DNA from: Cocleimonas flava
GTDB lineage: Bacteria; Pseudomonadota; Gammaproteobacteria; Thiotrichales; Thiotrichaceae
Assembly (NCBI RefSeq): GCF_004339015.1
Contig: NZ_SMFQ01000005.1
Span: 372,001-436,000, forward strand
Length of the DNA stretch: 64,000 nt
Direction: 5' to 3'
Shown here: one piece after another, positions 1 through 64,000 of the stretch
How positions within the stretch are numbered: position 1 is the stretch's first letter
Layout: the number at the start of each line of letters is the position of its first letter
The notes under the pieces: generated by a model
The model's input: the letters and a program-made list of their open reading frames with translations, nothing else
The model's database searches: none
Told to the model about the DNA's origin: nothing
Position numbers and translations under genes: made by a program

Positions 1-267
1 AATTTTTCTATGGCAATGATTGTAGAATGCGCCGAATTAGTTGAACATTTTCAATGGCTGACGGACGAACAAAGCAAAAATCTTTCTACCGAAACCCTGG
101 ATGAAGTAAGTCTGGAAATGGCTGATATTTTTATTTATCTGATTCGACTGGCAGATAAATTAGATGTGGATCTTGTAAAAACAGCAAAACGAAAAATGAT
201 TCTAAATGCTGAAAAGTACCCTATTGAAAAGTCTAAAGGCTTAGCAACTAAATATAACAAATTATAA
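1..267 (+). CDS. MazG-like nucleotide pyrophosphohydrolase, 5'-truncated by window edge
   Basis: The frame is open from base 1, so the gene starts outside the window; the ATG at 10 is internal. The visible part carries the all-alpha NTP pyrophosphatase signature: ECAELVE (first metal-binding E-x2-E helix) and EMADIFIYLIRLAD (second E-x2-D helix), followed by the common ending NAEKYP with a Lys/Gly-rich tail. Enzymes of this small MazG/iMazG family hydrolyse non-canonical or excess (d)NTPs to monophosphate and pyrophosphate, usually as cytosolic house-cleaning enzymes. It converges on the kinase-like gene at 300 with about 30 bases between. Substrate cannot be read from sequence. Confidence 0.8.
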   Translation, partial: NFSMAMIVECAELVEHFQWLTDEQSKNLSTETLDEVSLEMADIFIYLIRLADKLDVDLVKTAKRKMILNAEKYPIEKSKGLATKYNKL

Positions 268-299
268 AAATATTTCCTTCACTACATAGCCACAAAGTT

Positions 300-1313
300 T
301 CAGGATACCTTATTATTCACCACCTTAGTCAACCCTTCTACAATAACTGCAGAGTTACGCAAGCGCCATTTACCTAGCAACTTAACCAAATTGGAATAGT
401 TTGATCCTGATTTATGAAAATCGTAGACGGAAATCCATCGATGTAGCATCTGATAAAGAAACACAAAAAGAAAAAAGTCCCTTGCTTTTTGCTCTTTAGG
501 ATACTTATACGCATCAAGAACGAGGTTAAATATTTCCCATAAATCTGGCGACTTACGCATATCCGCTTTGGTAAGCATGTTGAAGTAGTTTATGCATATA
601 TAATTTAACATTTGAGCCATATCATCTGCAATTGGGGCCGAATTCGCTCCCCCAATATCAATACCAACCACATGGTTTTCATTAATTATTATATTACTGA
701 GATTCAAATCCCCATGTAAATCCGCATGTAAAACTTTATAGTCATAAAAGCAATTCGCATAGCGGTTTAAAGCTTTAAACCCAGCTATGAATATCGGATT
801 CTTTTTGCATAACTCTTCCGTGTGTAGTTTTTCACAGTGTGATTCGATATTAGTTGAGTAACGCAAGTTATCAACAATGCTGAGCTTTAGATTAGCATTC
901 TCGTGATAATATCGAAGCCATTGGAAGCCGACTTTAATGTTATTTTGTATTGGGCCCTTTCTTAAACAATTTTCCCAGAGAATTTCTCTTAAATTCTTAC
1001 CTGAAATCCATTCCATCAGAAAACAGTTATCATCCTGAAAAAAACCATAAGGTTCAGGTACACGATATTTTCCGTTGTCTATGTTAATAGCCAAAGAGAA
1101 ACGCTCAATAGCAGCGAAATGGTGCCTGCTTCTTGGGCTTTGATCGTTACGATATACTTTTAAAGCGACGTCTTTTGGAAAATCTTTACTGGAAAATCTA
1201 TAGACAATTGCTTCAGTAGAATTAATTTCAGGGTGATTTATTTCCCAATCCTGTGCCTTGGTTTTTTCTCTAAGATAACTAATTATTTTATTTTTTAATG
1301 TTTCAGTTATCAT
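300..1313 (-). CDS. APH-like kinase family protein
   Basis: A 337-residue protein with the protein-kinase-like phosphotransferase fold. The catalytic loop HADLHGDLNLSN lies near residue 200 and is followed by GIDIGG, equivalent to the DFG metal-binding motif; an ALKVY lysine near the N terminus could be the nucleotide-binding lysine. The family includes aminoglycoside phosphotransferases and small-molecule or lipopolysaccharide kinases, so the substrate is open. It lies 69 bases downstream of gmk on the same strand and may be cotranscribed. No signal peptide or membrane segment is visible, so it should be cytosolic. I see no strong ribosome binding site before the ATG. Confidence 0.6.
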   Translation of the reverse strand: MITETLKNKIISYLREKTKAQDWEINHPEINSTEAIVYRFSSKDFPKDVALKVYRNDQSPRSRHHFAAIERFSLAINIDNGKYRVPEPYGFFQDDNCFLMEWISGKNLREILWENCLRKGPIQNNIKVGFQWLRYYHENANLKLSIVDNLRYSTNIESHCEKLHTEELCKKNPIFIAGFKALNRYANCFYDYKVLHADLHGDLNLSNIIINENHVVGIDIGGANSAPIADDMAQMLNYICINYFNMLTKADMRKSPDLWEIFNLVLDAYKYPKEQKARDFFLFVFLYQMLHRWISVYDFHKSGSNYSNLVKLLGKWRLRNSAVIVEGLTKVVNNKVS

Positions 1314-1382
1314 ATTTTAGTTACAGACAAATAATAACTCAGGATATCTTAATTAGGCTTCAACAAATAGAATTGATAAACT

Positions 1383-2000
1383 TTATTTATTAGCCAAGCC
1401 TTCAAGCAATGATTTATTTCTTAACTTCTGTCTTTCTAAAGTAGTTCGATTAGCAATAAATATACTCTTAAGTGTTTCTACTGATTCATCAAAATCATCA
1501 TTGATCACAACATAATCAAATTCCGAATAATGCTGTATGTCATCAACGGATTGCCCCAATCGTTTAGCAATCACATCGTCGCTATCTGTTCCTCTTCCTC
1601 GTAAACGCTTTTCTAGCTCTTCTTTGGATGGAGGTAAAATAAAAATAGACAAACAACCGGGCATTAAGTCTCTGACTTGTTGTGCTCCCTGCCAATCAAT
1701 TTCCAGAATGACATCAACACCTTTATTGAGAATTTCATCTACTGATTTTTTAGCCGTTCCGTAGTGATTACCAAACACATTTGCGTGCTCCAAGAAATCA
1801 CCATTATGTACACCATTGAGGAAGGTATCAGCATCGATAAAATGATAATGTTTGCCATCAATCTCGCCTTCACGGGCTTTACGAGTTGTATGAGAAACGG
1901 CCATTTCAGCACCTTCCAATGTTTCCAATAACTTAGTTATCAAACTGGTTTTCCCTGCTCCCGAAGGTGCAGAAATAATGTATAGTGTTCCCGTACTCAT
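1383..2000 (-). CDS. gmk: guanylate kinase
   Basis: It phosphorylates GMP (and dGMP) to the diphosphate with ATP, an essential step of purine nucleotide supply and (p)ppGpp recycling. The 205-residue length is normal. The P-loop SGAGKTS is at residues 13-19, followed by the GMP-binding region with SHTTRKAREGEIDGKHYHF and the lid region containing LRGRGTDSDD. The start is supported by a GAG-rich stretch about 8 bases upstream of the ATG. It is divergent from gloB with only 24 bases between the two start codons. rpoZ, its usual downstream neighbour in gammaproteobacteria, is absent here; an APH-like kinase gene follows instead. Confidence 0.96.
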   Translation of the reverse strand: MSTGTLYIISAPSGAGKTSLITKLLETLEGAEMAVSHTTRKAREGEIDGKHYHFIDADTFLNGVHNGDFLEHANVFGNHYGTAKKSVDEILNKGVDVILEIDWQGAQQVRDLMPGCLSIFILPPSKEELEKRLRGRGTDSDDVIAKRLGQSVDDIQHYSEFDYVVINDDFDESVETLKSIFIANRTTLERQKLRNKSLLEGLANK

Positions 2001-2024
2001 TTACCACTCTCAAAATTAATTATT

Positions 2025-2840
2025 ATGTCGTCTAAGAATCGTATTATCACTGTCCCAGCTTTTTCTGACAACTATATCTGGCTTATTTGTGATGAAAACC
2101 AACAATACGCCGCGATCGTCGATCCAGGAGATGCAACTCCTGTCATTAAAGCCTTGGAAAAAGACAAAATTCAACCCGTCGCTATTCTCATTACTCACTT
2201 TCATGCAGATCATGTTGGTGGTATCGGCAAACTACTGGAAAAATACCCAAATCTGTCGGTATATGGCCCCGCAAGCGAACGCATCCCGCATATTACTCAC
2301 CCACTTCAAGGTGGTGAAACAATACACATAAACCAAATTAACACCGATTTTCAGGTGATGAATGTACACGGCCATACTGCTGGACATATCGCTTATTACA
2401 CCCATGAAGATAGCGCAGATAAAACTGGTGAAGGACGTCTCTTTTGTGGAGACACTTTATTTGCCGCAGGCTGTGGGCGAGTATTCAACGGAACCAAAAA
2501 AGACCTTCATGATTCTTTAGAAAAAATATCAAAACTACCTGAAAACACCCTGATTTACTGTGCTCATGAATATACGTTAGATAACATCGGTTTTGCCAAG
2601 TGGGTAGAACCAGATAACGAAAAACTTATTTCACGAGAAAGTGATGCAATAGCCTTAAGAGAAAACGGCGAGACGACTGTTCCGTCGCGACTCTCGTTAG
2701 AATTAGAAACAAATCCGTTTCTTCGAACACATTTACCCAAAGTCGTTAAAAGAGTTTCTGAATTTGCCGGAAAACCCTTAGAAAACTCTACAGAAGTATT
2801 TACCGCAATGCGTACCTGGAAAGATACAGAATACGATTAA
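2025..2840 (+). CDS. gloB: hydroxyacylglutathione hydrolase (glyoxalase II)
   Basis: It hydrolyses S-lactoylglutathione to D-lactate and glutathione, the second step of methylglyoxal detoxification. The metallo-beta-lactamase zinc motif THFHADH is at residues 57-63, with the further ligands in HGHTAGH and FCGDTLFAAGCGR and the substrate-loop AHEYT. The 271-residue protein carries the C-terminal helical substrate-binding domain. No Shine-Dalgarno is visible in the 24 bases separating it from divergent gmk, so it may be leaderless or weakly initiated. A copy of the window's interspersed C-run element follows 18 bases after the stop. Confidence 0.93.
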   Translation: MSSKNRIITVPAFSDNYIWLICDENQQYAAIVDPGDATPVIKALEKDKIQPVAILITHFHADHVGGIGKLLEKYPNLSVYGPASERIPHITHPLQGGETIHINQINTDFQVMNVHGHTAGHIAYYTHEDSADKTGEGRLFCGDTLFAAGCGRVFNGTKKDLHDSLEKISKLPENTLIYCAHEYTLDNIGFAKWVEPDNEKLISRESDAIALRENGETTVPSRLSLELETNPFLRTHLPKVVKRVSEFAGKPLENSTEVFTAMRTWKDTEYD

Positions 2841-2857
2841 TAACCTTTTAACGATTG

Positions 2858-2886
2858 GTCACCCCCCTACTTATAGGGGGTTATTT
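2858..2886 (+). repeat. Interspersed C-run element, copy A (hairpin variant)
   Basis: It contains GTCACCCCCCTACTTA and then AGGGGGTTATTT. Here the 3' half can pair with the C-run (CCCCCT, six-base loop, AGGGGG), so this copy looks most like an intrinsic terminator for gloB. The tail differs from the consensus GGCACTTTTTT. Confidence 0.75.
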
Positions 2887-2982
2887 CATTAAGCCACTAA
2901 GCATAATCCCTTTGTCAGGACTAACCAGATACTCAGTATTGTTTTTACCCATCAACTGATAAGCACAACCAAGACCTTAAAA

Positions 2983-3417
2983 TTAAGTATCAAACTCAAT
3001 TTTATTATGGCTACCATCACAATAAGGTTTGTTAGCAGAAGCACCACAACGACATAAGGCAGTCATACCTTCTTTCGTAACCTCTTCCCCATCGGGCATG
3101 GTTATTGTTAAATTTCCTTCCACTAGTAATGGGCCACCTTTGGTTACTTTCACTTTCGTAGCAGTATCTTTATCTTGCGTGTTCATTTGCGTGGAGATCT
3201 CCTTTTTTTGTTGTATCGATAGTGCCCCAGATGGACACTTCCCTACCTGTGCGACAACCTCATCTTCTGAACTGCCATCCAAGGTTACCCATGGTCTATT
3301 ATTGGGGTTAAAGACCTGAGGTAATTGATGAAAACATATTTTAGAATGCGAACATTTAGCTGGTTGCCAGACCACAGTAATATTATCCGTAGAATAATGT
3401 TTAATAACTTCTGACAT
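2983..3417 (-). CDS. YjdI-type mono-cluster domain fused to CDGSH iron-sulfur domain
   Basis: A 144-residue protein when started at the ATG at 3417, chosen because GAGGAG sits six bases upstream; the longer frame up to 3450 adds 11 residues without support. Residues about 1-75 match the divergent 4Fe-4S mono-cluster (YjdI/Fer4_19) domain, with cysteines at 22, 28 and 61 in AKCSHSKICFH and GKCPSGAL. Residues about 118-138 are a CDGSH (mitoNEET-type) 2Fe-2S site: CRCGASANKPYCDGSH with ligands C122, C124, C133 and H137. The role is probably electron transfer or cluster handling; no specific partner can be read. Neighbouring genes give no clear pathway. Confidence 0.85.
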   Translation of the reverse strand: MSEVIKHYSTDNITVVWQPAKCSHSKICFHQLPQVFNPNNRPWVTLDGSSEDEVVAQVGKCPSGALSIQQKKEISTQMNTQDKDTATKVKVTKGGPLLVEGNLTITMPDGEEVTKEGMTALCRCGASANKPYCDGSHNKIEFDT

Positions 3418-3423
3418 AAATTT

Positions 3424-3429
3424 CTCCTC
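3424..3429 (-). promoter_or_regulatory. ribosome binding site deciding the start of the CDGSH gene
   Basis: GAGGAG on the minus strand, six bases before the ATG at 3417. It favours the 144-residue product over the longer open frame. Confidence 0.75.
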
Positions 3430-3465
3430 AAGACATGGTGAGTAAATCACAAAATATCAAAACAA

Positions 3466-4200
3466 CTACCGAACGATTGCTGTATACACATAATTACTGG
3501 ACGTTTCTTGCGTATAAGGGTTAGGAAACGAAACCAAATGAGACCTAACATCAGCAAAAACACTTTCAAGAAACTGGATAAAGTTGTCACTCGCTTTAAC
3601 GTCCGACCAAAGTGCAAATACACCACCCTGATTTATTTTATTGGCTAAAGAAGACAAACCCTTGCTGGTATAAAAGGAAGCATTCCCCGGGGATAACAAA
3701 AAGCTGGGCGAATGATCGATATCCAATAATACAGCATCTACTTTTTGATCCTGATTAGCTTTACCAAAGCCCCGAGTATCTGCACTCGCAATAGCGAAGA
3801 AATCTCCCAACACCAACTCACAACGAGAATCAGCCATGAGCTCCTCACCTAAAGGCACCAAGCCTTTTTCATGCCATTCAATCACTGGCGGCATCACGTC
3901 GATTACTTTCAAGGTTGCAACAGAACTATGCTCTAGCGCCGCTGCTGCCGTATAACCGAGCCCCAAACCGCCGACGATGACATCTAGTGACTTATCATCA
4001 AACGTATCGCCAAGCGCGGCTAAACCAAGGTGAGAGAGTTGTACTTCTGCTTCGACAAACAGACTCGACATCAAAAACTCTTCATTCATCTTAACTTCGT
4101 AAATGAGTTTATTTTCCAGACGAGGCTCTGAACGCTTTCTTAAGCTAATTTCGCCAAGCGGCGTATGTTGAAAATCGAGTTCTTCAAAGATAAGAGACAA
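3466..4200 (-). CDS. spermidine-synthase-like class I methyltransferase-fold protein
   Basis: The 244-residue protein has the glycine-rich nucleotide-binding loop GGLGLGYT (residues 77-84) preceded by DVIV, an acidic residue after the next strand (KVIDVMPP), and an AVLLDIDHSP motif in the region where spermidine synthases place their catalytic aspartate. This resembles spermidine-synthase-like proteins of unknown function found in gammaproteobacteria. It is cytosolic, with no signal peptide. It is about 50 bases upstream of the CDGSH gene on the same strand and could share a transcript. Whether it is a true aminopropyltransferase is not decided by the sequence. Confidence 0.6.
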   Translation of the reverse strand: MSLIFEELDFQHTPLGEISLRKRSEPRLENKLIYEVKMNEEFLMSSLFVEAEVQLSHLGLAALGDTFDDKSLDVIVGGLGLGYTAAAALEHSSVATLKVIDVMPPVIEWHEKGLVPLGEELMADSRCELVLGDFFAIASADTRGFGKANQDQKVDAVLLDIDHSPSFLLSPGNASFYTSKGLSSLANKINQGGVFALWSDVKASDNFIQFLESVFADVRSHLVSFPNPYTQETSSNYVYTAIVR

Positions 4201-4288
4201 AGTTAAATCCTAATGCTTAATAGGCTTTCATTATTTGCGCTCTATGCACTTATCGCAAGTAAATACGTATGAATAAAAAAAACCTATG

Positions 4289-5086
4289 TTAATTCCAGTC
4301 ATCCAATCCATAATTTTCTAGAATTGTTTTAAGCTCTCCTGACGCTCTTAGCCTTCTTAAACCTGCATCAAATATCTCTGTGTATTCTTTTGCTCGAGGG
4401 TTTTCAGGGGAAAAAGCAATATACATTGATTCACTATTCAAACAGCCCGCTTTTCTGAAATTAGAAGTCTTTCCCGTTTCTTTAATGTGATAATCCAATG
4501 TGTACTGCTCATCTAAAATCGCAGTAATACGACCCATAGCAAGTTTATTGAAATTCATATCAATCCAGTTAGTTTGATAGGATGGCTGAACTAATAAGCT
4601 ATTATCTTTATGTTTATCAATATAGTCCTGAACTTCAGCACTCACGACATTACCTTCAAGATAACCCAGAGTCACTTTCTCTAAAGAATCCACCCCTGAA
4701 TAATTCCATTTACTCCCTGCTAAAGTATAAAAACACCACTTGAGCTCACCGATACTCTCCTCGGGAAACATCAAACCTGGGGCTTCTTTCTTTCCCGGAG
4801 ATAAAAGAGCATCAAGCCTTCCCGCGGTTGCTTCGGTAATAGCTCTAGCCCAAGGCATAAAAAGGTAGTCAAACTTAATGCCCTGTTTATTGAAAATCAG
4901 ATTGATTATGTCGAGTTCATAGCCAGGTCTTTTCGAGTGAGGTATTTCAGAATGGTCGTCTTCCATACAAGAGTAAGGACACCAATCATCAAAATTGACT
5001 CTGATAGTTTCAGCAGCGGCAGGGGTAATAGAACTTGATAAAAAAAGCGATGTCATAAAAACTAGTTTCATCATCGATATTTGCAT
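4289..5086 (-). CDS. periplasmic substrate-binding protein, family 3 (amino-acid type)
   Basis: A 265-residue secreted protein: hydrophobic leader at residues 6-20 and a likely signal peptidase site after TPAAA (residue 25). The mature part has the family-3 solute-binding layout: GYELDIINLIF, FDYLFMPWARAITEATAGRLDA, a central hinge (KVTLGYLEGNVV), and a C-terminal half ending AGLRRLRASGELKTILENYG. Such proteins bind amino acids or similar small solutes. No ABC permease or ATPase gene is adjacent, so it is an orphan and may serve a distant transporter or sensing. ATG codons at residues 1, 5 and 6 are all possible starts; no ribosome binding site settles it. Confidence 0.8.
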   Translation of the reverse strand: MQISMMKLVFMTSLFLSSSITPAAAETIRVNFDDWCPYSCMEDDHSEIPHSKRPGYELDIINLIFNKQGIKFDYLFMPWARAITEATAGRLDALLSPGKKEAPGLMFPEESIGELKWCFYTLAGSKWNYSGVDSLEKVTLGYLEGNVVSAEVQDYIDKHKDNSLLVQPSYQTNWIDMNFNKLAMGRITAILDEQYTLDYHIKETGKTSNFRKAGCLNSESMYIAFSPENPRAKEYTEIFDAGLRRLRASGELKTILENYGLDDWN

Positions 5087-5285
5087 TACTTATTAGCGTC
5101 CCTTAAATGGCTTGTTTATTCGTTTCTTTTTATTTATTAGATGATACAGCACACAAATCGAAAGCGGAAATCATAACGCTGACCTGAATTTACATCTATT
5201 TATCAAATACCTAGTAACATACAAATTTAGCAAGATTTAAATCAGCCTAATAGTTATATTAGTGTTTAACAAAGTCTTCTCAGTA

Positions 5286-5831
5286 TTAAGCTATTTCAAA
5301 CGTTTTACATTTACCATTATCAAGCCCATCTATCGTCCAGGAACCCACCCGATACCGAATTAAACGTAATGTTGGATAACCTATTGCTGCTGTCATCCGT
5401 CTAACCTGTCGGTTTCTACCTTCACTAATGGTAATTTCCAACCAGCTATCCGGAATAGTCTTACGAACACGTACTGGCGGATCCCGCTCCCACAATAAAT
5501 AAGGCTCTGGAATAATTTTGATTTTTGCTGGCATGGTCATGCCATCTTTGAGATCTACGCCTTCTCGTAGCTTATCCAGGTCAGACTGCTCCGGCTCTCC
5601 TTCCACCTGAACCCAATAGGTTTTAGACATTTTATGTTTTGGGCTGGCGATTCGGTTTTGAAGTTTTCCATCATTGGTTAACACCAATAAACCTTCACTA
5701 TCACGATCAAGACGTCCTGCGGCATAAACACCTTTTTCTTTGATGTAATCAGCCAGAGTCGCACGCCCTTCACTATCAGTAAATTGGGTTAAAACACCGA
5801 AGGGTTTATTGAATAGAATTATTTTTGACAT
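5286..5831 (-). CDS. rluE: 23S rRNA pseudouridine synthase, RluE type
   Basis: The 181-residue protein has the RsuA/RluE catalytic motif [17 protein letters not shown] with the catalytic aspartate at residue 42, then [11 protein letters not shown] and the family ending [29 protein letters not shown]. It begins [17 protein letters not shown] and lacks the N-terminal S4 domain of RsuA and RluB, which fits RluE, the enzyme that makes pseudouridine 2457 in 23S rRNA in E. coli. It is divergent from the patatin gene and stands alone. The exact target base is inferred from family only. Confidence 0.88.
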
Positions 5832-5886
5832 AAAGATAAACTAACACACAAAGCTAAAAAATATTTAAGAGACTACTTTAACCACT

Positions 5887-7302
5887 ATGTCACAAATAAC
5901 AACACTAAGCCGCATAAGAAAAATATTCACAGCTAAGCCGCTATACATAATTTTCAGCGGACTATTTCTTAGTGCTTGTAGCGTTACTTCCCCAAAAATG
6001 AACGAGCCCCTGAAGGCTAAATCAAGTTCAGAATTATCAGCATTAGGTTCAGAATCAAAAAACCAACGATCTGATGAGCTTTCTTTGTTTATGGCATTTT
6101 CAGGTGGCGGAACCCGTTCTGCAGCATTGTCATACGGCGTTCTAAAAAAATTACGTGACACTAAAATCAACATCGGCAACAAACAACGCCGCTTACTGGA
6201 TGAAGTCGACATGATTTCATCGGTATCTGGAGGAAGTTTCACCTCAGCGTATTATGGCTTATTTGGTGATGGTATTTTTAAAGATTTTGAGAAGAAAGTC
6301 CTTAAGAGAAAAATCCAGACCGAATTACTCAATCTTTCATTATTTAGCCCAAAGTCCTGGATTCGTTTAGCGCCGGCGCTGTTTGAACGTAGCGATCTAG
6401 CCGCAGAATATTATCACCAGACAATTTTCAAAAAGAAACATTTTGGCGATATGCGCCCCGATGCTCCTTTTATTGTTATCAATGCGACAGACTTGTCATT
6501 GGGCCAAGGCTTTTCTTTTACTGGCTATCATTTCAGCTGGATCTGCTCAGATTTAAATAGCTATCCGATATCTCGTGCCGTTGCAGCGTCCTCAGCTGTA
6601 CCCGTGGTTTTCTCTCCTATCACTCTGGAGAATCACGCGGGTAGTTGCAAGTTTTCACCTATCGTCTGGGATGTTCAAAAGCGCAATAGAAACAAAGTGA
6701 AAAATAAGCAAAAGCGTTATAAAGATGCACTTAGGGTTAAAAACTACCGCGATAATAAAAAGTTAAAATACCTGCATTTAGTGGATGGTGGAGTCGCTGA
6801 TAACCTGGGCATACGCTCTATTCTGGATATCATTTCGTTCCATAACGACAGCATGTGGAGTGCGATGAAAACCTACGGCATGCAGAATACCAAGAAGATG
6901 GTTTTTATCAGCGTAAATGCCGCCAGCTTTCAAAACCCCATTATTGCGACCCGAAAGCGAGCGCCTTCAACGGTTGATGTGATTGATACCACCACCACAA
7001 TCCAATCCAATAAGTACAACACGGAGACTATTGACTTATTAACGAGCAAATTCCCTGTCTGGAAAAAACAGGTACAAACAGCGCGCTGTCGAGAAAAGCC
7101 CAGTAAAGACTGCGCCAATATAGAGTTCCAATTGATTGAAATTAACCTTGAAGACCTGCGACCCTCGGAACTCAAAGCATTAGGAATCGTTCCCACTGCT
7201 CTCGAGTTACCGAATAAAACCGTAGACCAACTAGAAGATGCTGGCATGAAATTAATGCAACGTTCGAAGAGCTTTCAAACATTTATCAATGGGTTTAAGT
7301 AA
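5887..7302 (+). CDS. patatin-like phospholipase lipoprotein
   Basis: The 471-residue protein starts with a lipoprotein signal: a hydrophobic segment and the lipobox LSAC with Cys31. The patatin domain has the oxyanion-hole loop GGGTRS (residues 73-78), the nucleophile serine in SSVSGGS (Ser114) and the catalytic aspartate in VDGGVADN (Asp300), so the Ser-Asp dyad is intact. Such enzymes are lipid acyl hydrolases; this one should be membrane-anchored on the periplasmic side. A 12-base sequence around the stop codon, GGGTTTAAGTAA, is repeated immediately after it. A copy of the C-run element follows in terminator-like orientation. Confidence 0.88.
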   Translation: MSQITTLSRIRKIFTAKPLYIIFSGLFLSACSVTSPKMNEPLKAKSSSELSALGSESKNQRSDELSLFMAFSGGGTRSAALSYGVLKKLRDTKINIGNKQRRLLDEVDMISSVSGGSFTSAYYGLFGDGIFKDFEKKVLKRKIQTELLNLSLFSPKSWIRLAPALFERSDLAAEYYHQTIFKKKHFGDMRPDAPFIVINATDLSLGQGFSFTGYHFSWICSDLNSYPISRAVAASSAVPVVFSPITLENHAGSCKFSPIVWDVQKRNRNKVKNKQKRYKDALRVKNYRDNKKLKYLHLVDGGVADNLGIRSILDIISFHNDSMWSAMKTYGMQNTKKMVFISVNAASFQNPIIATRKRAPSTVDVIDTTTTIQSNKYNTETIDLLTSKFPVWKKQVQTARCREKPSKDCANIEFQLIEINLEDLRPSELKALGIVPTALELPNKTVDQLEDAGMKLMQRSKSFQTFINGFK

Positions 7303-7315
7303 CGGGTTTAAGTAA
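7291..7315 (+). repeat. 13-bp tandem duplication spanning the patatin stop codon
   Basis: GGGTTTAAGTAA occurs at 7291-7302 and again at 7304-7315, a 13-base period. The first copy includes the stop codon, so a slippage event would leave the protein unchanged. Confidence 0.8.
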
Positions 7316-7332
7316 GACATTCAATACTAAAA

Positions 7333-7362
7333 GTCACCCCCCTACTTTGGGGCACTTTTTTA
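7333..7362 (+). repeat. Interspersed C-run element, copy B
   Basis: GTCACCCCCCTACTTT, then GGGGCACTTTTTTA. CCCC and GGGG can pair across an eight-base loop and a T6 run follows, so in this position, 31 bases after the patatin stop, it could act as a terminator. Confidence 0.8.
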
Positions 7363-7394
7363 AAAGCATTACCAAACAGCTGCTTCAAAGCCAG

Positions 7395-7487
7395 CTAGAA
7401 AGGAGACATCAACGCTTCTGCCGATATAATAATGGTCGCTGCAAGCATCACGCTTATGATCAATATAGGTAAGATTGAAAGTTTCAT
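7395..7487 (-). CDS. 30-residue single-pass membrane microprotein (new small gene candidate)
   Basis: It starts ATG at 7487 and stops TAG at 7395. The product begins MKLSILPILIISVMLAA and ends SAEALMSPF, with an uninterrupted hydrophobic stretch from about residue 4 to 22, long enough for one membrane span. An ideal ribosome binding site, AAAGGAG, lies six bases before the ATG, which is stronger than most in this window. I recognise no family. It lies alone between the patatin gene and ilvD on the opposite strand. Strong translation signal plus clean hydrophobic composition argue that it is real; only 30 codons limit the evidence. Confidence 0.6.
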   Translation of the reverse strand: MKLSILPILIISVMLAATIIISAEALMSPF

Positions 7488-7493
7488 GATTAG

Positions 7494-7500
7494 CTCCTTT
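7494..7500 (-). promoter_or_regulatory. ribosome binding site of the microprotein gene
   Basis: AAAGGAG on the minus strand with a six-base spacer to the ATG at 7487. It is the main support for translation of the 30-codon frame. Confidence 0.65.
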
Positions 7501-7608
7501 GTCATTCGTTACCGTGGCTATTGCTGTCTGAATAATATATTGGATTCTCTACGCCGATTCCGTGAAATTCATCACATTTTCACAACAGATTCGCGAATAA
7601 TTCAAAAG

Positions 7609-7638
7609 GTCACCCCCCTACTTTCAACGGCTTTTTTA
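7609..7638 (+). repeat. Interspersed C-run element, copy C
   Basis: GTCACCCCCCTACTTTC, then AACGGCTTTTTTAA. It lies between the divergent microprotein gene and ilvD. No plus-strand gene ends just before it, so it is not placed as a terminator. Confidence 0.8.
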
Positions 7639-7709
7639 AAGACTATTTCCAAAGACCCTAATTCAGCGTTAAAATAGCTCTCTATCATTTAATCGAGAGA
7701 AGAATCCCC

Positions 7710-9560
7710 ATGCCAGAGTATCGTTCACGTACATCCACCCACGGCCGTAATATGGCTGGAGCCAGAGCCCTATGGCGTGCTACTGGTATGCAAGATGGCG
7801 ATTTCAGCAAGCCCATCATCGCTATTGCAAATTCATTCACACAGTTTGTGCCTGGTCATGTTCATCTGAAAGACATGGGTCAACTTGTTGCACGCGAAAT
7901 AGAAAAAGCGGGCGGCGTCGCAAAAGAATTCAATACCATTGCTGTTGATGATGGTATAGCGATGGGTCACGATGGCATGCTTTACAGCCTTCCTTCACGC
8001 GAGATTATTTCCGATTCAGTAGAGTACATGGTAAACGCACATTGTGCGGATGCTTTAGTCTGTATTTCTAACTGTGACAAAATCACACCAGGCATGTTAA
8101 ACGCTGCCTTACGCTTGAATATCCCCGTAATATTTGTATCTGGTGGACCAATGGAATCTGGCAAGGCCGTTATTCAGGAGCAAGTTGTAAAGCTTGATCT
8201 GGTTGATGCCATGGTTTCAGCAGCCGATGACAATGTCTCTGATGATGACGTGTTTAAAACAGAAGTTTCAGCCTGTCCTACCTGCGGATCTTGTTCAGGT
8301 ATGTTTACCGCAAACTCAATGAACTGTTTGACCGAAGCCTTAGGCTTATCATTGCCAGGTAATGGATCAATGCTGGCAACGCATTCAGATCGTGAGCAGT
8401 TATTCTTGGAAGCAGCTCGCCAGATCATGGTGCTTACAAAGCGTTATTACGAAGAAGATGACGAGACCGCACTACCACGCAACATTGCTAACTTCAAAGC
8501 GTTTGAAAATGCAATGAGCCTCGATATCACCATGGGTGGTTCGACCAATACTGTTCTGCATTTACTTGCTGCAGCTCATGAAGCTAAAGTTGATTTCACC
8601 ATGGACGATATGGATCGTTTATCTCGCTCAGTGCCTAATTTGAGCAAAGTAGCACCCGCAACTCAGCTATACCACATGGAAGATGTGCATCGCGCTGGCG
8701 GTGTTTTCAGAATTCTGGGGGAGCTAGACCGAGGCGGCATGCTACACACTGAATGTAATACTGTTCACGCTCGTACTATGGGCGAAGCACTGGAAAAGTG
8801 GGACATCGCACGTAACCCATCTGAAGAAGTACAAACTTTCTATAAAGCGGCTCCGGGAAATGTGCGTACTGTGCATGCGTTTAGTCAAAGCAAACGCTGG
8901 GATGATCTTGATATCGACAAAGTCGGTGGATGTATTCGTGATGTTGAGCACGCTTACTCAAAAGATGGCGGTTTAGCCGTACTCTACGGCAATATCGCAG
9001 AAGACGGTTGTATCGTAAAGACTGCAGGTGTTGATGAGCATATCTTGACTTTTAAAGGGCGCGCACGTGTTTATGAATCTCAAGACGATGCAGTAACGGC
9101 AATCCTTGCAGATGAAATCGTTGAAGGCGATATCGTTGTTATTCTTTATGAAGGACCAAAAGGTGGACCGGGCATGCAGGAAATGCTGTATCCAACCAGT
9201 TACCTAAAATCAAAAGGTCTTGGCAAAGCTTGTGCGTTGATCACTGACGGTCGTTTCTCAGGCGGTACATCGGGTTTATCTATTGGACACGCGTCACCAG
9301 AAGCAGCTGAAGGCGGAGCGATTGGATTAGTCGAAGAAGGAGATACGATTGATATCGACATTCCGAACCGTAAAATTTCACTTCGTATTTCTGACGATGA
9401 GCTGCAACAGCGCCGTGACGCAATGGATGCCAAAGGCAGCGCAGGCTGGAAAGCAGGTCCTCGTCCTAGAAACGTTACCCAGGCACTAAGAGCTTATGCG
9501 GCGATGGCGACATCTGCAGCAAAAGGGGCAGTTAGAGATGTTTCTCAAGTTGAGAAGTAA
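7710..9560 (+). CDS. ilvD: dihydroxy-acid dehydratase
   Basis: It dehydrates 2,3-dihydroxy-3-methylbutanoate and 2,3-dihydroxy-3-methylpentanoate to the 2-keto acids that IlvE then aminates to valine and isoleucine. The 616-residue length is typical. Iron-sulfur cluster cysteines are visible in [12 protein letters not shown] and [20 protein letters not shown]; the catalytic-loop region [20 protein letters not shown] (here [11 protein letters not shown]) is intact. Start at 7710 gives the standard [20 protein letters not shown] terminus with a weak GAGAGAAG upstream. It stands alone, not in an ilv operon; ilvE is at 31.5 kb. It ends against a strong hairpin at 9589-9617. Confidence 0.97.
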
Positions 9561-9588
9561 CAGCTTCTAAATCCATTATCCCATTGCT

Positions 9589-9617
9589 CAAGATGCCACT
9601 AAAATGGTGGCATCTTG
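9589..9617. terminator. strong hairpin between convergent ilvD and the midcut-like gene
   Basis: CAAGATGCCAC and GTGGCATCTTG are exact inverted copies around a seven-base loop. It sits between the convergent ends of two genes and probably terminates from both sides, although no long T-run follows. Confidence 0.65.
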
Positions 9618-9661
9618 AATTCTTGCGAATCTATCCTCAAGGAAATTCTCGCTAGATAAAC

Positions 9662-10282
9662 TTATTTCCATATATTCGTTGAAGGTTTACCTTCTAATTC
9701 TAGAACTGGACCTAGATCTTCTCCTCCATCATCCAATGACCTACAGCCTATCCCACATATCTCCCCCGGAGATAAACTTGGAGTAGACATACAATCAAGA
9801 ACACCAACTGGCTCTATAGTAGAATAGTAATCACAAATAGAGCCTTCATAAGGACCAGCACTTAAAATATTAATCGTTTGTGTTGGAGTAAGGCTATTTT
9901 CAAAGTGGTATGCCTGATAATTCTCCAAAGCTATTGGGGTATTAAAAGTAATAATAGGAGTATTTGCGAACCCTGCCTTTGCATCACTTACAAGCTTAAT
10001 TCCACTACCACCAAAGCCAAAAGCGCTGACTCCTATTAACATAACAAAAAACTTATTAGCATTTGAGCCTTTTTGTCGAGTAACTTTAAAAGCGACAACA
10101 AAAAGCAAAAGACTTAATACAATTAACATCGTACCACTTAAACTAGGAACTGCTGTAGGAGATGCAAGACTAAATGTGATACTGCCACCTCCAGTAGTAC
10201 CGGCTAAAACTGAGGACGTGGTTATTGTTGAAATTAAAAAAATCAAATGTAACTTATACAGTAATGCTGAAAATCTTCTCAT
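9662..10282 (-). CDS. midcut-by-XrtH-like exosortase substrate protein
   Basis: The 206-residue protein has an N-terminal signal peptide (hydrophobic 8-27, likely site after SSVLA-G). After a short Gly-rich region comes a sorting-signal-like tripartite block in the middle of the protein: VPSLSG (45-50), a hydrophobic span (51-67) and a basic patch (KVTRQKG). This resembles IPTL/PEP-CTERM signals recognised by exosortase H, but it is followed by a second hydrophobic span (about 77-92) and a C-terminal domain of about 110 residues containing CDYYS, DCMS and EICGIGCRS cysteines. That layout is what I recall of the family named midcut-by-XrtH. No exosortase gene is in the window. Ribosome binding site AGGGA precedes the ATG. 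Confidence 0.6.
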   Translation of the reverse strand: MRRFSALLYKLHLIFLISTITTSSVLAGTTGGGSITFSLASPTAVPSLSGTMLIVLSLLLFVVAFKVTRQKGSNANKFFVMLIGVSAFGFGGSGIKLVSDAKAGFANTPIITFNTPIALENYQAYHFENSLTPTQTINILSAGPYEGSICDYYSTIEPVGVLDCMSTPSLSPGEICGIGCRSLDDGGEDLGPVLELEGKPSTNIWK

Positions 10283-10346
10283 ATTTATTTCCCTTTTTTA
10301 TACTTGCTATTAAAACTCCGTTATTTTTTATTTTTATTTTGATACG

Positions 10347-10375
10347 AATATAGAAGAATCATTTAGCAATAGCAA
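10347..10375 (-). promoter_or_regulatory. possible sigma-70 promoter of the midcut-like gene
   Basis: On the minus strand TTGCTA is followed after 17 bases by TATATT, about 65 bases before the ATG at 10282. The surrounding DNA is AT-rich, so chance matches are likely. Confidence 0.35.
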
Positions 10376-10480
10376 ACCAGTACACCATAAATTTAGAATT
10401 CTTCATTTTCTTACTATAGTGAATGTTTATTATGATCAAAGACCTGTTAAATTAAATCTCTTCAACAAAGAACGATATAG

Positions 10481-11758
10481 TCAAAACCTATTCACTGAAA
10501 AACTACTCAATACATCTTTAAAATCAGCCAGTGTTTGATTGCTTTTATCACCATCAATCAACGCCGTAATAATTTTTGCTGATATGGGTGCTTGCGTTAA
10601 TCCCAAATGTTGATGACCAAAGACCATGCCAATTTGAGGGTGTTCCGGGTGTAAGTCGATAACTGGCAAAGAATCTGGCAATGTTGAGCGATTACCCATC
10701 CATTTACTGGGCTGTTGTTTATCAGCATCAAAATTTGGGATTATTGCATTGATATGCTTACTTAAGGTGTCATAACGCTTTGCAACGGGTTTTGAATCTA
10801 CATTGGCAAACTCGGCAAAACCGGTGATTCGCATTCCGGTTTTGAGTGGCGTTAACATCACATGCCTATCAGCCGACATAATCAATCGCTTAAATTTAAC
10901 CGGACTTTCTGGAAACGTTAAGTGATAACCTCGTTCGGCTACCAGCGGAATATCCAGCCCCAGCTGTTCAAGTAGTTTTTTACTCCAGACTCCCGCGCAA
11001 ACCACTAATTTATCAAAGTCAAAATCACCACTGGAGGTAGATAAACCAACGCGTTGATTAGGCGTAGAGATTTGCTTCACTTCTGATTGTTTAAAATTCC
11101 CACCTTGCTGTACAAAGCGATCAAATAGAGCGACTGCCGTTTCGTAGGGGTCTAATAATTGCACGGATTCTGGGCAATAAAGCGCATGTTTAATATCACG
11201 CGATAACGCGGGCTCTTTCTCAAATACAGCTGCGTCTTTTAAGATTTCACACTCAATACCCTGTGCTTGTAGTGCTTTCTGGCAGTTTTCTGCTTGCTTG
11301 ATACTTGAAGACTTTTCCCAAACCTGAAGATAACCACTTTTACGCACCATTTCTTCGCAGTTAGATCTATTTAATAACGATTTCCAGGCATTTATGGAAT
11401 GTTTATTTAAAGCGACGATGGCTTTTCGGCTTTTATCTTGTCGTGAACTAGCCACCTCTTTTAGAAACTTAATGCTCCACGGGATAAAGGACAACAAGTG
11501 ATCGGGGGTAACTTTTAATGCCGCATTTTCACTAAAAAGTTGCTTCACCGCAGAGACGATATTCCCCACTGTAGCCTGAGGATCGATGAGCTCTATGGCA
11601 AGGAAGCTGGCATTACCATAGGAAGTCTCAGTTGCTGGCTCGGTTTTATCAAATAACGTAACCTGATAACCAGCTTCCTGTAATTCGAGCGCTGTAGTAA
11701 TACCAATAATACCACTACCGACAATCGCAACAGTGCCTTTCGGTTGGTCTTGATTCAT
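10481..11758 (-). CDS. FAD-dependent D-amino-acid dehydrogenase-like oxidoreductase (DadA family)
   Basis: The 425-residue protein opens with a Rossmann FAD site, VGSGIIGITTALELQEAGYQVTLFDK (GSGIIG at 14-19), and ends in the DAO-family FAD-contacting segment (GMVFGHQHLGLTQAP). CAGVWSKKLLEQLG and YHLTFPESP are typical of DadA-like deaminating dehydrogenases. It oxidises an amino or imino acid, probably D-configured, feeding electrons to the membrane. It lies one base downstream of the ornithine-cyclodeaminase-like gene, so the two form an operon. Together they suggest catabolism or racemisation of proline-like or D-amino acids; substrate is unknown. Confidence 0.75.
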   Translation of the reverse strand: MNQDQPKGTVAIVGSGIIGITTALELQEAGYQVTLFDKTEPATETSYGNASFLAIELIDPQATVGNIVSAVKQLFSENAALKVTPDHLLSFIPWSIKFLKEVASSRQDKSRKAIVALNKHSINAWKSLLNRSNCEEMVRKSGYLQVWEKSSSIKQAENCQKALQAQGIECEILKDAAVFEKEPALSRDIKHALYCPESVQLLDPYETAVALFDRFVQQGGNFKQSEVKQISTPNQRVGLSTSSGDFDFDKLVVCAGVWSKKLLEQLGLDIPLVAERGYHLTFPESPVKFKRLIMSADRHVMLTPLKTGMRITGFAEFANVDSKPVAKRYDTLSKHINAIIPNFDADKQQPSKWMGNRSTLPDSLPVIDLHPEHPQIGMVFGHQHLGLTQAPISAKIITALIDGDKSNQTLADFKDVLSSFSVNRF

Positions 11759-11759
11759 C

Positions 11760-12734
11760 TTAAGTTTCGTCTACTAAACCTTCATAAGCCAAAATAGCTG
11801 CCGCTAAATCTTCTCTTGCTGCACCCACCGATTTAAAGAGAGTGATTTGTTGATCGCTGTCTTTAAGCTGACTGCGCCCCTCGTGCTGCTTTCCACTCAA
11901 TTCAGATAATTCGGCAACGACATCATTTTTATCAAACGCACCATTTTCTATGGGTTGAGTTAAATCACCCGCTTCAACGATGGCTGCCAGTCTTGTGTCG
12001 ACAAAAACGGCTGATTTCTGGACCGCAGCATCATCGGTTTCACGCATATCTGGTTTAAATCCGCCTACTAAATCGAGGTGCGTACCAGGCGTTAGCCATT
12101 CACCTAAAATAATGGCTTGAGTCGACATAGTTGCACAACTGATGATATCTGCCGAAGCTGCGGAATTAGCTAAATCTACATCCGTACATACGGTTGCGGG
12201 TAATCCTTCTGCAACAAATGTGGCAACCAGCTTTTCTGCAGATTGTTGATTTCGGCTCCATACTTCGATCTGATCTATTGGTCGGACAGCACTGTGCGCA
12301 TACACTAATTCACGGGCTAATCGACCAGAACCAATGAGCAATAATTTATGCGAATCTGCACGAGATAAATATCGACTGGCCAGCGCTGAAGCTGCAGCAG
12401 TGCGTCTGGCAGTTAGCTCATCCGCATCAACTTGCAGTAATGGTTCGCCTGTTTTTGCACTACTGAGTAGATAACTGCCATTCAACCCTGGAAGTCCTCG
12501 AGCGCTATTCCCGGGAAAAATAGTAACTTGTTTCACCCCAAGATACTCGCCTTCGATCCAGGCTGGTTTTAATAACAGCGAAGCGGTTGGCTCATTGAGT
12601 ACGTTCAAGTCATGCTGATGACGCAAGGGCTCAATCACTTCAGAGGTGAAAACGGTATCGATGGCGTCAATCAAGTCTAGCCACGGAAGTTTTGCTTTAA
12701 GTTGCTCACTGCCAAGATAAGGTATGGAATTCAT
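11760..12734 (-). CDS. ornithine cyclodeaminase / mu-crystallin family protein
   Basis: The 324-residue protein matches the OCD/mu-crystallin family: PGLNGSYLLSSAKTGEPLL, DADELTARRTAAASALASRYLSR split by the fold, then the NAD(P)-binding loop LLLIGSGRLARELV near residue 130 and HLDLVGGFKPDMRE. Family members are ornithine cyclodeaminases, alanine dehydrogenases, and delta1-pyrroline-2-carboxylate or ketimine reductases. Being followed after one base by a DadA-like oxidase suggests an imino-acid reductase paired with an amino-acid oxidase, as in hydroxyproline or D-proline pathways, but that is inference. Upstream lies a copy of the C-run element with a ten-C run. Confidence 0.75.
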   Translation of the reverse strand: MNSIPYLGSEQLKAKLPWLDLIDAIDTVFTSEVIEPLRHQHDLNVLNEPTASLLLKPAWIEGEYLGVKQVTIFPGNSARGLPGLNGSYLLSSAKTGEPLLQVDADELTARRTAAASALASRYLSRADSHKLLLIGSGRLARELVYAHSAVRPIDQIEVWSRNQQSAEKLVATFVAEGLPATVCTDVDLANSAASADIISCATMSTQAIILGEWLTPGTHLDLVGGFKPDMRETDDAAVQKSAVFVDTRLAAIVEAGDLTQPIENGAFDKNDVVAELSELSGKQHEGRSQLKDSDQQITLFKSVGAAREDLAAAILAYEGLVDET

Positions 12735-12779
12735 TTAAATGCTCACAAAATTTGATACAGGATATTATAGTTTATTAAA

Positions 12780-12812
12780 TACCCCCCCCCCTACTTTGAA
12801 GGCATTTTTTTA
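12780..12812 (+). repeat. Interspersed C-run element, copy D (ten-C run)
   Basis: A run of ten C, then TACTTTGAAGGCATTTTTTTA. Both flanking genes are on the minus strand, so the plus-oriented copy is not a terminator for either. The long homopolymer is unique among the copies. Confidence 0.8.
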
Positions 12813-12843
12813 TGAGGATGAATCAGACAACAGCATACACCCA

Positions 12844-12869
12844 GGATTTAAATAGGGGATTCAAATAGG
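12844..12869 (+). repeat. 13-bp tandem duplication downstream of gpsA
   Basis: GGATTTAAATAGG at 12844-12856 is followed directly by GGATTCAAATAGG, with one mismatch, in the intergenic space after gpsA. Confidence 0.7.
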
Positions 12870-12905
12870 GCATCAAAGATAAAGAATTAGAAGTACGGTT
12901 AAAAA

Positions 12906-13919
12906 TTAGAATTCAGGCTTCAATTCGCGCGCAAGCAATTCTTTAACAGCATCTTCTGGCGCCATATTTTCGTAAATGACTTTGTGAACGCACGCGCTAA
13001 TCGGCATTTCAACTCCAGCTCGATCAGCCAACAAATGAATACTATGAGATGTCTTGGCACCTTCTACCGCTTGACCAATTTCAGCGATTGCCACATCAAT
13101 ATTCTTGCCTTCACCCAGCGCCAAACCCAAACGACGATTACGCGATTGATTATCTGTACAGGTCAAAACCAGATCACCCACGCCAGATAAACCCATAATA
13201 GTTTCGTTTTGCGCACCCATCTTATCCGCGAGACGCATAATTTCTGCGAGACCTCGGGTGATAATTGCCGCTCGGGCATTCGCCCCAAAGCCCAAACCAT
13301 CTGAAATACCAGCAGCTATCGCTAATACATTCTTTACAGCGCCACCGAGCTCTACACCCAGTACATCATCGCTGGTGTAAACACGATAATTACCACCTTG
13401 AAAAGCCGCCGCAGTACGTTCTGCCAGAGCTACTGTAGAGGCAGCAGCAGTCATTGCTGAAGGTAAGCCTTTTGCTACTTCCGTCGCGAATGTTGGACCA
13501 GAAACCAGCCCATAATCTATTTCATCACCCAATTCTTCAATCAACACTTCATGAAGCAATTTACCGCTACCCACTTCCAAGCCTTTAGTTGCCCAAACAA
13601 TAGTATGAGATTTATTGAGTTTTGGTTTGAGTTGCTTGAGTAGATCGCGGAAACCATGGCTGGGTATAACTATTAGTTGATCATCTGAATGTTGCACAAG
13701 GTCATCGATAGAATCAGTGCATCTGAGGTTATCCGGGAAAGGAATTCCTGGAAGGTATGCTGTATTTTCGCGAGCTTTGTCGCAGGCTTCGATATGCTTG
13801 GGGTCAAAACCCCAAAGAAGCACATCCAGGCCATTTCTCGCGAGTTGCAACGCCAGAGCTGTTCCCCATGAACCTGCACCGTAAACCGATATTTTCTGGG
13901 GACGCTCTGATGTTGTCAT
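12906..13919 (-). CDS. gpsA: NAD(P)-dependent glycerol-3-phosphate dehydrogenase
   Basis: It reduces dihydroxyacetone phosphate to sn-glycerol-3-phosphate, the backbone for phospholipid synthesis. The N-terminal nucleotide site is YGAGSWGTALALQLARNG (residues 13-30); the motifs WATKGLE, GPTFATEVAKGLPSA and the active-site lysine region GGAVKNVLAIAAGISDGLGFGANARAA are intact. Length 337 is normal. It follows secB and grxC on the same strand, the usual gammaproteobacterial order rhodanese-grxC-secB-gpsA. The start is preceded by AAGAG, which occurs in three 15-base tandem copies at 13925-13962. Confidence 0.97.
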   Translation of the reverse strand: MTTSERPQKISVYGAGSWGTALALQLARNGLDVLLWGFDPKHIEACDKARENTAYLPGIPFPDNLRCTDSIDDLVQHSDDQLIVIPSHGFRDLLKQLKPKLNKSHTIVWATKGLEVGSGKLLHEVLIEELGDEIDYGLVSGPTFATEVAKGLPSAMTAAASTVALAERTAAAFQGGNYRVYTSDDVLGVELGGAVKNVLAIAAGISDGLGFGANARAAIITRGLAEIMRLADKMGAQNETIMGLSGVGDLVLTCTDNQSRNRRLGLALGEGKNIDVAIAEIGQAVEGAKTSHSIHLLADRAGVEMPISACVHKVIYENMAPEDAVKELLARELKPEF

Positions 13920-13924
13920 GTTTT

Positions 13925-13969
13925 TTACTCTTCTTAAATTTACTCTTCTAATACTTACTCTTAAACGAT
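13925..13969 (-). repeat. three tandem 15-bp units with ribosome-binding-site-like core before gpsA
   Basis: TTACTCTT recurs at 13925, 13940 and 13955, exactly 15 bases apart; on the coding (minus) strand each reads AAGAGTAA. The copy nearest gpsA is placed to serve as its ribosome binding site, so the array looks like duplicated initiation sequence in the secB-gpsA gap. Confidence 0.75.
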
Positions 13970-13992
13970 ATATGCTTAGACAGATCGACTAT

Positions 13993-14529
13993 TTATACTT
14001 CAGTCGTCTCTGCTGGTGCTCCACCGTTTGCTTGAGCTTCTTCTTGCTGTTTAGCAATATTTTGAGCATAAAGTGCATCAAAGTTAATTGGTGAAAGATG
14101 CATTTCAGGGAAGCTACCTTTTGATACCAAGTTTGAAATCACTTCACGTGCATAAGGGAATAAATTACTTGGACAGTAACTAGCCAATAAATGGTTTAAC
14201 TGCTCAGCTGGGTAACCTTTAATAAGGAAAGCACCTGCTTGAACCACTTCTACAAGAAATGCAGTTTTACCGTCTTTACCTTTTACTGATACTGTTAAAT
14301 GAAGCTCAACTTCATAGTGGTCGTCACCTAAAGGATTAACCTGAGTATTTAGATTTAGGTTTGTATCTGGCTCCCAATCCTGCGTAAAAATAGCTGGGCT
14401 ATTTGGAGACTCAAATGAAATATCTTTAACGTATACACGCTCGATAATAAACTGTTGCTCTTGAGCTTCAGTATTTTGAACAGCTTCCTGTCCGTTTGCG
14501 CCGTTTTGTGAATTTGTATCTTCAGCCAT
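13993..14529 (-). CDS. secB: protein-export chaperone SecB
   Basis: A tetrameric cytosolic chaperone that holds preproteins unfolded for SecA. The sequence has the family core FIIERVYVKDISFESPNSP, VELHLTVSVKG, FLVEVVQAGAF and CPSNLFPYAREVISNLVSKGSFPEMHLSPINFDALY. The 178 residues include a Gln/Asn-rich N-terminal extension and an Ala/Glu-rich C-terminal tail, slightly longer than the roughly 155 of E. coli. Its start overlaps the end of grxC by eight bases, indicating translational coupling; gpsA follows. Confidence 0.96.
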   Translation of the reverse strand: MAEDTNSQNGANGQEAVQNTEAQEQQFIIERVYVKDISFESPNSPAIFTQDWEPDTNLNLNTQVNPLGDDHYEVELHLTVSVKGKDGKTAFLVEVVQAGAFLIKGYPAEQLNHLLASYCPSNLFPYAREVISNLVSKGSFPEMHLSPINFDALYAQNIAKQQEEAQANGGAPAETTEV

Positions 14530-14791
14530 CTTGTTCTATCCCTAATTTCTGATCCAGTTCGCCTTGTCGGTCGAGAGCGGCAATGTCATCATAACCACCT
14601 ACGGATTCATCATTTATAAAAATCTGCGGAACGGTATTTCGCCCGCTACGTTGTTCCATTTCATCCCATAGATCGCGGTCACGACCTACGCTTATTTCGG
14701 TATATTCTACGCCTTTTTTCTTCAGTAGCGACCTTGCCCGCATACAATATGGACAAAACCGTGTGGCATACATGATTACTTCAGCAGGCAT
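14522..14791 (-). CDS. grxC: glutaredoxin 3
   Basis: A small dithiol glutaredoxin of 89 residues with the active-site motif CPYC at residues 13-16 and the cis-proline segment NTVPQIFINDESVGGYDD for glutathione binding. It reduces protein and small-molecule disulfides in the cytosol. It lies between the membrane rhodanese and secB in the conserved gammaproteobacterial cluster and overlaps secB by eight bases. Confidence 0.95.
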   Translation of the reverse strand: MPAEVIMYATRFCPYCMRARSLLKKKGVEYTEISVGRDRDLWDEMEQRSGRNTVPQIFINDESVGGYDDIAALDRQGELDQKLGIEQDG

Positions 14792-14801
14792 AAAATAGTA
14801 A

Positions 14802-15227
14802 TTATCGCTTAGTTAACGGTAAGTTGGCTGATTCCCACGCCATGATACCACCAGCAAGATTCGAAACGTTTTCAAAGCCAGCTTTGGTTAATTGGTTGCA
14901 TGCATTACCAGAACGACTACCACTACGGCAATAAACCAATACCGGTGATTGTTTACTCTTGTTTAACTCACCAATTTTTTGAGGTAATTGAGATAAAGTA
15001 ATATGTCTGGCGCCTTTAATCATTCCTGACGTTATTTCTTTATCTTCACGAACATCAACAACCACAGCGTCATCTTTATTTAATAACATTACGGCTTCAT
15101 TCACGTTAACTTGCTTATATTTTCTTGTAGCACGTGATATTTCAATTTTGATGATAAAAAACAATACGGCAATAAAACCCAATATAGGCAACGGGTTATT
15201 GCTAGCGAAATCAATATATTCTTGCAT
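14802..15227 (-). CDS. membrane-anchored rhodanese-like protein (YibN type)
   Basis: The 141-residue protein has one N-terminal transmembrane segment (about residues 13-27, LPILGFIAVLFFIIK) and a single rhodanese domain ending at residue 137. The active loop is VYCRSGSRSG with the persulfide-carrying cysteine at 100; DVREDKE marks the domain entry. It probably transfers sulfane sulfur at the inner membrane surface. It is ten bases upstream of grxC in the same operon, and the gene upstream on the same strand encodes an ArsR-type regulator with the cysteine pair of persulfide sensors, which fits a sulfur-related role. Confidence 0.88.
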   Translation of the reverse strand: MQEYIDFASNNPLPILGFIAVLFFIIKIEISRATRKYKQVNVNEAVMLLNKDDAVVVDVREDKEITSGMIKGARHITLSQLPQKIGELNKSKQSPVLVYCRSGSRSGNACNQLTKAGFENVSNLAGGIMAWESANLPLTKR

Positions 15228-15270
15228 GAATTTTCTTTAGAAATGAATAAAAAGGGTAAGATAACCGCAC

Positions 15271-15364
15271 TAGAGCTTTGCGTAAAGCTCTAATACTGTT
15301 TTTTCAGACTGAAGAGTCAGTCTAGTAGAATTATACAGGGCAACACGTCCTAATTTTAGGACGT
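15271..15364. other. three consecutive perfect stem-loops between the ArsR gene and the rhodanese gene
   Basis: 15271-15292 pairs TAGAGCTTT with AAAGCTCTA around GCGT; 15306-15323 pairs AGACTGA with TCAGTCT around AGAG; 15345-15364 pairs ACGTCCTAA with TTAGGACGT around TT. The first is followed on + by a T6 run after five bases, but no plus-strand gene precedes it. On the minus strand all three lie in the transcript from the ArsR gene into the rhodanese-grxC-secB operon, so they may terminate, attenuate or stabilise it. Confidence 0.7.
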
Positions 15365-15382
15365 AAAATACGCATATTGCGT

Positions 15383-15733
15383 TTAATGCGTACTACAAAA
15401 AACTTCTTGCATCATGCCGATAAGCTTCAGCGTACGAGCATCGCCTACACGATAAAATACTCGATTCGCTTCTTTTCTTGAAGCAAGTATTCCTTTGTCA
15501 CGTAAAATAGCTAAATGCTGTGAAATATTGCTTTGTGAAGTGCCGACACTTTCGACAATATCCTGAACACTGACTTCATTTTCACCAAGTACACACAAAA
15601 TTTTCAAACGTAAAGGGTGTGAAATAGCTTTAAGTGAACGCGATGCTGTTTCAACGTCCTCTTCTCTGACTAAAAGGTCACTGACAAGTGTGCAATTTTC
15701 ATCTGCGCCTTGAGCAATTTTAGGACTATTCAT
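15383..15733 (-). CDS. ArsR-family winged-helix regulator, SqrR/BigR-like
   Basis: The 116-residue protein has the ArsR winged-helix core: AISHPLRLKILCVLGENEVSVQDI, recognition helix QSNISQHLAILRDKG and wing RKEANRVFYRV. It lacks the metal-box CVC of ArsR/SmtB but has Cys47 (helix before the HTH) and Cys113 (C-terminal helix), 66 residues apart, the same spacing I recall for the persulfide-sensing pair of SqrR and BigR. A third cysteine is at 14. The next operon on the same strand starts with a rhodanese. I infer a repressor released by tetrasulfide formation between the two cysteines. An AT-rich inverted repeat upstream could be its operator. Confidence 0.78.
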   Translation of the reverse strand: MNSPKIAQGADENCTLVSDLLVREEDVETASRSLKAISHPLRLKILCVLGENEVSVQDIVESVGTSQSNISQHLAILRDKGILASRKEANRVFYRVGDARTLKLIGMMQEVFCSTH

Positions 15734-15775
15734 ATATTATATTAACTCGGTAGATGGGTTATATTCGTTATTCAA

Positions 15776-15805
15776 TATATTATAAAACAACGATACTATA
15801 ATATA
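15776..15805. promoter_or_regulatory. candidate operator of the ArsR-family regulator
   Basis: TATATTATA (15776-15784) and its inverted copy TATAATATA (15797-15805) are separated by 12 bases, about 45 bases upstream of the regulator start at 15733 and 80 bases before envC. A related ATATATTATATT lies at 15731-15742, next to the start codon. The base composition makes chance symmetry possible. Confidence 0.45.
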
Positions 15806-15887
15806 CTCCGACTGCATTTATATCAAGCCGATTATAATTTACGTTAAAGCTTAAAAGTTCGTTTATGAACTGATAAAATCTCGACAA

Positions 15888-17174
15888 ATGGGGCTAAAAA
15901 TTACAACAATCAAATCTAAAACCGTGTCCGTGAAATTAAATGTTTTCACAACACTTGTGTGTGGCCTGTTACTTATAACGCCTTTAACTAAAAGCTTTGC
16001 AGAAACATCTGGGCAAAAACGCAGTAATATCCAGAATAAAATATCGAGCGCAAACAAATCACTAAAGAAGGAGCGTAGTAAATCTCAAAAACTCGCTCAA
16101 AAAGTGACTATTACCGAAGACAAGCTCAATGAGATTTCCAAAAGACTCCACAATACCGAGACTAAAATTAATACATTAACGACCAATCTAAATAAGTCTA
16201 ATGAAAAGAAACGGAAATTATTGATACAGACCAATCAACAAAAAGATGCCCTCGCACAGCAAATGCAGGCTTTGTATACATCGGGCAAGCAGTCACATTT
16301 GCGCTTATTGCTAAAACAGGATAACCCTTCAGATATTAGTAGGACGATAAAGTACTACGAATATATGAACAAACACCGCTTAAAGAAAATAACAGGCATT
16401 CAGAAACAGCTTGATGAAGTAAAACTAATTCAAGATCAGATAAATACTGATACTAAGACCTTAAATGAATTGCTAGCCAAACAAAGCTCTAGAAAAACGC
16501 TATTGAAAAAGACAGTGGCAGAACATGAGTCGGCTCTTAAGAAGCAAAAGAGAGTTGTCTACTCGCAAGAACAAAAATTATCAAAGCTGCGAAAAGAAGA
16601 ATCACGCCTGAAAGGAGTGATAGAAAGACTCGCTCAAAAAAGAAAAAAAGAAGAAGCAGAACAAAAAAGACAGGAACAACAGAAAAAGTTAGCTAGCCAG
16701 AAAAAAACGCCCAAGGCTACTCCCAAAGCAACACAACCTAAGAACACAGGTACTGCAGTCAGCAGACGTTATGTACCTAATAAACCGTTTTCTTCTTTGA
16801 AAGGAAGACTTTCATGGCCTGTCAAAGGGCGGCTCACACAAAAATACGGCAGCAATAGAAACACCAAACAAAAATGGAAAGGTGTCGTCATTTCTGCTCC
16901 TGCTGGGTCGAATGTATATGCTATTGCACGCGGCAAAGTAGAATACAGCGGCAGACTCAAAGGATATGGCTACCTTGTTATTATTCGTCATGACAAAAAT
17001 TATCGAAGCTTATATGCCTACAACCGAAGTGTTTATAAGAAAGAAGGGCAAATTGTTAAAGCCGGAGAAGTTATCGCCGCTGTAGGAAATTCTGGCAGCC
17101 AAACTAATTCTGGTCTTTATTTTGAGATACGCCGTGGCACAACCCATCATAATCCAGCACAATGGTGCAGATAA
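15888..17174 (+). CDS. envC: murein hydrolase activator EnvC
   Basis: The 428-residue periplasmic protein has a signal peptide (hydrophobic 19-35, cleavage near SFA-ET), a long coiled coil from about 45 to 270 rich in Lys, Glu and Gln, a Pro/Lys/Thr linker and a C-terminal LytM domain from about 305. The LytM domain is degenerate: the HxH positions read YAYN and GLYFEIR instead of YxHL and HLHFE, as in E. coli EnvC, so it should not cleave peptidoglycan itself but activate amidases at the division septum. ctpA follows 99 bases downstream, a common pairing. Confidence 0.93.
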   Translation: MGLKITTIKSKTVSVKLNVFTTLVCGLLLITPLTKSFAETSGQKRSNIQNKISSANKSLKKERSKSQKLAQKVTITEDKLNEISKRLHNTETKINTLTTNLNKSNEKKRKLLIQTNQQKDALAQQMQALYTSGKQSHLRLLLKQDNPSDISRTIKYYEYMNKHRLKKITGIQKQLDEVKLIQDQINTDTKTLNELLAKQSSRKTLLKKTVAEHESALKKQKRVVYSQEQKLSKLRKEESRLKGVIERLAQKRKKEEAEQKRQEQQKKLASQKKTPKATPKATQPKNTGTAVSRRYVPNKPFSSLKGRLSWPVKGRLTQKYGSNRNTKQKWKGVVISAPAGSNVYAIARGKVEYSGRLKGYGYLVIIRHDKNYRSLYAYNRSVYKKEGQIVKAGEVIAAVGNSGSQTNSGLYFEIRRGTTHHNPAQWCR

Positions 17175-17273
17175 GCATTAAAAAATAAGCATTTAGGTAA
17201 CTGCTTATTTAGTGACAATATCGCTACTATTAGGGTAATATCGGGTCATCTTACCTGTATATTAGAGAGTAGT

Positions 17274-18620
17274 ATGCCCTTGAAAAAATCACTAACAACC
17301 GGCGTCATTTCTGGCGTTGCAATTGGGCTCGCTGTCTCTTTTAGCATCAACGCGTTTGCTTTAAAACCAAGCTCACAAACGCTCCCCCTTGCGCAACTAA
17401 AAAAGTTTTCGGAAGTCTATGCCCGAATCAAAAACGATTATGTTGAAGAGGTGGACGACAAGAAACTCATCACTGATGCGATCAGTGGCATGCTATCAGG
17501 GCTTGACCCCCACTCTGCTTACCTTGATGAGGAAGCTTTTACAGAATTGCGTGTGGGTACTTCGGGTGAATTTGGAGGCTTAGGCATTGAAGTTGGCATG
17601 GAGAATGGCTTCGTTAAAGTCATCGCTCCGATCGACGACACACCTGCCAAGAAAGCAGGTTTAAAATCGGGTGATTTGATTATTCGTTTAGGCGACACAT
17701 CGGTTAAAGGATTAACACTTAACGATGCCGTTAAAATAATGCGCGGCAAACCCGGGGAACCTATTGATCTATTGATTACCCGAGAAGGTAAATCCAAACC
17801 CTTTAAAATCACCATCGTTCGTGATGTGATTAAAGTAAAAAGTGTTAAAAAGAGAATTCTGGAAAAAGACTACGGATATCTTCGTATTTCCAGCTTCCAA
17901 TCTAAAACCACAGATAACACTAAAAAGGCTGTTGAAGACCTACTGAAAGAAAATAAAGCATCACTTAAAGGACTTGTTCTAGACCTAAGAGATAACCCTG
18001 GCGGTGTTTTAAATGGAGCTGTTGGCGTATCTGACGTTTTCTTGAGCGAAGGCAACATTGTCTACACCGAAGGCCGTGTTGATGACGCCCTGATGCGCTA
18101 TAACGCAACACCTGATGATTTACTCGAAGGCGCGCCTCTTGTTGTACTTGTTAATCAGGGATCAGCCTCCGCCTCTGAAATTGTTGCTGGCGCCTTACAA
18201 GATCATAAGCGAGCATTGATCATTGGCACCAAAACATTTGGTAAAGGATCTGTTCAAACAGTACTCCCTCTGGATGAAAAGACCGGCGTAAAGCTCACCA
18301 CAGCACGTTATTTCACACCATCAGGAAGATCAATACAAGCAAAAGGCATTGAGCCAGACATTACCGTCGAAGAGCTTGAATTCAAGAATAAAGATGAAAA
18401 TACTGATGATGAGATTTCCCCTCTTTCAGAGGCTGATTTAAGTGGTCACATCTCCAATCCGAATGGAGAAAAGAAACCAGAAACGACTAAAGAAGATATA
18501 ACCGAAACAGACAAAAAATCAGAGAAGAAATTAGTTGAAACTGATTTTCAACTCTATGAAGCCCTTAATTTACTGAAAAGTATGAATCTGATTCAGGAAA
18601 TGAATTTAAAGAAAGGGTAA
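17274..18620 (+). CDS. ctpA: C-terminal processing peptidase (S41 family)
   Basis: The 448-residue periplasmic or membrane-anchored serine protease has an N-terminal hydrophobic segment (8-28), an S41 N-terminal region with GLDPHSAYLDEE, a PDZ domain (about 90-170, FGGLGIEVG to LLITREG), and the catalytic core with the serine in GSASASE (296-302) and the lysine in KTFGKGSVQ. It trims C termini of envelope proteins and controls peptidoglycan hydrolases. The acidic C-terminal extension after residue 370 is variable in the family. It is downstream of envC in the same orientation. Confidence 0.94.
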   Translation: MPLKKSLTTGVISGVAIGLAVSFSINAFALKPSSQTLPLAQLKKFSEVYARIKNDYVEEVDDKKLITDAISGMLSGLDPHSAYLDEEAFTELRVGTSGEFGGLGIEVGMENGFVKVIAPIDDTPAKKAGLKSGDLIIRLGDTSVKGLTLNDAVKIMRGKPGEPIDLLITREGKSKPFKITIVRDVIKVKSVKKRILEKDYGYLRISSFQSKTTDNTKKAVEDLLKENKASLKGLVLDLRDNPGGVLNGAVGVSDVFLSEGNIVYTEGRVDDALMRYNATPDDLLEGAPLVVLVNQGSASASEIVAGALQDHKRALIIGTKTFGKGSVQTVLPLDEKTGVKLTTARYFTPSGRSIQAKGIEPDITVEELEFKNKDENTDDEISPLSEADLSGHISNPNGEKKPETTKEDITETDKKSEKKLVETDFQLYEALNLLKSMNLIQEMNLKKG

Positions 18621-18673
18621 TTGCATCTGGCATTAGCAAACTCTTTACGGAGTAAAGGGTGACTAAACGCATA

Positions 18674-18703
18674 GTCACCCCCCTACTTTGAGGCACTTTT
18701 TTA
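18674..18703 (+). repeat. Interspersed C-run element, copy E (consensus copy)
   Basis: GTCACCCCCCTACTTT, then GAGGCACTTTTTTA, the best match to the family consensus. It lies 53 bases after ctpA and 88 before argS, oriented as a terminator would be, although only CCT and AGG can pair. Confidence 0.85.
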
Positions 18704-18791
18704 GGGAAGACCAAATATTAATTAGTCTTACACTTAAAGTTTTCGCTAAAGAGTAAGGCATCTATCATTTTTTGCGGTAGAATCCCCGCCC

Positions 18792-20519
18792 ATGAATATT
18801 CGCACACAACTTGAAACAATAATCACTCAGGCATTGGCCGATGCTGGCGCGCTTAACGATGCTCCTGCCGTTGTAAAAACTTCCTCTCGACCAGAGTTTG
18901 GTGACTACCAGGCAAATGGCATAATGGGCGCAGCAAAAGCACTCAAAATGAATCCCAGAGAATTTGCCGCCAGAGTTTTAGAAAACCTTGATCTATCGAC
19001 CTATGCGGATAAGCTGGAAATAGCTGGTCCTGGATTTATCAATATTCATTTAAAGAACGAGTGGCTGCAACAACAAGTAGAAAAAACGCTCGAGTCAGAT
19101 AGATTAAATATTGAGAAAGCAGAACACCCTGAAACCGTAGTCATCGATTACTCTGCGCCGAATCTAGCCAAAGAAATGCATGTGGGCCATTTGCGCTCTA
19201 CAATCATTGGTGATGCTATCGCGCGCGTTTTAGAGTTTACTGGGCACAAAGTCATTCGCCAAAATCATGTCGGCGACTGGGGCACTCAATTTGGCATGTT
19301 GCTCACATACATGGGCGAGTTAAAACAACAAGACAAAGAAATCACCTTGCAATTAGCCGATTTAGAAAAGTTTTATCAAGCTGCAAAAGTGCGCTTTGAT
19401 GAAGATCCTGATTTCGCTAAACAAGCAAGGGATAACGTAGTTAAACTGCAAGCAGGTGACCCAGAGTTTCTAGCTTTATGGAAACAGTTCATTGATACCT
19501 CCCTCACTCATTGTGATGAAATCTATAAAATTCTGAACGTGTTACTAACACGTGAAGATGTAATGCCAGAAAGTGCCTACAACGACGACTTGGCCAATGT
19601 TATTAGCGACCTGAAAACAAAAGGGCTATTAACTGAAGACCAAGGCGCGCAATGCGTTTTTCTCGAAGAATTTAAAGGTAAAGATGACTCTATCATCCCG
19701 ATGATTGTGCAAAAATCTGATGGTGGTTATTTATACGCAACCACAGATTTAGCTGCACTTCGCTATCGTAATGATACGTTGAAGATGACACGTGGTCTGT
19801 ATCTTGTCGACGCACGCCAAAGTCTGCATCTCAGACAAGTATTTGCTGTCGGTAAAAAAGCTGGATTTGTAAAAGAAGAAACTAGCCTCGAACACATGGC
19901 ATTCGGCACCATGATGGGTAAAGACGGCACACCATTTAAAACTAGAACTGGTGGCACCGTGAAGCTTATTGACTTACTCAATGAAGCCCAGCAGCGCGCG
20001 CTTGATCTTGTTACGAAAAAGAACCCTGACTTAGAGCAGGAAAGTCGTGAAAGCATCGCCAAGACTGTTGGCATTGGCGCAGTAAAATACGCAGACTTGA
20101 GCAAGAACCGGACGTCTGACTATATTTTCAACTGGGATACCATGCTCAGTTTTGAAGGAAATACAGCCCCCTATTTACAGTACGCCTATGCGCGAATTCA
20201 AAGCATATTCCGTAAAGCTGGTGCAATTGATACATCTGCAAAAATCATTATTGAAGAGCCTGCAGAACGTCAGTTGGCAAGCAAGCTATTACAACTTTCA
20301 GAAGCTATTGAAGCAGTAGCCAAAGATGGCACGCCTAATATTCTGTGTAATTATCTTTATGAGTTATCTGGAAACTTCATGACTTTTTATGAAGCTTGCC
20401 CAATTATGAAAGCCGATGAAAACATCAAACAAAGCCGCTTAAAGTTATCTCAACTTACCGCTAATACACTGAAAACTGGATTGGACTTGCTGGGTATTGA
20501 TGTAATGGAACGAATGTAA
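18792..20519 (+). CDS. argS: arginyl-tRNA synthetase
   Basis: A class I synthetase of 575 residues. The HIGH signature is SAPNLAKEMHVGHLRST (HVGH near 133), the arginine-pocket region QNHVGDWGTQFGMLL is intact, and the KMSKS position is the usual degenerate MMGKDGTPFKTR. The C-terminal anticodon domain ends DLLGIDVMERM, as is normal. It charges tRNA-Arg in the cytosol. The gene stands between ctpA and a convergent acetyltransferase gene whose 3' coding end contains a strong hairpin. Confidence 0.97.
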   Translation: MNIRTQLETIITQALADAGALNDAPAVVKTSSRPEFGDYQANGIMGAAKALKMNPREFAARVLENLDLSTYADKLEIAGPGFINIHLKNEWLQQQVEKTLESDRLNIEKAEHPETVVIDYSAPNLAKEMHVGHLRSTIIGDAIARVLEFTGHKVIRQNHVGDWGTQFGMLLTYMGELKQQDKEITLQLADLEKFYQAAKVRFDEDPDFAKQARDNVVKLQAGDPEFLALWKQFIDTSLTHCDEIYKILNVLLTREDVMPESAYNDDLANVISDLKTKGLLTEDQGAQCVFLEEFKGKDDSIIPMIVQKSDGGYLYATTDLAALRYRNDTLKMTRGLYLVDARQSLHLRQVFAVGKKAGFVKEETSLEHMAFGTMMGKDGTPFKTRTGGTVKLIDLLNEAQQRALDLVTKKNPDLEQESRESIAKTVGIGAVKYADLSKNRTSDYIFNWDTMLSFEGNTAPYLQYAYARIQSIFRKAGAIDTSAKIIIEEPAERQLASKLLQLSEAIEAVAKDGTPNILCNYLYELSGNFMTFYEACPIMKADENIKQSRLKLSQLTANTLKTGLDLLGIDVMERM

Positions 20520-20543
20520 CGTATTCGTAGATTGACTGAAGCA

Positions 20544-21017
20544 TTAATCCTCAATCATTAATTTAAAGCCTTCGTGCGAGGCTTTAAATCCAAGATCATT
20601 ATAAAACCGGATAGCATCAGAACGCTGTTTGTTTGAGGTTAACTGAACAATATTACACCCCCGTACTTTGGCGCGTTTTATTGACCATTCGAAAAGCTGC
20701 TTACCATAACCTTTGCTTCGATGATCCTTATGCACTCGCACACCTTCGATCAAGCAACGCCATGAGCCTTTATAAGTGAGATAAGGAATGTAAGTTAGTT
20801 GTAGCATGCCTATAATATAAGTTTCAGAATTTTCCGACCTTTCCGCCACTATCAGCTCATTATTAGGATCATCGCTAATGACTTTTAACGCATCGATGTA
20901 AGCTTGATTAACTGGTGTAGATGAATCCTCTCGATCTGCACCAAGCTGATCATCAGCCAGCATTTCTATTAGCTTACTCAGATCTCCTTCTTCTGCATTT
21001 CTATAAATTAAATTCAT
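20544..21017 (-). CDS. GNAT-family N-acetyltransferase
   Basis: The 157-residue protein has the GNAT fold: N-terminal YRNAEEGDLSKLIEMLAD, the acetyl-CoA loop VRVHKDHRSKGYGKQLFEW (R/Q-x2-G-x-G/A variant RSKGYGK) and the C-terminal RGCNIVQLTSNKQRSDAIRFYNDLGF. It transfers an acetyl group to an unknown amine. Its coding region contains a weak match to the C-run element at 20655-20680 and, near the 3' end, an 11-bp perfect hairpin. It is convergent with argS. Confidence 0.85.
   Translation of the reverse strand: MNLIYRNAEEGDLSKLIEMLADDQLGADREDSSTPVNQAYIDALKVISDDPNNELIVAERSENSETYIIGMLQLTYIPYLTYKGSWRCLIEGVRVHKDHRSKGYGKQLFEWSIKRAKVRGCNIVQLTSNKQRSDAIRFYNDLGFKASHEGFKLMIED
20561..20589. terminator. 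hairpin inside the 3' end of the GNAT coding region
   Basis: ATTTAAAGCCT (20561-20571) and AGGCTTTAAAT (20579-20589) pair perfectly around seven bases. It lies 42 bases beyond the argS stop and within the last codons of the convergent gene. It may end argS transcription; no T-run follows on either strand. Confidence 0.5.
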
Positions 21018-21036
21018 TTTCGGCTCTATTTTGGCT

Positions 21037-21432
21037 TTAGCAGGATTTAAGTTTAACCGCAGCGGATAGCTTTTCTTCTGAAATAGGGAAACTCAGTGCT
21101 TCACTAATATCATAGCGAGCCTGCAATTTAGCTAATTGGCTTTCGTGTTCTTTATCATAGAAAATGACCACTCTAATACCATTATGTCTTTGAACAACAG
21201 ACATCATGGATTCTAATGAGCTGGTTCGATCACGAAAGTCTGATTGATAATTAAATTCGGCGACGATTACAGTAGGGACTTTTTTCTTAAGCAGCTTTAG
21301 CACTTTTCGCATACTGGTTTCGGTAATGACTTCAAAACCTAAGCCTTGATACAATTCAGTGAAATTTGGGTATCCCCCTATTTCACTGACTGCTAACAAC
21401 AATGGAGATTCTCTCACCCTAATCTCTTTCAA
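21037..21432 (-). CDS. receiver-fold-like protein of unknown function
   Basis: The 131-residue protein resembles a response-regulator receiver in its alternation of hydrophobic strands (PLLLAVSEI, TVIVAEF, IRVVIFYD) and ends with a receiver-like ALSFPISEEKLSAAV. The usual acidic pocket and phospho-acceptor are not clear: the third strand reads VAEFNYQSD rather than an LLD. I therefore do not assign phosphorelay activity. Its start overlaps the end of tamB by 14 bases, so it is probably translated with the TAM operon. No family is confidently recognised. Confidence 0.5.
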   Translation of the reverse strand: MKEIRVRESPLLLAVSEIGGYPNFTELYQGLGFEVITETSMRKVLKLLKKKVPTVIVAEFNYQSDFRDRTSSLESMMSVVQRHNGIRVVIFYDKEHESQLAKLQARYDISEALSFPISEEKLSAAVKLKSC

Positions 21433-24400
21433 ACTCGTAAATTAAATCAAGACCATATTCATCAACGGATGTTTCAGCTTCGAGCGACAGCACTTTATTA
21501 ATTTTATACTTAATCGCAATCTTTTGGGTTTGGTCAAACAAACCAAAGAGATAGCGCACATATAATCGCGAACCTAATCTCTTACCTAAAGCCAACTCAC
21601 TTTCTCGCAAGTCTTCTTTAGTTACGATATTAACGTCGTCCAGACCAAATGATGCACCTATATTTTGCGCCAAACTTCCACTACCGGTTATTCCCAAGCC
21701 TCTTACCGCTGACATCAATAACGCACTTTCCTGACCTGATGCTGACGATAGGCTATGCCCTGTTAGCAAGAAGCTTAATGCCTCACTTTCTTGCATTGCA
21801 GGGTTAGAGAAAATAGTAGATTTTGGATTGAGTACATTTCCTCCAAGGTGAACACCAACCACTTGATTATCAACTGTTCTAGTAGCTCGAATATCCATAC
21901 CCACAAGCTTGGGTGAACCATTAAATATCAGACGACCATTATTGATTTCCAGGTCCTGACCATAAGCTTGAAATTTTCCATCAGTCACTCGAAGAGAACC
22001 ATTGGCCAAGACATCACGTCTGTTATGAGTCACATTAACGTCGCCAGAAAGTTTTGCCTTTAAACCAAATGCATCTAGTCGCACTCTATCGCCTATCACG
22101 ATGACTACATTAGGTTGTAATTTAACCGCCGAAACCTGCTCACCAGGCTTGTTTTCACCAATAACAAAAGCATCTCCCGACTCATCGATACTACTTTCCG
22201 GGATATCATTTAAACGAATATCAGCATAAGGAATAGTCACCTTGCCTTTGATACTTACTACTTCAGGAGATAAGCCTAATACGATGTCTGGCGACATATT
22301 TGCTTTAATCTCATTGGTGTTCATGAAGCGGATATCATTACCACTAATTTTTATATTAGCTTTCCACTTTGCCACATCATTAATGTCCATATCACCAGTG
22401 ACATTTAAAGCTCCTTTACCCATCAACATTTTTCCGTTGATTCTAGCTTTACCCGGCTGATCCGCAGTGACATTGATATTGATATCGGTTAATTCCGTAC
22501 CTGCTTCCGGTAATCTCAGGTAGGCATTTTTAATATCTGCCTGGCCTTTTATCTGGGGCTTACTTAATAAACCACTAAAGCTAATTTTGCTGCTAAGAGC
22601 GCCTCGCAAACCTCGACTATGTGGGATAAGTTCCTGCGCGAAGTTTATATTTGGTATATCAAAACTAGCCTTGCCATCGATTGTATGTTTTCCATTTTCT
22701 GGTGATAGTTTTACCTTGGCATTCGCTGAAAACTGACCACGATTGACAATTTTCATCGAAGCATCAGCATTGATGGTTCGATTATCTATGGTTGCATTAA
22801 CTTCCGCATCTTCATAAAAGAAGTCTCGTTCTTCATCATCAGTTTTAAACGAAAAACTATTACTTGGCAGTTTAAATTGAATTTTACCCTTTGGTTTACC
22901 GTTATTTTGGTTAATATCGTAGGAGCCATTAATTACCCCATTAACCGTCATTCCCTCTGGCAACCATGGTTTAGCTAGATCTAAAGGTATCTCTTTTAAC
23001 GTACCTTTTGCGTTAAGCCCTATACTTTCTGACCAACTTGCTGTTGAACAAGCATTCGTTTTTTTACTTGATAAACAAAACTGCTCTGCACTAAACCCAC
23101 TTTTAGAAAGACTGATTCGTGCAGGCTTTTGCAGCGCCCAATCGCCTGCTTGCGTATCATCAAGCTTTAATTGTTGAAGGATTCCACTCCACTGTTCATT
23201 TTCCCAGCCACCATTTGCTTTAAGTTGTACCTTAGCCTCTTGGTGATCAACAAAGGCAGCAAGGGTATGGTTTTCAATAGACCCATTTAACTCTAGACTT
23301 GCGTTATCTATTTTTTGACCATCACTTTCAAGACTTTTCAGCTTTCCATTTATTTTATAAATATTGTTTGTAGTACTCGCCGTAAAATCTGCAGAATCCA
23401 GCTTGAAAGCTTTATAACTTAATTTCTTTGCATCTACAGTTGCATTGATAATAGGCTTATCTATAGTTCCCTGTAACTGTCCTTTAACGATTAATCTACC
23501 TGATAATTCGGGCGTAATTTCTTTAAGATTTTTACTGTCAATATTCCAGCTTAAATCAAAAGGGCTACTCGCTCGACCAGAGACCTCAAAACGATTATCC
23601 CCTATTTGAGTATTTAACGATTTAACCATTGGAATACCATCAACGAGCTGAACTTCGCCTTGAAGATTCATCGCAGATTGACCCAATTTAAAGTCCTGAT
23701 ATTGCAAATTTGAGGCAACTAATTTTGTTGTGATAGTGGGCGATTTATACAATCCAGTTATCTTGGTATCGCCCTGTATACGCCCTGCCAGATCAGGGGA
23801 TACCTGTGTTAATTCAGGCGCATTAATATTTACGTTTAAATCTAGTGGCTCACCGGCATTACCATTTATTTGCAGAACATTTTTACCGCTCGCTAGCTTA
23901 AGATCCTTTAGAAGAATATTTTTATTATCTAAGCTTACCTCGCCTTTTAAGGTAAGAGCTTCTTCACCTTGGCGGATGCCATTAAATTCAAGTTTTTTAG
24001 CAGTAATATCCAATGTCGCGACAGGCTTATCAATATCTCCTTTTAAAGAAGCAATTCCATTAATACTACCTGCTAACTGAGGTGATACTTGCTTTAAATC
24101 TTTAGCCTCTATTTTCCATTTTAAATCAAATGGTTCAGTTGCATTACCCGTCAAACCGACAGTATTCTTGCCGCTTTTAATTAATGCACTTTTCAGTGTT
24201 AACACCTCATTATCAGCAACAACATTGGTTTCTATCAGTATAGGTACTGAAGATTGCTTAAAGCCTGCATATTCAAGATTATTAGCAGTAACTTTCGCCT
24301 GTATTTCTGGCTTTTTATACTCACCTTTAATCGAAACTTCACCTTCAACCCTGCCTGCAACATCTGGTAATATTTGTTTCAGTGATTTTGCGTCTAATTT

Positions 24401-25585
24401 AATATCCAGGTTTAATGGCTCTGTTACAGCTCCATCTACCAGAATATTGTTATCGCCTAATGTAAGCTGTAGCTTGTTTACACGAACTAGACTTTCTCTT
24501 TCGGTAATCTGGCCTTTTGCAGTTAACTTTTGCTCTCTAAACAATCCATCCAGCTCTAAAATTTGTAGCTGGTTTTCCAATCGAGAATCTAAAAAAGTAC
24601 CTGTATATTTTAATTTGGTATCGGCACTAACTGGCCATTCTGGCAGCAAATTACTCGATGTTAGATTTTTCGCATCAACATCAAAGTTCCAACGGATTTC
24701 AGGATCCCATTCAACTTTACCTATTGCTTCTGCATTACCATAAAGGCTGCTTAAGATCACATCTTCGATAGTAACCTGCTTATAATCACCCTCACCTTTT
24801 ACCTGAATATTCCCTTTGCCTAATTGTTCTTGCTCTAACACTAGATCGCCATCAAAAATGTAATTAGTTAGGGTACCTTTCAGATCAACGTTACCATTAA
24901 TATTTCCGATAACATCGTGCTCAAATGATGCTGTGCCTTTGGTTGTAATCTCATGCGGCTGATTCATGTTCAGCTGCCCATCGACCACATCTATTCTTAA
25001 AGGTTTGCCCAAAATAATTGGAGCACCTCTTAATTCCTCAAAATTAAGTATATTGTGTTTTATCGTCGCTTTATTTAATTGAATATCTTGAATCTGGAAG
25101 AGTAAAGTCTGGCTCTGACTATCACCCGGTATACTTTTAGTAATTTGTAATGATTCTAGTTTTAATATGTCTGCATCGATATTGATGGGTAAACCAAAGT
25201 TAGGCAATGAAGTGACATCTTTACTCACTTCATCTGTATTTTTTGCTTTGCCTAGCAAGTCTATAGAAAGCTTTCCGACAGTTACATTTTTGGCATAGAT
25301 CTTTTCATTTTTGATATCAAACTTATTCAGTTTTACATCAATATCTTCAAGTACAACAGCGACACCATCTTCCCAAACAAATTGATCAACATGAAGCCCA
25401 GACAAAACACTGCCAGATACCCCCTTAAGTGTTAACTGCTTTAAAGAAGAGTCCGCAACATACGCGATAGCTTTAGGCCCTATCGGCGTAAATAGTGTAA
25501 TCACCAAGGCAAATAATAGAATCAGTAATAGCGACATCACCCAGAATAATGGTGAGAACACATATTGATTTAAATGTTTTCTCAC
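21419..25585 (-). CDS. tamB: translocation and assembly module inner-membrane component TamB
   Basis: A 1388-residue protein with one N-terminal membrane anchor (about 12-33), a long beta-rich periplasmic body and the conserved C-terminal DUF490 domain (AYGQDLEINNGRLIFNGSP, LFGLFDQTQKIAIKYKINKVLSLEAETS). It bridges the inner membrane to TamA and is implicated in assembly of outer-membrane proteins and in phospholipid transport. Residues about 390-760 contain at least four degenerate repeats of 95-100 residues, each with a K-L-K/T-Q-x-P-x-L-A-G-R core. Four-base ATGA overlap with tamA shows coupling. Confidence 0.95.
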   Translation of the reverse strand: MRKHLNQYVFSPLFWVMSLLLILLFALVITLFTPIGPKAIAYVADSSLKQLTLKGVSGSVLSGLHVDQFVWEDGVAVVLEDIDVKLNKFDIKNEKIYAKNVTVGKLSIDLLGKAKNTDEVSKDVTSLPNFGLPINIDADILKLESLQITKSIPGDSQSQTLLFQIQDIQLNKATIKHNILNFEELRGAPIILGKPLRIDVVDGQLNMNQPHEITTKGTASFEHDVIGNINGNVDLKGTLTNYIFDGDLVLEQEQLGKGNIQVKGEGDYKQVTIEDVILSSLYGNAEAIGKVEWDPEIRWNFDVDAKNLTSSNLLPEWPVSADTKLKYTGTFLDSRLENQLQILELDGLFREQKLTAKGQITERESLVRVNKLQLTLGDNNILVDGAVTEPLNLDIKLDAKSLKQILPDVAGRVEGEVSIKGEYKKPEIQAKVTANNLEYAGFKQSSVPILIETNVVADNEVLTLKSALIKSGKNTVGLTGNATEPFDLKWKIEAKDLKQVSPQLAGSINGIASLKGDIDKPVATLDITAKKLEFNGIRQGEEALTLKGEVSLDNKNILLKDLKLASGKNVLQINGNAGEPLDLNVNINAPELTQVSPDLAGRIQGDTKITGLYKSPTITTKLVASNLQYQDFKLGQSAMNLQGEVQLVDGIPMVKSLNTQIGDNRFEVSGRASSPFDLSWNIDSKNLKEITPELSGRLIVKGQLQGTIDKPIINATVDAKKLSYKAFKLDSADFTASTTNNIYKINGKLKSLESDGQKIDNASLELNGSIENHTLAAFVDHQEAKVQLKANGGWENEQWSGILQQLKLDDTQAGDWALQKPARISLSKSGFSAEQFCLSSKKTNACSTASWSESIGLNAKGTLKEIPLDLAKPWLPEGMTVNGVINGSYDINQNNGKPKGKIQFKLPSNSFSFKTDDEERDFFYEDAEVNATIDNRTINADASMKIVNRGQFSANAKVKLSPENGKHTIDGKASFDIPNINFAQELIPHSRGLRGALSSKISFSGLLSKPQIKGQADIKNAYLRLPEAGTELTDININVTADQPGKARINGKMLMGKGALNVTGDMDINDVAKWKANIKISGNDIRFMNTNEIKANMSPDIVLGLSPEVVSIKGKVTIPYADIRLNDIPESSIDESGDAFVIGENKPGEQVSAVKLQPNVVIVIGDRVRLDAFGLKAKLSGDVNVTHNRRDVLANGSLRVTDGKFQAYGQDLEINNGRLIFNGSPKLVGMDIRATRTVDNQVVGVHLGGNVLNPKSTIFSNPAMQESEALSFLLTGHSLSSASGQESALLMSAVRGLGITGSGSLAQNIGASFGLDDVNIVTKEDLRESELALGKRLGSRLYVRYLFGLFDQTQKIAIKYKINKVLSLEAETSVDEYGLDLIYEFERD

Positions 25586-27426
25586 AAATCTGATCCTACG
25601 CTTAAATGTAAATGAGGATCACCAAAGTCATCTTTAGGAAAGCCTATATCAATACGCACAGGCCCTACAGGAGAACTCCAACGCGCACCAAAACCTACGC
25701 CAACTTTTAGTCCTGGGTCACTCCAATCACTAAAAGCATTACCTGCATCGACGAAAACAGCCGCCCCCCAGGAATCACTAATGGGATACTGATATTCAAG
25801 ACTCAAATCCAACAGATGCTTACCACCAATAACTTTTCCATTATCATTTTCTTCACCCAGACTTTCGTAGGTATAACCTCTGACACTATTACTACCACCA
25901 GCGAAGAACCTTAAACTTTTAGGCAGGCTATCAAAATCTGAAACTATTGAAGAACCTAGATTCATGCGGGCTAAAACACGTCCAGGACCTACTTGCTTGA
26001 TACCTTTTGCTTGCACTTTAAGTCGAGTAACATCTTGATCGCTCAGGACTGCTTCCAGAGCTGAGTCCAAAGATAGTTTCAACCGCCACCCATCCTTAGG
26101 ATTGAGTAAGCTATCTGCGACTACTTTTTCTAAACCAACACCAAACATCAATAGTTCGGCATCGGTTTCATCCTCATCATCAACCTGTGTTTTATCTCTT
26201 ATCGCTTTTATTGAGGCTGTCCTAACCCAGCCATTGTCAAACTTACGAACCAATGTCGCTCCGACAGACAGCGTATGACTTTCTATATCATCGTTAGAGT
26301 CTTTCTTTAAATCAATGCTATAGATCAGGCTATTATCATCAGGATTATTTCTTGGGTTTAATAGCTGTATTGAAAACTCTGGAAGTTTCTCGGCATATTG
26401 CGCTTTAACCTTTAACTGTTTTCCACTTTTGCCTAAGTAACGCCTATTCATTTCTACGGCAACACGGGCACCTGTATCAGAGCCGTAACCCACTTTAAAC
26501 TTGTAAGCGTTTCGTTTTTTAGGAGTTAACGTAATGACAACGGGTAAGCGGAAATTTTTAGCCTGCTCATTGAGTACTTCGACTTTAATCAGATTAAAAT
26601 AACCACTACGTTGTAGAAGTTGTTGTTGATTAATGAGGTCTTCTGCATAGAAAGGGCTGCCTGTTTTAAGCAGTATATATTTTGACATCGCTTTTTCAGA
26701 CAAAAGATTTTGATCTACCGTTATTTCACCATATCGGTAGCGCTTTCCCGTATTTAGAATAAGTACAACACTTGCTCGATAAGAAACAGGGTCAACTTTT
26801 ATGCTGTGTTGCTCAAATTCAGCATCGTAATAACCAAGCGTTTGCGCAGCCTCAGAAAGCTGAGTTTTGAAATCAGTATATTTCTGGTGATTAAAAACAT
26901 CTCCCTTGGCATAGGGTTGCTTCTTTAAAATATCGGTAAAAAGTTTTTCGTTTTTACCTTCACCAACAACCTGAGTTAAAATGGACGTTACTTTTGTTGG
27001 TTCTCCCGGTGTAATTCTTAAGCGTAATTTCCAGCAATTATCGACGATTGAACCACCAGAAACCAACTCAGCATCGTAGTACCCTAAAGCTCTGGTAGCC
27101 TTTCTCAGATTCTTTTTTACCGTAGTGAAAAATTGTTTCACTTCTGCACGATCAGCCTTACATTCTGGTACCGTAACGGGCATATGGAGTTCGATGTTTT
27201 TCTTTAAGCCATCATCTACACCAGTGACATCAATAGTGGCCAAGTTTGCTTTTGAAAGCTCTTCGTCTTTATCCGATTTTTTATCAGACTCATTTTCAGC
27301 GCGCTTTGTTTCTGTCTCTTCAGCTACATTTACCGATTCACTATCGGCATCATCGTTTGCATCTCCTGCAAAAACAGAAGACGTAAGAAGTAAACCACAT
27401 AGAATGAAGGATAAGCTTTTCAACAT
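25582..27426 (-). CDS. tamA: translocation and assembly module outer-membrane component TamA
   Basis: The 614-residue protein has a signal peptide ending SSVFA, an acidic Asp/Glu/Ser-rich linker (21-60), three POTRA domains and an Omp85 beta-barrel with RFFAGGSNSVRGYTYESLG and the C-terminal GVGFGARWSSPVGPVRIDIGFP. It inserts in the outer membrane and works with TamB. The acidic linker before POTRA1 is not usual in E. coli TamA. The start codon directly abuts the dacB stop, and the end overlaps tamB by four bases, making a dacB-tamA-tamB transcription unit. Confidence 0.93.
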   Translation of the reverse strand: MLKSLSFILCGLLLTSSVFAGDANDDADSESVNVAEETETKRAENESDKKSDKDEELSKANLATIDVTGVDDGLKKNIELHMPVTVPECKADRAEVKQFFTTVKKNLRKATRALGYYDAELVSGGSIVDNCWKLRLRITPGEPTKVTSILTQVVGEGKNEKLFTDILKKQPYAKGDVFNHQKYTDFKTQLSEAAQTLGYYDAEFEQHSIKVDPVSYRASVVLILNTGKRYRYGEITVDQNLLSEKAMSKYILLKTGSPFYAEDLINQQQLLQRSGYFNLIKVEVLNEQAKNFRLPVVITLTPKKRNAYKFKVGYGSDTGARVAVEMNRRYLGKSGKQLKVKAQYAEKLPEFSIQLLNPRNNPDDNSLIYSIDLKKDSNDDIESHTLSVGATLVRKFDNGWVRTASIKAIRDKTQVDDEDETDAELLMFGVGLEKVVADSLLNPKDGWRLKLSLDSALEAVLSDQDVTRLKVQAKGIKQVGPGRVLARMNLGSSIVSDFDSLPKSLRFFAGGSNSVRGYTYESLGEENDNGKVIGGKHLLDLSLEYQYPISDSWGAAVFVDAGNAFSDWSDPGLKVGVGFGARWSSPVGPVRIDIGFPKDDFGDPHLHLSVGSDL

Positions 27427-29004
27427 TTATTGCTCAAAGCTCCAACGAAGAATGGCATCTTGTATTTTTGCGCCACGCCCAGCCCCTGTTCTTTTTCCAT
27501 TGTGTTGAATCGCAATAACAAGCCTTTTACCTTTTCTATTTAACATATACCCAGAGATAGCCGTCACAAAGTCTAAAGTACCTGTTTTCAAATGACTTCT
27601 TCCACGTAATTCATCTTTTCTAAAACGATTAACCAATGTTCCATCAACACCGGGGAGAGATAGCGATGCCATAAACTCAGGCATAAACGGATCTCGAAAA
27701 GCAGTTTCTAATAAACTGCCCATTTGACGCGCAGTAATTAGCGCAGATCTCGATAAGCCAGAACCATTTTCTAACTGAATGCCAGTAGTATCGATATGAT
27801 TAGCATTTAAAGTATCTAAAATCGCTTGTCGCCCTTTTTGCAGGGTTCCCGGTGATCCATATTTTTTCGCACCCAAGGTCAGCAATAATTGTTTTGTCAT
27901 CACATTATTGCTCCACTTATTGATTAGCCGAATTTGTTCTCCTAGTGTTGGAGAGCTATGCACATGAAATAGTTCATCATTTGACGATACTCTACCTATC
28001 TTCATGCCGCCTTTAAGAGTGCCGTTAAGGTCTAACCAGAAATCTCGAAAGGCATTGAAAACATGCTCTTCAGGTTTTGAAACAGCACGCAAGATAAAAC
28101 GTTGCTTACATTTTGCGGCATAGTTACCGCTAATTACTAACTTACCCTTTTTATCTCTTTTAAACTTCGGGCGTAAATGCGAATTTCTACAACGTCCCTT
28201 GACTAATTTTATCTGATTATCGACGTTAAAATCCGGTATTTCAGGATAAGGCGTTATCTTTACTTTACCCAGTGTCTTAGATTTATTTTTCTTTCCTTTC
28301 GATTTCTTCTGTTTCGACGCCTGCTCATTAACCTCAGGTGTAAATAAAAAACGGGTTGCTTGAAAATTAAACATAAGCGCGGATGATTCCGCATTATAGA
28401 TTCTAAATGCCTTACCGTCGAAAGCCCCAGGATCATAATCGTCTAGCTGAAAAAAACTATTATCGATAATAATATCGCCGTTAATCTGCTTTAAGCCCTT
28501 ATCACGTAAGGTTTTAACCAATTTCCAGAAATTTTCATAAACAAGAAACGGATCACCATATCCCTTTAAAACCAAATCACCGTTTAACACCCCCCCACTT
28601 ATAGGCCCTTTTGTCCAAACCTCTGTTCGCCAGGAATAATTTGGCCCTAATTCTTTTAAAGTGGCATAAGTCGTCAGCAACTTCATGGTTGATGCAGGTG
28701 TGCGTAATTTATTCGCATTTAGTTCCAGCATTGGCGCATCAGCGTTTAAATCTCTCACATAAACGCTTATATTTTTCGTTGGGATTTTATATTTTTTCAA
28801 CAGCTTATTGACTGACTCTGGCAGTTCTTGAGGCTGTTGTTGATTGATATAGAAGGTTTTAGCAGGTTGTGGATCATTACTCTCTGAAGATGCCTTGAGT
28901 TGACTGGATTCTTTTGCGCCCACGGATGCGGACATAAAAACCCCACAGGCAATCATCATCTTCGCGCAAGATAAGAAACGCTCTTTATTGCCTGTTATTT
29001 TCAT
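27427..29004 (-). CDS. dacB: D-alanyl-D-alanine carboxypeptidase/endopeptidase (PBP4 class)
   Basis: An S13 penicillin-binding protein of 525 residues with signal peptide. The active-site triad motifs are STMK (Ser105), SNN in KWSNNVMTK and KTG in LKTGTLD. It cleaves the terminal D-Ala of stem peptides and D-Ala-mDAP crosslinks in the periplasm. The large inserted domain typical of class C PBPs is present and Lys-rich. On the plus strand 28587-28612 the coding sequence matches the C-run element in about 25 bases, encoding GPISGGV with two rare-looking GGG codons. Zero bases separate it from tamA. Confidence 0.93.
   Translation of the reverse strand: MKITGNKERFLSCAKMMIACGVFMSASVGAKESSQLKASSESNDPQPAKTFYINQQQPQELPESVNKLLKKYKIPTKNISVYVRDLNADAPMLELNANKLRTPASTMKLLTTYATLKELGPNYSWRTEVWTKGPISGGVLNGDLVLKGYGDPFLVYENFWKLVKTLRDKGLKQINGDIIIDNSFFQLDDYDPGAFDGKAFRIYNAESSALMFNFQATRFLFTPEVNEQASKQKKSKGKKNKSKTLGKVKITPYPEIPDFNVDNQIKLVKGRCRNSHLRPKFKRDKKGKLVISGNYAAKCKQRFILRAVSKPEEHVFNAFRDFWLDLNGTLKGGMKIGRVSSNDELFHVHSSPTLGEQIRLINKWSNNVMTKQLLLTLGAKKYGSPGTLQKGRQAILDTLNANHIDTTGIQLENGSGLSRSALITARQMGSLLETAFRDPFMPEFMASLSLPGVDGTLVNRFRKDELRGRSHLKTGTLDFVTAISGYMLNRKGKRLVIAIQHNGKRTGAGRGAKIQDAILRWSFEQ
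28587..28612 (+). repeat. C-run element match inside dacB
   Basis: ACACCCCCCCACTTA, then TAGGCCCTTTT. It agrees with copy K after topA at all but about two of 26 positions, yet lies within the dacB coding region, where it encodes ISGGV. Confidence 0.55.
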
Positions 29005-29087
29005 GAAATCCCCAATCTACAAATCACTGATCTTTATTTAGAATATCGTTATATTATATTGTTATATATATCGCTACCGCATCAATC

Positions 29088-29795
29088 TCAATCGATACTT
29101 AAGACCTTGATAGTGTTATTTTCGCAGTATTGCCACCTTAGGTCAAAATCAAGTAATTTCATTGAGTAGATTCGTTGGTCGTTCGTGTTATTTTCATGAT
29201 AAGAAGGTCTTGGGTCGAGTTCCAATAATTGCCTTACTAAAACCTCAACATCTTCCCCTAAACGATGACTTGCATCATGACACGCCTGAATTATTTCGTC
29301 ACTCATAAGCACTGTCATATTGCTTGAGGGTTTTTCTTTCGCATAGCCTGCTTCTACTTCAGGTATCGCATCTACATAAGGCAGATAAGGCTTTATATCC
29401 AAAATGGGCGTCCCATCGACAAGATCGCAGCCTTTAAGATGCAATACAACTCCTGAAGATTTCATTTCAATACCTTCCAACTCAACGACAGACAAACCAA
29501 TTGGATTAGGACGAAACGTGGAACGCGATGCAAACACGCCTACTTTCTTATTTCCACCCAGTCGTGGCGGTCGGATCATAGGCTTCCAACCTTGTGATTC
29601 TGTTTGATGAAAAATAAATTGCAGCCAGATATGTGAAAAACCCTCTAATTCTCGGACACTCTCCTCTGTAAATATCTTATCCAGTTTAAGCTGAGCTTTT
29701 GCAGCCGTTACTAATCCGGGTTGTCTTGGTATCCCAAACTTCTCCTTGAAACAGGAGGATATTAATCCAATCGGTGTAAAATTTAGGCTTTTCAT
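29088..29795 (-). CDS. trmO: tRNA (N6-threonylcarbamoyladenosine-37) methyltransferase TrmO
   Basis: The 235-residue protein matches TrmO (TsaA/UPF0066): TPIGLISSCFKEKFGIPRQPGLV, ELEGFSHIWLQFIFHQ, VGVFASRSTFRPNPIGLSVVELEGI and GCDLVDGTPILDIKPYLPYVDA. It uses S-adenosylmethionine to methylate the N6 of t6A37 in certain tRNAs. The C-terminal helical domain is also present. It is divergent from apaG across 182 bases. tsaC at 63.4 kb makes the precursor of the modification it acts on. Confidence 0.92.
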   Translation of the reverse strand: MKSLNFTPIGLISSCFKEKFGIPRQPGLVTAAKAQLKLDKIFTEESVRELEGFSHIWLQFIFHQTESQGWKPMIRPPRLGGNKKVGVFASRSTFRPNPIGLSVVELEGIEMKSSGVVLHLKGCDLVDGTPILDIKPYLPYVDAIPEVEAGYAKEKPSSNMTVLMSDEIIQACHDASHRLGEDVEVLVRQLLELDPRPSYHENNTNDQRIYSMKLLDFDLRWQYCENNTIKVLSID

Positions 29796-29977
29796 CCTGC
29801 CGGATTATACTGATGCTCCACCCCATTATTAAATGCTTCCTACAAAAATAATCAAATGAGACTAGAATTAGAGCTAAACTTAACTACATTACTTAGCTAC
29901 ATTCATATTTTACAAAATTATTTTAATTAACCGATGTCATACAACAGAGCTGTAAAATAGCAAAGGCCTGAAATTTT

Positions 29978-30382
29978 ATGAGTCAAGATAGCGATGAGGA
30001 TGCCGTGTTGAATAATTATAATATCCAAGTAACCGTTTCTACCCAGTACATAGAAGCTGAATCTAACCCCGAAGCGAGTCGATTTGTTTTTGCTTATACC
30101 ATCAAAATTGAGAACAAAGGTGATATCGCCGCCAAACTAATCAGCCGCCACTGGATTATTACGGATGCAAATAACCGCATACAAGAAGTGAAAGGCAAAG
30201 GCGTTATCGGCGAACAACCCTATTTAAGACCTGGCGAATCCTTTGAATACACCAGCGGCACAATGATGGAAACACCTGTTGGATCAATGCAAGGCACCTA
30301 TCAAATGGTTGCCGACGATGAACATCACTTCGATGCCATTATTGATCCATTTACGCTGGCACTACCGAGAATGTTGAACTAG
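29978..30382 (+). CDS. apaG: ApaG family protein
   Basis: The 134-residue protein has the ApaG fibronectin-like domain: NIQVTVSTQYIEAESNPEASRFVFAYTIKIENKG, SRHWIITDANNRIQEVKGKGVIGEQPYLRPGESFEYTSG, and GSMQGTYQMV. Its biochemical role is unsettled; in enterobacteria it sits with ksgA and apaH, which are absent here. A short acidic N-terminal extension precedes the domain. It is followed by the lytic transglycosylase gene with a 138-base gap. Confidence 0.93.
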   Translation: MSQDSDEDAVLNNYNIQVTVSTQYIEAESNPEASRFVFAYTIKIENKGDIAAKLISRHWIITDANNRIQEVKGKGVIGEQPYLRPGESFEYTSGTMMETPVGSMQGTYQMVADDEHHFDAIIDPFTLALPRMLN

Positions 30383-30520
30383 TACTCACAGTACGAAAAC
30401 CCATCATCAAATTAGGTGCTCCATTCATCTTAAGTCAGTAGACAAAATTTGCTTATAGACATAATCTTTGCTTAACCCCAAAGATAATAGTCACCTAATA
30501 ATTACAACAAAGACTAATAA

Positions 30521-31345
30521 TTGATGAAGATAGCAACTCACTATTTCTCCAGCATTGTTTTATGCACTTTTGTTCTGGCCTTTAGTAGTCAGGCAAATGC
30601 GGCTATGTATAAATACGTCAAGAAAGATGGCTCCACTCTGCTTTCAGGCGAAAAACTCAAAGGCTCTGGATTTAAATTAGTAAAAATCTACCAGATCAAG
30701 AAAAAGGGTGCGTACAAATCCAGCATTCGAGAAACACCCAAAACGACAAAAACATCGACCGCTAAAAAATCAAAACGTAAATCTACTTATAAAAAACGTA
30801 AGAACACAAGACTCAGCAACAACAAGGGCATCAAATATGCCAACCTAGTCGATCCTAATGGTCGCGATAATGGGATTATTGTTGGCTGCGGAAATGATCG
30901 GCATTTAAACAAACAAGCACGCGTTTACCAAAAGCCGATTCAAATCTATTCACGTATTTACGATGTAGATGAAGAGCTGATTCATGCAATTGTAAAACAG
31001 GAATCCTGTTTTAATGAAGGCGCACATTCGCGTGTTGGAGCGATCGGCTTAATGCAATTAATGCCACAAACTGCCCTCGGTTTAAGAATTAACGACCCCT
31101 GGAATCCAGAACACAATATACAGGGTGGCGTTAAATATATTGCAAAGATGCTGGAAAGATTTGACGGCAATTACAAACTAGCGATTGCTGCTTATAACGC
31201 AGGTCCTGGTAATGTAAATAAATACAATGGGATTCCACCATTTAACGAAACCCGAAATTACGTAAAGAAGGTTTACGCCGAATATAAACGCCTGAAAAAA
31301 GTAGGCATTGGCTATAAGAAAAAAATACAACTGGCCTCTAAATAA
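30521..31345 (+). CDS. lytic transglycosylase (SLT domain)
   Basis: The 274-residue secreted protein has a signal peptide (8-27, cleavage near SQANA-A), a short YKYVKKDGSTLLS stretch resembling the start of DUF4124, a very basic Lys/Thr/Ser linker (60-105) and a C-terminal SLT domain. The catalytic glutamate is in KQESCFNEGA, followed by VGAIGLMQLMPQTA and AIAAYNAGPGNVNKY, all family hallmarks. It cleaves glycan strands to 1,6-anhydromuramic ends. A C-run element lies about 40 bases after the stop. Confidence 0.92.
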   Translation: MMKIATHYFSSIVLCTFVLAFSSQANAAMYKYVKKDGSTLLSGEKLKGSGFKLVKIYQIKKKGAYKSSIRETPKTTKTSTAKKSKRKSTYKKRKNTRLSNNKGIKYANLVDPNGRDNGIIVGCGNDRHLNKQARVYQKPIQIYSRIYDVDEELIHAIVKQESCFNEGAHSRVGAIGLMQLMPQTALGLRINDPWNPEHNIQGGVKYIAKMLERFDGNYKLAIAAYNAGPGNVNKYNGIPPFNETRNYVKKVYAEYKRLKKVGIGYKKKIQLASK

Positions 31346-31382
31346 GACACCTGAAGCACTTTCGTAATCATTCTAAAATAAA

Positions 31383-31413
31383 GCCACCCCCCTACTTATA
31401 GGCACTTTTTTTA
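31383..31413 (+). repeat. Interspersed C-run element, copy F
   Basis: GCCACCCCCCTACTTATA, then GGCACTTTTTTTA. It lies after the lytic transglycosylase gene, in terminator-like orientation, with a T7 run. Confidence 0.85.
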
Positions 31414-31494
31414 ATAATTTGCAGCGCATTCGCTGTGCCTTTAATAATAACGCCGATTTAAGCCGTTATTTTCCATCTTTTTACCCTTCTGCAA

Positions 31495-31524
31495 TTGTTG
31501 ATGTATCACAAGCTGTAGTATCCT
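31495..31524 (+). promoter_or_regulatory. possible sigma-70 promoter of ilvE
   Basis: TTGTTG and TATCCT are separated by 18 bases and end about 38 bases before the ATG at 31563. Moderate matches only. Confidence 0.35.
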
Positions 31525-31562
31525 TACGCCCTAAAATATTGCGTTTGAATAGGAGTTAAACG

Positions 31563-32483
31563 ATGTCAATGTCTGACCGCGATGGTCTAATCTGGTTTGA
31601 TGGAAAAATGGTACCTTGGCGCGATGCTAATGTGCATGTACTTACACACACATTACATTACGGAATGGGTGTTTTTGAAGGCGTCCGCGCTTATAAAACC
31701 GATCAAGGACCCGCGATTTTTCGCTTAAAAGAGCACACAGATCGTTTGTTTGACTCCGCCAAGATCATGAATATGGATATTCCATTTTCAAAAGAAGAAA
31801 TTACCGCTGCTCAAATTGCTGCCGTTAAAGACAACAATCTGGATTCTGCTTACCTAAGACCTATGTGTTTTTATGGTTCGGAAGGCATGGGACTTCGAGC
31901 TGATAACCTTAAGACGCATACTATTGTTGCTGCCTGGGAATGGGGTTCTTACCTTGGTGCCGAGAATATGGAAAAAGGCTTACGCATTAAGACATCCTCT
32001 TTCACACGTCATCACGTCAATATCAGCATGTGTAAAGCGAAAGCAAACGGTCATTACATCAACTCTATGCTTGCGCTTCAAGAAGCACTAACGGATGGTT
32101 ATGATGAAGCATTACTCCTTGATGTAGAAGGTTTTGTTGCAGAAGGTAGTGGTGAAAATATCTTTATCATCAAAAACGGCGTCATCTATACCCCAGACTT
32201 AACATCTGCACTCAATGGAATCACCCGCAATACCATTACCGCTTTTGCTAATGATCTAAACTATGAAATCGTTGAAAAGCGCATTACACGTGATGAAGTC
32301 TATATTGCTGATGAAGCCTTCTTTACTGGAACAGCTGCAGAAGTAACTCCCATTCGTGAGTTAGACAATAGAACGATTGGTAACGGAACACGTGGTCCTA
32401 TTACAGAAAAATTACAATCATTGTATTTTGACAGCGTTCATGGGAAGGTTGATAAGTATAAAGAATGGTTAACTCTCGTATAA
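31563..32483 (+). CDS. ilvE: branched-chain amino-acid aminotransferase
   Basis: A fold-type IV PLP enzyme of 306 residues that makes valine, leucine and isoleucine from their 2-keto acids. The PLP lysine is Lys160 in MCKAKANGHYINS; the N-terminal HYGMGVFEGVRAY and the C-terminal FFTGTAAEVTPI bind substrate and cofactor. AGGAG seven bases upstream selects the start at 31563 over the second ATG. It precedes a small zinc-finger gene and the LPS acyltransferase-lptFG operon in the same orientation. Confidence 0.96.
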   Translation: MSMSDRDGLIWFDGKMVPWRDANVHVLTHTLHYGMGVFEGVRAYKTDQGPAIFRLKEHTDRLFDSAKIMNMDIPFSKEEITAAQIAAVKDNNLDSAYLRPMCFYGSEGMGLRADNLKTHTIVAAWEWGSYLGAENMEKGLRIKTSSFTRHHVNISMCKAKANGHYINSMLALQEALTDGYDEALLLDVEGFVAEGSGENIFIIKNGVIYTPDLTSALNGITRNTITAFANDLNYEIVEKRITRDEVYIADEAFFTGTAAEVTPIRELDNRTIGNGTRGPITEKLQSLYFDSVHGKVDKYKEWLTLV

Positions 32484-32510
32484 GGAGTAATCAAAACAAT
32501 AGGATATCGA

Positions 32511-32729
32511 ATGGCATCTCAGGGCAGTTCAGACAAAGAAGCGGATTATAAAAAGTTAAACATTACGAATGATGTAACAATCACACGCAATGATTTACCT
32601 TTGCATTGCCCGACAAATGTTTCTGCTCTGTGGTGCGCACATCCCAAAGTATATCTTCCCATTGAAAAGTCGAAAGATGGCACTGCGCGATGTCCTTATT
32701 GTGGAACGTTGTACCATCTTCAAGACTAA
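32511..32729 (+). CDS. small zinc-finger protein (zf-CHCC type)
   Basis: A 72-residue protein with the C-terminal ligand set LHCP, WCAHPKVYLP and CPYCGTLYHL, the CHCC zinc-binding pattern shared with mitochondrial NDUFS6. A gene of this type directly after ilvE is common in gammaproteobacteria. Function is not established; zinc binding is inferred from the cysteines and histidines. It lies between ilvE and the acyltransferase gene with short gaps, so it is likely cotranscribed. Confidence 0.85.
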   Translation: MASQGSSDKEADYKKLNITNDVTITRNDLPLHCPTNVSALWCAHPKVYLPIEKSKDGTARCPYCGTLYHLQD

Positions 32730-32744
32730 GTAGTAAAAATCATA

Positions 32745-33692
32745 ATGCCTTCAAAATTTTTCCACCCACGTTATTGGCCGACCTGGCTAGGGGTAGGAAT
32801 TCTCAAACTTATCGTTCATCTCCCTTGGCGCTGGCAAATGGCGCTAGGAAAATGGTTGGGCGTATTGATTTATCATGCAGCTAAAACGCGAAGAGAAATT
32901 AGCCACATCAATCTGGAAATTGCTTTTCCTGAGCTCTCTAAAACAGAATTAGAAGCACTAAATCGTGATCACTTTATTTCTATGGGTCAAGGTCTTATAG
33001 AAGCAGCTTTAGGCTGGTGGGGGTCTGATGAAAAAATCAAAAAGCTCGCTCACGTTGAAGATTTTCACCATCTAAGAGAGGCGTTAAAAGATGGCAATGT
33101 CATTATGCTGGGGGCACATTTTTCCAGCCTTGAAGTAGGTGGAAGAATTATGGCGCTAGAAATGCCACTTCACGTCACTTATCGACCTCACCAAAATGCA
33201 TTGATAGAACACTTGGTCGCTGTACAAAGGGACACAAAATACGGCAAAGCCATACCAAAAAGTAATATTCGCGACATGATAAAAAGCATCAAAAATGGCG
33301 CACCCGTTTGGTATGCAACAGATCAAAACTACCGGGGAAAAGGTAGCTTACCCGTGCCGTTTTTTGGTGTCGACGCACCAACAAATACAGGCACAGCTAG
33401 GCTTGCCAAAATGACAAATGCCAAAGTTATTCCTTGTATCACGGTTCGCCTAACAGGGAAAAAAGACGACCGACAAGGGTATTTAATAAAAACCTACCCT
33501 CCTCTGGATAATTTTCCAAGCGATGATGCGCTTCGAGATACCACACGATTAAATCAAATTCTGGAAGAGTTGATAAAAGAATACCCCGATCAATACTTAT
33601 GGACACATAAGCGATATAAGAATTACAAAACGACGAATAAAGACTTCTATAAAGAATACGCTAAAAGCCATCAATCAGGTCACAAACCATGA
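32745..33692 (+). CDS. lipid A lauroyl/myristoyl acyltransferase (LpxL/LpxM family)
   Basis: The 315-residue protein has an N-terminal amphipathic/membrane segment and the acyltransferase motif H-x4-E as AHFSSLE near residue 125, followed by TYRPHQNALIEHLV and a second block AKVIPCITVR. The family adds a secondary acyl chain to Kdo-lipid IVA at the inner membrane, using acyl-ACP. Whether it is the LpxL or LpxM activity cannot be told. It overlaps lptF by four bases (ATGA), coupling lipid A finishing to LPS export. Confidence 0.88.
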   Translation: MPSKFFHPRYWPTWLGVGILKLIVHLPWRWQMALGKWLGVLIYHAAKTRREISHINLEIAFPELSKTELEALNRDHFISMGQGLIEAALGWWGSDEKIKKLAHVEDFHHLREALKDGNVIMLGAHFSSLEVGGRIMALEMPLHVTYRPHQNALIEHLVAVQRDTKYGKAIPKSNIRDMIKSIKNGAPVWYATDQNYRGKGSLPVPFFGVDAPTNTGTARLAKMTNAKVIPCITVRLTGKKDDRQGYLIKTYPPLDNFPSDDALRDTTRLNQILEELIKEYPDQYLWTHKRYKNYKTTNKDFYKEYAKSHQSGHKP

Positions 33693-34825
33693 TTATCCAG
33701 CGCTATCTAGTGCGCGAAATCATATCTACATTTTCAGCCACGTTACTGGTATTGATGTTAATTATCGTAGGCAATACTTTTGTACGCTTATTAGGCAAAG
33801 TTAGCGGTGGCAATTTACCTATCGACGCATTGAGTAAACTTGTTTTTTTAGGATCTATTAATGGCTTAATTAAACTTGTACCTATCGCTTTATTGATAGG
33901 CATGATGTTAGCTTTTGGACGCCTTTATAGAGATCATGAAATGTCTGCCATGCACTCTTCAGGCATTGGCCCAAAGCAATTTTATAAAGGTATCTTCTTA
34001 TTTGTTGCGCCATTGACACTTATAATTGCGGGGCTAACACTGTTTGTCATTCCCGATCTGGAAAAGACTAGCTACAACATCAAACAAGAGATTAAGCAAC
34101 GACCTGAAGCCTCTGGTATTCCTATTGGAGAGTTTATGCACAGCAAAACAGGCGGAAAAAGCATCACCCTGTTTGTTGAAGAAATGGATGAAGAAAACGT
34201 AGTGATGAAACGCTTTTTTATGCATCTCAATGATAAAGAAGAAACAGCTAAAAAAACTGACTCGATTGAGCCCTCTAAAAATACTCAAGACAAGAAAACA
34301 GAAGATAATATTGAAATTATAGTTTCTGCAGAACAAGCCCTGCTGTATGTTGACCCTAAAAGTGGCAATAGAATTGTTAAAATAGAAAATGGAAGCCGTT
34401 ATGATAATAATAAAAGTACTGGTGAATTCAGTATTTTTAATTTTGCCGAGCACGGCATTCATATCCCTGCGCTCGAAGTAAACATTTCGACAGACTTGGA
34501 AACAGAACCTACCCTTGAATTATTAAAACTACAAAGCAATGAGAGCAATGCAGAAATTCATTGGCGTTTAGCTTTAATCCTGCAAGCGCCGGTAATGGCT
34601 CTTTTAGCATTTCCACTCAGTCATACAACACCCAGACAAGGACGCTTCGGTAAGCTTGCATTTGGTATTTTACTTTATGCCGTCTATGCAAATTTGATTA
34701 TTACGGGAAAATCAATGATAGAAGATGGACGAATCCCGAACTGGTTAGGGCTTTGGTGGACCCATCTTATTTTCATAGCATTGTCACTGTGGTTACTCCG
34801 CAAACAATATGGAAACCTTAAATGA
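33689..34825 (+). CDS. lptF: LPS export permease LptF
   Basis: A 378-residue LptF/LptG family permease: membrane spans near the N terminus (15-35, 55-75, 100-120) and C terminus (290-370), with a periplasmic beta-jellyroll between. The N-terminal YLVREIISTFSATLLVLMLII and FGRLYRDHEMSAMHSSGIG are typical of LptF. With LptG and LptB it extracts LPS from the inner membrane and passes it to LptC. The jellyroll contains a Lys/Glu/Thr-rich insertion near 185-215. It overlaps both neighbours by four bases. Confidence 0.95.
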   Translation: MIIQRYLVREIISTFSATLLVLMLIIVGNTFVRLLGKVSGGNLPIDALSKLVFLGSINGLIKLVPIALLIGMMLAFGRLYRDHEMSAMHSSGIGPKQFYKGIFLFVAPLTLIIAGLTLFVIPDLEKTSYNIKQEIKQRPEASGIPIGEFMHSKTGGKSITLFVEEMDEENVVMKRFFMHLNDKEETAKKTDSIEPSKNTQDKKTEDNIEIIVSAEQALLYVDPKSGNRIVKIENGSRYDNNKSTGEFSIFNFAEHGIHIPALEVNISTDLETEPTLELLKLQSNESNAEIHWRLALILQAPVMALLAFPLSHTTPRQGRFGKLAFGILLYAVYANLIITGKSMIEDGRIPNWLGLWWTHLIFIALSLWLLRKQYGNLK

Positions 34826-35886
34826 AGATTTTAGATCGTTATTTATGGACATCAACCATACAGGGCATTCTCATTGCCTGGTTAGCCCTTGTTATTCTGG
34901 ATACTTTTTTTGCTTTTATTAATGAAGCAGGAAAAACCAATGCGCTTTACACGACGTTGCAGGCAATTATATATTTAATTTACACGCTTCCTGCCAGTTT
35001 CTATGAGTTTTTTCCCACAGCCGTTTTAATTGGAACATTACTAGGGCTCGGCAACCTTGCTGCAAACTCTGAATTTATCGCAATGCGAGCTGCTGGGGTA
35101 TCTATCGGAAATATAGTATTTTCAGTTATCAAACTCGGCACCATATTAGCGATAGGAATATTCATCGTTGGAGAATGGGTCGTCCCTGCCAGTGACTTAC
35201 ACGCTCGTAATTTTAAAGCCCAGTTAAAAAACAAAAATATTGTGCTTGTGGATGATTCTGGGCTTTGGGTAAAAGAGAAACAAAGCATTATCAAAATAGG
35301 TAAAGTGCTATCGAGCACTCAAGTTTCAGATGTCTCTATTTATTCGTTTAAAGAGGACCACTCTGGGCTGGAGACTTTAACGACAGTAAAAAATGCAAAA
35401 GCTAACGAGGATGACTGGAACTTTCATGGTGTTAATACAACAACCTTTAAGGATAATCATGTCCTCAAGACGTCTAACGAATTAAAACAACATGTGGCAT
35501 TCATAAACCCAAATGTTTTGAATGTGGCAAATACTGACCCCAGCCAATTATCGAGTAGCGCACTCTCAAAAATCATAGAATACCAAAAAGAAAATGCAAT
35601 TAAGACTGACAAATACGAGCTAATCTATTGGAAAAGGTTTTCAATTCCCTTATCCACTTTAGTCATGCTTATACTCGCAATGCCATTTTTATTTGGCTCA
35701 AACCGGGGGGGTGGCATGGGGCAACGAATCTTTGTCGGCATTTTAGTTGGTATTGTTTTTTATCTTGCCAACAGAACAGCCAATGAACTAGGCGCTGTTT
35801 ATGGGTTTTCTCCACTTGTTAGCGCCTTCCTCCCCTCTGTTATTTTTCTCTTTATTGGGCTTTTCGCAATCAGTAGGAAAACATAG
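34822..35886 (+). CDS. lptG: LPS export permease LptG
   Basis: The 354-residue partner of LptF with the same topology: LDRYLWTSTIQGILIAWLALVILDTFFAFINE at the N terminus, LIGTLLGLGNLAANSEFIAMRAAGVS as coupling region, periplasmic jellyroll, and terminal spans after residue 270. The loop SNRGGGMGQRIFVG uses consecutive glycine codons. It overlaps lptF by four bases. In many gammaproteobacteria lptFG lie beside pepA; here they are fused in an operon with a lipid A acyltransferase. Confidence 0.95.
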   Translation: MKILDRYLWTSTIQGILIAWLALVILDTFFAFINEAGKTNALYTTLQAIIYLIYTLPASFYEFFPTAVLIGTLLGLGNLAANSEFIAMRAAGVSIGNIVFSVIKLGTILAIGIFIVGEWVVPASDLHARNFKAQLKNKNIVLVDDSGLWVKEKQSIIKIGKVLSSTQVSDVSIYSFKEDHSGLETLTTVKNAKANEDDWNFHGVNTTTFKDNHVLKTSNELKQHVAFINPNVLNVANTDPSQLSSSALSKIIEYQKENAIKTDKYELIYWKRFSIPLSTLVMLILAMPFLFGSNRGGGMGQRIFVGILVGIVFYLANRTANELGAVYGFSPLVSAFLPSVIFLFIGLFAISRKT

Positions 35887-36048
35887 CTTTTTTAGCACTT
35901 AGTCTATTACTGCATCTAAGTATTCACTCCACACCATCAACTCTTTGGTCTGACTACTAAAATAAATTAGAATAGACTCAAGATGATTGCTTTCTCCAAA
36001 ACTAAGCACTCATCTTAACCACCGACACAGGAAGTGAACAGACAATCC

Positions 36049-37317
36049 ATGAAAGATATCACCAACAATATACCAAGTGACAATTTGAGGTGGTGCCTTA
36101 AACAGATAGAAAATGGTCCATGGAACCTCATCCAATTACGAGGTGAGCAACTATCTGACACTGAATTCAATCAGGGTGATATTGACCTTCTTATTTCCAA
36201 CGAGTCTGTTGAGCTTTTACTAAACGCTGTTTATAAATGGGTACGTGAGCGCAAATGCCACGCCCGGGTTATGTCTCGGAAAAATCGAAAAGTACAACTC
36301 ATACTGTATTCAACAGATGGTGAGGATTGCGTCATATTCGATCTTTGGTTAGAGCTTTGGCAATTTGATAACAAGCGAAGCTGTCTCACTTATCTCGGTG
36401 CAAAAGATGCAACCGAAACGCCACAATCTGCCATTGCCAGATTTCCTGCTAATCTTGAAGCATGTATTTACATTCAACATCTGCTATGTAAAAAACGCAG
36501 TATCGACAATCAATCAACCATAAGCAGGTTGAACGAATACAGCCAGAACTGTGACAAAGAAATCGCAGATATAATCTCGGAAATATTAAATTCCCAGGCA
36601 ATTTCACAAACGCTCGAAGAACTGACGCTGAAATACATTAATCAACGATGTCAACTGCAAACCCCCAGCACTTTTACACACACAGCCAAGCGATTAGGTT
36701 CTGTAATCAAAGAAAGCTGGCTGGCAGCTCCCAGACAAACCCGAATGATATCTATCATGGGCAGTGATGGTGCAGGTAAAACAACGCTGGCGAACCATTT
36801 ACTAGAATCAGTAGATAATGTATCTCGTGTATTTACTGGTAAACATCTGTATAGAAAATCTTATATCCATAAACTGATGGTCATTTTAATTAGACCTTTA
36901 CTGTTTCAATCGAGAGAGACTTTCGATGAAAAACTAGCGCCATGGGTTTATCTAAGAGCCAGTCTAGGTATCCGCATAAAATACTGGAGACAGAAAAATA
37001 AAGGCCTAATGCTAGTAGATAGAACAATTATGGATTTTTTGTATCTAGACAGAAAAACAGATACACCACGATTTTCCAGATTCAGATTTTTATCCAATGT
37101 CTTTGGCAAAAGAATCCCTATCATTCATTGTATTGTTAATCCTCAAAATATATCAGACAGAAAACCTGAAATGACAGAACAAGGAATCCTGCACTACAAT
37201 CAGGACATGTTTAACTGCCATTCCCTGCGATCACCCACAGACTACCTGGCATTTAACAATGATTGTTCACTTGAAGATTCTGTGGAAGCGCTCACAACCA
37301 TACTGAACAAGCTGTGA
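36049..37317 (+). CDS. two-domain protein: nucleotidyltransferase-like N terminus, thymidylate-kinase-like C terminus
   Basis: About 422 residues from the ATG at 36049, chosen because AGGAAG upstream is too close to the alternative GTG at 36034. The first 120 residues have an NTase-fold pattern: a G-D-I-D-L-L acidic motif and a second acidic strand FDLWLELWQF. The C-terminal half, from about 235, has a P-loop GSDGAGKTT, a LMLVDRTIMDF strand with a DR motif and a lid-like region, resembling thymidylate kinases. Such fused proteins occur in surface-polysaccharide clusters; function is unknown. The neighbours are LPS export and three further kinase or methyltransferase genes. Confidence 0.6.
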   Translation: MKDITNNIPSDNLRWCLKQIENGPWNLIQLRGEQLSDTEFNQGDIDLLISNESVELLLNAVYKWVRERKCHARVMSRKNRKVQLILYSTDGEDCVIFDLWLELWQFDNKRSCLTYLGAKDATETPQSAIARFPANLEACIYIQHLLCKKRSIDNQSTISRLNEYSQNCDKEIADIISEILNSQAISQTLEELTLKYINQRCQLQTPSTFTHTAKRLGSVIKESWLAAPRQTRMISIMGSDGAGKTTLANHLLESVDNVSRVFTGKHLYRKSYIHKLMVILIRPLLFQSRETFDEKLAPWVYLRASLGIRIKYWRQKNKGLMLVDRTIMDFLYLDRKTDTPRFSRFRFLSNVFGKRIPIIHCIVNPQNISDRKPEMTEQGILHYNQDMFNCHSLRSPTDYLAFNNDCSLEDSVEALTTILNKL

Positions 37318-37410
37318 TTCCAGTTAAATCGGTTATAACAAGACTGCAGAGTGAGTTATAATTCCACATCACATTAATCACCGTATTCACATTTACAGGA
37401 TTGCCACCCT

Positions 37411-38112
37411 ATGAGCTCCAGCGAAGTCCTACAACTTAAAGATAAGTCGGCATTTGGCGCAGGCGGCAGGCGACTTTGTTTTACCCATCCCAATGATCCC
37501 AGTAAGTGCGTCAAGATACTCAGACAAGACGATGATAGAACGGTGCGCTTAAAAAAGAAAAGAATCATTCCTGCCAGCTTTCACCGCGAATACGACAATA
37601 ATCGCCATGAAATGGAAGTTTTGAATGAGCTATACGATCAAATCGGAGAGGAGATGACCGACCACTTACCGAGATGTTATGGCATGCATGAAACTGACTT
37701 GGGACCTGGTCTTGTTTTAGACCTAATCCGAGATGAAGACGGTCAAATTGCAAGAAGCATTCGTCAGCTAATTACCGATGGTTTTGACCTTGCAGATTTA
37801 CGAACTGCATACGATAAGCTTGGTGATTTCCTGCATGAGCATATCGTACTTTCCAGAAAACTCCTTGACCATAACATCGTCGTAAGCTTTGATAAAGATG
37901 GTGTCCCAACCATGTATATCATAGACGGTTTGGGAGACCCCGCATTTATACCTCTTGCGCGCTGGTCAAAAACTCTGGGAAGAGCCAAAGTAAAGCGACG
38001 TATCGAAGAAGCATGGCCGAGATTTGAGAAATTCGCAAAGCAAGGTGGCGTTACCGAAGAAATGCGGAAAAACAGCACCTGGGATCAAGGTATACTTAGA
38101 CACCGAGATTAA
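37411..38112 (+). CDS. YrbL-family kinase-like protein
   Basis: The 233-residue protein fits the PhoP-network YrbL family: LKDKSAFGAGGRRLCFTHPNDPSKCVKILR at the N terminus (glycine-rich loop and lysine), then EVLNELYDQIGEEMTDHLPRCYG, LVLDLIRDEDG, a kinase-like LDHNIVVSFD (equivalent of the HxDxxxxN loop), and IIDGLGDPAFIPLARWSKTLGRAKVKRRI. The fold is that of small-molecule or LPS kinases; enterobacterial yrbL is PhoPQ- and BasRS-regulated but its substrate is unknown. It is in the glycan-modifying stretch after lptFG. Confidence 0.8.
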   Translation: MSSSEVLQLKDKSAFGAGGRRLCFTHPNDPSKCVKILRQDDDRTVRLKKKRIIPASFHREYDNNRHEMEVLNELYDQIGEEMTDHLPRCYGMHETDLGPGLVLDLIRDEDGQIARSIRQLITDGFDLADLRTAYDKLGDFLHEHIVLSRKLLDHNIVVSFDKDGVPTMYIIDGLGDPAFIPLARWSKTLGRAKVKRRIEEAWPRFEKFAKQGGVTEEMRKNSTWDQGILRHRD

Positions 38113-38176
38113 TACAGAGCAGAAAAAACAGGCTCTAACAAATCATCAACTATATTTCGAGATACAGGCACGCTTA

Positions 38177-38950
38177 ATGAGAAATGCCCGCACAGAAAAG
38201 CTAAAAGGAATCATCAGACCCTTTTTTTTCAAACTATTTAAACAAACAGGAAAGACTTATCTTTGCCCGATCTGTGGATACCAAGGGCCCTTTAAAGATA
38301 AACGCATTAGCAAAACACCCGATCTGATTCGAACCGATAGTAAATGCCCTAAATGTGCCTCCAACGAACGTCACCGTATGATGTTCCTTGTACTCAATGA
38401 AGTATTTAATACGACTGAAAAACAGGGTAAAAGCGTATTGCATATCGCCCCTGAAGAATGTTTAAAAGATATGGTCGCAGAAAAATTTGAGACGTATCAC
38501 ACAGCCGACTTGTTAAAAAAGGACGTAGATTTTAATGAAGACGTCCAGGACATGTCCTTTAGTGACAACTCCTACGACTGCGTAGTAATTTCCAGAGTAC
38601 TCACTGTCCCCCCCGATCTGGATGCCAGCCTTTCTGAGATTCATCGCGTCCTAAAACCAGGAGGTTTGGCTGTCATAGCAGAAATATACAAGCATGACGA
38701 GACCGTAGAATTTGGCAAAATGATTAACGAGCGTTCCCGCGAAATAGGCATTGATCTAATAGACAAAATTGACAATGTATTTGGTAAGACTGAATGCTTT
38801 TCATCAGATCGATATGACGATCAGTACCAACTTGCGAACAAGATGGTACTCGACGGGCAACCCACTGATAATTTCCCAGACAAAGTTAAAATCAACAATG
38901 TGGGTTTTAGCGAGCTGGTTGTCATTGGCAAAGTCGCGAATAAGACCTAA
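38177..38950 (+). CDS. SAM-dependent methyltransferase with N-terminal zinc-ribbon-like region
   Basis: I start at the ATG at 38177 (257 residues) because the longer frame from 38024 runs through the end of the YrbL gene. Residues about 25-65 hold two CxxC pairs, CPICGYQG and CPKCASNERHRMM, probably a zinc site. The methyltransferase core follows: VLHIAPEECLKDM, YHTADLLKKDVDFNEDVQDMSF, YDCVVISRVL, LSEIHRVLKPGGLAVIAE, typical of Methyltransf_11. Such zinc-ribbon methyltransferases occur in polysaccharide gene clusters. Its target is unknown. Confidence 0.75.
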   Translation: MRNARTEKLKGIIRPFFFKLFKQTGKTYLCPICGYQGPFKDKRISKTPDLIRTDSKCPKCASNERHRMMFLVLNEVFNTTEKQGKSVLHIAPEECLKDMVAEKFETYHTADLLKKDVDFNEDVQDMSFSDNSYDCVVISRVLTVPPDLDASLSEIHRVLKPGGLAVIAEIYKHDETVEFGKMINERSREIGIDLIDKIDNVFGKTECFSSDRYDDQYQLANKMVLDGQPTDNFPDKVKINNVGFSELVVIGKVANKT

Positions 38951-38971
38951 TTAATTGAGAGCAAATTTGTC

Positions 38972-39799
38972 ATGAAATCACCAATGCGCTGGCTAAAGCG
39001 TCACAAAGAACTAAAGAAAAATGCCAGCCGACGCATTGAAGTTGAAGCCGCACTTGAACGACGCGAAGGGCAAAAAATAAAGTTAAGCCCAGCTGCAGCA
39101 AAGGGAGGTTACGATGAGATTTACTATGCATCCAAAAATGGAAGCAGATTTGCAGTAGTTAGAATAAATAGCGAGCACAAAATAATAAATGACCCAATTG
39201 GCTCTCTTGACCCTGGTATCCCGCTTGGTCCCGTTGACCGTTTAAACAGAGAATGGGATGCCTACGTACAACTTGCACCTGGTGGACTTTCTCCTGAACC
39301 GCTTTGGCGATCTGAACACGCGATTGCGTGTAGTTGGTTACCCTGGGAAAGACTTTCCGGATATTTAACAAAAAACCGAGCGGAATTATGGAAGGTGCTA
39401 AGTAACGTTTTTCCTCTTATTTCAACAATGCATAGTCTAGGAGTGATTCATCTGGATCTTAACCTTGGCAACATACTCATAGACCCAAATAGTGAGAAAC
39501 TGGCAGTCATTGATTTTGAATTTGGCCCCGTGGAATGGGTTAATCAGGAGCAACAAATGGCGTTTGACTATTTGCGGCTGATTGACGATTGCCTGAAGCC
39601 TAGACGTGGAGGAAAAGTATTACTTGAAGATCCGAATAAATTAATAGAACTGCTCGGGGAGCATGTACCGGAAGCGACAAGAAACGCCGATCTTCACTTC
39701 GTTTACTCAAAGCTGCAACGCCTACAGCAACAACCTGAACTTTGTGTGCTGTTACAAACGATTTTCATCAATTTGCCAGACCCTCGCACTGAAGAATAA
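38972..39799 (+). CDS. LPS-kinase-like phosphotransferase
   Basis: The 275-residue protein has kinase-like motifs: SPAAAKGGYDEIYYASKNGSRFAVVRINSE (glycine-rich loop region), catalytic loop HLDLNLGNILIDP near residue 160 and AVIDFEFGP as the DFG equivalent. It resembles the Kdo/heptose kinase and Bud32-like group. Substrate is unknown, but the position after YrbL-like and methyltransferase genes and beside an LPS operon suggests core-sugar or polysaccharide phosphorylation. It is convergent with the deacetylase gene. Confidence 0.65.
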   Translation: MKSPMRWLKRHKELKKNASRRIEVEAALERREGQKIKLSPAAAKGGYDEIYYASKNGSRFAVVRINSEHKIINDPIGSLDPGIPLGPVDRLNREWDAYVQLAPGGLSPEPLWRSEHAIACSWLPWERLSGYLTKNRAELWKVLSNVFPLISTMHSLGVIHLDLNLGNILIDPNSEKLAVIDFEFGPVEWVNQEQQMAFDYLRLIDDCLKPRRGGKVLLEDPNKLIELLGEHVPEATRNADLHFVYSKLQRLQQQPELCVLLQTIFINLPDPRTEE

Positions 39800-39883
39800 C
39801 CTAAACTATCAATCGAACATTATCTCAAAAAGTCTTTTAAACGTTCTAGATTTACATTTTTTCTAAAAGATTCGACAGTTTTT

Positions 39884-40711
39884 TTATTTCTTAATGCCGC
39901 GTCGACCTGTTTTTATCTTTAGCTTGAATGCATAAAAGTTATCTTTTCCACTTACCGTTACTCGTTTTAAAAGATAGGGATTCGTTTCTTTAAAATTAGA
40001 AATCCCCGTTTCAACAGTCGTCGCATTTGTATACCCTGCTGATTCGACTAAGGCTAAATCAGCTTGATCAAACAAGCCAAAAGGGTAGCAAAATGAATGG
40101 CACTTAATATCGAAAAGATCTTCTATTTTTTTCTTAGAACCTACTATTTCATCATGCTTCTGTTCTTCTGAAAGCGTCGGCAAATTATCATGAGTAACAG
40201 TATGCGAACCTATTTCAACCAAGCCAGATTCTAATAACTCTTTTACCTGTTCGTCTGAAAGCTTAGGCTCAGCCATTAACTCTCCTGAATTATTCTTTTT
40301 TTTACGTTTGCTTGACCACTCTCTATTGTGCCTATCGATAACTAAATAAATGGTCGCTTTCGCTTTATATTTCTTTAGCAATGGCAGAGCATTGCTAATG
40401 TTATCTTGATAACCATCATCGAAGGTTATAGCGATACTTTTTTCAGGCAACTGATCCTTATTTGATAATAACTCAGACATCGTAAAAAACTGCCAATCAT
40501 TATCAGCCAGGTATCGAAGCTGCTTTTCAAACATTTCAGGTGAAACTCGTAAAGAATTGAATTTTGCCCCTGTTATTGGATCACTAATCATGTGATACAT
40601 CAGTATTCTGGGATACTGAAATGGAACTGCCTTTTTCCACCAGGCATATCGATGCGAATAATATGCGCCTAATAACACGAGAAATAAAATCAGTCCTATA
40701 TAAATAGACAT
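39884..40711 (-). CDS. membrane-anchored polysaccharide deacetylase
   Basis: The 275-residue protein has one N-terminal membrane anchor (3-20) and a NodB-type deacetylase domain: ILMYHMISD, SIAITFDDGYQDN with the catalytic and metal-binding aspartates, and SHTVTHDNL with the two metal-binding histidines; CYPFG closes the active site. It removes N- or O-acetyl groups from a surface glycan on the periplasmic side. It is the last gene of the ELM1-GT4-deacetylase operon, with three bases between it and the GT4 gene. Confidence 0.9.
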   Translation of the reverse strand: MSIYIGLILFLVLLGAYYSHRYAWWKKAVPFQYPRILMYHMISDPITGAKFNSLRVSPEMFEKQLRYLADNDWQFFTMSELLSNKDQLPEKSIAITFDDGYQDNISNALPLLKKYKAKATIYLVIDRHNREWSSKRKKKNNSGELMAEPKLSDEQVKELLESGLVEIGSHTVTHDNLPTLSEEQKHDEIVGSKKKIEDLFDIKCHSFCYPFGLFDQADLALVESAGYTNATTVETGISNFKETNPYLLKRVTVSGKDNFYAFKLKIKTGRRGIKK

Positions 40712-40714
40712 AAA

Positions 40715-41839
40715 CTAATTTTTCTCACTCAATGCGTCATATAAAGCCAAAGTCTTGTCTAACATTTCCTGTTTACTGTAAACAGCGAGCTCACCTTGCG
40801 GAGCTTGAATGTTACCATTATATAATTGCTTACATCGTATTGCGGTTTCTTCAGTATCGTTCAAACCTACCAGACCAGCCGGATAAACTTGCCCCATAGT
40901 TTCACCAACACCACCATGATTATAGGCAATGACTGGCGTTCCCAAACTAATCGCCTCAACGGCTGTGCGACCAAAAGACTCTGGTTGCGTTGAGAGTGAC
41001 AAAACAGCATTTGAGATAGCATATATTTCCTTCATGTCTGATCGATAGCCGGCAAAGGTAACGTAGTCGTCAAGCCCATCGGACTTTACTCTTGCATACA
41101 GCTCTTGCGCATATTGCTTTCTTTTGGGATCTTCTCCACCAACGATCAAGCCATGCACATTGAGATTTTCTGATTTCAATGTATTCAGAACATCCAGAAA
41201 GTCATTGTGACCTTTCAAGCGCGTCAAACGACCCGGCAGCGTGATTACCCATTTCCCCTGAGTTTGTGGATACTCTTGATACCAGGCAGCAAGCCATTCA
41301 GCTTCAGGTTGATAGTGAAATGGAAATTCTTTTATATCGATACCGCGTGCAATGGTAATGATTTTATCTTCATTGGTTTCAGGGTATTTATCGAGAATAT
41401 AAGATTTCACCGTATCTGAAACGGCAATGACTTTCTCACCATAAGTCATTATCTTACTGTAACGACTCACTGAATTTAAACCATGCATTGTGGTGATAAA
41501 GTGCGGTCGATTATTTGATGGCATTTTGCGCCAGGCTAACCATGCAACCCAAGCAGGCATTCTAGATCGTGCATGAATAATATCGATTTTATTCTGCTGC
41601 AACCAAGCTCGGAGCTTAGTGCCCTGCAAAAAAGTCAAAGGTGACTTTTTACCTAAATCCCAAAATATGTGTTCGCTGCCCTCCTCCTCAAGTCTTTTTA
41701 CTAAACGACCACCTGCAGACATTACAATTGACCTATGTCCGGCATCAACGATTGCTTTAGCAACCTCTAGGGTTCCCTTTTCCACCCCCCCACTTTCAAG
41801 GTCAGGGAGTAATTGCAATATCGTTAATTGTTTAGTCAT
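40715..41839 (-). CDS. GT4-family glycosyltransferase
   Basis: The 374-residue protein is a GT-B fold retaining glycosyltransferase: LQLLPDLESGGVEKGTLEVAKAI at the N terminus, LPGRLTRLKGHNDFLDVL, VHGLIVGGEDPKRKQY, and the E-x7-E motif PESFGRTAVEAISLGTPVIAYNHGG near residue 285. It adds a sugar during LPS or exopolysaccharide assembly at the inner membrane. The plus strand at 41782-41802, coding SGGV, matches the core of the C-run element. It abuts the ELM1-like gene without a gap. Confidence 0.88.
   Translation of the reverse strand: MTKQLTILQLLPDLESGGVEKGTLEVAKAIVDAGHRSIVMSAGGRLVKRLEEEGSEHIFWDLGKKSPLTFLQGTKLRAWLQQNKIDIIHARSRMPAWVAWLAWRKMPSNNRPHFITTMHGLNSVSRYSKIMTYGEKVIAVSDTVKSYILDKYPETNEDKIITIARGIDIKEFPFHYQPEAEWLAAWYQEYPQTQGKWVITLPGRLTRLKGHNDFLDVLNTLKSENLNVHGLIVGGEDPKRKQYAQELYARVKSDGLDDYVTFAGYRSDMKEIYAISNAVLSLSTQPESFGRTAVEAISLGTPVIAYNHGGVGETMGQVYPAGLVGLNDTEETAIRCKQLYNGNIQAPQGELAVYSKQEMLDKTLALYDALSEKN
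41782..41802 (+). repeat. C-run element core inside the GT4 gene
   Basis: CCACCCCCCCACTTTCAAGG matches the C-run core plus TTTCA of copies C and I. It encodes the conserved SGGVEKG motif through two consecutive GGG codons, so it may be coding coincidence. Confidence 0.4.
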
Positions 41840-42760
41840 TTATAACTCAAACTTCTCTAATAAAAGTTTTGCACAGCGATCTGCCTCGTAAAGTTCAGTT
41901 ACTGTATGGGGTCGATCTAGAGTGTTTAAAGAATCAACCGCGCCTTCGCTGATCAATCGGTCAATTTCTTTAGTTATCCGGGAAGGCTTATCATAATCAA
42001 GTTCAATTACGCCTGCTTTAGCTCCTGATGTGAGCGCTTCATATATCATTGAAATACTGTCAGCCGTCACCCAAACCTGTTCACTTTCATGCATTTTTTG
42101 TGGGAGCCAATCCGAAGAGACATTTTCAGGAACAATTAATACCAACTCAGGGAAATTTGTTTTAACTTCATCGTAGGTATCTTGTGGCGTTCTACGTGAA
42201 CCAGCAATCACCCATTGAATTTCTGGCTGTTTCGTAAGTACATTCTGGATCTGTTTTATAAGCTTTTTCGAGCTCCATTGATAATGTTTAGAAGGCCCTC
42301 CAAGCATTATCAAACCAGTATTCTTCACTGATGACGTTGTATTTGGCACGACACGATTAATCGCACCTACTGTTTCAATGATATTACTTCTGTTGCCTGG
42401 GTTATCGTGTCTTGGGATAAAACATAAATCAAAAAAGAAAGAAGGCAGACTTGGGCTCATCATCACCACGACCTTTCCACCAAAACACCTTCTATAAGCA
42501 AGCAAGCTCAAATGCGTTTGATGTCCTGCTCCAACAATTAACTCTGGAGCATCCTCTTTTTTATTTTTAAAACACCAGTTGAACAGCCACATTTTCAGCG
42601 CTTGAAAGGTAGTCAGTAAAGGAGGTCTACTTATTGAAACTTCTCGGTATTTTGATATAGCTTCCACCAACCCTTCTGATTGGTTGGCGTGACCCGGTCT
42701 GCCGTCTGTTAATATCCAGACATTTAAGACTCTGTCTTTTTTTGCATCTAAGTTATTCAT
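41840..42760 (-). CDS. mitochondrial fission ELM1 family protein (DUF1022)
   Basis: The 306-residue protein matches the ELM1 family: VWILTDGRPGHANQSEGLVEAI, ELIVGAGHQTHLSLLAYRR, VVMMSPSLP, GLIMLGGPSKHYQWS, WVTADSISMIYEALTSGAKAGVIEL. In bacteria these genes occur with glycosyltransferases and the fold looks like a GT-B enzyme, so a role in surface glycan synthesis is likely though unproved. It is the first gene of the three-gene operon, 40 bases after the UDP-sugar dehydrogenase on the same strand. Confidence 0.88.
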   Translation of the reverse strand: MNNLDAKKDRVLNVWILTDGRPGHANQSEGLVEAISKYREVSISRPPLLTTFQALKMWLFNWCFKNKKEDAPELIVGAGHQTHLSLLAYRRCFGGKVVVMMSPSLPSFFFDLCFIPRHDNPGNRSNIIETVGAINRVVPNTTSSVKNTGLIMLGGPSKHYQWSSKKLIKQIQNVLTKQPEIQWVIAGSRRTPQDTYDEVKTNFPELVLIVPENVSSDWLPQKMHESEQVWVTADSISMIYEALTSGAKAGVIELDYDKPSRITKEIDRLISEGAVDSLNTLDRPHTVTELYEADRCAKLLLEKFEL

Positions 42761-42799
42761 TTTTCTGGATATGTTTTATTCAGAGTGGAGACTTTTTAC

Positions 42800-44080
42800 C
42801 TAAAGTCTCCACGTTGGTTGCGGGATAACATTTTTAACATCGATGGTGATAGGAGCTCCTGATGAAACCTTCTCATAATCTTCCATAGTCCATTCTTTAA
42901 ATTGTGAGTGCCCTACCGCCACAATAATGGCATCGTACTTTTGTGAGGATGCTAATGGATCTTCAACCACGCTCTCAAGGTAATAATCCCTAGCTTCATT
43001 TTCTTCAGGCCATGGGTCATAGACATCTATATCGGCACCAAAATCTTTAAGCTCTTTATAAATATCCAGAACTTTAGAATTACGCATATCCGGGCAATCT
43101 TCTTTAAAGGTAACGCCCATGATCAACACTTTTGAGCCCTTAATCGTCTTGCCCGCCATGATCATTTTTTTAATAGTTTTCTCAGCGATGTATTTCGACA
43201 TTCCATTATTGATCTGCCTGGAAGAGAGAATCAAATTTGGCTTGTAACCTAACTCTTCTGCTTTAAAGGTTAAATAATACGGGTCGACGCCAATACAATG
43301 CCCCCCTACCAAACCCGGACTGAGTTTGATGAAATTCCATTTTGTTGCTGCAGCCTCAATAACTTCATTAGTATCAATTCCCATTTGATCAAAAATTAAT
43401 GCAAGTTCGTTAATCAATGCGATATTGACATCTCGTTGTGTATTTTCAATCACTTTCGAGGCTTCTGCTACTTTGATACTAGATGCTAAATGTGTGCCTG
43501 CAGTTATTATCGTTTTATATAGTTCATCAACTTTTGTTGCGATTTCCGGAGTAGAACCTGATGTGACTTTCAGAATATTTTTTACGGTGTGATGTTTATC
43601 ACCAGGGTTAATTCTTTCGGGAGAATAACCAACGAAAAAGTCTTGATTAAATCGCAATCCAGACCCTTCTTCTAACACAGGCACACAAACATCTTCTGTG
43701 ACACCCGGGTAAACCGTAGACTCGTAGATAACCAGATCATCTTTCTTTAAAACTTTAGACACCGTCTCTGATGACTTTATTAAAGGCGACAGATCTGGGC
43801 GACTCGATTTATCGATTGGTGTGGGAACGGTAATAATGAAAATATTACATTCTCTAATTTCTTCGATATCAGTCGTGTAATGAATATTATCTTTTACACT
43901 TTCCAGCAACTCATCTTCTACTTCCAGAGTTCTGTCATGGTTCAATGCTAATTCATCGATACGTTCCTGAATAATATCAAACCCAACAACGTCGTACTTT
44001 TCTGCGAAAGCAACCCCAAGAGGTAAACCAACATAACCTAAACCGATAATACAGATTCTATCTTTACTCATTACGCTCAT
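42800..44080 (-). CDS. UDP-N-acetylhexosamine 6-dehydrogenase (WbpO/TviB type)
   Basis: The 426-residue enzyme has the NAD site CIIGLGYVGLPLGVAFAEKYDVVGFD near residue 10, YSPERINPGDKHHT, the active-site cysteine in GGHCIGVDPYYLTFKAEELGY near residue 262, and MGVTFKEDCPDMRNSK. GVDPYYL rather than IPIDPFYL points to the WbpO/TviB group, which oxidises UDP-GalNAc or UDP-GlcNAc to the uronic acid for surface polysaccharide. ATG at 44080; a second in-frame ATG three codons later is equally possible. The invariant VGGHC is encoded with a GTAGGGGGG run. Confidence 0.88.
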   Translation of the reverse strand: MSVMSKDRICIIGLGYVGLPLGVAFAEKYDVVGFDIIQERIDELALNHDRTLEVEDELLESVKDNIHYTTDIEEIRECNIFIITVPTPIDKSSRPDLSPLIKSSETVSKVLKKDDLVIYESTVYPGVTEDVCVPVLEEGSGLRFNQDFFVGYSPERINPGDKHHTVKNILKVTSGSTPEIATKVDELYKTIITAGTHLASSIKVAEASKVIENTQRDVNIALINELALIFDQMGIDTNEVIEAAATKWNFIKLSPGLVGGHCIGVDPYYLTFKAEELGYKPNLILSSRQINNGMSKYIAEKTIKKMIMAGKTIKGSKVLIMGVTFKEDCPDMRNSKVLDIYKELKDFGADIDVYDPWPEENEARDYYLESVVEDPLASSQKYDAIIVAVGHSQFKEWTMEDYEKVSSGAPITIDVKNVIPQPTWRL

Positions 44081-44177
44081 ATTTCACCGAAACATTGCCT
44101 AAAATTACTAACTTTGTCATCCTATAGGATTCTAATCCTTATCGCATTTTAAAACTTCCATTTTAGCCAATTAAACT

Positions 44178-44789
44178 ATGAAAATATCTATTATCAGTGG
44201 CAGCCATCGTCAAAATTCACAAAGTATTAAAGTGAGTAAACATATAGAAAAGACTTTATTGGAGTCTACATTATCTGATGAGACTTATTTACTTAGTCTC
44301 GCTGGAAACCCCATTCCCCTATGGGATGAATCTATCTGGGAAGGAGATGAAGAATGGAAGCGTATTCTAAACCCAATCTCTGATGAGCTAGAAAACAGCG
44401 ATGGCTTTGTCATTGTTACTCCCGAGTATCATGGGCAAGTTCCTGCCGCCCTGAAAAACTTCTTTTTGATGTGGAAAAAACAGTTAGCACATAAACCCGC
44501 ACTTATCGTTGCTGTGTCTTCTGTTGATGGTGGTTCTTACCCAGTTGCTGAGTTACGCATGAGTAGCTACAAAAATAACCGTATCTGCTATTTACCGGAA
44601 CATCTGATTATTCGGAACGTTGAATCGGTACTTAATGATGACGAAGAGAAAAATAACTCTGAATCTGATGCCTATTTTCGCGAAAGAATTCAATGGAGTT
44701 TAGGAATTCTAAACGAGTATTCCAAAGCATTAAAGACAGTGAGAGACAGCGGCGTAACTGAAACAGACAAGTTTACGAATGGTATGTAA
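44178..44789 (+). CDS. NAD(P)H-dependent FMN reductase family protein
   Basis: The 203-residue flavodoxin-fold protein has the FMN phosphate loop SGSHRQNSQSIKVSKHI at the N terminus and VTPEYHGQVPAALKNFFLMW, the second flavin-binding motif of the NADPH-dependent FMN reductase family. It probably reduces FMN or quinones with NAD(P)H in the cytosol. It is divergent from the UDP-sugar dehydrogenase with 97 bases between, and convergent with the methyltransferase gene across one inverted C-run element. Confidence 0.85.
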   Translation: MKISIISGSHRQNSQSIKVSKHIEKTLLESTLSDETYLLSLAGNPIPLWDESIWEGDEEWKRILNPISDELENSDGFVIVTPEYHGQVPAALKNFFLMWKKQLAHKPALIVAVSSVDGGSYPVAELRMSSYKNNRICYLPEHLIIRNVESVLNDDEEKNNSESDAYFRERIQWSLGILNEYSKALKTVRDSGVTETDKFTNGM

Positions 44790-44809
44790 ACCAGTAAATT
44801 AAGCCGATT

Positions 44810-44841
44810 ATAAAAAAAACCTCGTAAGTAGGGGGGTGCCT
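44810..44841 (-). repeat. Interspersed C-run element, copy G (minus orientation)
   Basis: On the minus strand it reads GGCACCCCCCTACTTA, then CGAGGTTTTTTTTA. It lies 23 bases after the methyltransferase stop, oriented as its terminator, with the longest T-run (eight). One of only two minus copies. Confidence 0.85.
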
Positions 44842-44863
44842 TAAACTATTATTGAGATATTCA

Positions 44864-45442
44864 TTAAGGCTTTTGAGCAATAATCAAAGCTTCGTTTCTT
44901 AAACCAGCATCCGCTTTGCCTAACACTCCATTTTCTCTATATAAAACGATTTTTAGAGAATCACAAAGCGCTAAAAGCTCCCCTGCTTTCAAACGAAAAT
45001 CAGGATTTCCCGGACCGGCATCAGTCACCTTTAGTTGAGACCAGGTTTGATAGAATAACAATCCACCAGGTTTTAACGAATCTATTATCTGCGGGAAAAG
45101 CTCACGATTCAGGAAATAACTGACCACGATAACATCGTACTTTTTTTCAGACATCCCATTAGTTTCTACATCACAAAGAATAGTCTTTATCTTAAGATCA
45201 TTATCTAAGGAATAACGCGCTAAACCCTCGAGTACCACGGATGAAATATCGATAGCATCAACAGCAAAACCTATCTTCTCTAAAAATTGTGCATTACCTG
45301 CTCTACCGCACGCCAAATCCAAGGCATCTCCGCCAGAAAGCGGCAGTAAATAGGCATTATCACTAAGCACGGTTGCTACTTTTGCCGAAGAAAAATCAGC
45401 CTGTTGATATGCTTGATCCCATTTATCTTTCTTAACTGACAT
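44864..45442 (-). CDS. SAM-dependent methyltransferase (TehB-like)
   Basis: The 192-residue protein has a class I methyltransferase core: KWDQAYQQADFSSAK at the N terminus, ALDLACGRAGNAQFL (motif I), VDAIDISSVVLEGL (motif II), YDVIVVSYFLNRELFPQIIDSLKPGGLLFYQTW. This pattern is that of TehB-like and thiopurine-type small methyltransferases. It abuts trkH with no gap and is cotranscribed with trkA-trkH. Substrate is unknown. Confidence 0.82.
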   Translation of the reverse strand: MSVKKDKWDQAYQQADFSSAKVATVLSDNAYLLPLSGGDALDLACGRAGNAQFLEKIGFAVDAIDISSVVLEGLARYSLDNDLKIKTILCDVETNGMSEKKYDVIVVSYFLNRELFPQIIDSLKPGGLLFYQTWSQLKVTDAGPGNPDFRLKAGELLALCDSLKIVLYRENGVLGKADAGLRNEALIIAQKP

Positions 45443-46894
45443 TTATTTCCTCCAGAACGCGGGCGTAAGGACGACAAGCAATGTAAATATTTCTAAACGC
45501 CCCATAAGCATCGATAAACACAATAACCACTTTGAGAAATCACCCACCTCTTGATAATTTTGTGCCACCTCTCCAAGCCCGGGACCCAGGTTATTTAAAG
45601 TGGCGGCAACAGCTGAAAAAGCAGTGACTTGATCCATCCCTGCAGCCATCAGTATCATCATAAATAAAAGAAAAATACCAACGTAAACGGAGAAGAACCC
45701 CCATACAGCCTGAATAACTGTTCTATCTACGGGTTTTTTGTTTAGCTTAATCGCTATTCGTGCATTCGGATGAATCAGTCGAAGTACTTCACGCCAGCCT
45801 TGTTTAAACAATAGCAACACGCGTATAACTTTCATTCCACCACCGGTTGAGCCAGCGCAACCGCCAACAAAACTCGCCAAGACTAACAGTACAGGTAGGA
45901 ACCCTGGCCAGTGACTATAATCTGTCGTGGTAAACCCTGTTGTCGTGGCTATCGAAACAACCTGAAACATTGCATGATAATAAGATTCCGAAAAAGTGCC
46001 ATAAACATGCATGAAATACAGATACGCAAGGGACACAATGGTAAGCATTACAATCAGTAAACCATATAATCGAAATTCAGAATCCCTTTGATAGGCTTTA
46101 AGACTGAGTGAACGCCATGCAATAAAGTGCAAACTGAAATTGGCGCCAGATAGCAACATAAACACCACTGCCACAAGCTCTATCGCATGACTATTAAAAT
46201 AGCCCATACTCGCGTCATGAGTAGAAAAACCGCCAATTGCTACGGTAGAGAAGCTATGACTGATCGCATCAAAGACATCCATACCCGCGATATAATAGGC
46301 CACTGCACAAGTAACCGTAAACGTCAGGTAAATGATCCAGAGAAGCTTTGCAGTGCCCTTAATTCTTGGCGTTAACTTCGAATCTTTAACTGGGCCAGGA
46401 GCCTCGGCACGGTAAAGCTGAATTCCACCAATACCGAGGATAGGAAGTATGGCAACAGCAAGTACGATGATACCCATACCACCCAGCCATTGAAGCTGTT
46501 GCCGGTAGAATAATATCGATTTCGGTAAATCATCAAGCCCAACAATAACGGTAGCTCCCGTCGTCGTTAAGGCTGACACGGATTCAAAGACGGCATCGAC
46601 AAATGAAATCTGTAATTCATGAGAGAATATTAAGGGGGCGGAACCCGCAATACCCAGAACACTCCAAAACAAGACGACGACTAGAAACCCTTCACGTAGC
46701 CGCAGCTCTCTTTTTCTATGGCGAACGGGAAACCAAAGGACTGCGCCTACAATTAAAACCAGTAAAAAACCTTTGATAAAGGGAGCTATTGATAGGTCAT
46801 TGTATATCCAGCCAACTAAAACGGGTGGAAGCATGGTGAAACTAAATAACACCATGAGCAAACCTAAAATACGCTGAATAATAAACAGTTGCAT
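45443..46894 (-). CDS. trkH: Trk potassium uptake protein, membrane subunit TrkH
   Basis: A 483-residue polytopic potassium transporter with four pore-loop repeats: SALTTTGATVI, HSFSTVAIGGFSTHD, VVSIATTTGFTTTDY and AVAATLNNLGPGLGE hold the selectivity-filter glycines. It imports potassium with TrkA as cytosolic gate. About ten hydrophobic segments are visible. The gene follows trkA by 11 bases and is followed directly by a methyltransferase gene. Confidence 0.97.
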   Translation of the reverse strand: MQLFIIQRILGLLMVLFSFTMLPPVLVGWIYNDLSIAPFIKGFLLVLIVGAVLWFPVRHRKRELRLREGFLVVVLFWSVLGIAGSAPLIFSHELQISFVDAVFESVSALTTTGATVIVGLDDLPKSILFYRQQLQWLGGMGIIVLAVAILPILGIGGIQLYRAEAPGPVKDSKLTPRIKGTAKLLWIIYLTFTVTCAVAYYIAGMDVFDAISHSFSTVAIGGFSTHDASMGYFNSHAIELVAVVFMLLSGANFSLHFIAWRSLSLKAYQRDSEFRLYGLLIVMLTIVSLAYLYFMHVYGTFSESYYHAMFQVVSIATTTGFTTTDYSHWPGFLPVLLVLASFVGGCAGSTGGGMKVIRVLLLFKQGWREVLRLIHPNARIAIKLNKKPVDRTVIQAVWGFFSVYVGIFLLFMMILMAAGMDQVTAFSAVAATLNNLGPGLGEVAQNYQEVGDFSKWLLCLSMLMGRLEIFTLLVVLTPAFWRK

Positions 46895-46905
46895 AAGACT
46901 AGGGC

Positions 46906-48282
46906 CTAGATATGGCCTAAACCAACCTGAAACATTTTTTCAACGGCATTGATGTAGCGTTTATCAGCCAGGAATAAAATAACATGGTCTTCTTCTTCAA
47001 TAACGGTGTCATGGTGCGGCATGATAACTTCATCTTTACGCACAATGGCACCTACCGTTGTGCCAGGCGGCAACTTTAGATCGGCGCGTTTTCTACCAAC
47101 AACACGGGAGTTTTTAGCATCACCGTGAGCAACTACCTCGATCACTTCCGCATCACCTTTTCTTAATGAGTGAACAGAAACAATATCACCACTTCGAATA
47201 TGCGTCAGCAATGCACCAATGGTGATCTGCTGTGGTGAAACAGCATGATCGATATTCGCATTTTCAACTAAATCGACATATCCTGTACGATTCACTAAAG
47301 ACATTACTTTTCGCGCGCCCAGACGTTTAGCCAGCATTGCCGACAAAATATTCGCCTCATCATCATTAGTCAGTGCGCAGAAAATATCGGTATCTTCTAT
47401 ATTCTCTTCCAAGAGCAAAGACTCGTCCGCCGCATCGCCTTCAAGTACGATTGTTTTATTCAAGGTCTCTGCCAATTTTTTAGCACTATCAGGGTTTTTC
47501 TCAATAATTTTAACTTTGTATCTGCCTTCTTCCAGCGCGTTAGCTAATCTTCTACCAACATTACCGCCTCCAGCAATCATAATGCGTTTATAAGGTCTAT
47601 CTACACTTCTCAATTCGCTGACGACAGCTCTAATATGCTGAGCACTCGCTATAACAAATATTTCATCATTCGCTTCGATGATGGTATTTCCTGTTGGACT
47701 AATTGCTTTACCATTTCGGAATATCGCGGTGATTCTCACCTTTACTTCAGGAAGGTGTTCACTCAACTTATTGATTTCATGACCCACCATAGGGCCTTCA
47801 TGGTAGGCTTTTACCGCCACTAACCTTACTCGACCACCTGCAAAATCTAAAACCTGAGTAGTGCCCGGATTAGAGATAAGACGAAAGATATAGTTAGTAA
47901 TTAACTGCTCCGGACTAATCAAAACATCCACAGGAATTAATTCTGGCGTAAATAATTCTGGGTGCTGCAAATACCCGGAAGCTCTGACTCGGGCAATACG
48001 CGTAGGTGTCCTGAATAAGCTGTATGCAATCTGGCAAGCCATCATATTAACTTCATCACTATTCGTGACTGCAATTAACATATCAGCATCGTTAACATTA
48101 GCTTGCTCTAGAACATCAGGATGCGATGCTGGACCATGACGCGTATGAACATCAAGTTTTTCTCTGAGTTCACGTAATGCAGCAATATTGGTATCGATAA
48201 TAGTAATATCATTATCTTCATTGGCCAGATTTCTCGCTAATGAACTACCAACCTGACCCGCACCAAGGATAACAATATTCAT
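46906..48282 (-). CDS. trkA: Trk potassium uptake regulatory subunit TrkA
   Basis: The 458-residue cytosolic protein has two Rossmann RCK-N domains, MNIVILGAGQVGSSLARNLANEDNDITIID and RIMIAGGGNVGRRLANALEEGRYKVKIIE, each followed by an RCK-C domain (residues about 135-220 and 370-450). It binds NAD(H) and nucleotides and gates TrkH. It lies 42 bases after ntrX on the same strand and 11 before trkH; trkA next to ntrYX is the usual gammaproteobacterial order. Confidence 0.97.
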   Translation of the reverse strand: MNIVILGAGQVGSSLARNLANEDNDITIIDTNIAALRELREKLDVHTRHGPASHPDVLEQANVNDADMLIAVTNSDEVNMMACQIAYSLFRTPTRIARVRASGYLQHPELFTPELIPVDVLISPEQLITNYIFRLISNPGTTQVLDFAGGRVRLVAVKAYHEGPMVGHEINKLSEHLPEVKVRITAIFRNGKAISPTGNTIIEANDEIFVIASAQHIRAVVSELRSVDRPYKRIMIAGGGNVGRRLANALEEGRYKVKIIEKNPDSAKKLAETLNKTIVLEGDAADESLLLEENIEDTDIFCALTNDDEANILSAMLAKRLGARKVMSLVNRTGYVDLVENANIDHAVSPQQITIGALLTHIRSGDIVSVHSLRKGDAEVIEVVAHGDAKNSRVVGRKRADLKLPPGTTVGAIVRKDEVIMPHHDTVIEEEDHVILFLADKRYINAVEKMFQVGLGHI

Positions 48283-48324
48283 TGTTTAATGTCCTGCAAT
48301 GGATGACTCACCTTGATACTCAAG

Positions 48325-49704
48325 TTATTTACCATACTTCTTGGGATCAATTTTCAGCGAACGCATTTTACGATAGAGATGAGTGCGTTCCATTTGCACG
48401 AGTTCAGCAAGTTTACTCACATTCCCTTCGACCAATTTTAACTGGTGATCCAGGTAATCATGTTCGAATTGCTCTCTTGCCTGCCTTAATGGCAACTCAA
48501 ACAAACTATCCGAACTTTGACTCAGCTCTTGTGAAAATACAGGAATTTCTGTCCCAATGGCTTCTTCGACTTCTTCCTGAGTAATTTCAGAATCAGTTCC
48601 TAAAATCAACAATCGCTGTACCAGGTTACTTAATTCCCGAATATTTCCAAGCCATTTATAATTTCTTAAAAAGTTTTGTGCTGGAACAGAAAAATGACGA
48701 TAAGGTAATCCATCGTGTTCAATCTGCTGATCTACATAGTAATTTAACAGCTCTGGTACATCTTCCGGATGCTCACGAAGCTCCGGAATCATTAATGGAA
48801 CAACACTAATCTCAAGATAAAGTTCTTTATCAAAACTCTCTGCTTCTACATCGTCTCTCAAATCATGCTGGGAAGAGAATATAAGTTTCACACTCAGCGG
48901 GATATGCGAATCACCACCTACTCGTGTGTAATAACCTTGGCGTAATGCAATTAATAAGCGCTTTTGAGCGTCTTTTGTCAGCCCACCAATATCCGAAAGA
49001 TATAGCGTGCCGCCCTGAGCTTGATCAAGTAAGCCATAACTAATCTTTTCATCAATTTCAGAACCGAAAATTTCGACACTCATATTTTCTTTCGGAATAA
49101 GAGATACGGTAGATTTCAGAAAGAGTCGACCACTGTTCTCACTTTGAGAATGGATATACCGTGCGAATACTTCTTTACCGACGCCACCTTCACCGTATAT
49201 CAGCACGAGACTATTATGCTTGGATATTCGGTCTGCCTGCTCCCTTAGTTTCACCATTAGCGGGCTACTGCCTACCGGGTACTGAGGCGCACTAATCTGA
49301 TCTCTAAGTTCTTTATTCTCTTGTACCAGTTGATCTGAACGCAAGGCATTTTCTATACACAACAACATCTTTGCGATAGATAATGGCTTTTCGATAAAGT
49401 CATGCGCACCCAAACGCGTTGCCTCAACGGCAGTTTCTATGGTTCCATGACCTGACATCATAATGACAGGGCAAGAAAGAGTGCTACTGTTTTGCCAGTC
49501 TTTGAGCAAAGAAATACCATCTTGACCCGGCATCCAGATATCAAGCAATACCAAGTCTGGCTTGCGTTTTCTTCTTAGTTCTTTTGCTTCTTCAGCATTT
49601 TCTGCTGTTGCAACTTCGTAGCCTTCATCTTCCAGTATTTCGCTTACTAACTGGCGGATATCTGGCTCATCATCCACTACTAGAATATATTGTGCTGTCA
49701 TCAA
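48325..49704 (-). CDS. ntrX: NtrX-type response regulator lacking GAFTGA
   Basis: The 459-residue protein has a receiver (1-120; acidic pocket D11/D12, phospho-acceptor D55 in LLDIWMPG), an AAA+ domain (about 135-370) and a Fis-type HTH at the C terminus (LVEGNVSKLAELVQMERTHLYRKMRSL). Walker A is GEGGVGKE. The GAFTGA sigma-54 loop is missing: FGSEIDEKISYGLLDQAQGG stands where it should be. The Walker B region reads LYLSDIGGL, not LFLDEIG. It pairs with NtrY (four-base overlap) in nitrogen, redox and envelope signalling, but probably not as a classical sigma-54 activator. Confidence 0.92.
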   Translation of the reverse strand: MMTAQYILVVDDEPDIRQLVSEILEDEGYEVATAENAEEAKELRRKRKPDLVLLDIWMPGQDGISLLKDWQNSSTLSCPVIMMSGHGTIETAVEATRLGAHDFIEKPLSIAKMLLCIENALRSDQLVQENKELRDQISAPQYPVGSSPLMVKLREQADRISKHNSLVLIYGEGGVGKEVFARYIHSQSENSGRLFLKSTVSLIPKENMSVEIFGSEIDEKISYGLLDQAQGGTLYLSDIGGLTKDAQKRLLIALRQGYYTRVGGDSHIPLSVKLIFSSQHDLRDDVEAESFDKELYLEISVVPLMIPELREHPEDVPELLNYYVDQQIEHDGLPYRHFSVPAQNFLRNYKWLGNIRELSNLVQRLLILGTDSEITQEEVEEAIGTEIPVFSQELSQSSDSLFELPLRQAREQFEHDYLDHQLKLVEGNVSKLAELVQMERTHLYRKMRSLKIDPKKYGK

Positions 49705-51902
49705 TTATCCTTTTGGTACGGTAGGTGCATTATAAAACTCGCACCTCCATTTTCATTATTTTTGGCTAATACACTGCCTTCATGCTCTTCTATTATACGC
49801 TTTACAATGGCTAAACCTAAACCGCCACCTTTGGTTTTCGTAGTTTTGTATGGTTCGAACAAATGCGGCAGTAACTCACTGGTAATTCCGGGGCCATTAT
49901 CTTCGATCTGAAGGATAAACTCTTTTTTTCCTTCTTTTGATTCTTTTACTTTACTTGTAATGATCAGTTTGGAATCACCATTCCCACTGAAATCATGCAT
50001 TGCATCCAAGGAGTTTTTGATCAAATTCACCAAAAGCTGCCTGATCCGATCACCATCGACATTAAGTATAGGAGAGCCATCTAGATTTAGTATGATTTCA
50101 GCATCTGATTGATTGATTCGGTAAAGTTCAACAACCTCTCGTATCAAACCATTGATATTGATCTCTTTTAATTTTAGCTCAGGTATTCTTGCGTATTCAC
50201 TAAATGCATCAACCATTGTCTTCATGCTATCAACCTGATGCACAATAGTATTACTCATTCTTTGAAGTAATTCAGCAGACTCCTCATCCAGCAATGGCTT
50301 AAGCCTACGTTGCAACCTTTCTGCCGAGAGGCGGATTGGGGTTAATGGGTTTTTAATCTCATGAGCAAGTCTTCTTGCAACCTCACCCCAGGCAGCATCA
50401 TGCTCAGCCTGTACAACTTCACTGATGTCATCAATCACCAGAACATAGCCTTGCGCGCCATCAATCAATTCGGGTAAAACCACCCCTCTACAAACCAATG
50501 TATGCTTAGTGTTTCCAAGCATTAAGGTGACTTCTGTTTGCCAATCCTTATCTTTGGAATTATCACTAGAGGCTGATTCCATTAACTTAGGCATTATCGC
50601 GCCGTAAAAGGGTAATAATCCTTCTGCCACGCTACACAAGGCTTTAAAGCTTTTACCTTTAAATTTATCCAGAGGCGCATCCAACAACTCTTCCGCCGTG
50701 TGATTTATTCTTCTGATGATAAACTCTTCATCAAGTGTAATAACACCCGAGGTTAAGCTGCCTAAGACAACATTTAGATAATCATGTTGCCTTTGAACTT
50801 CCTGCTGACTATCAGCACTTTCCTGTTGTGCTCTGGATAGTTTTGTAGTCATCACGTTAAATGATCTGGCCAGCAGATTGAAATCGTCTTTCTCATCCAC
50901 ATCCAGCTTTTTTTGCAAGTCTCCGGAGGCTACAGCATTGGTTGCTTCCAGCAAGTTTCTGACGGGTTTTGTTAACCGAATTGAATAAATAAATGCCGCC
51001 CAAACTGAGAATAGAACAGACAATAACATGATCAACAAGAGCGTTATTCTAAAGCCTTTCTTGATCAGCTCTTTCTGGTAACTGATTTCCTGATATTGCT
51101 TATACGCATCTTGAACACTATCCGCCAAGATTCTTTCTTTTTCTGAAAAAGGAAACAAAGCAGTCAGAATAAACGTTTCTCTGCCAACACCGAGTGAGAT
51201 ACTTAAGGCAACACGCGAGAAAAGCCCGCCCTCGCCTACTGGCTCTAACTGATACATATAACCACGGCTAGACAGTTTACGGATGATATCGTCAGTTGGA
51301 AAATGTGGCAGTATGGAGTTCATCTCGTCACCACTGTAAACGAGCACCCGTTTATTGCTACCAAAGAGAACAATCTCGTAGGCACCCATGGCAATCAACT
51401 GCCTGTCTATGAATGACCCATAATCCAATCTATCCACTCTCGCAAGTGCTGTAGCTGCCCTTTCCAGATTAAAAAGGTGTTGCCTCATACGGACATCAAG
51501 CGAGCTTCGGGCAAGCTCCAGTGAATCATCTAAGGCGCCTTCAATTTTAACATTAAACCAGTTATCGACCCTGTCCCCGATAAAATTCATCGAGAAGTAA
51601 GAAACAACCAATACCGGCAAAATAGTTAATAACGAGAAAGCGTACATTAAACGCAGCGTAAAACGAGAGCCTGCTTTCTTCGAGCGCAAATGTACCAACG
51701 CTTTAACAACGTTATAAAGAATCAGGCTCAATAAAATAACCAGAACAGCAATATTTAACGGTATTAACCAGGTATTAATTGCACTGGATTGATCAGGATT
51801 CTTTGTCGATACACTTAATAAGATAAATGAAGTTACTAATAATAAAAACGTAACTAAAACAGGAAAAATCTGAAAAAAGAATGTTCTTAAGGAAGGGGCC
51901 AT
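49701..51902 (-). CDS. ntrY: NtrY-type sensor histidine kinase
   Basis: The 733-residue membrane kinase has about four membrane spans (8-30, 45-65, 88-110 and 280-305) around a periplasmic region, a HAMP domain (305-360), a PAS domain (about 370-490), HisKA with the phospho-accepting histidine in HEIKNPLTPIRLSAERLQRRL and an HATPase domain with IEDNGPGI and TKTKGGGLGLAIVKRI. It phosphorylates NtrX. Its 5' end overlaps the DUF4390 gene by 16 bases and its 3' end overlaps ntrX by four, so the three are translationally coupled. Confidence 0.95.
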   Translation of the reverse strand: MAPSLRTFFFQIFPVLVTFLLLVTSFILLSVSTKNPDQSSAINTWLIPLNIAVLVILLSLILYNVVKALVHLRSKKAGSRFTLRLMYAFSLLTILPVLVVSYFSMNFIGDRVDNWFNVKIEGALDDSLELARSSLDVRMRQHLFNLERAATALARVDRLDYGSFIDRQLIAMGAYEIVLFGSNKRVLVYSGDEMNSILPHFPTDDIIRKLSSRGYMYQLEPVGEGGLFSRVALSISLGVGRETFILTALFPFSEKERILADSVQDAYKQYQEISYQKELIKKGFRITLLLIMLLSVLFSVWAAFIYSIRLTKPVRNLLEATNAVASGDLQKKLDVDEKDDFNLLARSFNVMTTKLSRAQQESADSQQEVQRQHDYLNVVLGSLTSGVITLDEEFIIRRINHTAEELLDAPLDKFKGKSFKALCSVAEGLLPFYGAIMPKLMESASSDNSKDKDWQTEVTLMLGNTKHTLVCRGVVLPELIDGAQGYVLVIDDISEVVQAEHDAAWGEVARRLAHEIKNPLTPIRLSAERLQRRLKPLLDEESAELLQRMSNTIVHQVDSMKTMVDAFSEYARIPELKLKEININGLIREVVELYRINQSDAEIILNLDGSPILNVDGDRIRQLLVNLIKNSLDAMHDFSGNGDSKLIITSKVKESKEGKKEFILQIEDNGPGITSELLPHLFEPYKTTKTKGGGLGLAIVKRIIEEHEGSVLAKNNENGGASFIMHLPYQKDN

Positions 51903-52459
51903 AACACGCCCTCGCTAGTCAAACTATATTGATCGCTAAATAGTGACTGGATACGCAACGGCAAGCGTAAAGTAGCAGGAACCATATCAGCTATGGCAAA
52001 GATATAAAATTCTCCATCATCTTTATCATTTAAAGACTCGGAGATATCAGGCAAAACAAAGTGTTTTAATTCACCTAATTTTCGAAGAGAGGCAGAAAGG
52101 CTCGAAAAATTCCAGTGCTCATTGGTATCACTTCTTGATAATACATAATGCCGGCTTAAGGCATGGTATTTAAGCTGATAATTAACAGTTAAAATTGGCA
52201 CGTCTTTGTTAAACCACCAACTACTGTGTTCTCCCAAAAGGAATTGAACACGAGAATTTAATGTCACACCATTTTTTAAGGCTTCGCTTAGATAGTCGGT
52301 TAATTTGTACTCAATGCGAGTAGAAACTTCGAATCTTTCTGGCGTACCTTTGATACTAAAATCTTTAAAATCAATATCTCCAGCTGATAGATTTAGAGAT
52401 GGGAAGGCCATCAAGAAAACCATCATTAGGGGGAAGAATATTTTAGAAAAACCAGACAT
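51887..52459 (-). CDS. DUF4390 family secreted protein
   Basis: The 190-residue protein has a signal peptide (hydrophobic 10-24, likely site after NLSAG) and the DUF4390 pattern: FSIKGTPERFEVSTRIEYKLTDYLSEALKNGVTL, KYHALSRHYVLSRSDTNEHWNFSSL, VPATLRLPLRIQSLFSDQYSLTSEGVLWPL. Function is unknown. It usually lies between rsmB and ntrY; here the HO-like gene and about 200 bases separate it from rsmB. A role as periplasmic partner of NtrY is inferred from location only. Confidence 0.88.
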   Translation of the reverse strand: MSGFSKIFFPLMMVFLMAFPSLNLSAGDIDFKDFSIKGTPERFEVSTRIEYKLTDYLSEALKNGVTLNSRVQFLLGEHSSWWFNKDVPILTVNYQLKYHALSRHYVLSRSDTNEHWNFSSLSASLRKLGELKHFVLPDISESLNDKDDGEFYIFAIADMVPATLRLPLRIQSLFSDQYSLTSEGVLWPLP

Positions 52460-52522
52460 GTTGCTATTTTACCACTAAAGATATTGGTTGTAATCAGCTT
52501 GCTGCTATAAATCAAAGATAAA

Positions 52523-52550
52523 TGCACCCCCCTACTTTGAGGGCTTTTTC
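52523..52550 (+). repeat. Interspersed C-run element, copy H
   Basis: TGCACCCCCCTACTTTGA, then GGGCTTTTTC. Both flanking genes are on the minus strand, so it is not a terminator for them; CCCT and AGGG could pair. Confidence 0.8.
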
Positions 52551-52573
52551 TGTACTCCTAAAATAGACGTTAA

Positions 52574-52603
52574 TTAAAGAAGGCGAGCCTAAGCCCACCC
52601 TCC
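52574..52603 (-). terminator. probable terminator of the HO-like gene
   Basis: On the minus strand GGTGGGC and GCTCGCC pair with two G-T wobbles around TTAG, 55 bases after the stop, followed by TTCTTTAATTAA. Confidence 0.5.
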
Positions 52604-52656
52604 TTGAGACTATACTCTGCTAAAAAGCGAGAATGAGTCGATGATGATAAAAGTTA

Positions 52657-53550
52657 TCAACCAACAGCAAGCTCTCTTTCTACATCCGAAGACTGATCCA
52701 CCTGATTTTCTTGAGGCGCAATTTTTTGCATAGACTTGATTTTATTTTTAGAAAAATCCTGAGACCAGAAGTCTTCCCATAGATCAATGAAATTTAGGGA
52801 GTTCTGCAATAAATCAGACTGATCATAACCGCCAGCACCTTGCGCCAAAATCAACCAAAGATCATTTTGATGAAAATCATCACAGGCATCATTTTCTTCA
52901 TCTTCAGAAACTCCATGCACCTGGTAATAGCCTTCCTGAACAGGAATTCCTAATGCGCCAGTGTTCAAACGCATTACGGGACTGAATATCATGACAATTT
53001 CTTCTGCGATGGCTAGCAGTGTTAGTAGTAGTGGATAATCATCATACGCAGCCAGGAAGCATTCTTTTAACTTTTGAGTAACTGGCGAAGGCACAAACTC
53101 CTGTCTATCTTCATCGCTAATGCTCATATCTGTCATCAACTCTTCAAATAGAATCAAATGAGATCGTTGAGGTGTACCCTGAAAATAACAAGGCTCGCCA
53201 ATTTTGTAATGAAAACCAAATTCATCCAAAGTATTTAGCGTTAATAAAAAGCGCGCATAAGCTTTACTACCCGGCTTCATTACATTTTCTACTTTTTTAG
53301 ATTGGTACTGAGCCATCAACAAAGCATCGGTAAATATATGCACAATTGCACGGTATTCCATGTGCATGGTCTGCATTTCCTGCAATGAATATTCACAAGC
53401 ATTCATTGCAGAAACAATTGGATGTTGATTTATTTTATGATTTTTGACAGATGAAATCAGAACCTGAAGGAACTCCATATTTTCGTTCCACTTAGTTTCA
53501 CCGACACTTGCTATCATTTCTTTTACTGCGTTTTGTCTAATCTGATCCAT
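52657..53550 (-). CDS. heme-oxygenase-fold-like protein, function unknown
   Basis: About 297 residues from the ATG at 53550, chosen by the perfect AAGGAG seven bases upstream; the frame extends 20 codons further without support. The protein is largely helical. It resembles the HO-like iron-containing redox enzymes: MHMEYRAIVHIF (E and H in one helix), LLAIAEEIVMIFSP and YYQVHGVSEDEENDACDDFHQNDLW (H, acidic residues, H) could supply metal ligands. The match is by eye and weak. It is inserted between rsmB and DUF4390, which are usually adjacent, and has a 370-base upstream region with a perfect 15-bp inverted repeat. Confidence 0.45.
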   Translation of the reverse strand: MDQIRQNAVKEMIASVGETKWNENMEFLQVLISSVKNHKINQHPIVSAMNACEYSLQEMQTMHMEYRAIVHIFTDALLMAQYQSKKVENVMKPGSKAYARFLLTLNTLDEFGFHYKIGEPCYFQGTPQRSHLILFEELMTDMSISDEDRQEFVPSPVTQKLKECFLAAYDDYPLLLTLLAIAEEIVMIFSPVMRLNTGALGIPVQEGYYQVHGVSEDEENDACDDFHQNDLWLILAQGAGGYDQSDLLQNSLNFIDLWEDFWSQDFSKNKIKSMQKIAPQENQVDQSSDVERELAVG

Positions 53551-53557
53551 GATTAAT

Positions 53558-53563
53558 CTCCTT
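53558..53563 (-). promoter_or_regulatory. ribosome binding site of the HO-like gene
   Basis: AAGGAG on the minus strand, seven bases before the ATG at 53550; it decides the start. Confidence 0.8.
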
Positions 53564-53769
53564 AATATTAAGTTAGTAAGAGCAAACGTTTTGCAAAGAA
53601 ATATGCTCAATCAATAACTGAATTGGGGGTTTGGAAATTTATCCTTAGGGCATGAAATATGTATATTTTCCCGAAGAATTATCATCACCAAAATCTTCAG
53701 AAAGTGATTAAGAAGACACATAAAAGGTCAATCCTTTGAGCCATTTATGGTTCATATTCCTTTTTTGGT

Positions 53770-53808
53770 AATCATAATAATCAGCAAAAAATACTGATTA
53801 TTATGATT
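53770..53808. promoter_or_regulatory. perfect 15-bp inverted repeat, candidate operator
   Basis: AATCATAATAATCAG (53770-53784) and CTGATTATTATGATT (53794-53808) are exact inverse copies around nine bases. It lies 220 bases upstream of the HO-like start and 112 bases after rsmB. On the minus strand an A-run, not a T-run, follows, so it does not look like the rsmB terminator. Confidence 0.7.
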
Positions 53809-53920
53809 TCATACTAAATAATATATGTATTGCGCACAAGTGATTTGAGCGATGAATGTTAGCTAGAAATATAAATTATAGGTGTAAAGCTATACGGTGA
53901 AAGGCTGAGAGGTCGTTAAA

Positions 53921-55219
53921 TTAATTGCTGTTATTTGTTTTCTGGATTTTGGCGTAATAAAAGCCATCCATTGAATTATCCCCGGGGAAAATCTGCTTAC
54001 CCAAGGACTCAGAAGAATCTATCGCAACTATTTCGGCATTAGCATTATTGTCTAAAAATGAGCGGATTTGATCTTCGTTCTCTTCAGGTAAAATTGAGCA
54101 AGTCGCATAAAGAAATAGCCCACCTGGTTTTAGTTTTTCCCAGAGTGCTTGAAGCATTGCCGCCTGAAGTTTTTGCAACTCGGCAATATCGCTGTTTCTA
54201 CGTAACACCTTGATATCAGGGTGCCTTCTAATAACGCCTGTGGCAGAACAAGGCGCGTCCAATAAAATCCGGTCAAACAGAATATCTTTGGCATACGCCT
54301 CAGTATCCAATGCATCTGCTACGACTAAATTAGCTTTTAGGTTCAATCGCTCAAGGTTTTCACTGACCCGTTTCATGCGTGTTTCACTATTATCAATAGC
54401 GATCACTTTAAGATTTTCAGCAGATTCCAGAATATGACCGGTTTTGCCACCGGGTGCTGCGCACGCATCAAGCACTTGCATGCCTTCTTTGCAATCTAAC
54501 AAAATTCCTGCGAGTTGCGCTGCGCCATCCTGTACTGATGAAGATCCTTCAGAGAAGCCGGGAAGGTCTTTTACATTTTGAGGCTTAGTCAGCTTTACTG
54601 CAGTGGATACGCCTTCCAAAGGCCCAGCAGCTATCTCAGCATCATTAAGTTGTTGCAAATACGCATCTCGGGTTTGATGATTCAGATTAACCCTAAGCGT
54701 CATTGGAGAACGTAAATTAGACTGCTCTAAGATTTCTTCCCAATTATCTGGCCATGCTTTTCTAATACGATCTATTAACCATTGCGGAAAAGCATACCTG
54801 GCTGGTTCTTCAGCTAGCATTTCCTTTTGAAGTTTCACTTGCCCCCGTAAGAAATTCCTTAAAACGGCATTTACCAAATTTTTAGCCCAAGGCTTCTTCA
54901 GACCTTTGAGCGCACTAACGGTTTCACCAACAGCCGCATGGTCGGGAGTTTTCTGATAAATAATTTGATACAAACCAACACGGATCAAACACTCTACATC
55001 CTTATCTTTCTTCTTTAAGGATTTACTCATAAGAATGCTGATAAGCGCAGACAATGGTTCGTGCCAACGCAGACTTCCATAACAAAGATCGCTAACCATT
55101 GGGCTATCATTATCAGACAGAGCAGTGCTTAAGGATTCTCCGTTATAAATAACAGATTGAAGGATTCGGGCTGCAGCAACTCTTGGGTTAACAGCCTGCT
55201 TATTGTTATTTTTTTGCAT
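53921..55219 (-). CDS. rsmB: 16S rRNA (cytosine-967-C5)-methyltransferase
   Basis: The 432-residue protein (Sun/Fmu) has an N-terminal NusB-like helical domain (1-140) and an NSUN methyltransferase domain. SSVQDGAAQLAG, DACAAPGGKTGHI (motif I), the motif IV cysteine in DAPCSATGVIRRHPDIK and the catalytic cysteine in YATCSILPEENEDQI are intact. It methylates C967 of 16S rRNA. It follows fmt on the same strand with 166 bases between, which include one C-run element. Confidence 0.96.
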   Translation of the reverse strand: MQKNNNKQAVNPRVAAARILQSVIYNGESLSTALSDNDSPMVSDLCYGSLRWHEPLSALISILMSKSLKKKDKDVECLIRVGLYQIIYQKTPDHAAVGETVSALKGLKKPWAKNLVNAVLRNFLRGQVKLQKEMLAEEPARYAFPQWLIDRIRKAWPDNWEEILEQSNLRSPMTLRVNLNHQTRDAYLQQLNDAEIAAGPLEGVSTAVKLTKPQNVKDLPGFSEGSSSVQDGAAQLAGILLDCKEGMQVLDACAAPGGKTGHILESAENLKVIAIDNSETRMKRVSENLERLNLKANLVVADALDTEAYAKDILFDRILLDAPCSATGVIRRHPDIKVLRRNSDIAELQKLQAAMLQALWEKLKPGGLFLYATCSILPEENEDQIRSFLDNNANAEIVAIDSSESLGKQIFPGDNSMDGFYYAKIQKTNNSN

Positions 55220-55294
55220 AGTTAGAGTGTTTTTATTGAGTGACTATCGTGAATTAAACGCTTTTCAAGCATTAGAGCACTCATCATTAAGTAA

Positions 55295-55325
55295 TGACAC
55301 CCCCCTACTTTCAGGCACTTTTTTA
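55295..55325 (+). repeat. Interspersed C-run element, copy I
   Basis: GACACCCCCCTACTTTC, then AGGCACTTTTTTA. It lies between fmt and rsmB, both minus, so in plus orientation it does not serve as their terminator. Confidence 0.85.
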
Positions 55326-55385
55326 ATATTGAATCTTTTGATGAATGCTCTGATGAATCTATTAATCTGTTTATAGTGGCGCGCA

Positions 55386-56315
55386 TTATGAGGGAAATAC
55401 ATTTCCCATTAGCGATTGGCCATTGATAAAATCCTTAACATCCATCGCTTTTTTTCCTGGCAACTGCAAACGCGAGAATGACAAAACACCAGCTCCTGTT
55501 GCAATGACAATGCCCTCTGAAGATTCAGAGATTACTGTGCCTGGCTTCTGGTCGCTATTTTCATCCACTACTTTCGACATATAGATACGAAGAGGCTTAC
55601 CATTCAATAGAGTAAAAGCTACTGGCCATGGATTAAATGCCCGTATCTTTAAGTCAATATCTTTCGCTGACTGACTCCAATCTATCTCGGCTTCCGCTTT
55701 ATTGAGTTTTTCAGCATAAGTCGTTAAAGCATCATCTTGAATCACAGGTTCTAGTTCATCTTTTTCGATCAGATCCAAAACTTCTAGTAAGGCTTCGGCA
55801 CCATCACTGGAAAGGCGATCATGAATCGTTTGGCTCGTATCTTCTGCGGTAATTGGACAAGTACGCTTAAGTAACATATCGCCCGTATCCAGCCCCAAAG
55901 CCATCTGCATGATAGTGACGCCCGTTTCCGTATCACCGGTTTCAATTGCGCGGTGAATAGGCGCGGCACCGCGCCATCTTGGCAACAGTGAACCATGGAT
56001 ATTCAAACAACCATAGCGCGGCATATCTAATACTGCCTGCGGCAAAATCAAACCATAAGCTGCTACGATCATTACATCTGCATCATAAGCACTGAGTATT
56101 TGCTGCGCATCTTCATCCTTTAGAGACAATGGTTGCTCCACAGGTATTCCAGCATCAACCGCCACTTGCTTTACAGGGCCGAATTGAACTTTTCTGCCTC
56201 TACCAGCGGGACGATCTGGCTGAGTATAGACAGCAACGACCTTATGCCCAGAGTTTATTAAAGACTGAAGCGCAGGAACTGCAAAATCAGGCGTACCTGC
56301 ATAGACGATTTTCAA
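55386..56315 (-). CDS. fmt: methionyl-tRNA formyltransferase
   Basis: The 309-residue enzyme formylates Met-tRNA(fMet) with 10-formyl-THF. Motifs: YAGTPDFAVPALQSLINSGHKVVAVYTQPDRPAGRGRK, the catalytic NIHGSLLPRWRGAAPIHRAIETGDTETGVTIMQM with Asn/His, and the C-terminal tRNA-binding OB-like domain (KIRAFNPWPVAF). It lies 36 bases after def in the standard def-fmt-rsmB order. Confidence 0.97.
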   Translation of the reverse strand: MKIVYAGTPDFAVPALQSLINSGHKVVAVYTQPDRPAGRGRKVQFGPVKQVAVDAGIPVEQPLSLKDEDAQQILSAYDADVMIVAAYGLILPQAVLDMPRYGCLNIHGSLLPRWRGAAPIHRAIETGDTETGVTIMQMALGLDTGDMLLKRTCPITAEDTSQTIHDRLSSDGAEALLEVLDLIEKDELEPVIQDDALTTYAEKLNKAEAEIDWSQSAKDIDLKIRAFNPWPVAFTLLNGKPLRIYMSKVVDENSDQKPGTVISESSEGIVIATGAGVLSFSRLQLPGKKAMDVKDFINGQSLMGNVFPS

Positions 56316-56351
56316 TGTTTATTACTCTTTAACGTTCTTTTGGGGTATTTG

Positions 56352-56861
56352 TTAAGCGCTGGCAGCTTGCTTAGCGAGCTTTTCGAATTTCTTACGTAAT
56401 CGTTGCTGCTTTAAAGGAGACAAGTAATCAACAAATAACTTACCTTTTAGATGATCTAATTCATGTTGAATGCAAACTGCCAATAAACCATCAGCGTTTA
56501 ATTCAAACTCCTTACCGTCTCTATCTAATGCTTTAACCGTGATAGATTCTGATCGTTTCACTTCCGCGTAGTATTCAGGCACAGATAGACAACCTTCTTC
56601 ACAAATCTCTTCGCCTTCGCCATGCAGAATTTCCGGGTTTATCAGACAAAGTGGCTCGTTCTTCTCTTCCGAAACATCCACTACTACAATTTGTTGATGT
56701 ACATTAACCTGTGTTGCAGCCAGACCGATACCAGGTGCTTCATACATAGTTTCAAACATATCATCAACAAACGCTCGAATTCCATCAGTCACTTCTGTCA
56801 CTGGTACTGCTTTGGTGCGTAAACGCTTATCCGGAAAACGCAAAATATCTAAAATAGCCAT
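56352..56861 (-). CDS. def: peptide deformylase
   Basis: A 169-residue metalloenzyme that removes the formyl group from nascent proteins. Motif 1 GIGLAATQV, motif 2 EEGCLSVP (metal Cys) and motif 3 QHELDHLKG (HEXXH-type) are intact. The ATG at 56861 gives the normal [15 protein letters not shown] start; the frame's earlier start at 56879 would be a TTG. GGA lies eight to ten bases upstream. It is divergent from the LysM lipoprotein gene. Confidence 0.96.
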
Positions 56862-57008
56862 AAAATAGTCCAATCTCAATTATTTTCTAATAATACCGTA
56901 AGTCTGAAAACAGTGCATGAGATACATGAGGTACGATATTATTAATTCATAGTTTTATAACAACATATAGACACCAAAATAATAAACAATAAAAATAAGA
57001 GGGTTTTC

Positions 57009-58232
57009 ATGTCTTTTAATTTCCTAAATTTAACGCGTCTTCCAGTGTTAACGTTATCGGTATCTGCACTCTCTCTATCTTTACTAAGTGGTTGTAGTGG
57101 TTTAGATGGCTACCAAGGTGCATCTCAGGCAAAACCTGTGACATCTTCACATGCACATGATCCTTACGATAATTATTATGGAATGCCGATCGCTAAGTCG
57201 AACAGCTCGGCTTATAGCCCTAAAATCGCACGAGTAATCACCAAAGCCAAGTTTAAACACAATGCGCCAAAGCGTTACGTGGTTAAAAAAGGTGACACTT
57301 TATGGGGAATTTCAAATAAATTCCTACAAAACCCGGCTTATTGGCCTGAGGTTTGGGATAAAAACCAAAAGGTTCGAAACCCTCATCTAATCTACCCTGG
57401 TGATGTTCTATTCATTTACCAAGGCAATAGAAATGTAAAAATGTCCGACGGTTCTGTCGTCGAAAAACTCATTCCACAAATGCGTATAGAACGTAAAGGT
57501 GGAGGCGAGCCAATATCAACACTGGCGCCATTTTTAGTGTGGCCGAAAGTCGTTGATGAAGACACTATTAAAAATGCGCCTTATATTGTTGACGCGCGTG
57601 ATGCGAACTTGTTAATCGAAGAAGGCCAAACGGTTTACGTTAAGAACCTGAGAGACAGAAAAGCTGGCGGTGAGTATGCAATTTTCAATGTTGGCAACAT
57701 AATTTCTGACCCTGAAACCAACAGAGAGTATGGACGTGAAGTGGTTTACACAGGCTTCCTAAACGTTGGAAAACTCGCCATGAACACCGAAGTAGCAACC
57801 GCAGAAGTCGTACAATCAACACGTGAAATCAGACGTGGTGACCGTCTTATGTACATAGAAGATCATACACATACACTGAACAAACCGATCATTATTCCTA
57901 CGCACAAGGTTCGCGGAAGCATTATTTCTTTATTCGATGCAGAAATGATTACGGGTCAAACACAAGTTATCACCATCAACAAAGGTGCCAGAAACGGCAT
58001 TAAAGAAGGTTATACACTTGGGATTTATTCGCCAGGCAAAATGGTTGATGATCCTATCGCGTTTAAATCAGACAAGAAATTTTACGAGCCTGTAAAAGCC
58101 GCGAAAGTCGGAATACCACCATCGCGATCTGCAACAGCTATTGTGTATAATGTGCTCAATGATATTAGCTACGCTGTAATCACTCAGGGAACGCATGAGA
58201 TTAAGAATGGATACAAAGTGGGTAACCCATAA
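57009..58232 (+). CDS. LysM-domain lipoprotein
   Basis: The 407-residue protein has a lipoprotein signal with lipobox LSGC near residue 29 and one LysM domain (about 95-140: YVVKKGDTLWGISNKFLQNPAYWPEVWDKNQKVRNPHLIYPGDVLFI) that binds peptidoglycan. The rest is an uncharacterised beta-rich region. A LysM protein between def and dprA is standard in gammaproteobacteria, and its function is not settled; a link between cell wall and the adjacent DNA-processing or translation genes is not shown. GGGTTTTCATG upstream contains AGAGGG as possible ribosome binding site. A strong terminator follows. Confidence 0.9.
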   Translation: MSFNFLNLTRLPVLTLSVSALSLSLLSGCSGLDGYQGASQAKPVTSSHAHDPYDNYYGMPIAKSNSSAYSPKIARVITKAKFKHNAPKRYVVKKGDTLWGISNKFLQNPAYWPEVWDKNQKVRNPHLIYPGDVLFIYQGNRNVKMSDGSVVEKLIPQMRIERKGGGEPISTLAPFLVWPKVVDEDTIKNAPYIVDARDANLLIEEGQTVYVKNLRDRKAGGEYAIFNVGNIISDPETNREYGREVVYTGFLNVGKLAMNTEVATAEVVQSTREIRRGDRLMYIEDHTHTLNKPIIIPTHKVRGSIISLFDAEMITGQTQVITINKGARNGIKEGYTLGIYSPGKMVDDPIAFKSDKKFYEPVKAAKVGIPPSRSATAIVYNVLNDISYAVITQGTHEIKNGYKVGNP

Positions 58233-58261
58233 TTCTTAGCTCTTAAATTTAAACATTATTT

Positions 58262-58294
58262 GGGCCCATGTATGATTTATACTGGGCCCTTTTT
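58262..58294 (+). terminator. intrinsic terminator of the LysM gene
   Basis: GGGCCCA (58262-58268) and TGGGCCC (58283-58289) form a GC-rich stem around 14 bases, followed by TTTTT, 30 bases after the stop. Confidence 0.88.
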
Positions 58295-58329
58295 AATGCC
58301 TCAACAATCTTGGTCACTCTCGAAAACTG

Positions 58330-59541
58330 ATGAAAACAGAAGATGAATTACAATCCTGGATAGCGTTATGGCGCGTATCTGGAGTCGGCTCTAAAAGCTT
58401 CCAAAAGCTTTTAAGCAATATTGTCGATCCCGATTCTGTGTTTTCATCTAATATGTCCACTCTTACTCAGGCTGGCATCTCAGAAAAGTTAGCGCATGCC
58501 ATTCTTGATGCTAAAAAAGACCAAGAAACGGTTGCTCCAGATATCGAGTGGTTAAATGAAGCTGATGATCACCACATCATTACCATTCAATGCGAAGAAT
58601 ACCCCGAGTTATTAAAACGCATTAGTGACCCACCGCCGTTGTTATACGTTCATGGACAACTGTCATTACTAAAAGACCCACAAATAGCTATCGTAGGAAG
58701 CCGTAACCCTACTCAAGGCGGGACAAACAACGCTTATGAGTTCGCTAAACACCTCGGTCAAACCGGCTTTTGTATTACAAGCGGATTAGCAATGGGCGTT
58801 GATGGCTCTGCGCATACTGGTGCGTTAGAAGTAGAAGCACCCACCATAGCCGTTATCGCTACCGGCATTGATAGAGTCTACCCAGCCAAACATCGAGAAA
58901 TGGCACACAAAATTGCGGATCACGGAGCAATCGTGACCGAATTCCCTATCGGCACACAACCTAAATCCAGCAACTTCCCACGTCGAAACCGTATTATAAG
59001 CGGGTTAAGTTATGGCACGCTTGTGGTTGAAGCAGCCCAACAAAGTGGTTCATTGATTACTGCCCGCCTGGCAATGGAGCAAAATCGGGAAGTATTTGCC
59101 ATTCCCGGATCCATTCACAACCCCCTTGCACGCGGCTGCCATAAACTTATCAGACAAGGTGCAAAACTAGTAGAAACTGCTCAAGATATTATGGAAGAAA
59201 TGGCGAGTGCCATTGACCTCAACTCACTGTTAAGCGATCAACAGATTTCAAGCAGTAGTGCTAATGAAAAATCTACCAATAATAAAGAAGCGTTCGAAGC
59301 AGATTCAGCAAGTAGTAAACCCAACAAAGAAAACCAAGCCATTGATTCGAATCAAAATACTCATACTGACGATGACCAACAAATCATTTTGAAAGAAATG
59401 GGCTTCGACCCTATCTCGATTGACCAATTAGTGGTCAGAACAGGAATCGATACGGCCTCACTATCAGCATCTCTATTAATGCTGGAATTACAAAACCAGA
59501 TTGCATCAAATGGCGGCGGAACCTACACCCGCCTTAAATAA
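58330..59541 (+). CDS. dprA: DNA-processing protein DprA
   Basis: The 403-residue protein has an N-terminal SAM-like helical part, the Rossmann-like DprA core (AIVGSRNPTQGG, CITSGLAMGVDGSAHTGAL, IAVIATGIDRVYP, FPRRNRIISGLSYGTLVVEAAQQSGSLITARLA, FAIPGSIHNPLARGCHKLIRQGAKLV) and a C-terminal winged-helix region (GFDPISIDQLVVRTGIDTASLSASLLMLELQN). It loads RecA on incoming single-stranded DNA during natural transformation. A Ser/Asn/Lys-rich linker (315-350) separates the last two domains. smg follows. Confidence 0.95.
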   Translation: MKTEDELQSWIALWRVSGVGSKSFQKLLSNIVDPDSVFSSNMSTLTQAGISEKLAHAILDAKKDQETVAPDIEWLNEADDHHIITIQCEEYPELLKRISDPPPLLYVHGQLSLLKDPQIAIVGSRNPTQGGTNNAYEFAKHLGQTGFCITSGLAMGVDGSAHTGALEVEAPTIAVIATGIDRVYPAKHREMAHKIADHGAIVTEFPIGTQPKSSNFPRRNRIISGLSYGTLVVEAAQQSGSLITARLAMEQNREVFAIPGSIHNPLARGCHKLIRQGAKLVETAQDIMEEMASAIDLNSLLSDQQISSSSANEKSTNNKEAFEADSASSKPNKENQAIDSNQNTHTDDDQQIILKEMGFDPISIDQLVVRTGIDTASLSASLLMLELQNQIASNGGGTYTRLK

Positions 59542-59758
59542 TGGATGAATCGTCTTAGAAGCTTAGATCAAGCTATAACAACAACCAGCTGTCAGTTTAA
59601 CCATGTCAATCAGACATGTTCAGGTGACATTCACATTCATTTACTATAAAATTCCTCGCATATTAAGATCTTGTAACAATCAACAAGATAATGTAGAAAA
59701 CGACTTCTCGCCCCGTAAAGAAGTGTTTACTCACAGCAAATTAGAGACCCCGAAACAC

Positions 59759-60229
59759 ATGAAAGAAAATACATTGGATGTACTTTTTTACCTTTTTGAT
59801 AACTTTGCTGAGGCTGAAGATGTCGCACAAAATAGAGAAGTACTTCATGGTGAATTAAAAGATGCTGGTTTCCCCAAAACCAGAATCACTAAAGCATTTG
59901 ATTGGCTAGAAAGCCTTGCAGATGACGACAAAATTTATATCTCAGAACCAAAGTCACAATCAATCCGTCAATTTTCAAAGTATGAAGCGCGATGGCTAGA
60001 CCAGGAATGTCAGAACTATATGTTCTCTCTTCGTCAAACAGGTGTTCTAAGTTCTGAGATGTTTGAACGCACGGTTGACCGCATTTTAACGTTAGGCGAT
60101 AAGGAATTTGATATTAATCGCCTTAAGTGGGTGATTTTAATGTTATTACTCAACCAACCAGACACTGAAGCTGAATATATCTGGATGGATGACGTGGCAC
60201 TTGGAGAAGAATCTCCCGTTTATCATTAA
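59759..60229 (+). CDS. smg: Smg/DUF494 family protein
   Basis: About 156 residues from the ATG at 59759, which gives MKENTLDVLFYLFDNFAEAE, matching the family's usual start and length; the frame extends 52 codons upstream but that part looks unlike the family. The C-terminal half has LPKTRITKAFDWLESLAD-like and GDKEFDINRLKWVILMLLLNQP motifs. The function of Smg is unknown. It is between dprA and topA as in most gammaproteobacteria and is followed by an intrinsic terminator at 60269. Confidence 0.88.
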   Translation: MKENTLDVLFYLFDNFAEAEDVAQNREVLHGELKDAGFPKTRITKAFDWLESLADDDKIYISEPKSQSIRQFSKYEARWLDQECQNYMFSLRQTGVLSSEMFERTVDRILTLGDKEFDINRLKWVILMLLLNQPDTEAEYIWMDDVALGEESPVYH

Positions 60230-60268
60230 TTTATGATTTAACACTGCTAACAATACAAACAGATTTAA

Positions 60269-60301
60269 AAATGGTCCTTTTTAGGGCCATTTCTCATTTT
60301 T
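60269..60301 (+). terminator. intrinsic terminator of smg
   Basis: AAATGGTCC (60269-60277) pairs with GGGCCATTT (60284-60292) with one G-T wobble around TTTTTA, followed by CTCATTTTT. Confidence 0.8.
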
Positions 60302-60344
60302 GACGTAAACGAAATTCTATCAATTCTTTGCTCTTTAAACGAAA

Positions 60345-60375
60345 AGTCACCCCCCTACTTTTGAGCACTTTTTTG
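60345..60375 (+). repeat. Interspersed C-run element, copy J
   Basis: AGTCACCCCCCTACTTTT, then GAGCACTTTTTTGA. It lies after the smg terminator, so a further terminator here is redundant. Confidence 0.85.
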
Positions 60376-60611
60376 AAAAATCGTGAACCTCAGTGATTTT
60401 TATTTGTCATTAAATTTAGCTTTATAATATTTAATTTAGATTACATCTAAGGCTCTCAAAAATGCCTATATTTCCCACTAAATCGCTAGTTAGAAAAATT
60501 TCATCCTTTACTAAAATGAACATTCCAGTGTATTGTTGCCACCAATTTCCTATCAAAAACCAGATTAAAACCCGATGAAAGTATCGTAACTTAATCACCT
60601 CACAGACATTT

Positions 60612-60632
60612 TATAAGGCACACTATAAGGCA
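60612..60632 (+). repeat. 12-base-period duplication of TATAAGGCA before topA
   Basis: TATAAGGCA occurs at 60612-60620 and 60624-60632. The second copy's AAGG is four bases from the ATG at 60635 and is likely its ribosome binding site. Confidence 0.65.
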
Positions 60633-60634
60633 TT

Positions 60635-63349
60635 ATGGGCAGATCACTCGTTATTGTGGAGTCGCCAGCAAAGGCGAAAACCATCAACAAATACTTAGGC
60701 AAAGAATACATTGTCAAATCCAGTGTAGGTCATATTCGTGACTTGCCAAAAGGTGGCGGCAGCCAAACTGGAAAGAAAAAAGCACCCACTCTTGCTCAAC
60801 TGACGAAAGGTATGAGCGAAGCCAAAAAAGCCGCTTTTAAAAAGAAACGTGACAACGATAACCTTGTACGTCGTATGGGAATTAACCCAGATAATGACTG
60901 GCAAGCGCAATACGAAATTTTGCCAGGCAAAGAAAAAGTCGTTGCCGAATTACAAAAACTCGCAGCCAAGGGCGATAAAGTCTATCTCGCAACCGATTTG
61001 GATAGAGAGGGTGAAGCCATTGCCTGGCATTTAAAAGAAGTTATCGGCGGAGATGATGATCGCTTTGAGCGCGTAACGTTTAATGAAATCACCAAAACAG
61101 CTATTCAGGAAGCGTTTAAAGAACCTTCAAAACTGGATGTTGACCGCGTTAATGCACAGCAAGCTAGACGTTTTCTAGACCGTGTCGTGGGATTTATGGT
61201 CTCTCCCTTATTATGGGCAAAAATCGGACGCGGTCTTTCTGCGGGTCGTGTGCAATCTGTAGCGGTACGTTTAATCGTCGACAGAGAACACGAAATCAAT
61301 GCATTCAACCCTGTTGAATTCTGGGATATCCATGCTGATCTTGCGACCAAAGCCGGTGAAGCTTTGCGCATGGAAGTTACCAAAGACTTTAGCAATAACA
61401 GTAGCGGCGAAGCGTTTAAACCTGTTAATGAAAAGCAGGCAATGGATGCCGTTGCAAAACTCAAAGACGCCGAGTATTCATTACTCAAGCGTGAAGACAA
61501 AGCAACTAGCAGCAAACCCAAAGCACCTTTTATTACATCGACTTTACAACAAGCCGCGAGTACGCGATTCGGCTATGGCGTAAAACGTACAATGGGCTTG
61601 GCGCAGCGTCTTTACGAAGCTGGTTACATCACCTATATGCGTACCGACTCAACCAATTTGAGTAAAGATGCACTGGAAAGTGTGCGCGAATATATCGGCA
61701 AAAAATACGGTAAAGAATACCTACCTGAAGCACCAAATCATTACGGTGCCAAGAGTGGCGCGCAAGAGGCCCATGAGGCGATTCGCCCTTCTGATGTCAA
61801 AGTCATGATGAGTGACTTAAAAGACATGGGTGATGATGCGAAAAAGCTTTACGAACTTATCTGGCGTCAGTTTGTTGCCTGTCAGATGGTACCTGCAAAA
61901 TACGATTCAACGCGTTTGACCGTACAAGCTGGCCAATACTATTTGAATGCTTCAGGTCGTACCTTACGCTTCCCGGGTTGGACAAAAGCTCTGCCTCCAT
62001 TGAGCAAAAAAGATACGCCTGATCTACCTGATCTAAGTCAGGGTGATGTGCTCAACTTGGTCGAGCTCGACCCACAACAACACTTTACCAAACCGCCTCC
62101 ACGTTACACGGAAGCATCGCTGGTTAAAGAACTCGAAAAACGTGGTATCGGTCGCCCATCTACCTATGCGTCAATCATTTCCACGATTCAGGATCGCGGT
62201 TATGTAAAAGTAGATTCGCGCCGTTTCTTTGCGGAGAAAATGGGCGAGATTGTGACAAAACGTCTCGTGGGTAGTTTCGAAGAGCTAATGAATTTCGACT
62301 TCACCGCCGAGATGGAAAAAGAGCTGGATGAAATTGCAGACGGCAAATTAAAGTGGAAAGACGTACTCGATGATTTCTACAAAAACTTTAAAGTAAAACT
62401 GGAAGATGCCGGAGCGCCACCCGAAGATGGTGGCATGAAGACCAATGAAATGGTCATGACTGATATTGAATGTCCTACCTGTGGACGCAATATGGGCATT
62501 CGTACTGCTGGCACGGGTGTATTCTTAGGCTGTGATGGTTACAACCTACCGCCAAAAGAACGCTGTAAAACAACCATTAACCTGGTTCCTGCTGAAGAAT
62601 CTATCGACGTGAATAACGAAGATGCTGAAACAGAAGCATTGATGGCAAAGCATCGCTGTAAAAAATGTGATTCAGCAATGGATAGCTACTTCATCGACGA
62701 AACCACCAAATTACATGTCTGTGGTGAAAACCCGGAATGTGATGGTTACGAAATCGAAAAAGGCACATTCAAACTAAAAGGCTATGAAGGCCCTGTGGTT
62801 GAATGTGAAAAGTGTGGTCACGATATGCACCTCACTACAGGTCGATTCGGCCCGTACATGAAGTGTAGTAATGAAGACGAGTGTAAAAATACCCGTAAAA
62901 TTCTGCGCAATGGTGAAGTTGCACCTCCACGCGAAGACCCGGTTCATATTCCTGAATTAGAATGTGAAAAATCGGATGCTTACTTCATTTTACGCGACGG
63001 TGCCGCAGGCTTATTCCTTGCAGCAAGCACCTACCCGAAATCACGTGAAACCCGCGCACCTTTGGTTGAAGAATTAAATCGTTTTAAAGATCGCATTTCT
63101 GAAAAGTTTTACTATCTCGCGGATGCACCAGCAACTGACCCTGACGGCAATAAAGCAGCAGTGCGCTTTGATCGCAAGACCAAAGAACATTATGTTAGAA
63201 CCGATAAAGACGGTAAAGCAACAGGATGGTCAGCGCGTTTTGAAGACGGCAAATGGGTAGAAAAAGTACCTGTTAAAAAAGCCGCTGCGAAAAAGAAACC
63301 TGCCAAAAAGAAAGCTGCACCGAAGAAAAAGGCTGCAGCTAAGAAGTAA
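60635..63349 (+). CDS. topA: DNA topoisomerase I
   Basis: The 904-residue type IA topoisomerase relaxes negative supercoils. TOPRIM starts the protein ([37 protein letters not shown]). The catalytic tyrosine is Tyr334 in [11 protein letters not shown]-terminal zinc ribbons start near residue 610 ([16 protein letters not shown]), 670 ([10 protein letters not shown]) and 728 ([21 protein letters not shown]), followed by a further topo C-terminal domain and a Lys/Ala-rich tail (about 885-904). It is downstream of dprA-smg and upstream of tsaC, as usual. Confidence 0.97.
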
Positions 63350-63352
63350 TAA

Positions 63353-63382
63353 CACACCCCCCCACTTACAGGCCATTTTTTT
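63353..63382 (+). repeat. Interspersed C-run element, copy K (plus arm of inverted pair)
   Basis: ACACCCCCCCACTTACA, then GGCCATTTTTTTA. It begins three bases after the topA stop and shares its T-run with the inverted copy L. Confidence 0.85.
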
Positions 63383-63410
63383 AAAAAAGGCTTATAAGTG
63401 GGGGGGTGCA
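63379..63410 (-). repeat. Interspersed C-run element, copy L (minus arm of inverted pair)
   Basis: On the minus strand GCACCCCCCCACTTATA, then AGCCTTTTTTAA. With copy K it forms a long hairpin of 14-base outer arms, so it can terminate topA. Confidence 0.85.
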
Positions 63411-63427
63411 TAGCCAATGCATTGCAC

Positions 63428-63976
63428 ATGTTAATTACCAAGAAACCACAAGAATTAATCAATATATTACGTAACGGCGGAGTATTTGCCTATCCGACTG
63501 AAGCCGTTTATGGACTAGGTTGTGATCCGGATAATGAACAAGCCGTAAATAAGATTCTTGAATTGAAGCAACGTTCTGTCGACAAAGGACTTATTCTTAT
63601 TGCTTCGGATTTTTCACAAGTTGAAAAGTATTTGAAACCACTCAACCAAGACCAATTAGCACTCATTAAACCTAGCCAGACCACTTACATTTATCCTGCA
63701 AGAGATACTGCGCCAAAATGGCTAACGGGTAATTTCAACTCACTTGCCGTTAGAATTAGCAAATTGGCAATCATTCAAGAGCTATGCTCAACGCTTGATT
63801 CTGCACTGGTTTCAACTAGCGCAAACCTCAGCGGCCAGGAACCTGCCCGAAGTTGTGCGGAAGTAGATTCCGTGTTTCACAATAAAATCGACGCAATTCT
63901 TGATGGAGAAACAGGAGATTTGCTCACCCCGACCGAGATACGTGATAGTATCACCGGCGAAATAATAAGAGCTTAG
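63428..63976 (+). CDS. tsaC: threonylcarbamoyl-AMP synthase (Sua5/YrdC/YciO)
   Basis: About 182 residues from the ATG at 63428. Motifs: GGVFAYPTEAVYGLGCDPDNEQAVNKILELKQR (ATP/threonine site with KxR), STSANLSGQEPARS and DSITGEIIRA. It makes threonylcarbamoyl-AMP for the t6A37 modification of tRNA; trmO at 29.1 kb methylates that base further. The frame runs upstream to a GTG at 63398, but this lies inside the C-run element, so I reject it. No ribosome binding site precedes the ATG. Confidence 0.93.
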   Translation: MLITKKPQELINILRNGGVFAYPTEAVYGLGCDPDNEQAVNKILELKQRSVDKGLILIASDFSQVEKYLKPLNQDQLALIKPSQTTYIYPARDTAPKWLTGNFNSLAVRISKLAIIQELCSTLDSALVSTSANLSGQEPARSCAEVDSVFHNKIDAILDGETGDLLTPTEIRDSITGEIIRA

Positions 63977-64000
63977 CTTTTATTGACCAAAATCTTAACT

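Follow-up and report, generated by a model that had tools for sequence, protein, structure and literature searches.

Processing in the middle of a protein by members of the exosortase/archaeosortase superfamily is already known. According to excerpts of PMC7157517, archaeosortase A (ArtA) of Haloferax volcanii cuts its substrate HVO_0405 at a central site, the lipid enzymes PssA and PssD are required, and the neighborhood of artA and pssA pointed to a lipid for this enzyme; the review PMC9263693 describes, in the portion concerned, a tripartite signal that may be C-terminal or lie elsewhere in the protein. The title of Craig 2011 ties N-acyl amino acid synthases to exosortase systems. Substrates of the IPTL-CTERM/exosortase H system (PF18203, TIGR04174, TIGR04177) carry an IPTLS- or VPSLS-type motif, a membrane span and a basic patch at their C-terminal end, and the family midcut_by_XrtH (NF033207) combines a signal peptide, an internal VP-T/S-LSG-type signal, a second span and a cysteine-containing C-terminal half with the presence of XrtH in the genome. 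The latter family is known by its name, and our literature search found no paper on it or on its role. To our knowledge, the acceptor to which bacterial exosortases attach their substrates is unsettled.

The window analyzed here is a stretch of 64,000 nucleotides of Cocleimonas flava (positions 372,001 to 436,000 of contig NZ_SMFQ01000005.1). On its minus strand, a gene of the midcut-by-XrtH type (positions 9662 to 10282; reading frame, translation and NCBIfam match) encodes a protein of 206 residues with an ATG start, and the sequence AGGGA, which resembles a ribosome-binding site, lies 7 nucleotides 5′ of the ATG (10290 to 10294, minus strand). By eye, residues 1 to 27 (10202 to 10282, minus) look like a signal peptide with a predicted cut between A27 and G28 (SSVLA/G). 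Residues 28 to 46 (10145 to 10201, minus), GTTGGGSITFSLASPTAVP, form the predicted short N-terminal product of 19 residues, delimited by alignment, AlphaFold and a pattern count; it contains the strand-like stretch GSITF and is followed by SLSG. The internal sorting signal, supported by profile matches and conservation, covers residues 45 to 71 (10070 to 10150, minus) and consists of VPSLSG (V45 to G50), a hydrophobic span at about residues 51 to 65 and the basic patch KVTRQK (K66 to K71), beyond which 135 residues remain. Conservation defines a second span at residues 77 to 103 (9974 to 10054, minus), whose hydrophobic core lies at about 78 to 94 and which ends in VSDAKA with a signal-peptidase-I-like site, A103/G104. 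The remaining 103 residues (104 to 206; 9665 to 9973, minus) form a C-terminal domain with four cysteines, recognized from alignment and AlphaFold and beta-rich in the model. The preliminary description had reported a sorting-signal-like motif in the middle of a secreted-type protein, followed by a second span and a cysteine-containing C-terminal domain. This layout was recovered, with the signal at residues 45 to 71 as stated there, on the minus strand, which that description did not specify, and the domain was cysteine-containing as described but counts 103 residues after A103 instead of 110.

The genes next to the midcut gene are presumably ilvD and a gene for an FAD-dependent oxidoreductase, as named by reading their translations. 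The GC content of three 500-base segments lying mostly on the midcut gene and its upstream side was 0.39, 0.37 and 0.31, and that of the next segment 0.32, compared to 0.40 to 0.48 in the remaining segments between positions 7000 and 13000. A promoter scan gave 6 promoter-like sites versus 4.6 (standard deviation, 2.2) in shuffled sequence, and a terminator scan gave zero terminator-like sites. Elsewhere in the window, positions 5887 to 7302 of the plus strand encode a protein of 471 residues with a lipobox-like start and motifs that look patatin-like (GGGTRSAALSYG and GxSxG).

When the protein was compared with 18950 NCBIfam models, the only match at E values up to 10 was midcut_by_XrtH (E 1.8e-10; 41.2 bits; residues 20 to 179 on positions 14 to 173 of the 175-position profile). 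The score lies just under the curated cut-off of 45 bits (39.7 bits in the genome search). Its only Pfam match was IPTL-CTERM (PF18203; residues 43 to 60) with 11.9 bits against a cut-off of 20.8, and the protein differs from this family in having its signal 135 residues before the end and not at the extreme C terminus. A chance or misframed reading frame was rejected on account of the intact minus-strand frame, the NCBIfam match, the eight related genes of the same genome and the plus strand, whose frame 1 showed many stops. As in NF033207, the motif and span stand in mid-protein behind a signal peptide, the latter recognized by inspection, and XrtH is encoded in the same genome. Since the NF033207 score is just below 45 bits and the PF18203 score is below its cut-off, we classify the protein by sequence as a sub-threshold relative of midcut_by_XrtH. 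The fit to this family that the preliminary description had suggested was thus borne out by the only NCBIfam match, with the qualification that the cut-off is missed, and the proposed profile search against exosortase-target models did not lead to an unrelated family. In its layout as described, the protein also resembles HVO_0405, in which a tripartite signal away from the C terminus is likewise processed in mid-protein (PMC7157517 and PMC9263693, in excerpts); HVO_0405 differs in being a Tat substrate with an archaeal PGF signal and a domain-fusion protein.

The genome carrying the window gene (4.49 Mb, 10 contigs) contains one match to XrtH (TIGR04177) with 180.4 bits against a cut-off of 86. 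Read by eye, this protein has Cys, Arg and His at the places that we take to be the exosortase active site. The xrtH gene is followed by a gene for the XrtH-associated protein (XrtH_assoc, NF041730; 175.7 bits, cut-off 35). A search of the genome with NF033207 gave 11 places: nine are midcut genes, and the remaining two are very long frames that end in an IPTL-CTERM signal. Four of the nine midcut genes exceeded the 45-bit cut-off, the window gene not being among them, and the eight further genes share the motif, the spans and the C-terminal half with it. For two of the midcut genes, the distance to xrtH is no more than about 7 kb. PF18203 exceeded its cut-off at four places, one of which is a midcut gene. 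Both an exosortase H gene and ordinary IPTL-CTERM proteins, which the preliminary description had proposed to look for, were therefore present, and its interpretation stands because the genome holds XrtH, the partner protein, IPTL-CTERM proteins and nine midcut genes. As a separate observation, two tandem midcut paralogues of this genome (L016:8811-9320 and L016:9356-9871) have no signal peptide; their N-terminal peptide and sorting motif follow directly behind the start Met.

The distribution of midcut genes and XrtH was compared in a class sample of 369 genomes and a family sample of 63 genomes, both of which include C. flava. In the class sample, over-cut-off midcut matches occurred in two genomes, C. 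flava and a gammaproteobacterium of another family (G015, the sole genome of its family in the sample), both among the 14 genomes with over-cut-off XrtH; in the family sample they occurred in 6 of 63 genomes, each of which belongs to the 36 that have XrtH over its cut-off. The hypergeometric p values, which ignore the kinship of these related genomes, were 0.0013 for the class and a weak 0.029 for the family. At E 0.001, NF033207 matches were found in 21 and XrtH matches in 30 of the 369 class genomes, with both in 14 of the 21. Among the seven genomes without an XrtH match (G009, G041, G049, G059, G248, G273, G304), the matches in G009, G041, G248 and G273 were larger secreted-looking proteins with a stretch resembling the C-terminal domain, and that in G304 was another membrane protein. 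Weak matches without an XrtH match also occurred in three family genomes (G372, G384, G392). G372 (97% complete) speaks against a strict dependence on XrtH, because its protein ends in an ordinary C-terminal VPTLSEW-type signal and XrtH was not found in this genome. In a tree of 42 rows, which cover part of all XrtH found and leave 21 of 38 forks open with the bootstrap unsettled, the XrtH proteins of the six midcut-containing family genomes fell into one clade of nine. The same clade held G370 and the second XrtH copies of G406 and G407, all without midcut, and XrtH of G015 lay outside it, so that a special XrtH clade existing only together with midcut was unsupported. In G015, five midcut genes stand in tandem (L063:6297-9765).

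For an analysis of conservation, 24 distinct full midcut proteins from seven genomes were aligned, five long tails being trimmed and IPTL-CTERM-only matches excluded. The proteins share 26 to 52% identity with the window protein, and fifteen rows are less than 50% identical to each other. Invariant residues were M1, P46 of the sorting motif, L56, A103 at the end of the second span and N129; at least 90% conservation was found for G50, L53, L59, L60, C150, C164 and C176. The loop between the spans carries a charge of +2 to +5 in every protein, and four cysteines follow A103 in 22 of the 24 and two in the other two. We infer that the first span would run from outside to inside, leaving the basic loop in the cytoplasm, and the second span back out. 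It might be argued that the mid-protein motif is a relic or a docking site that XrtH leaves uncut in an ordinary two-span membrane protein, as both curated scores of the window protein lie below their cut-offs and cleavage is predicted only. Such a protein would hardly be expected to belong to a set in which P46 is invariant and G50 nearly so, in which over-cut-off genes stand only alongside XrtH in both samples, and of which two members lie close to xrtH; we regard this explanation as quite improbable. The window protein is very likely a substrate of XrtH, with cleavage as a prediction.

The invariant A103 drew attention to a possible second cut. Alanine occupies position −1 in all 24 proteins, and position −3 is Ala in 17, Leu in 4 and Val in 3, so that each protein has the small −1 residue and the small or aliphatic −3 residue behind a hydrophobic stretch that are expected of a signal peptidase I site. 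Columns 49 and 57 likewise satisfy this loose rule throughout the alignment, but alanine is scarce or absent there; among the columns listed, column 103 alone has an invariant alanine. The fit in all proteins leads us to propose two internal cuts. The region preceding A103 (SGIKLVSDAKA), in turn, comprises about 11 residues including a lysine and is long for a signal peptide, and the conservation extends over the stretch KLxSDAxA and not merely over −3 and −1; together these features are untypical of a signal peptide and indicate that the conservation of A103 may have a different cause. They would suit a protein from which XrtH removes only the N-terminal peptide, both spans remaining as a membrane hairpin that displays the C-terminal domain and A103 being structural. 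That the −3/−1 rule holds in 24 of 24 proteins as divergent as 26 to 52% identity, with alanine invariant at −1, weighs against such a hairpin, which we consider possible but rather unlikely. A second cut by signal peptidase I after A103 is, from the sequences, about an even bet, and the invariant residue offers a one-residue handle on it. The match in G248 (profile positions 59 to 171) had suggested that the second span might correspond to the signal peptide at the start of ordinary secreted proteins. This idea was unsupported: among the matches listed for our own HMM against ordinary secreted proteins, the C-terminal domain alone aligned and the second span did not.

A gene for a PF04116-type fatty acid hydroxylase lies directly 3′ of 7 of the 24 midcut genes, on the same strand and at a distance of roughly 30 to 210 bases (L014 twice, L017, L125, L126, L128 and L129, L125 and L126 being closely orthologous to the L014 pair). 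The examined flanking DNA of the other 17 genes, three of which are on short contigs, contained no such neighbor, and the window gene belongs to these. In G387 a hydroxylase gene is located directly upstream of xrtH. Two hydroxylase copies tested reached 103 bits with PF04116 (cut-off 31), and the His clusters H107xxxH111, H120xxHH and H201xxHH were invariant in 8 aligned copies. Domain and His clusters resemble those of the ornithine-lipid hydroxylase OlsE (NF052566), the closest NCBIfam name, but the one copy tested scored 75 bits where the model requires 475 and is not OlsE by that model. Hydroxylases with at least 245 bits to an L014 copy, a threshold placed at a gap after the gap had been seen (next best, 169 bits), were found in 6 of the 63 family genomes, exactly the six with over-cut-off midcut; this overlap would arise in 1 of C(63,6) draws if the two were unrelated, but four of the other five genomes share the genus of C. 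flava. At E 1e-50 the hydroxylase superfamily is present in 164 of the 369 class genomes and is thus too common to serve as a rare marker; what is informative is only its adjacency and the close clade. Ornithine-lipid synthesis as a fixed partner was also rejected, since PF13444 was unmatched in G377, G378 and G387; a PF13444 frame of 587 to 618 residues is present in C. flava, G379 and G369.

In G015, four stand-alone genes encode proteins of 56 to 59 residues ("minis") that score 23.6 to 27.7 bits with NF033207, below the cut-off, and in which a signal peptide, judged by eye, is followed by 8 to 12 residues up to VP, a span and a basic end. Three of the four are followed by a hydroxylase gene on the same strand, in contrast to none of the eight full midcut genes of this genome. 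Because the hydroxylase adjoins the minis there and not the full genes, its association appears to be with the sorting half. Its position directly 3′ of seven midcut genes and three minis suggests that the acceptor, like that of archaeosortase A, is a lipid. The same order of substrate and hydroxylase recurs in two families far removed from each other and makes a hydroxylated lipid a candidate, although we rate this particular acceptor as doubtful. The literature search revealed no paper joining an exosortase with a fatty acid hydroxylase or sterol desaturase; in none of the papers listed did we find the invariant site at A103, the stand-alone minis or the pairing with a hydroxylase.

Three midcut paralogues of C. 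flava carry extra domains behind the C-terminal domain, namely, a Peptidase_S74 chaperone, DUF11 plus SpaA_4, and CAP. As these domains are usually extracytoplasmic, they fit an outside location of the C-terminal half. The paralogue with the intramolecular chaperone domain (L014:14034-14882) also occurs in G379 and G378. The C-terminal domain itself is remotely similar to repeats of large proteins that look secreted and are encoded in other class genomes; single stretches score 10 to 15 bits. AlphaFold modeled the window protein with a mean pLDDT of 63.5 and a pTM of 0.43, drawing a strand at residues 34 to 39 of the N-terminal peptide (block 31 to 40 at 60), and the paralogue L015:8087-8608 with a mean pLDDT of 69.3 and a pTM of 0.47, a strand at residues 30 to 36 (block 31 to 40 at 73) and a pLDDT of 80 to 89 from residue 111 onward. 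Since DSSP assigns a strand only where there is a partner, and every other strand lies in the C-terminal half, the peptide is probably drawn as an extra strand of that half, with modest model confidence and a deduced partner. Searches of the PDB for the fold of the C-terminal domain gave nothing at E 0.001 or Z 2 (best E, 1.3).

A strand-like pattern, written after the sequences had been seen, fits the N-terminal peptides of 24 of 24 midcut proteins versus none of the four minis. Its prevalence between families, and the existence of minis, three of four with a hydroxylase gene directly downstream, would also be understandable if the peptide of about 19 residues were the active molecule, a signal or surface peptide released or lipidated, with the C-terminal half as its chaperone or carrier. 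Given that the minis lack the midcut pattern and that three C-terminal halves bear further, usually secreted domains, which suggests that these halves have a function, we judge a peptide signal of this kind to be improbable.

The explanation that we favor as a whole, and hold to be reasonably probable, is that of an XrtH substrate precursor in which an internal sorting signal gives rise to a short peptide, probably attached to a lipid, and, as a product apart from it, a surface domain. The signal peptide would export the N terminus, the C-terminal domain would reach the periplasm or the surface with its cysteines as disulfides, and XrtH would cut near VP/SLSG. This would leave the peptide of about 19 residues; by analogy with archaeosortase A, its newly formed C terminus may then be joined to a lipid. 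Signal peptidase I would probably free the C-terminal domain by cutting after A103. By staying paired with this domain as an additional beta strand, the peptide may keep it at the membrane; such docking is a tentative suggestion that we would not expect to prove correct. The preliminary description had anticipated that cleavage in the middle would yield two products with different locations. The reading as an XrtH substrate was supported, but two products are too simple a count, because the N-terminal product would comprise only about 19 residues and the conserved site at A103 suggests that the chain is cut once more, ahead of the C-terminal domain. A broader scheme, which we put forward as speculative and improbable in its entirety, is that XrtH makes lipid-linked peptides whose acceptor lipid is tailored by the hydroxylase encoded directly behind the substrate; the minis would yield the bare lipopeptide, and in midcut proteins the strand of the lipopeptide would capture the released C-terminal domain. 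If true, this split-precursor anchoring would be a mode in which a covalent peptide anchor holds a surface domain that is bound non-covalently.

The C. flava genome also encodes two frames of 3687 and 2507 residues with terminal IPTL-CTERM signals (L020:4917-15977 and L021:4332-11852). A further secreted-looking protein with a C-terminal IPTL-CTERM signal (L019:7083-7595, contig C3, minus strand) contains a ubiquitin domain (PF00240, E 3.8e-25) in which 60 of 73 residues are identical to a PDB ubiquitin. At E 1e-6, such a ubiquitin protein was found in one of the 63 family genomes; it may be a ubiquitin of eukaryotic origin that is now exported to the surface.
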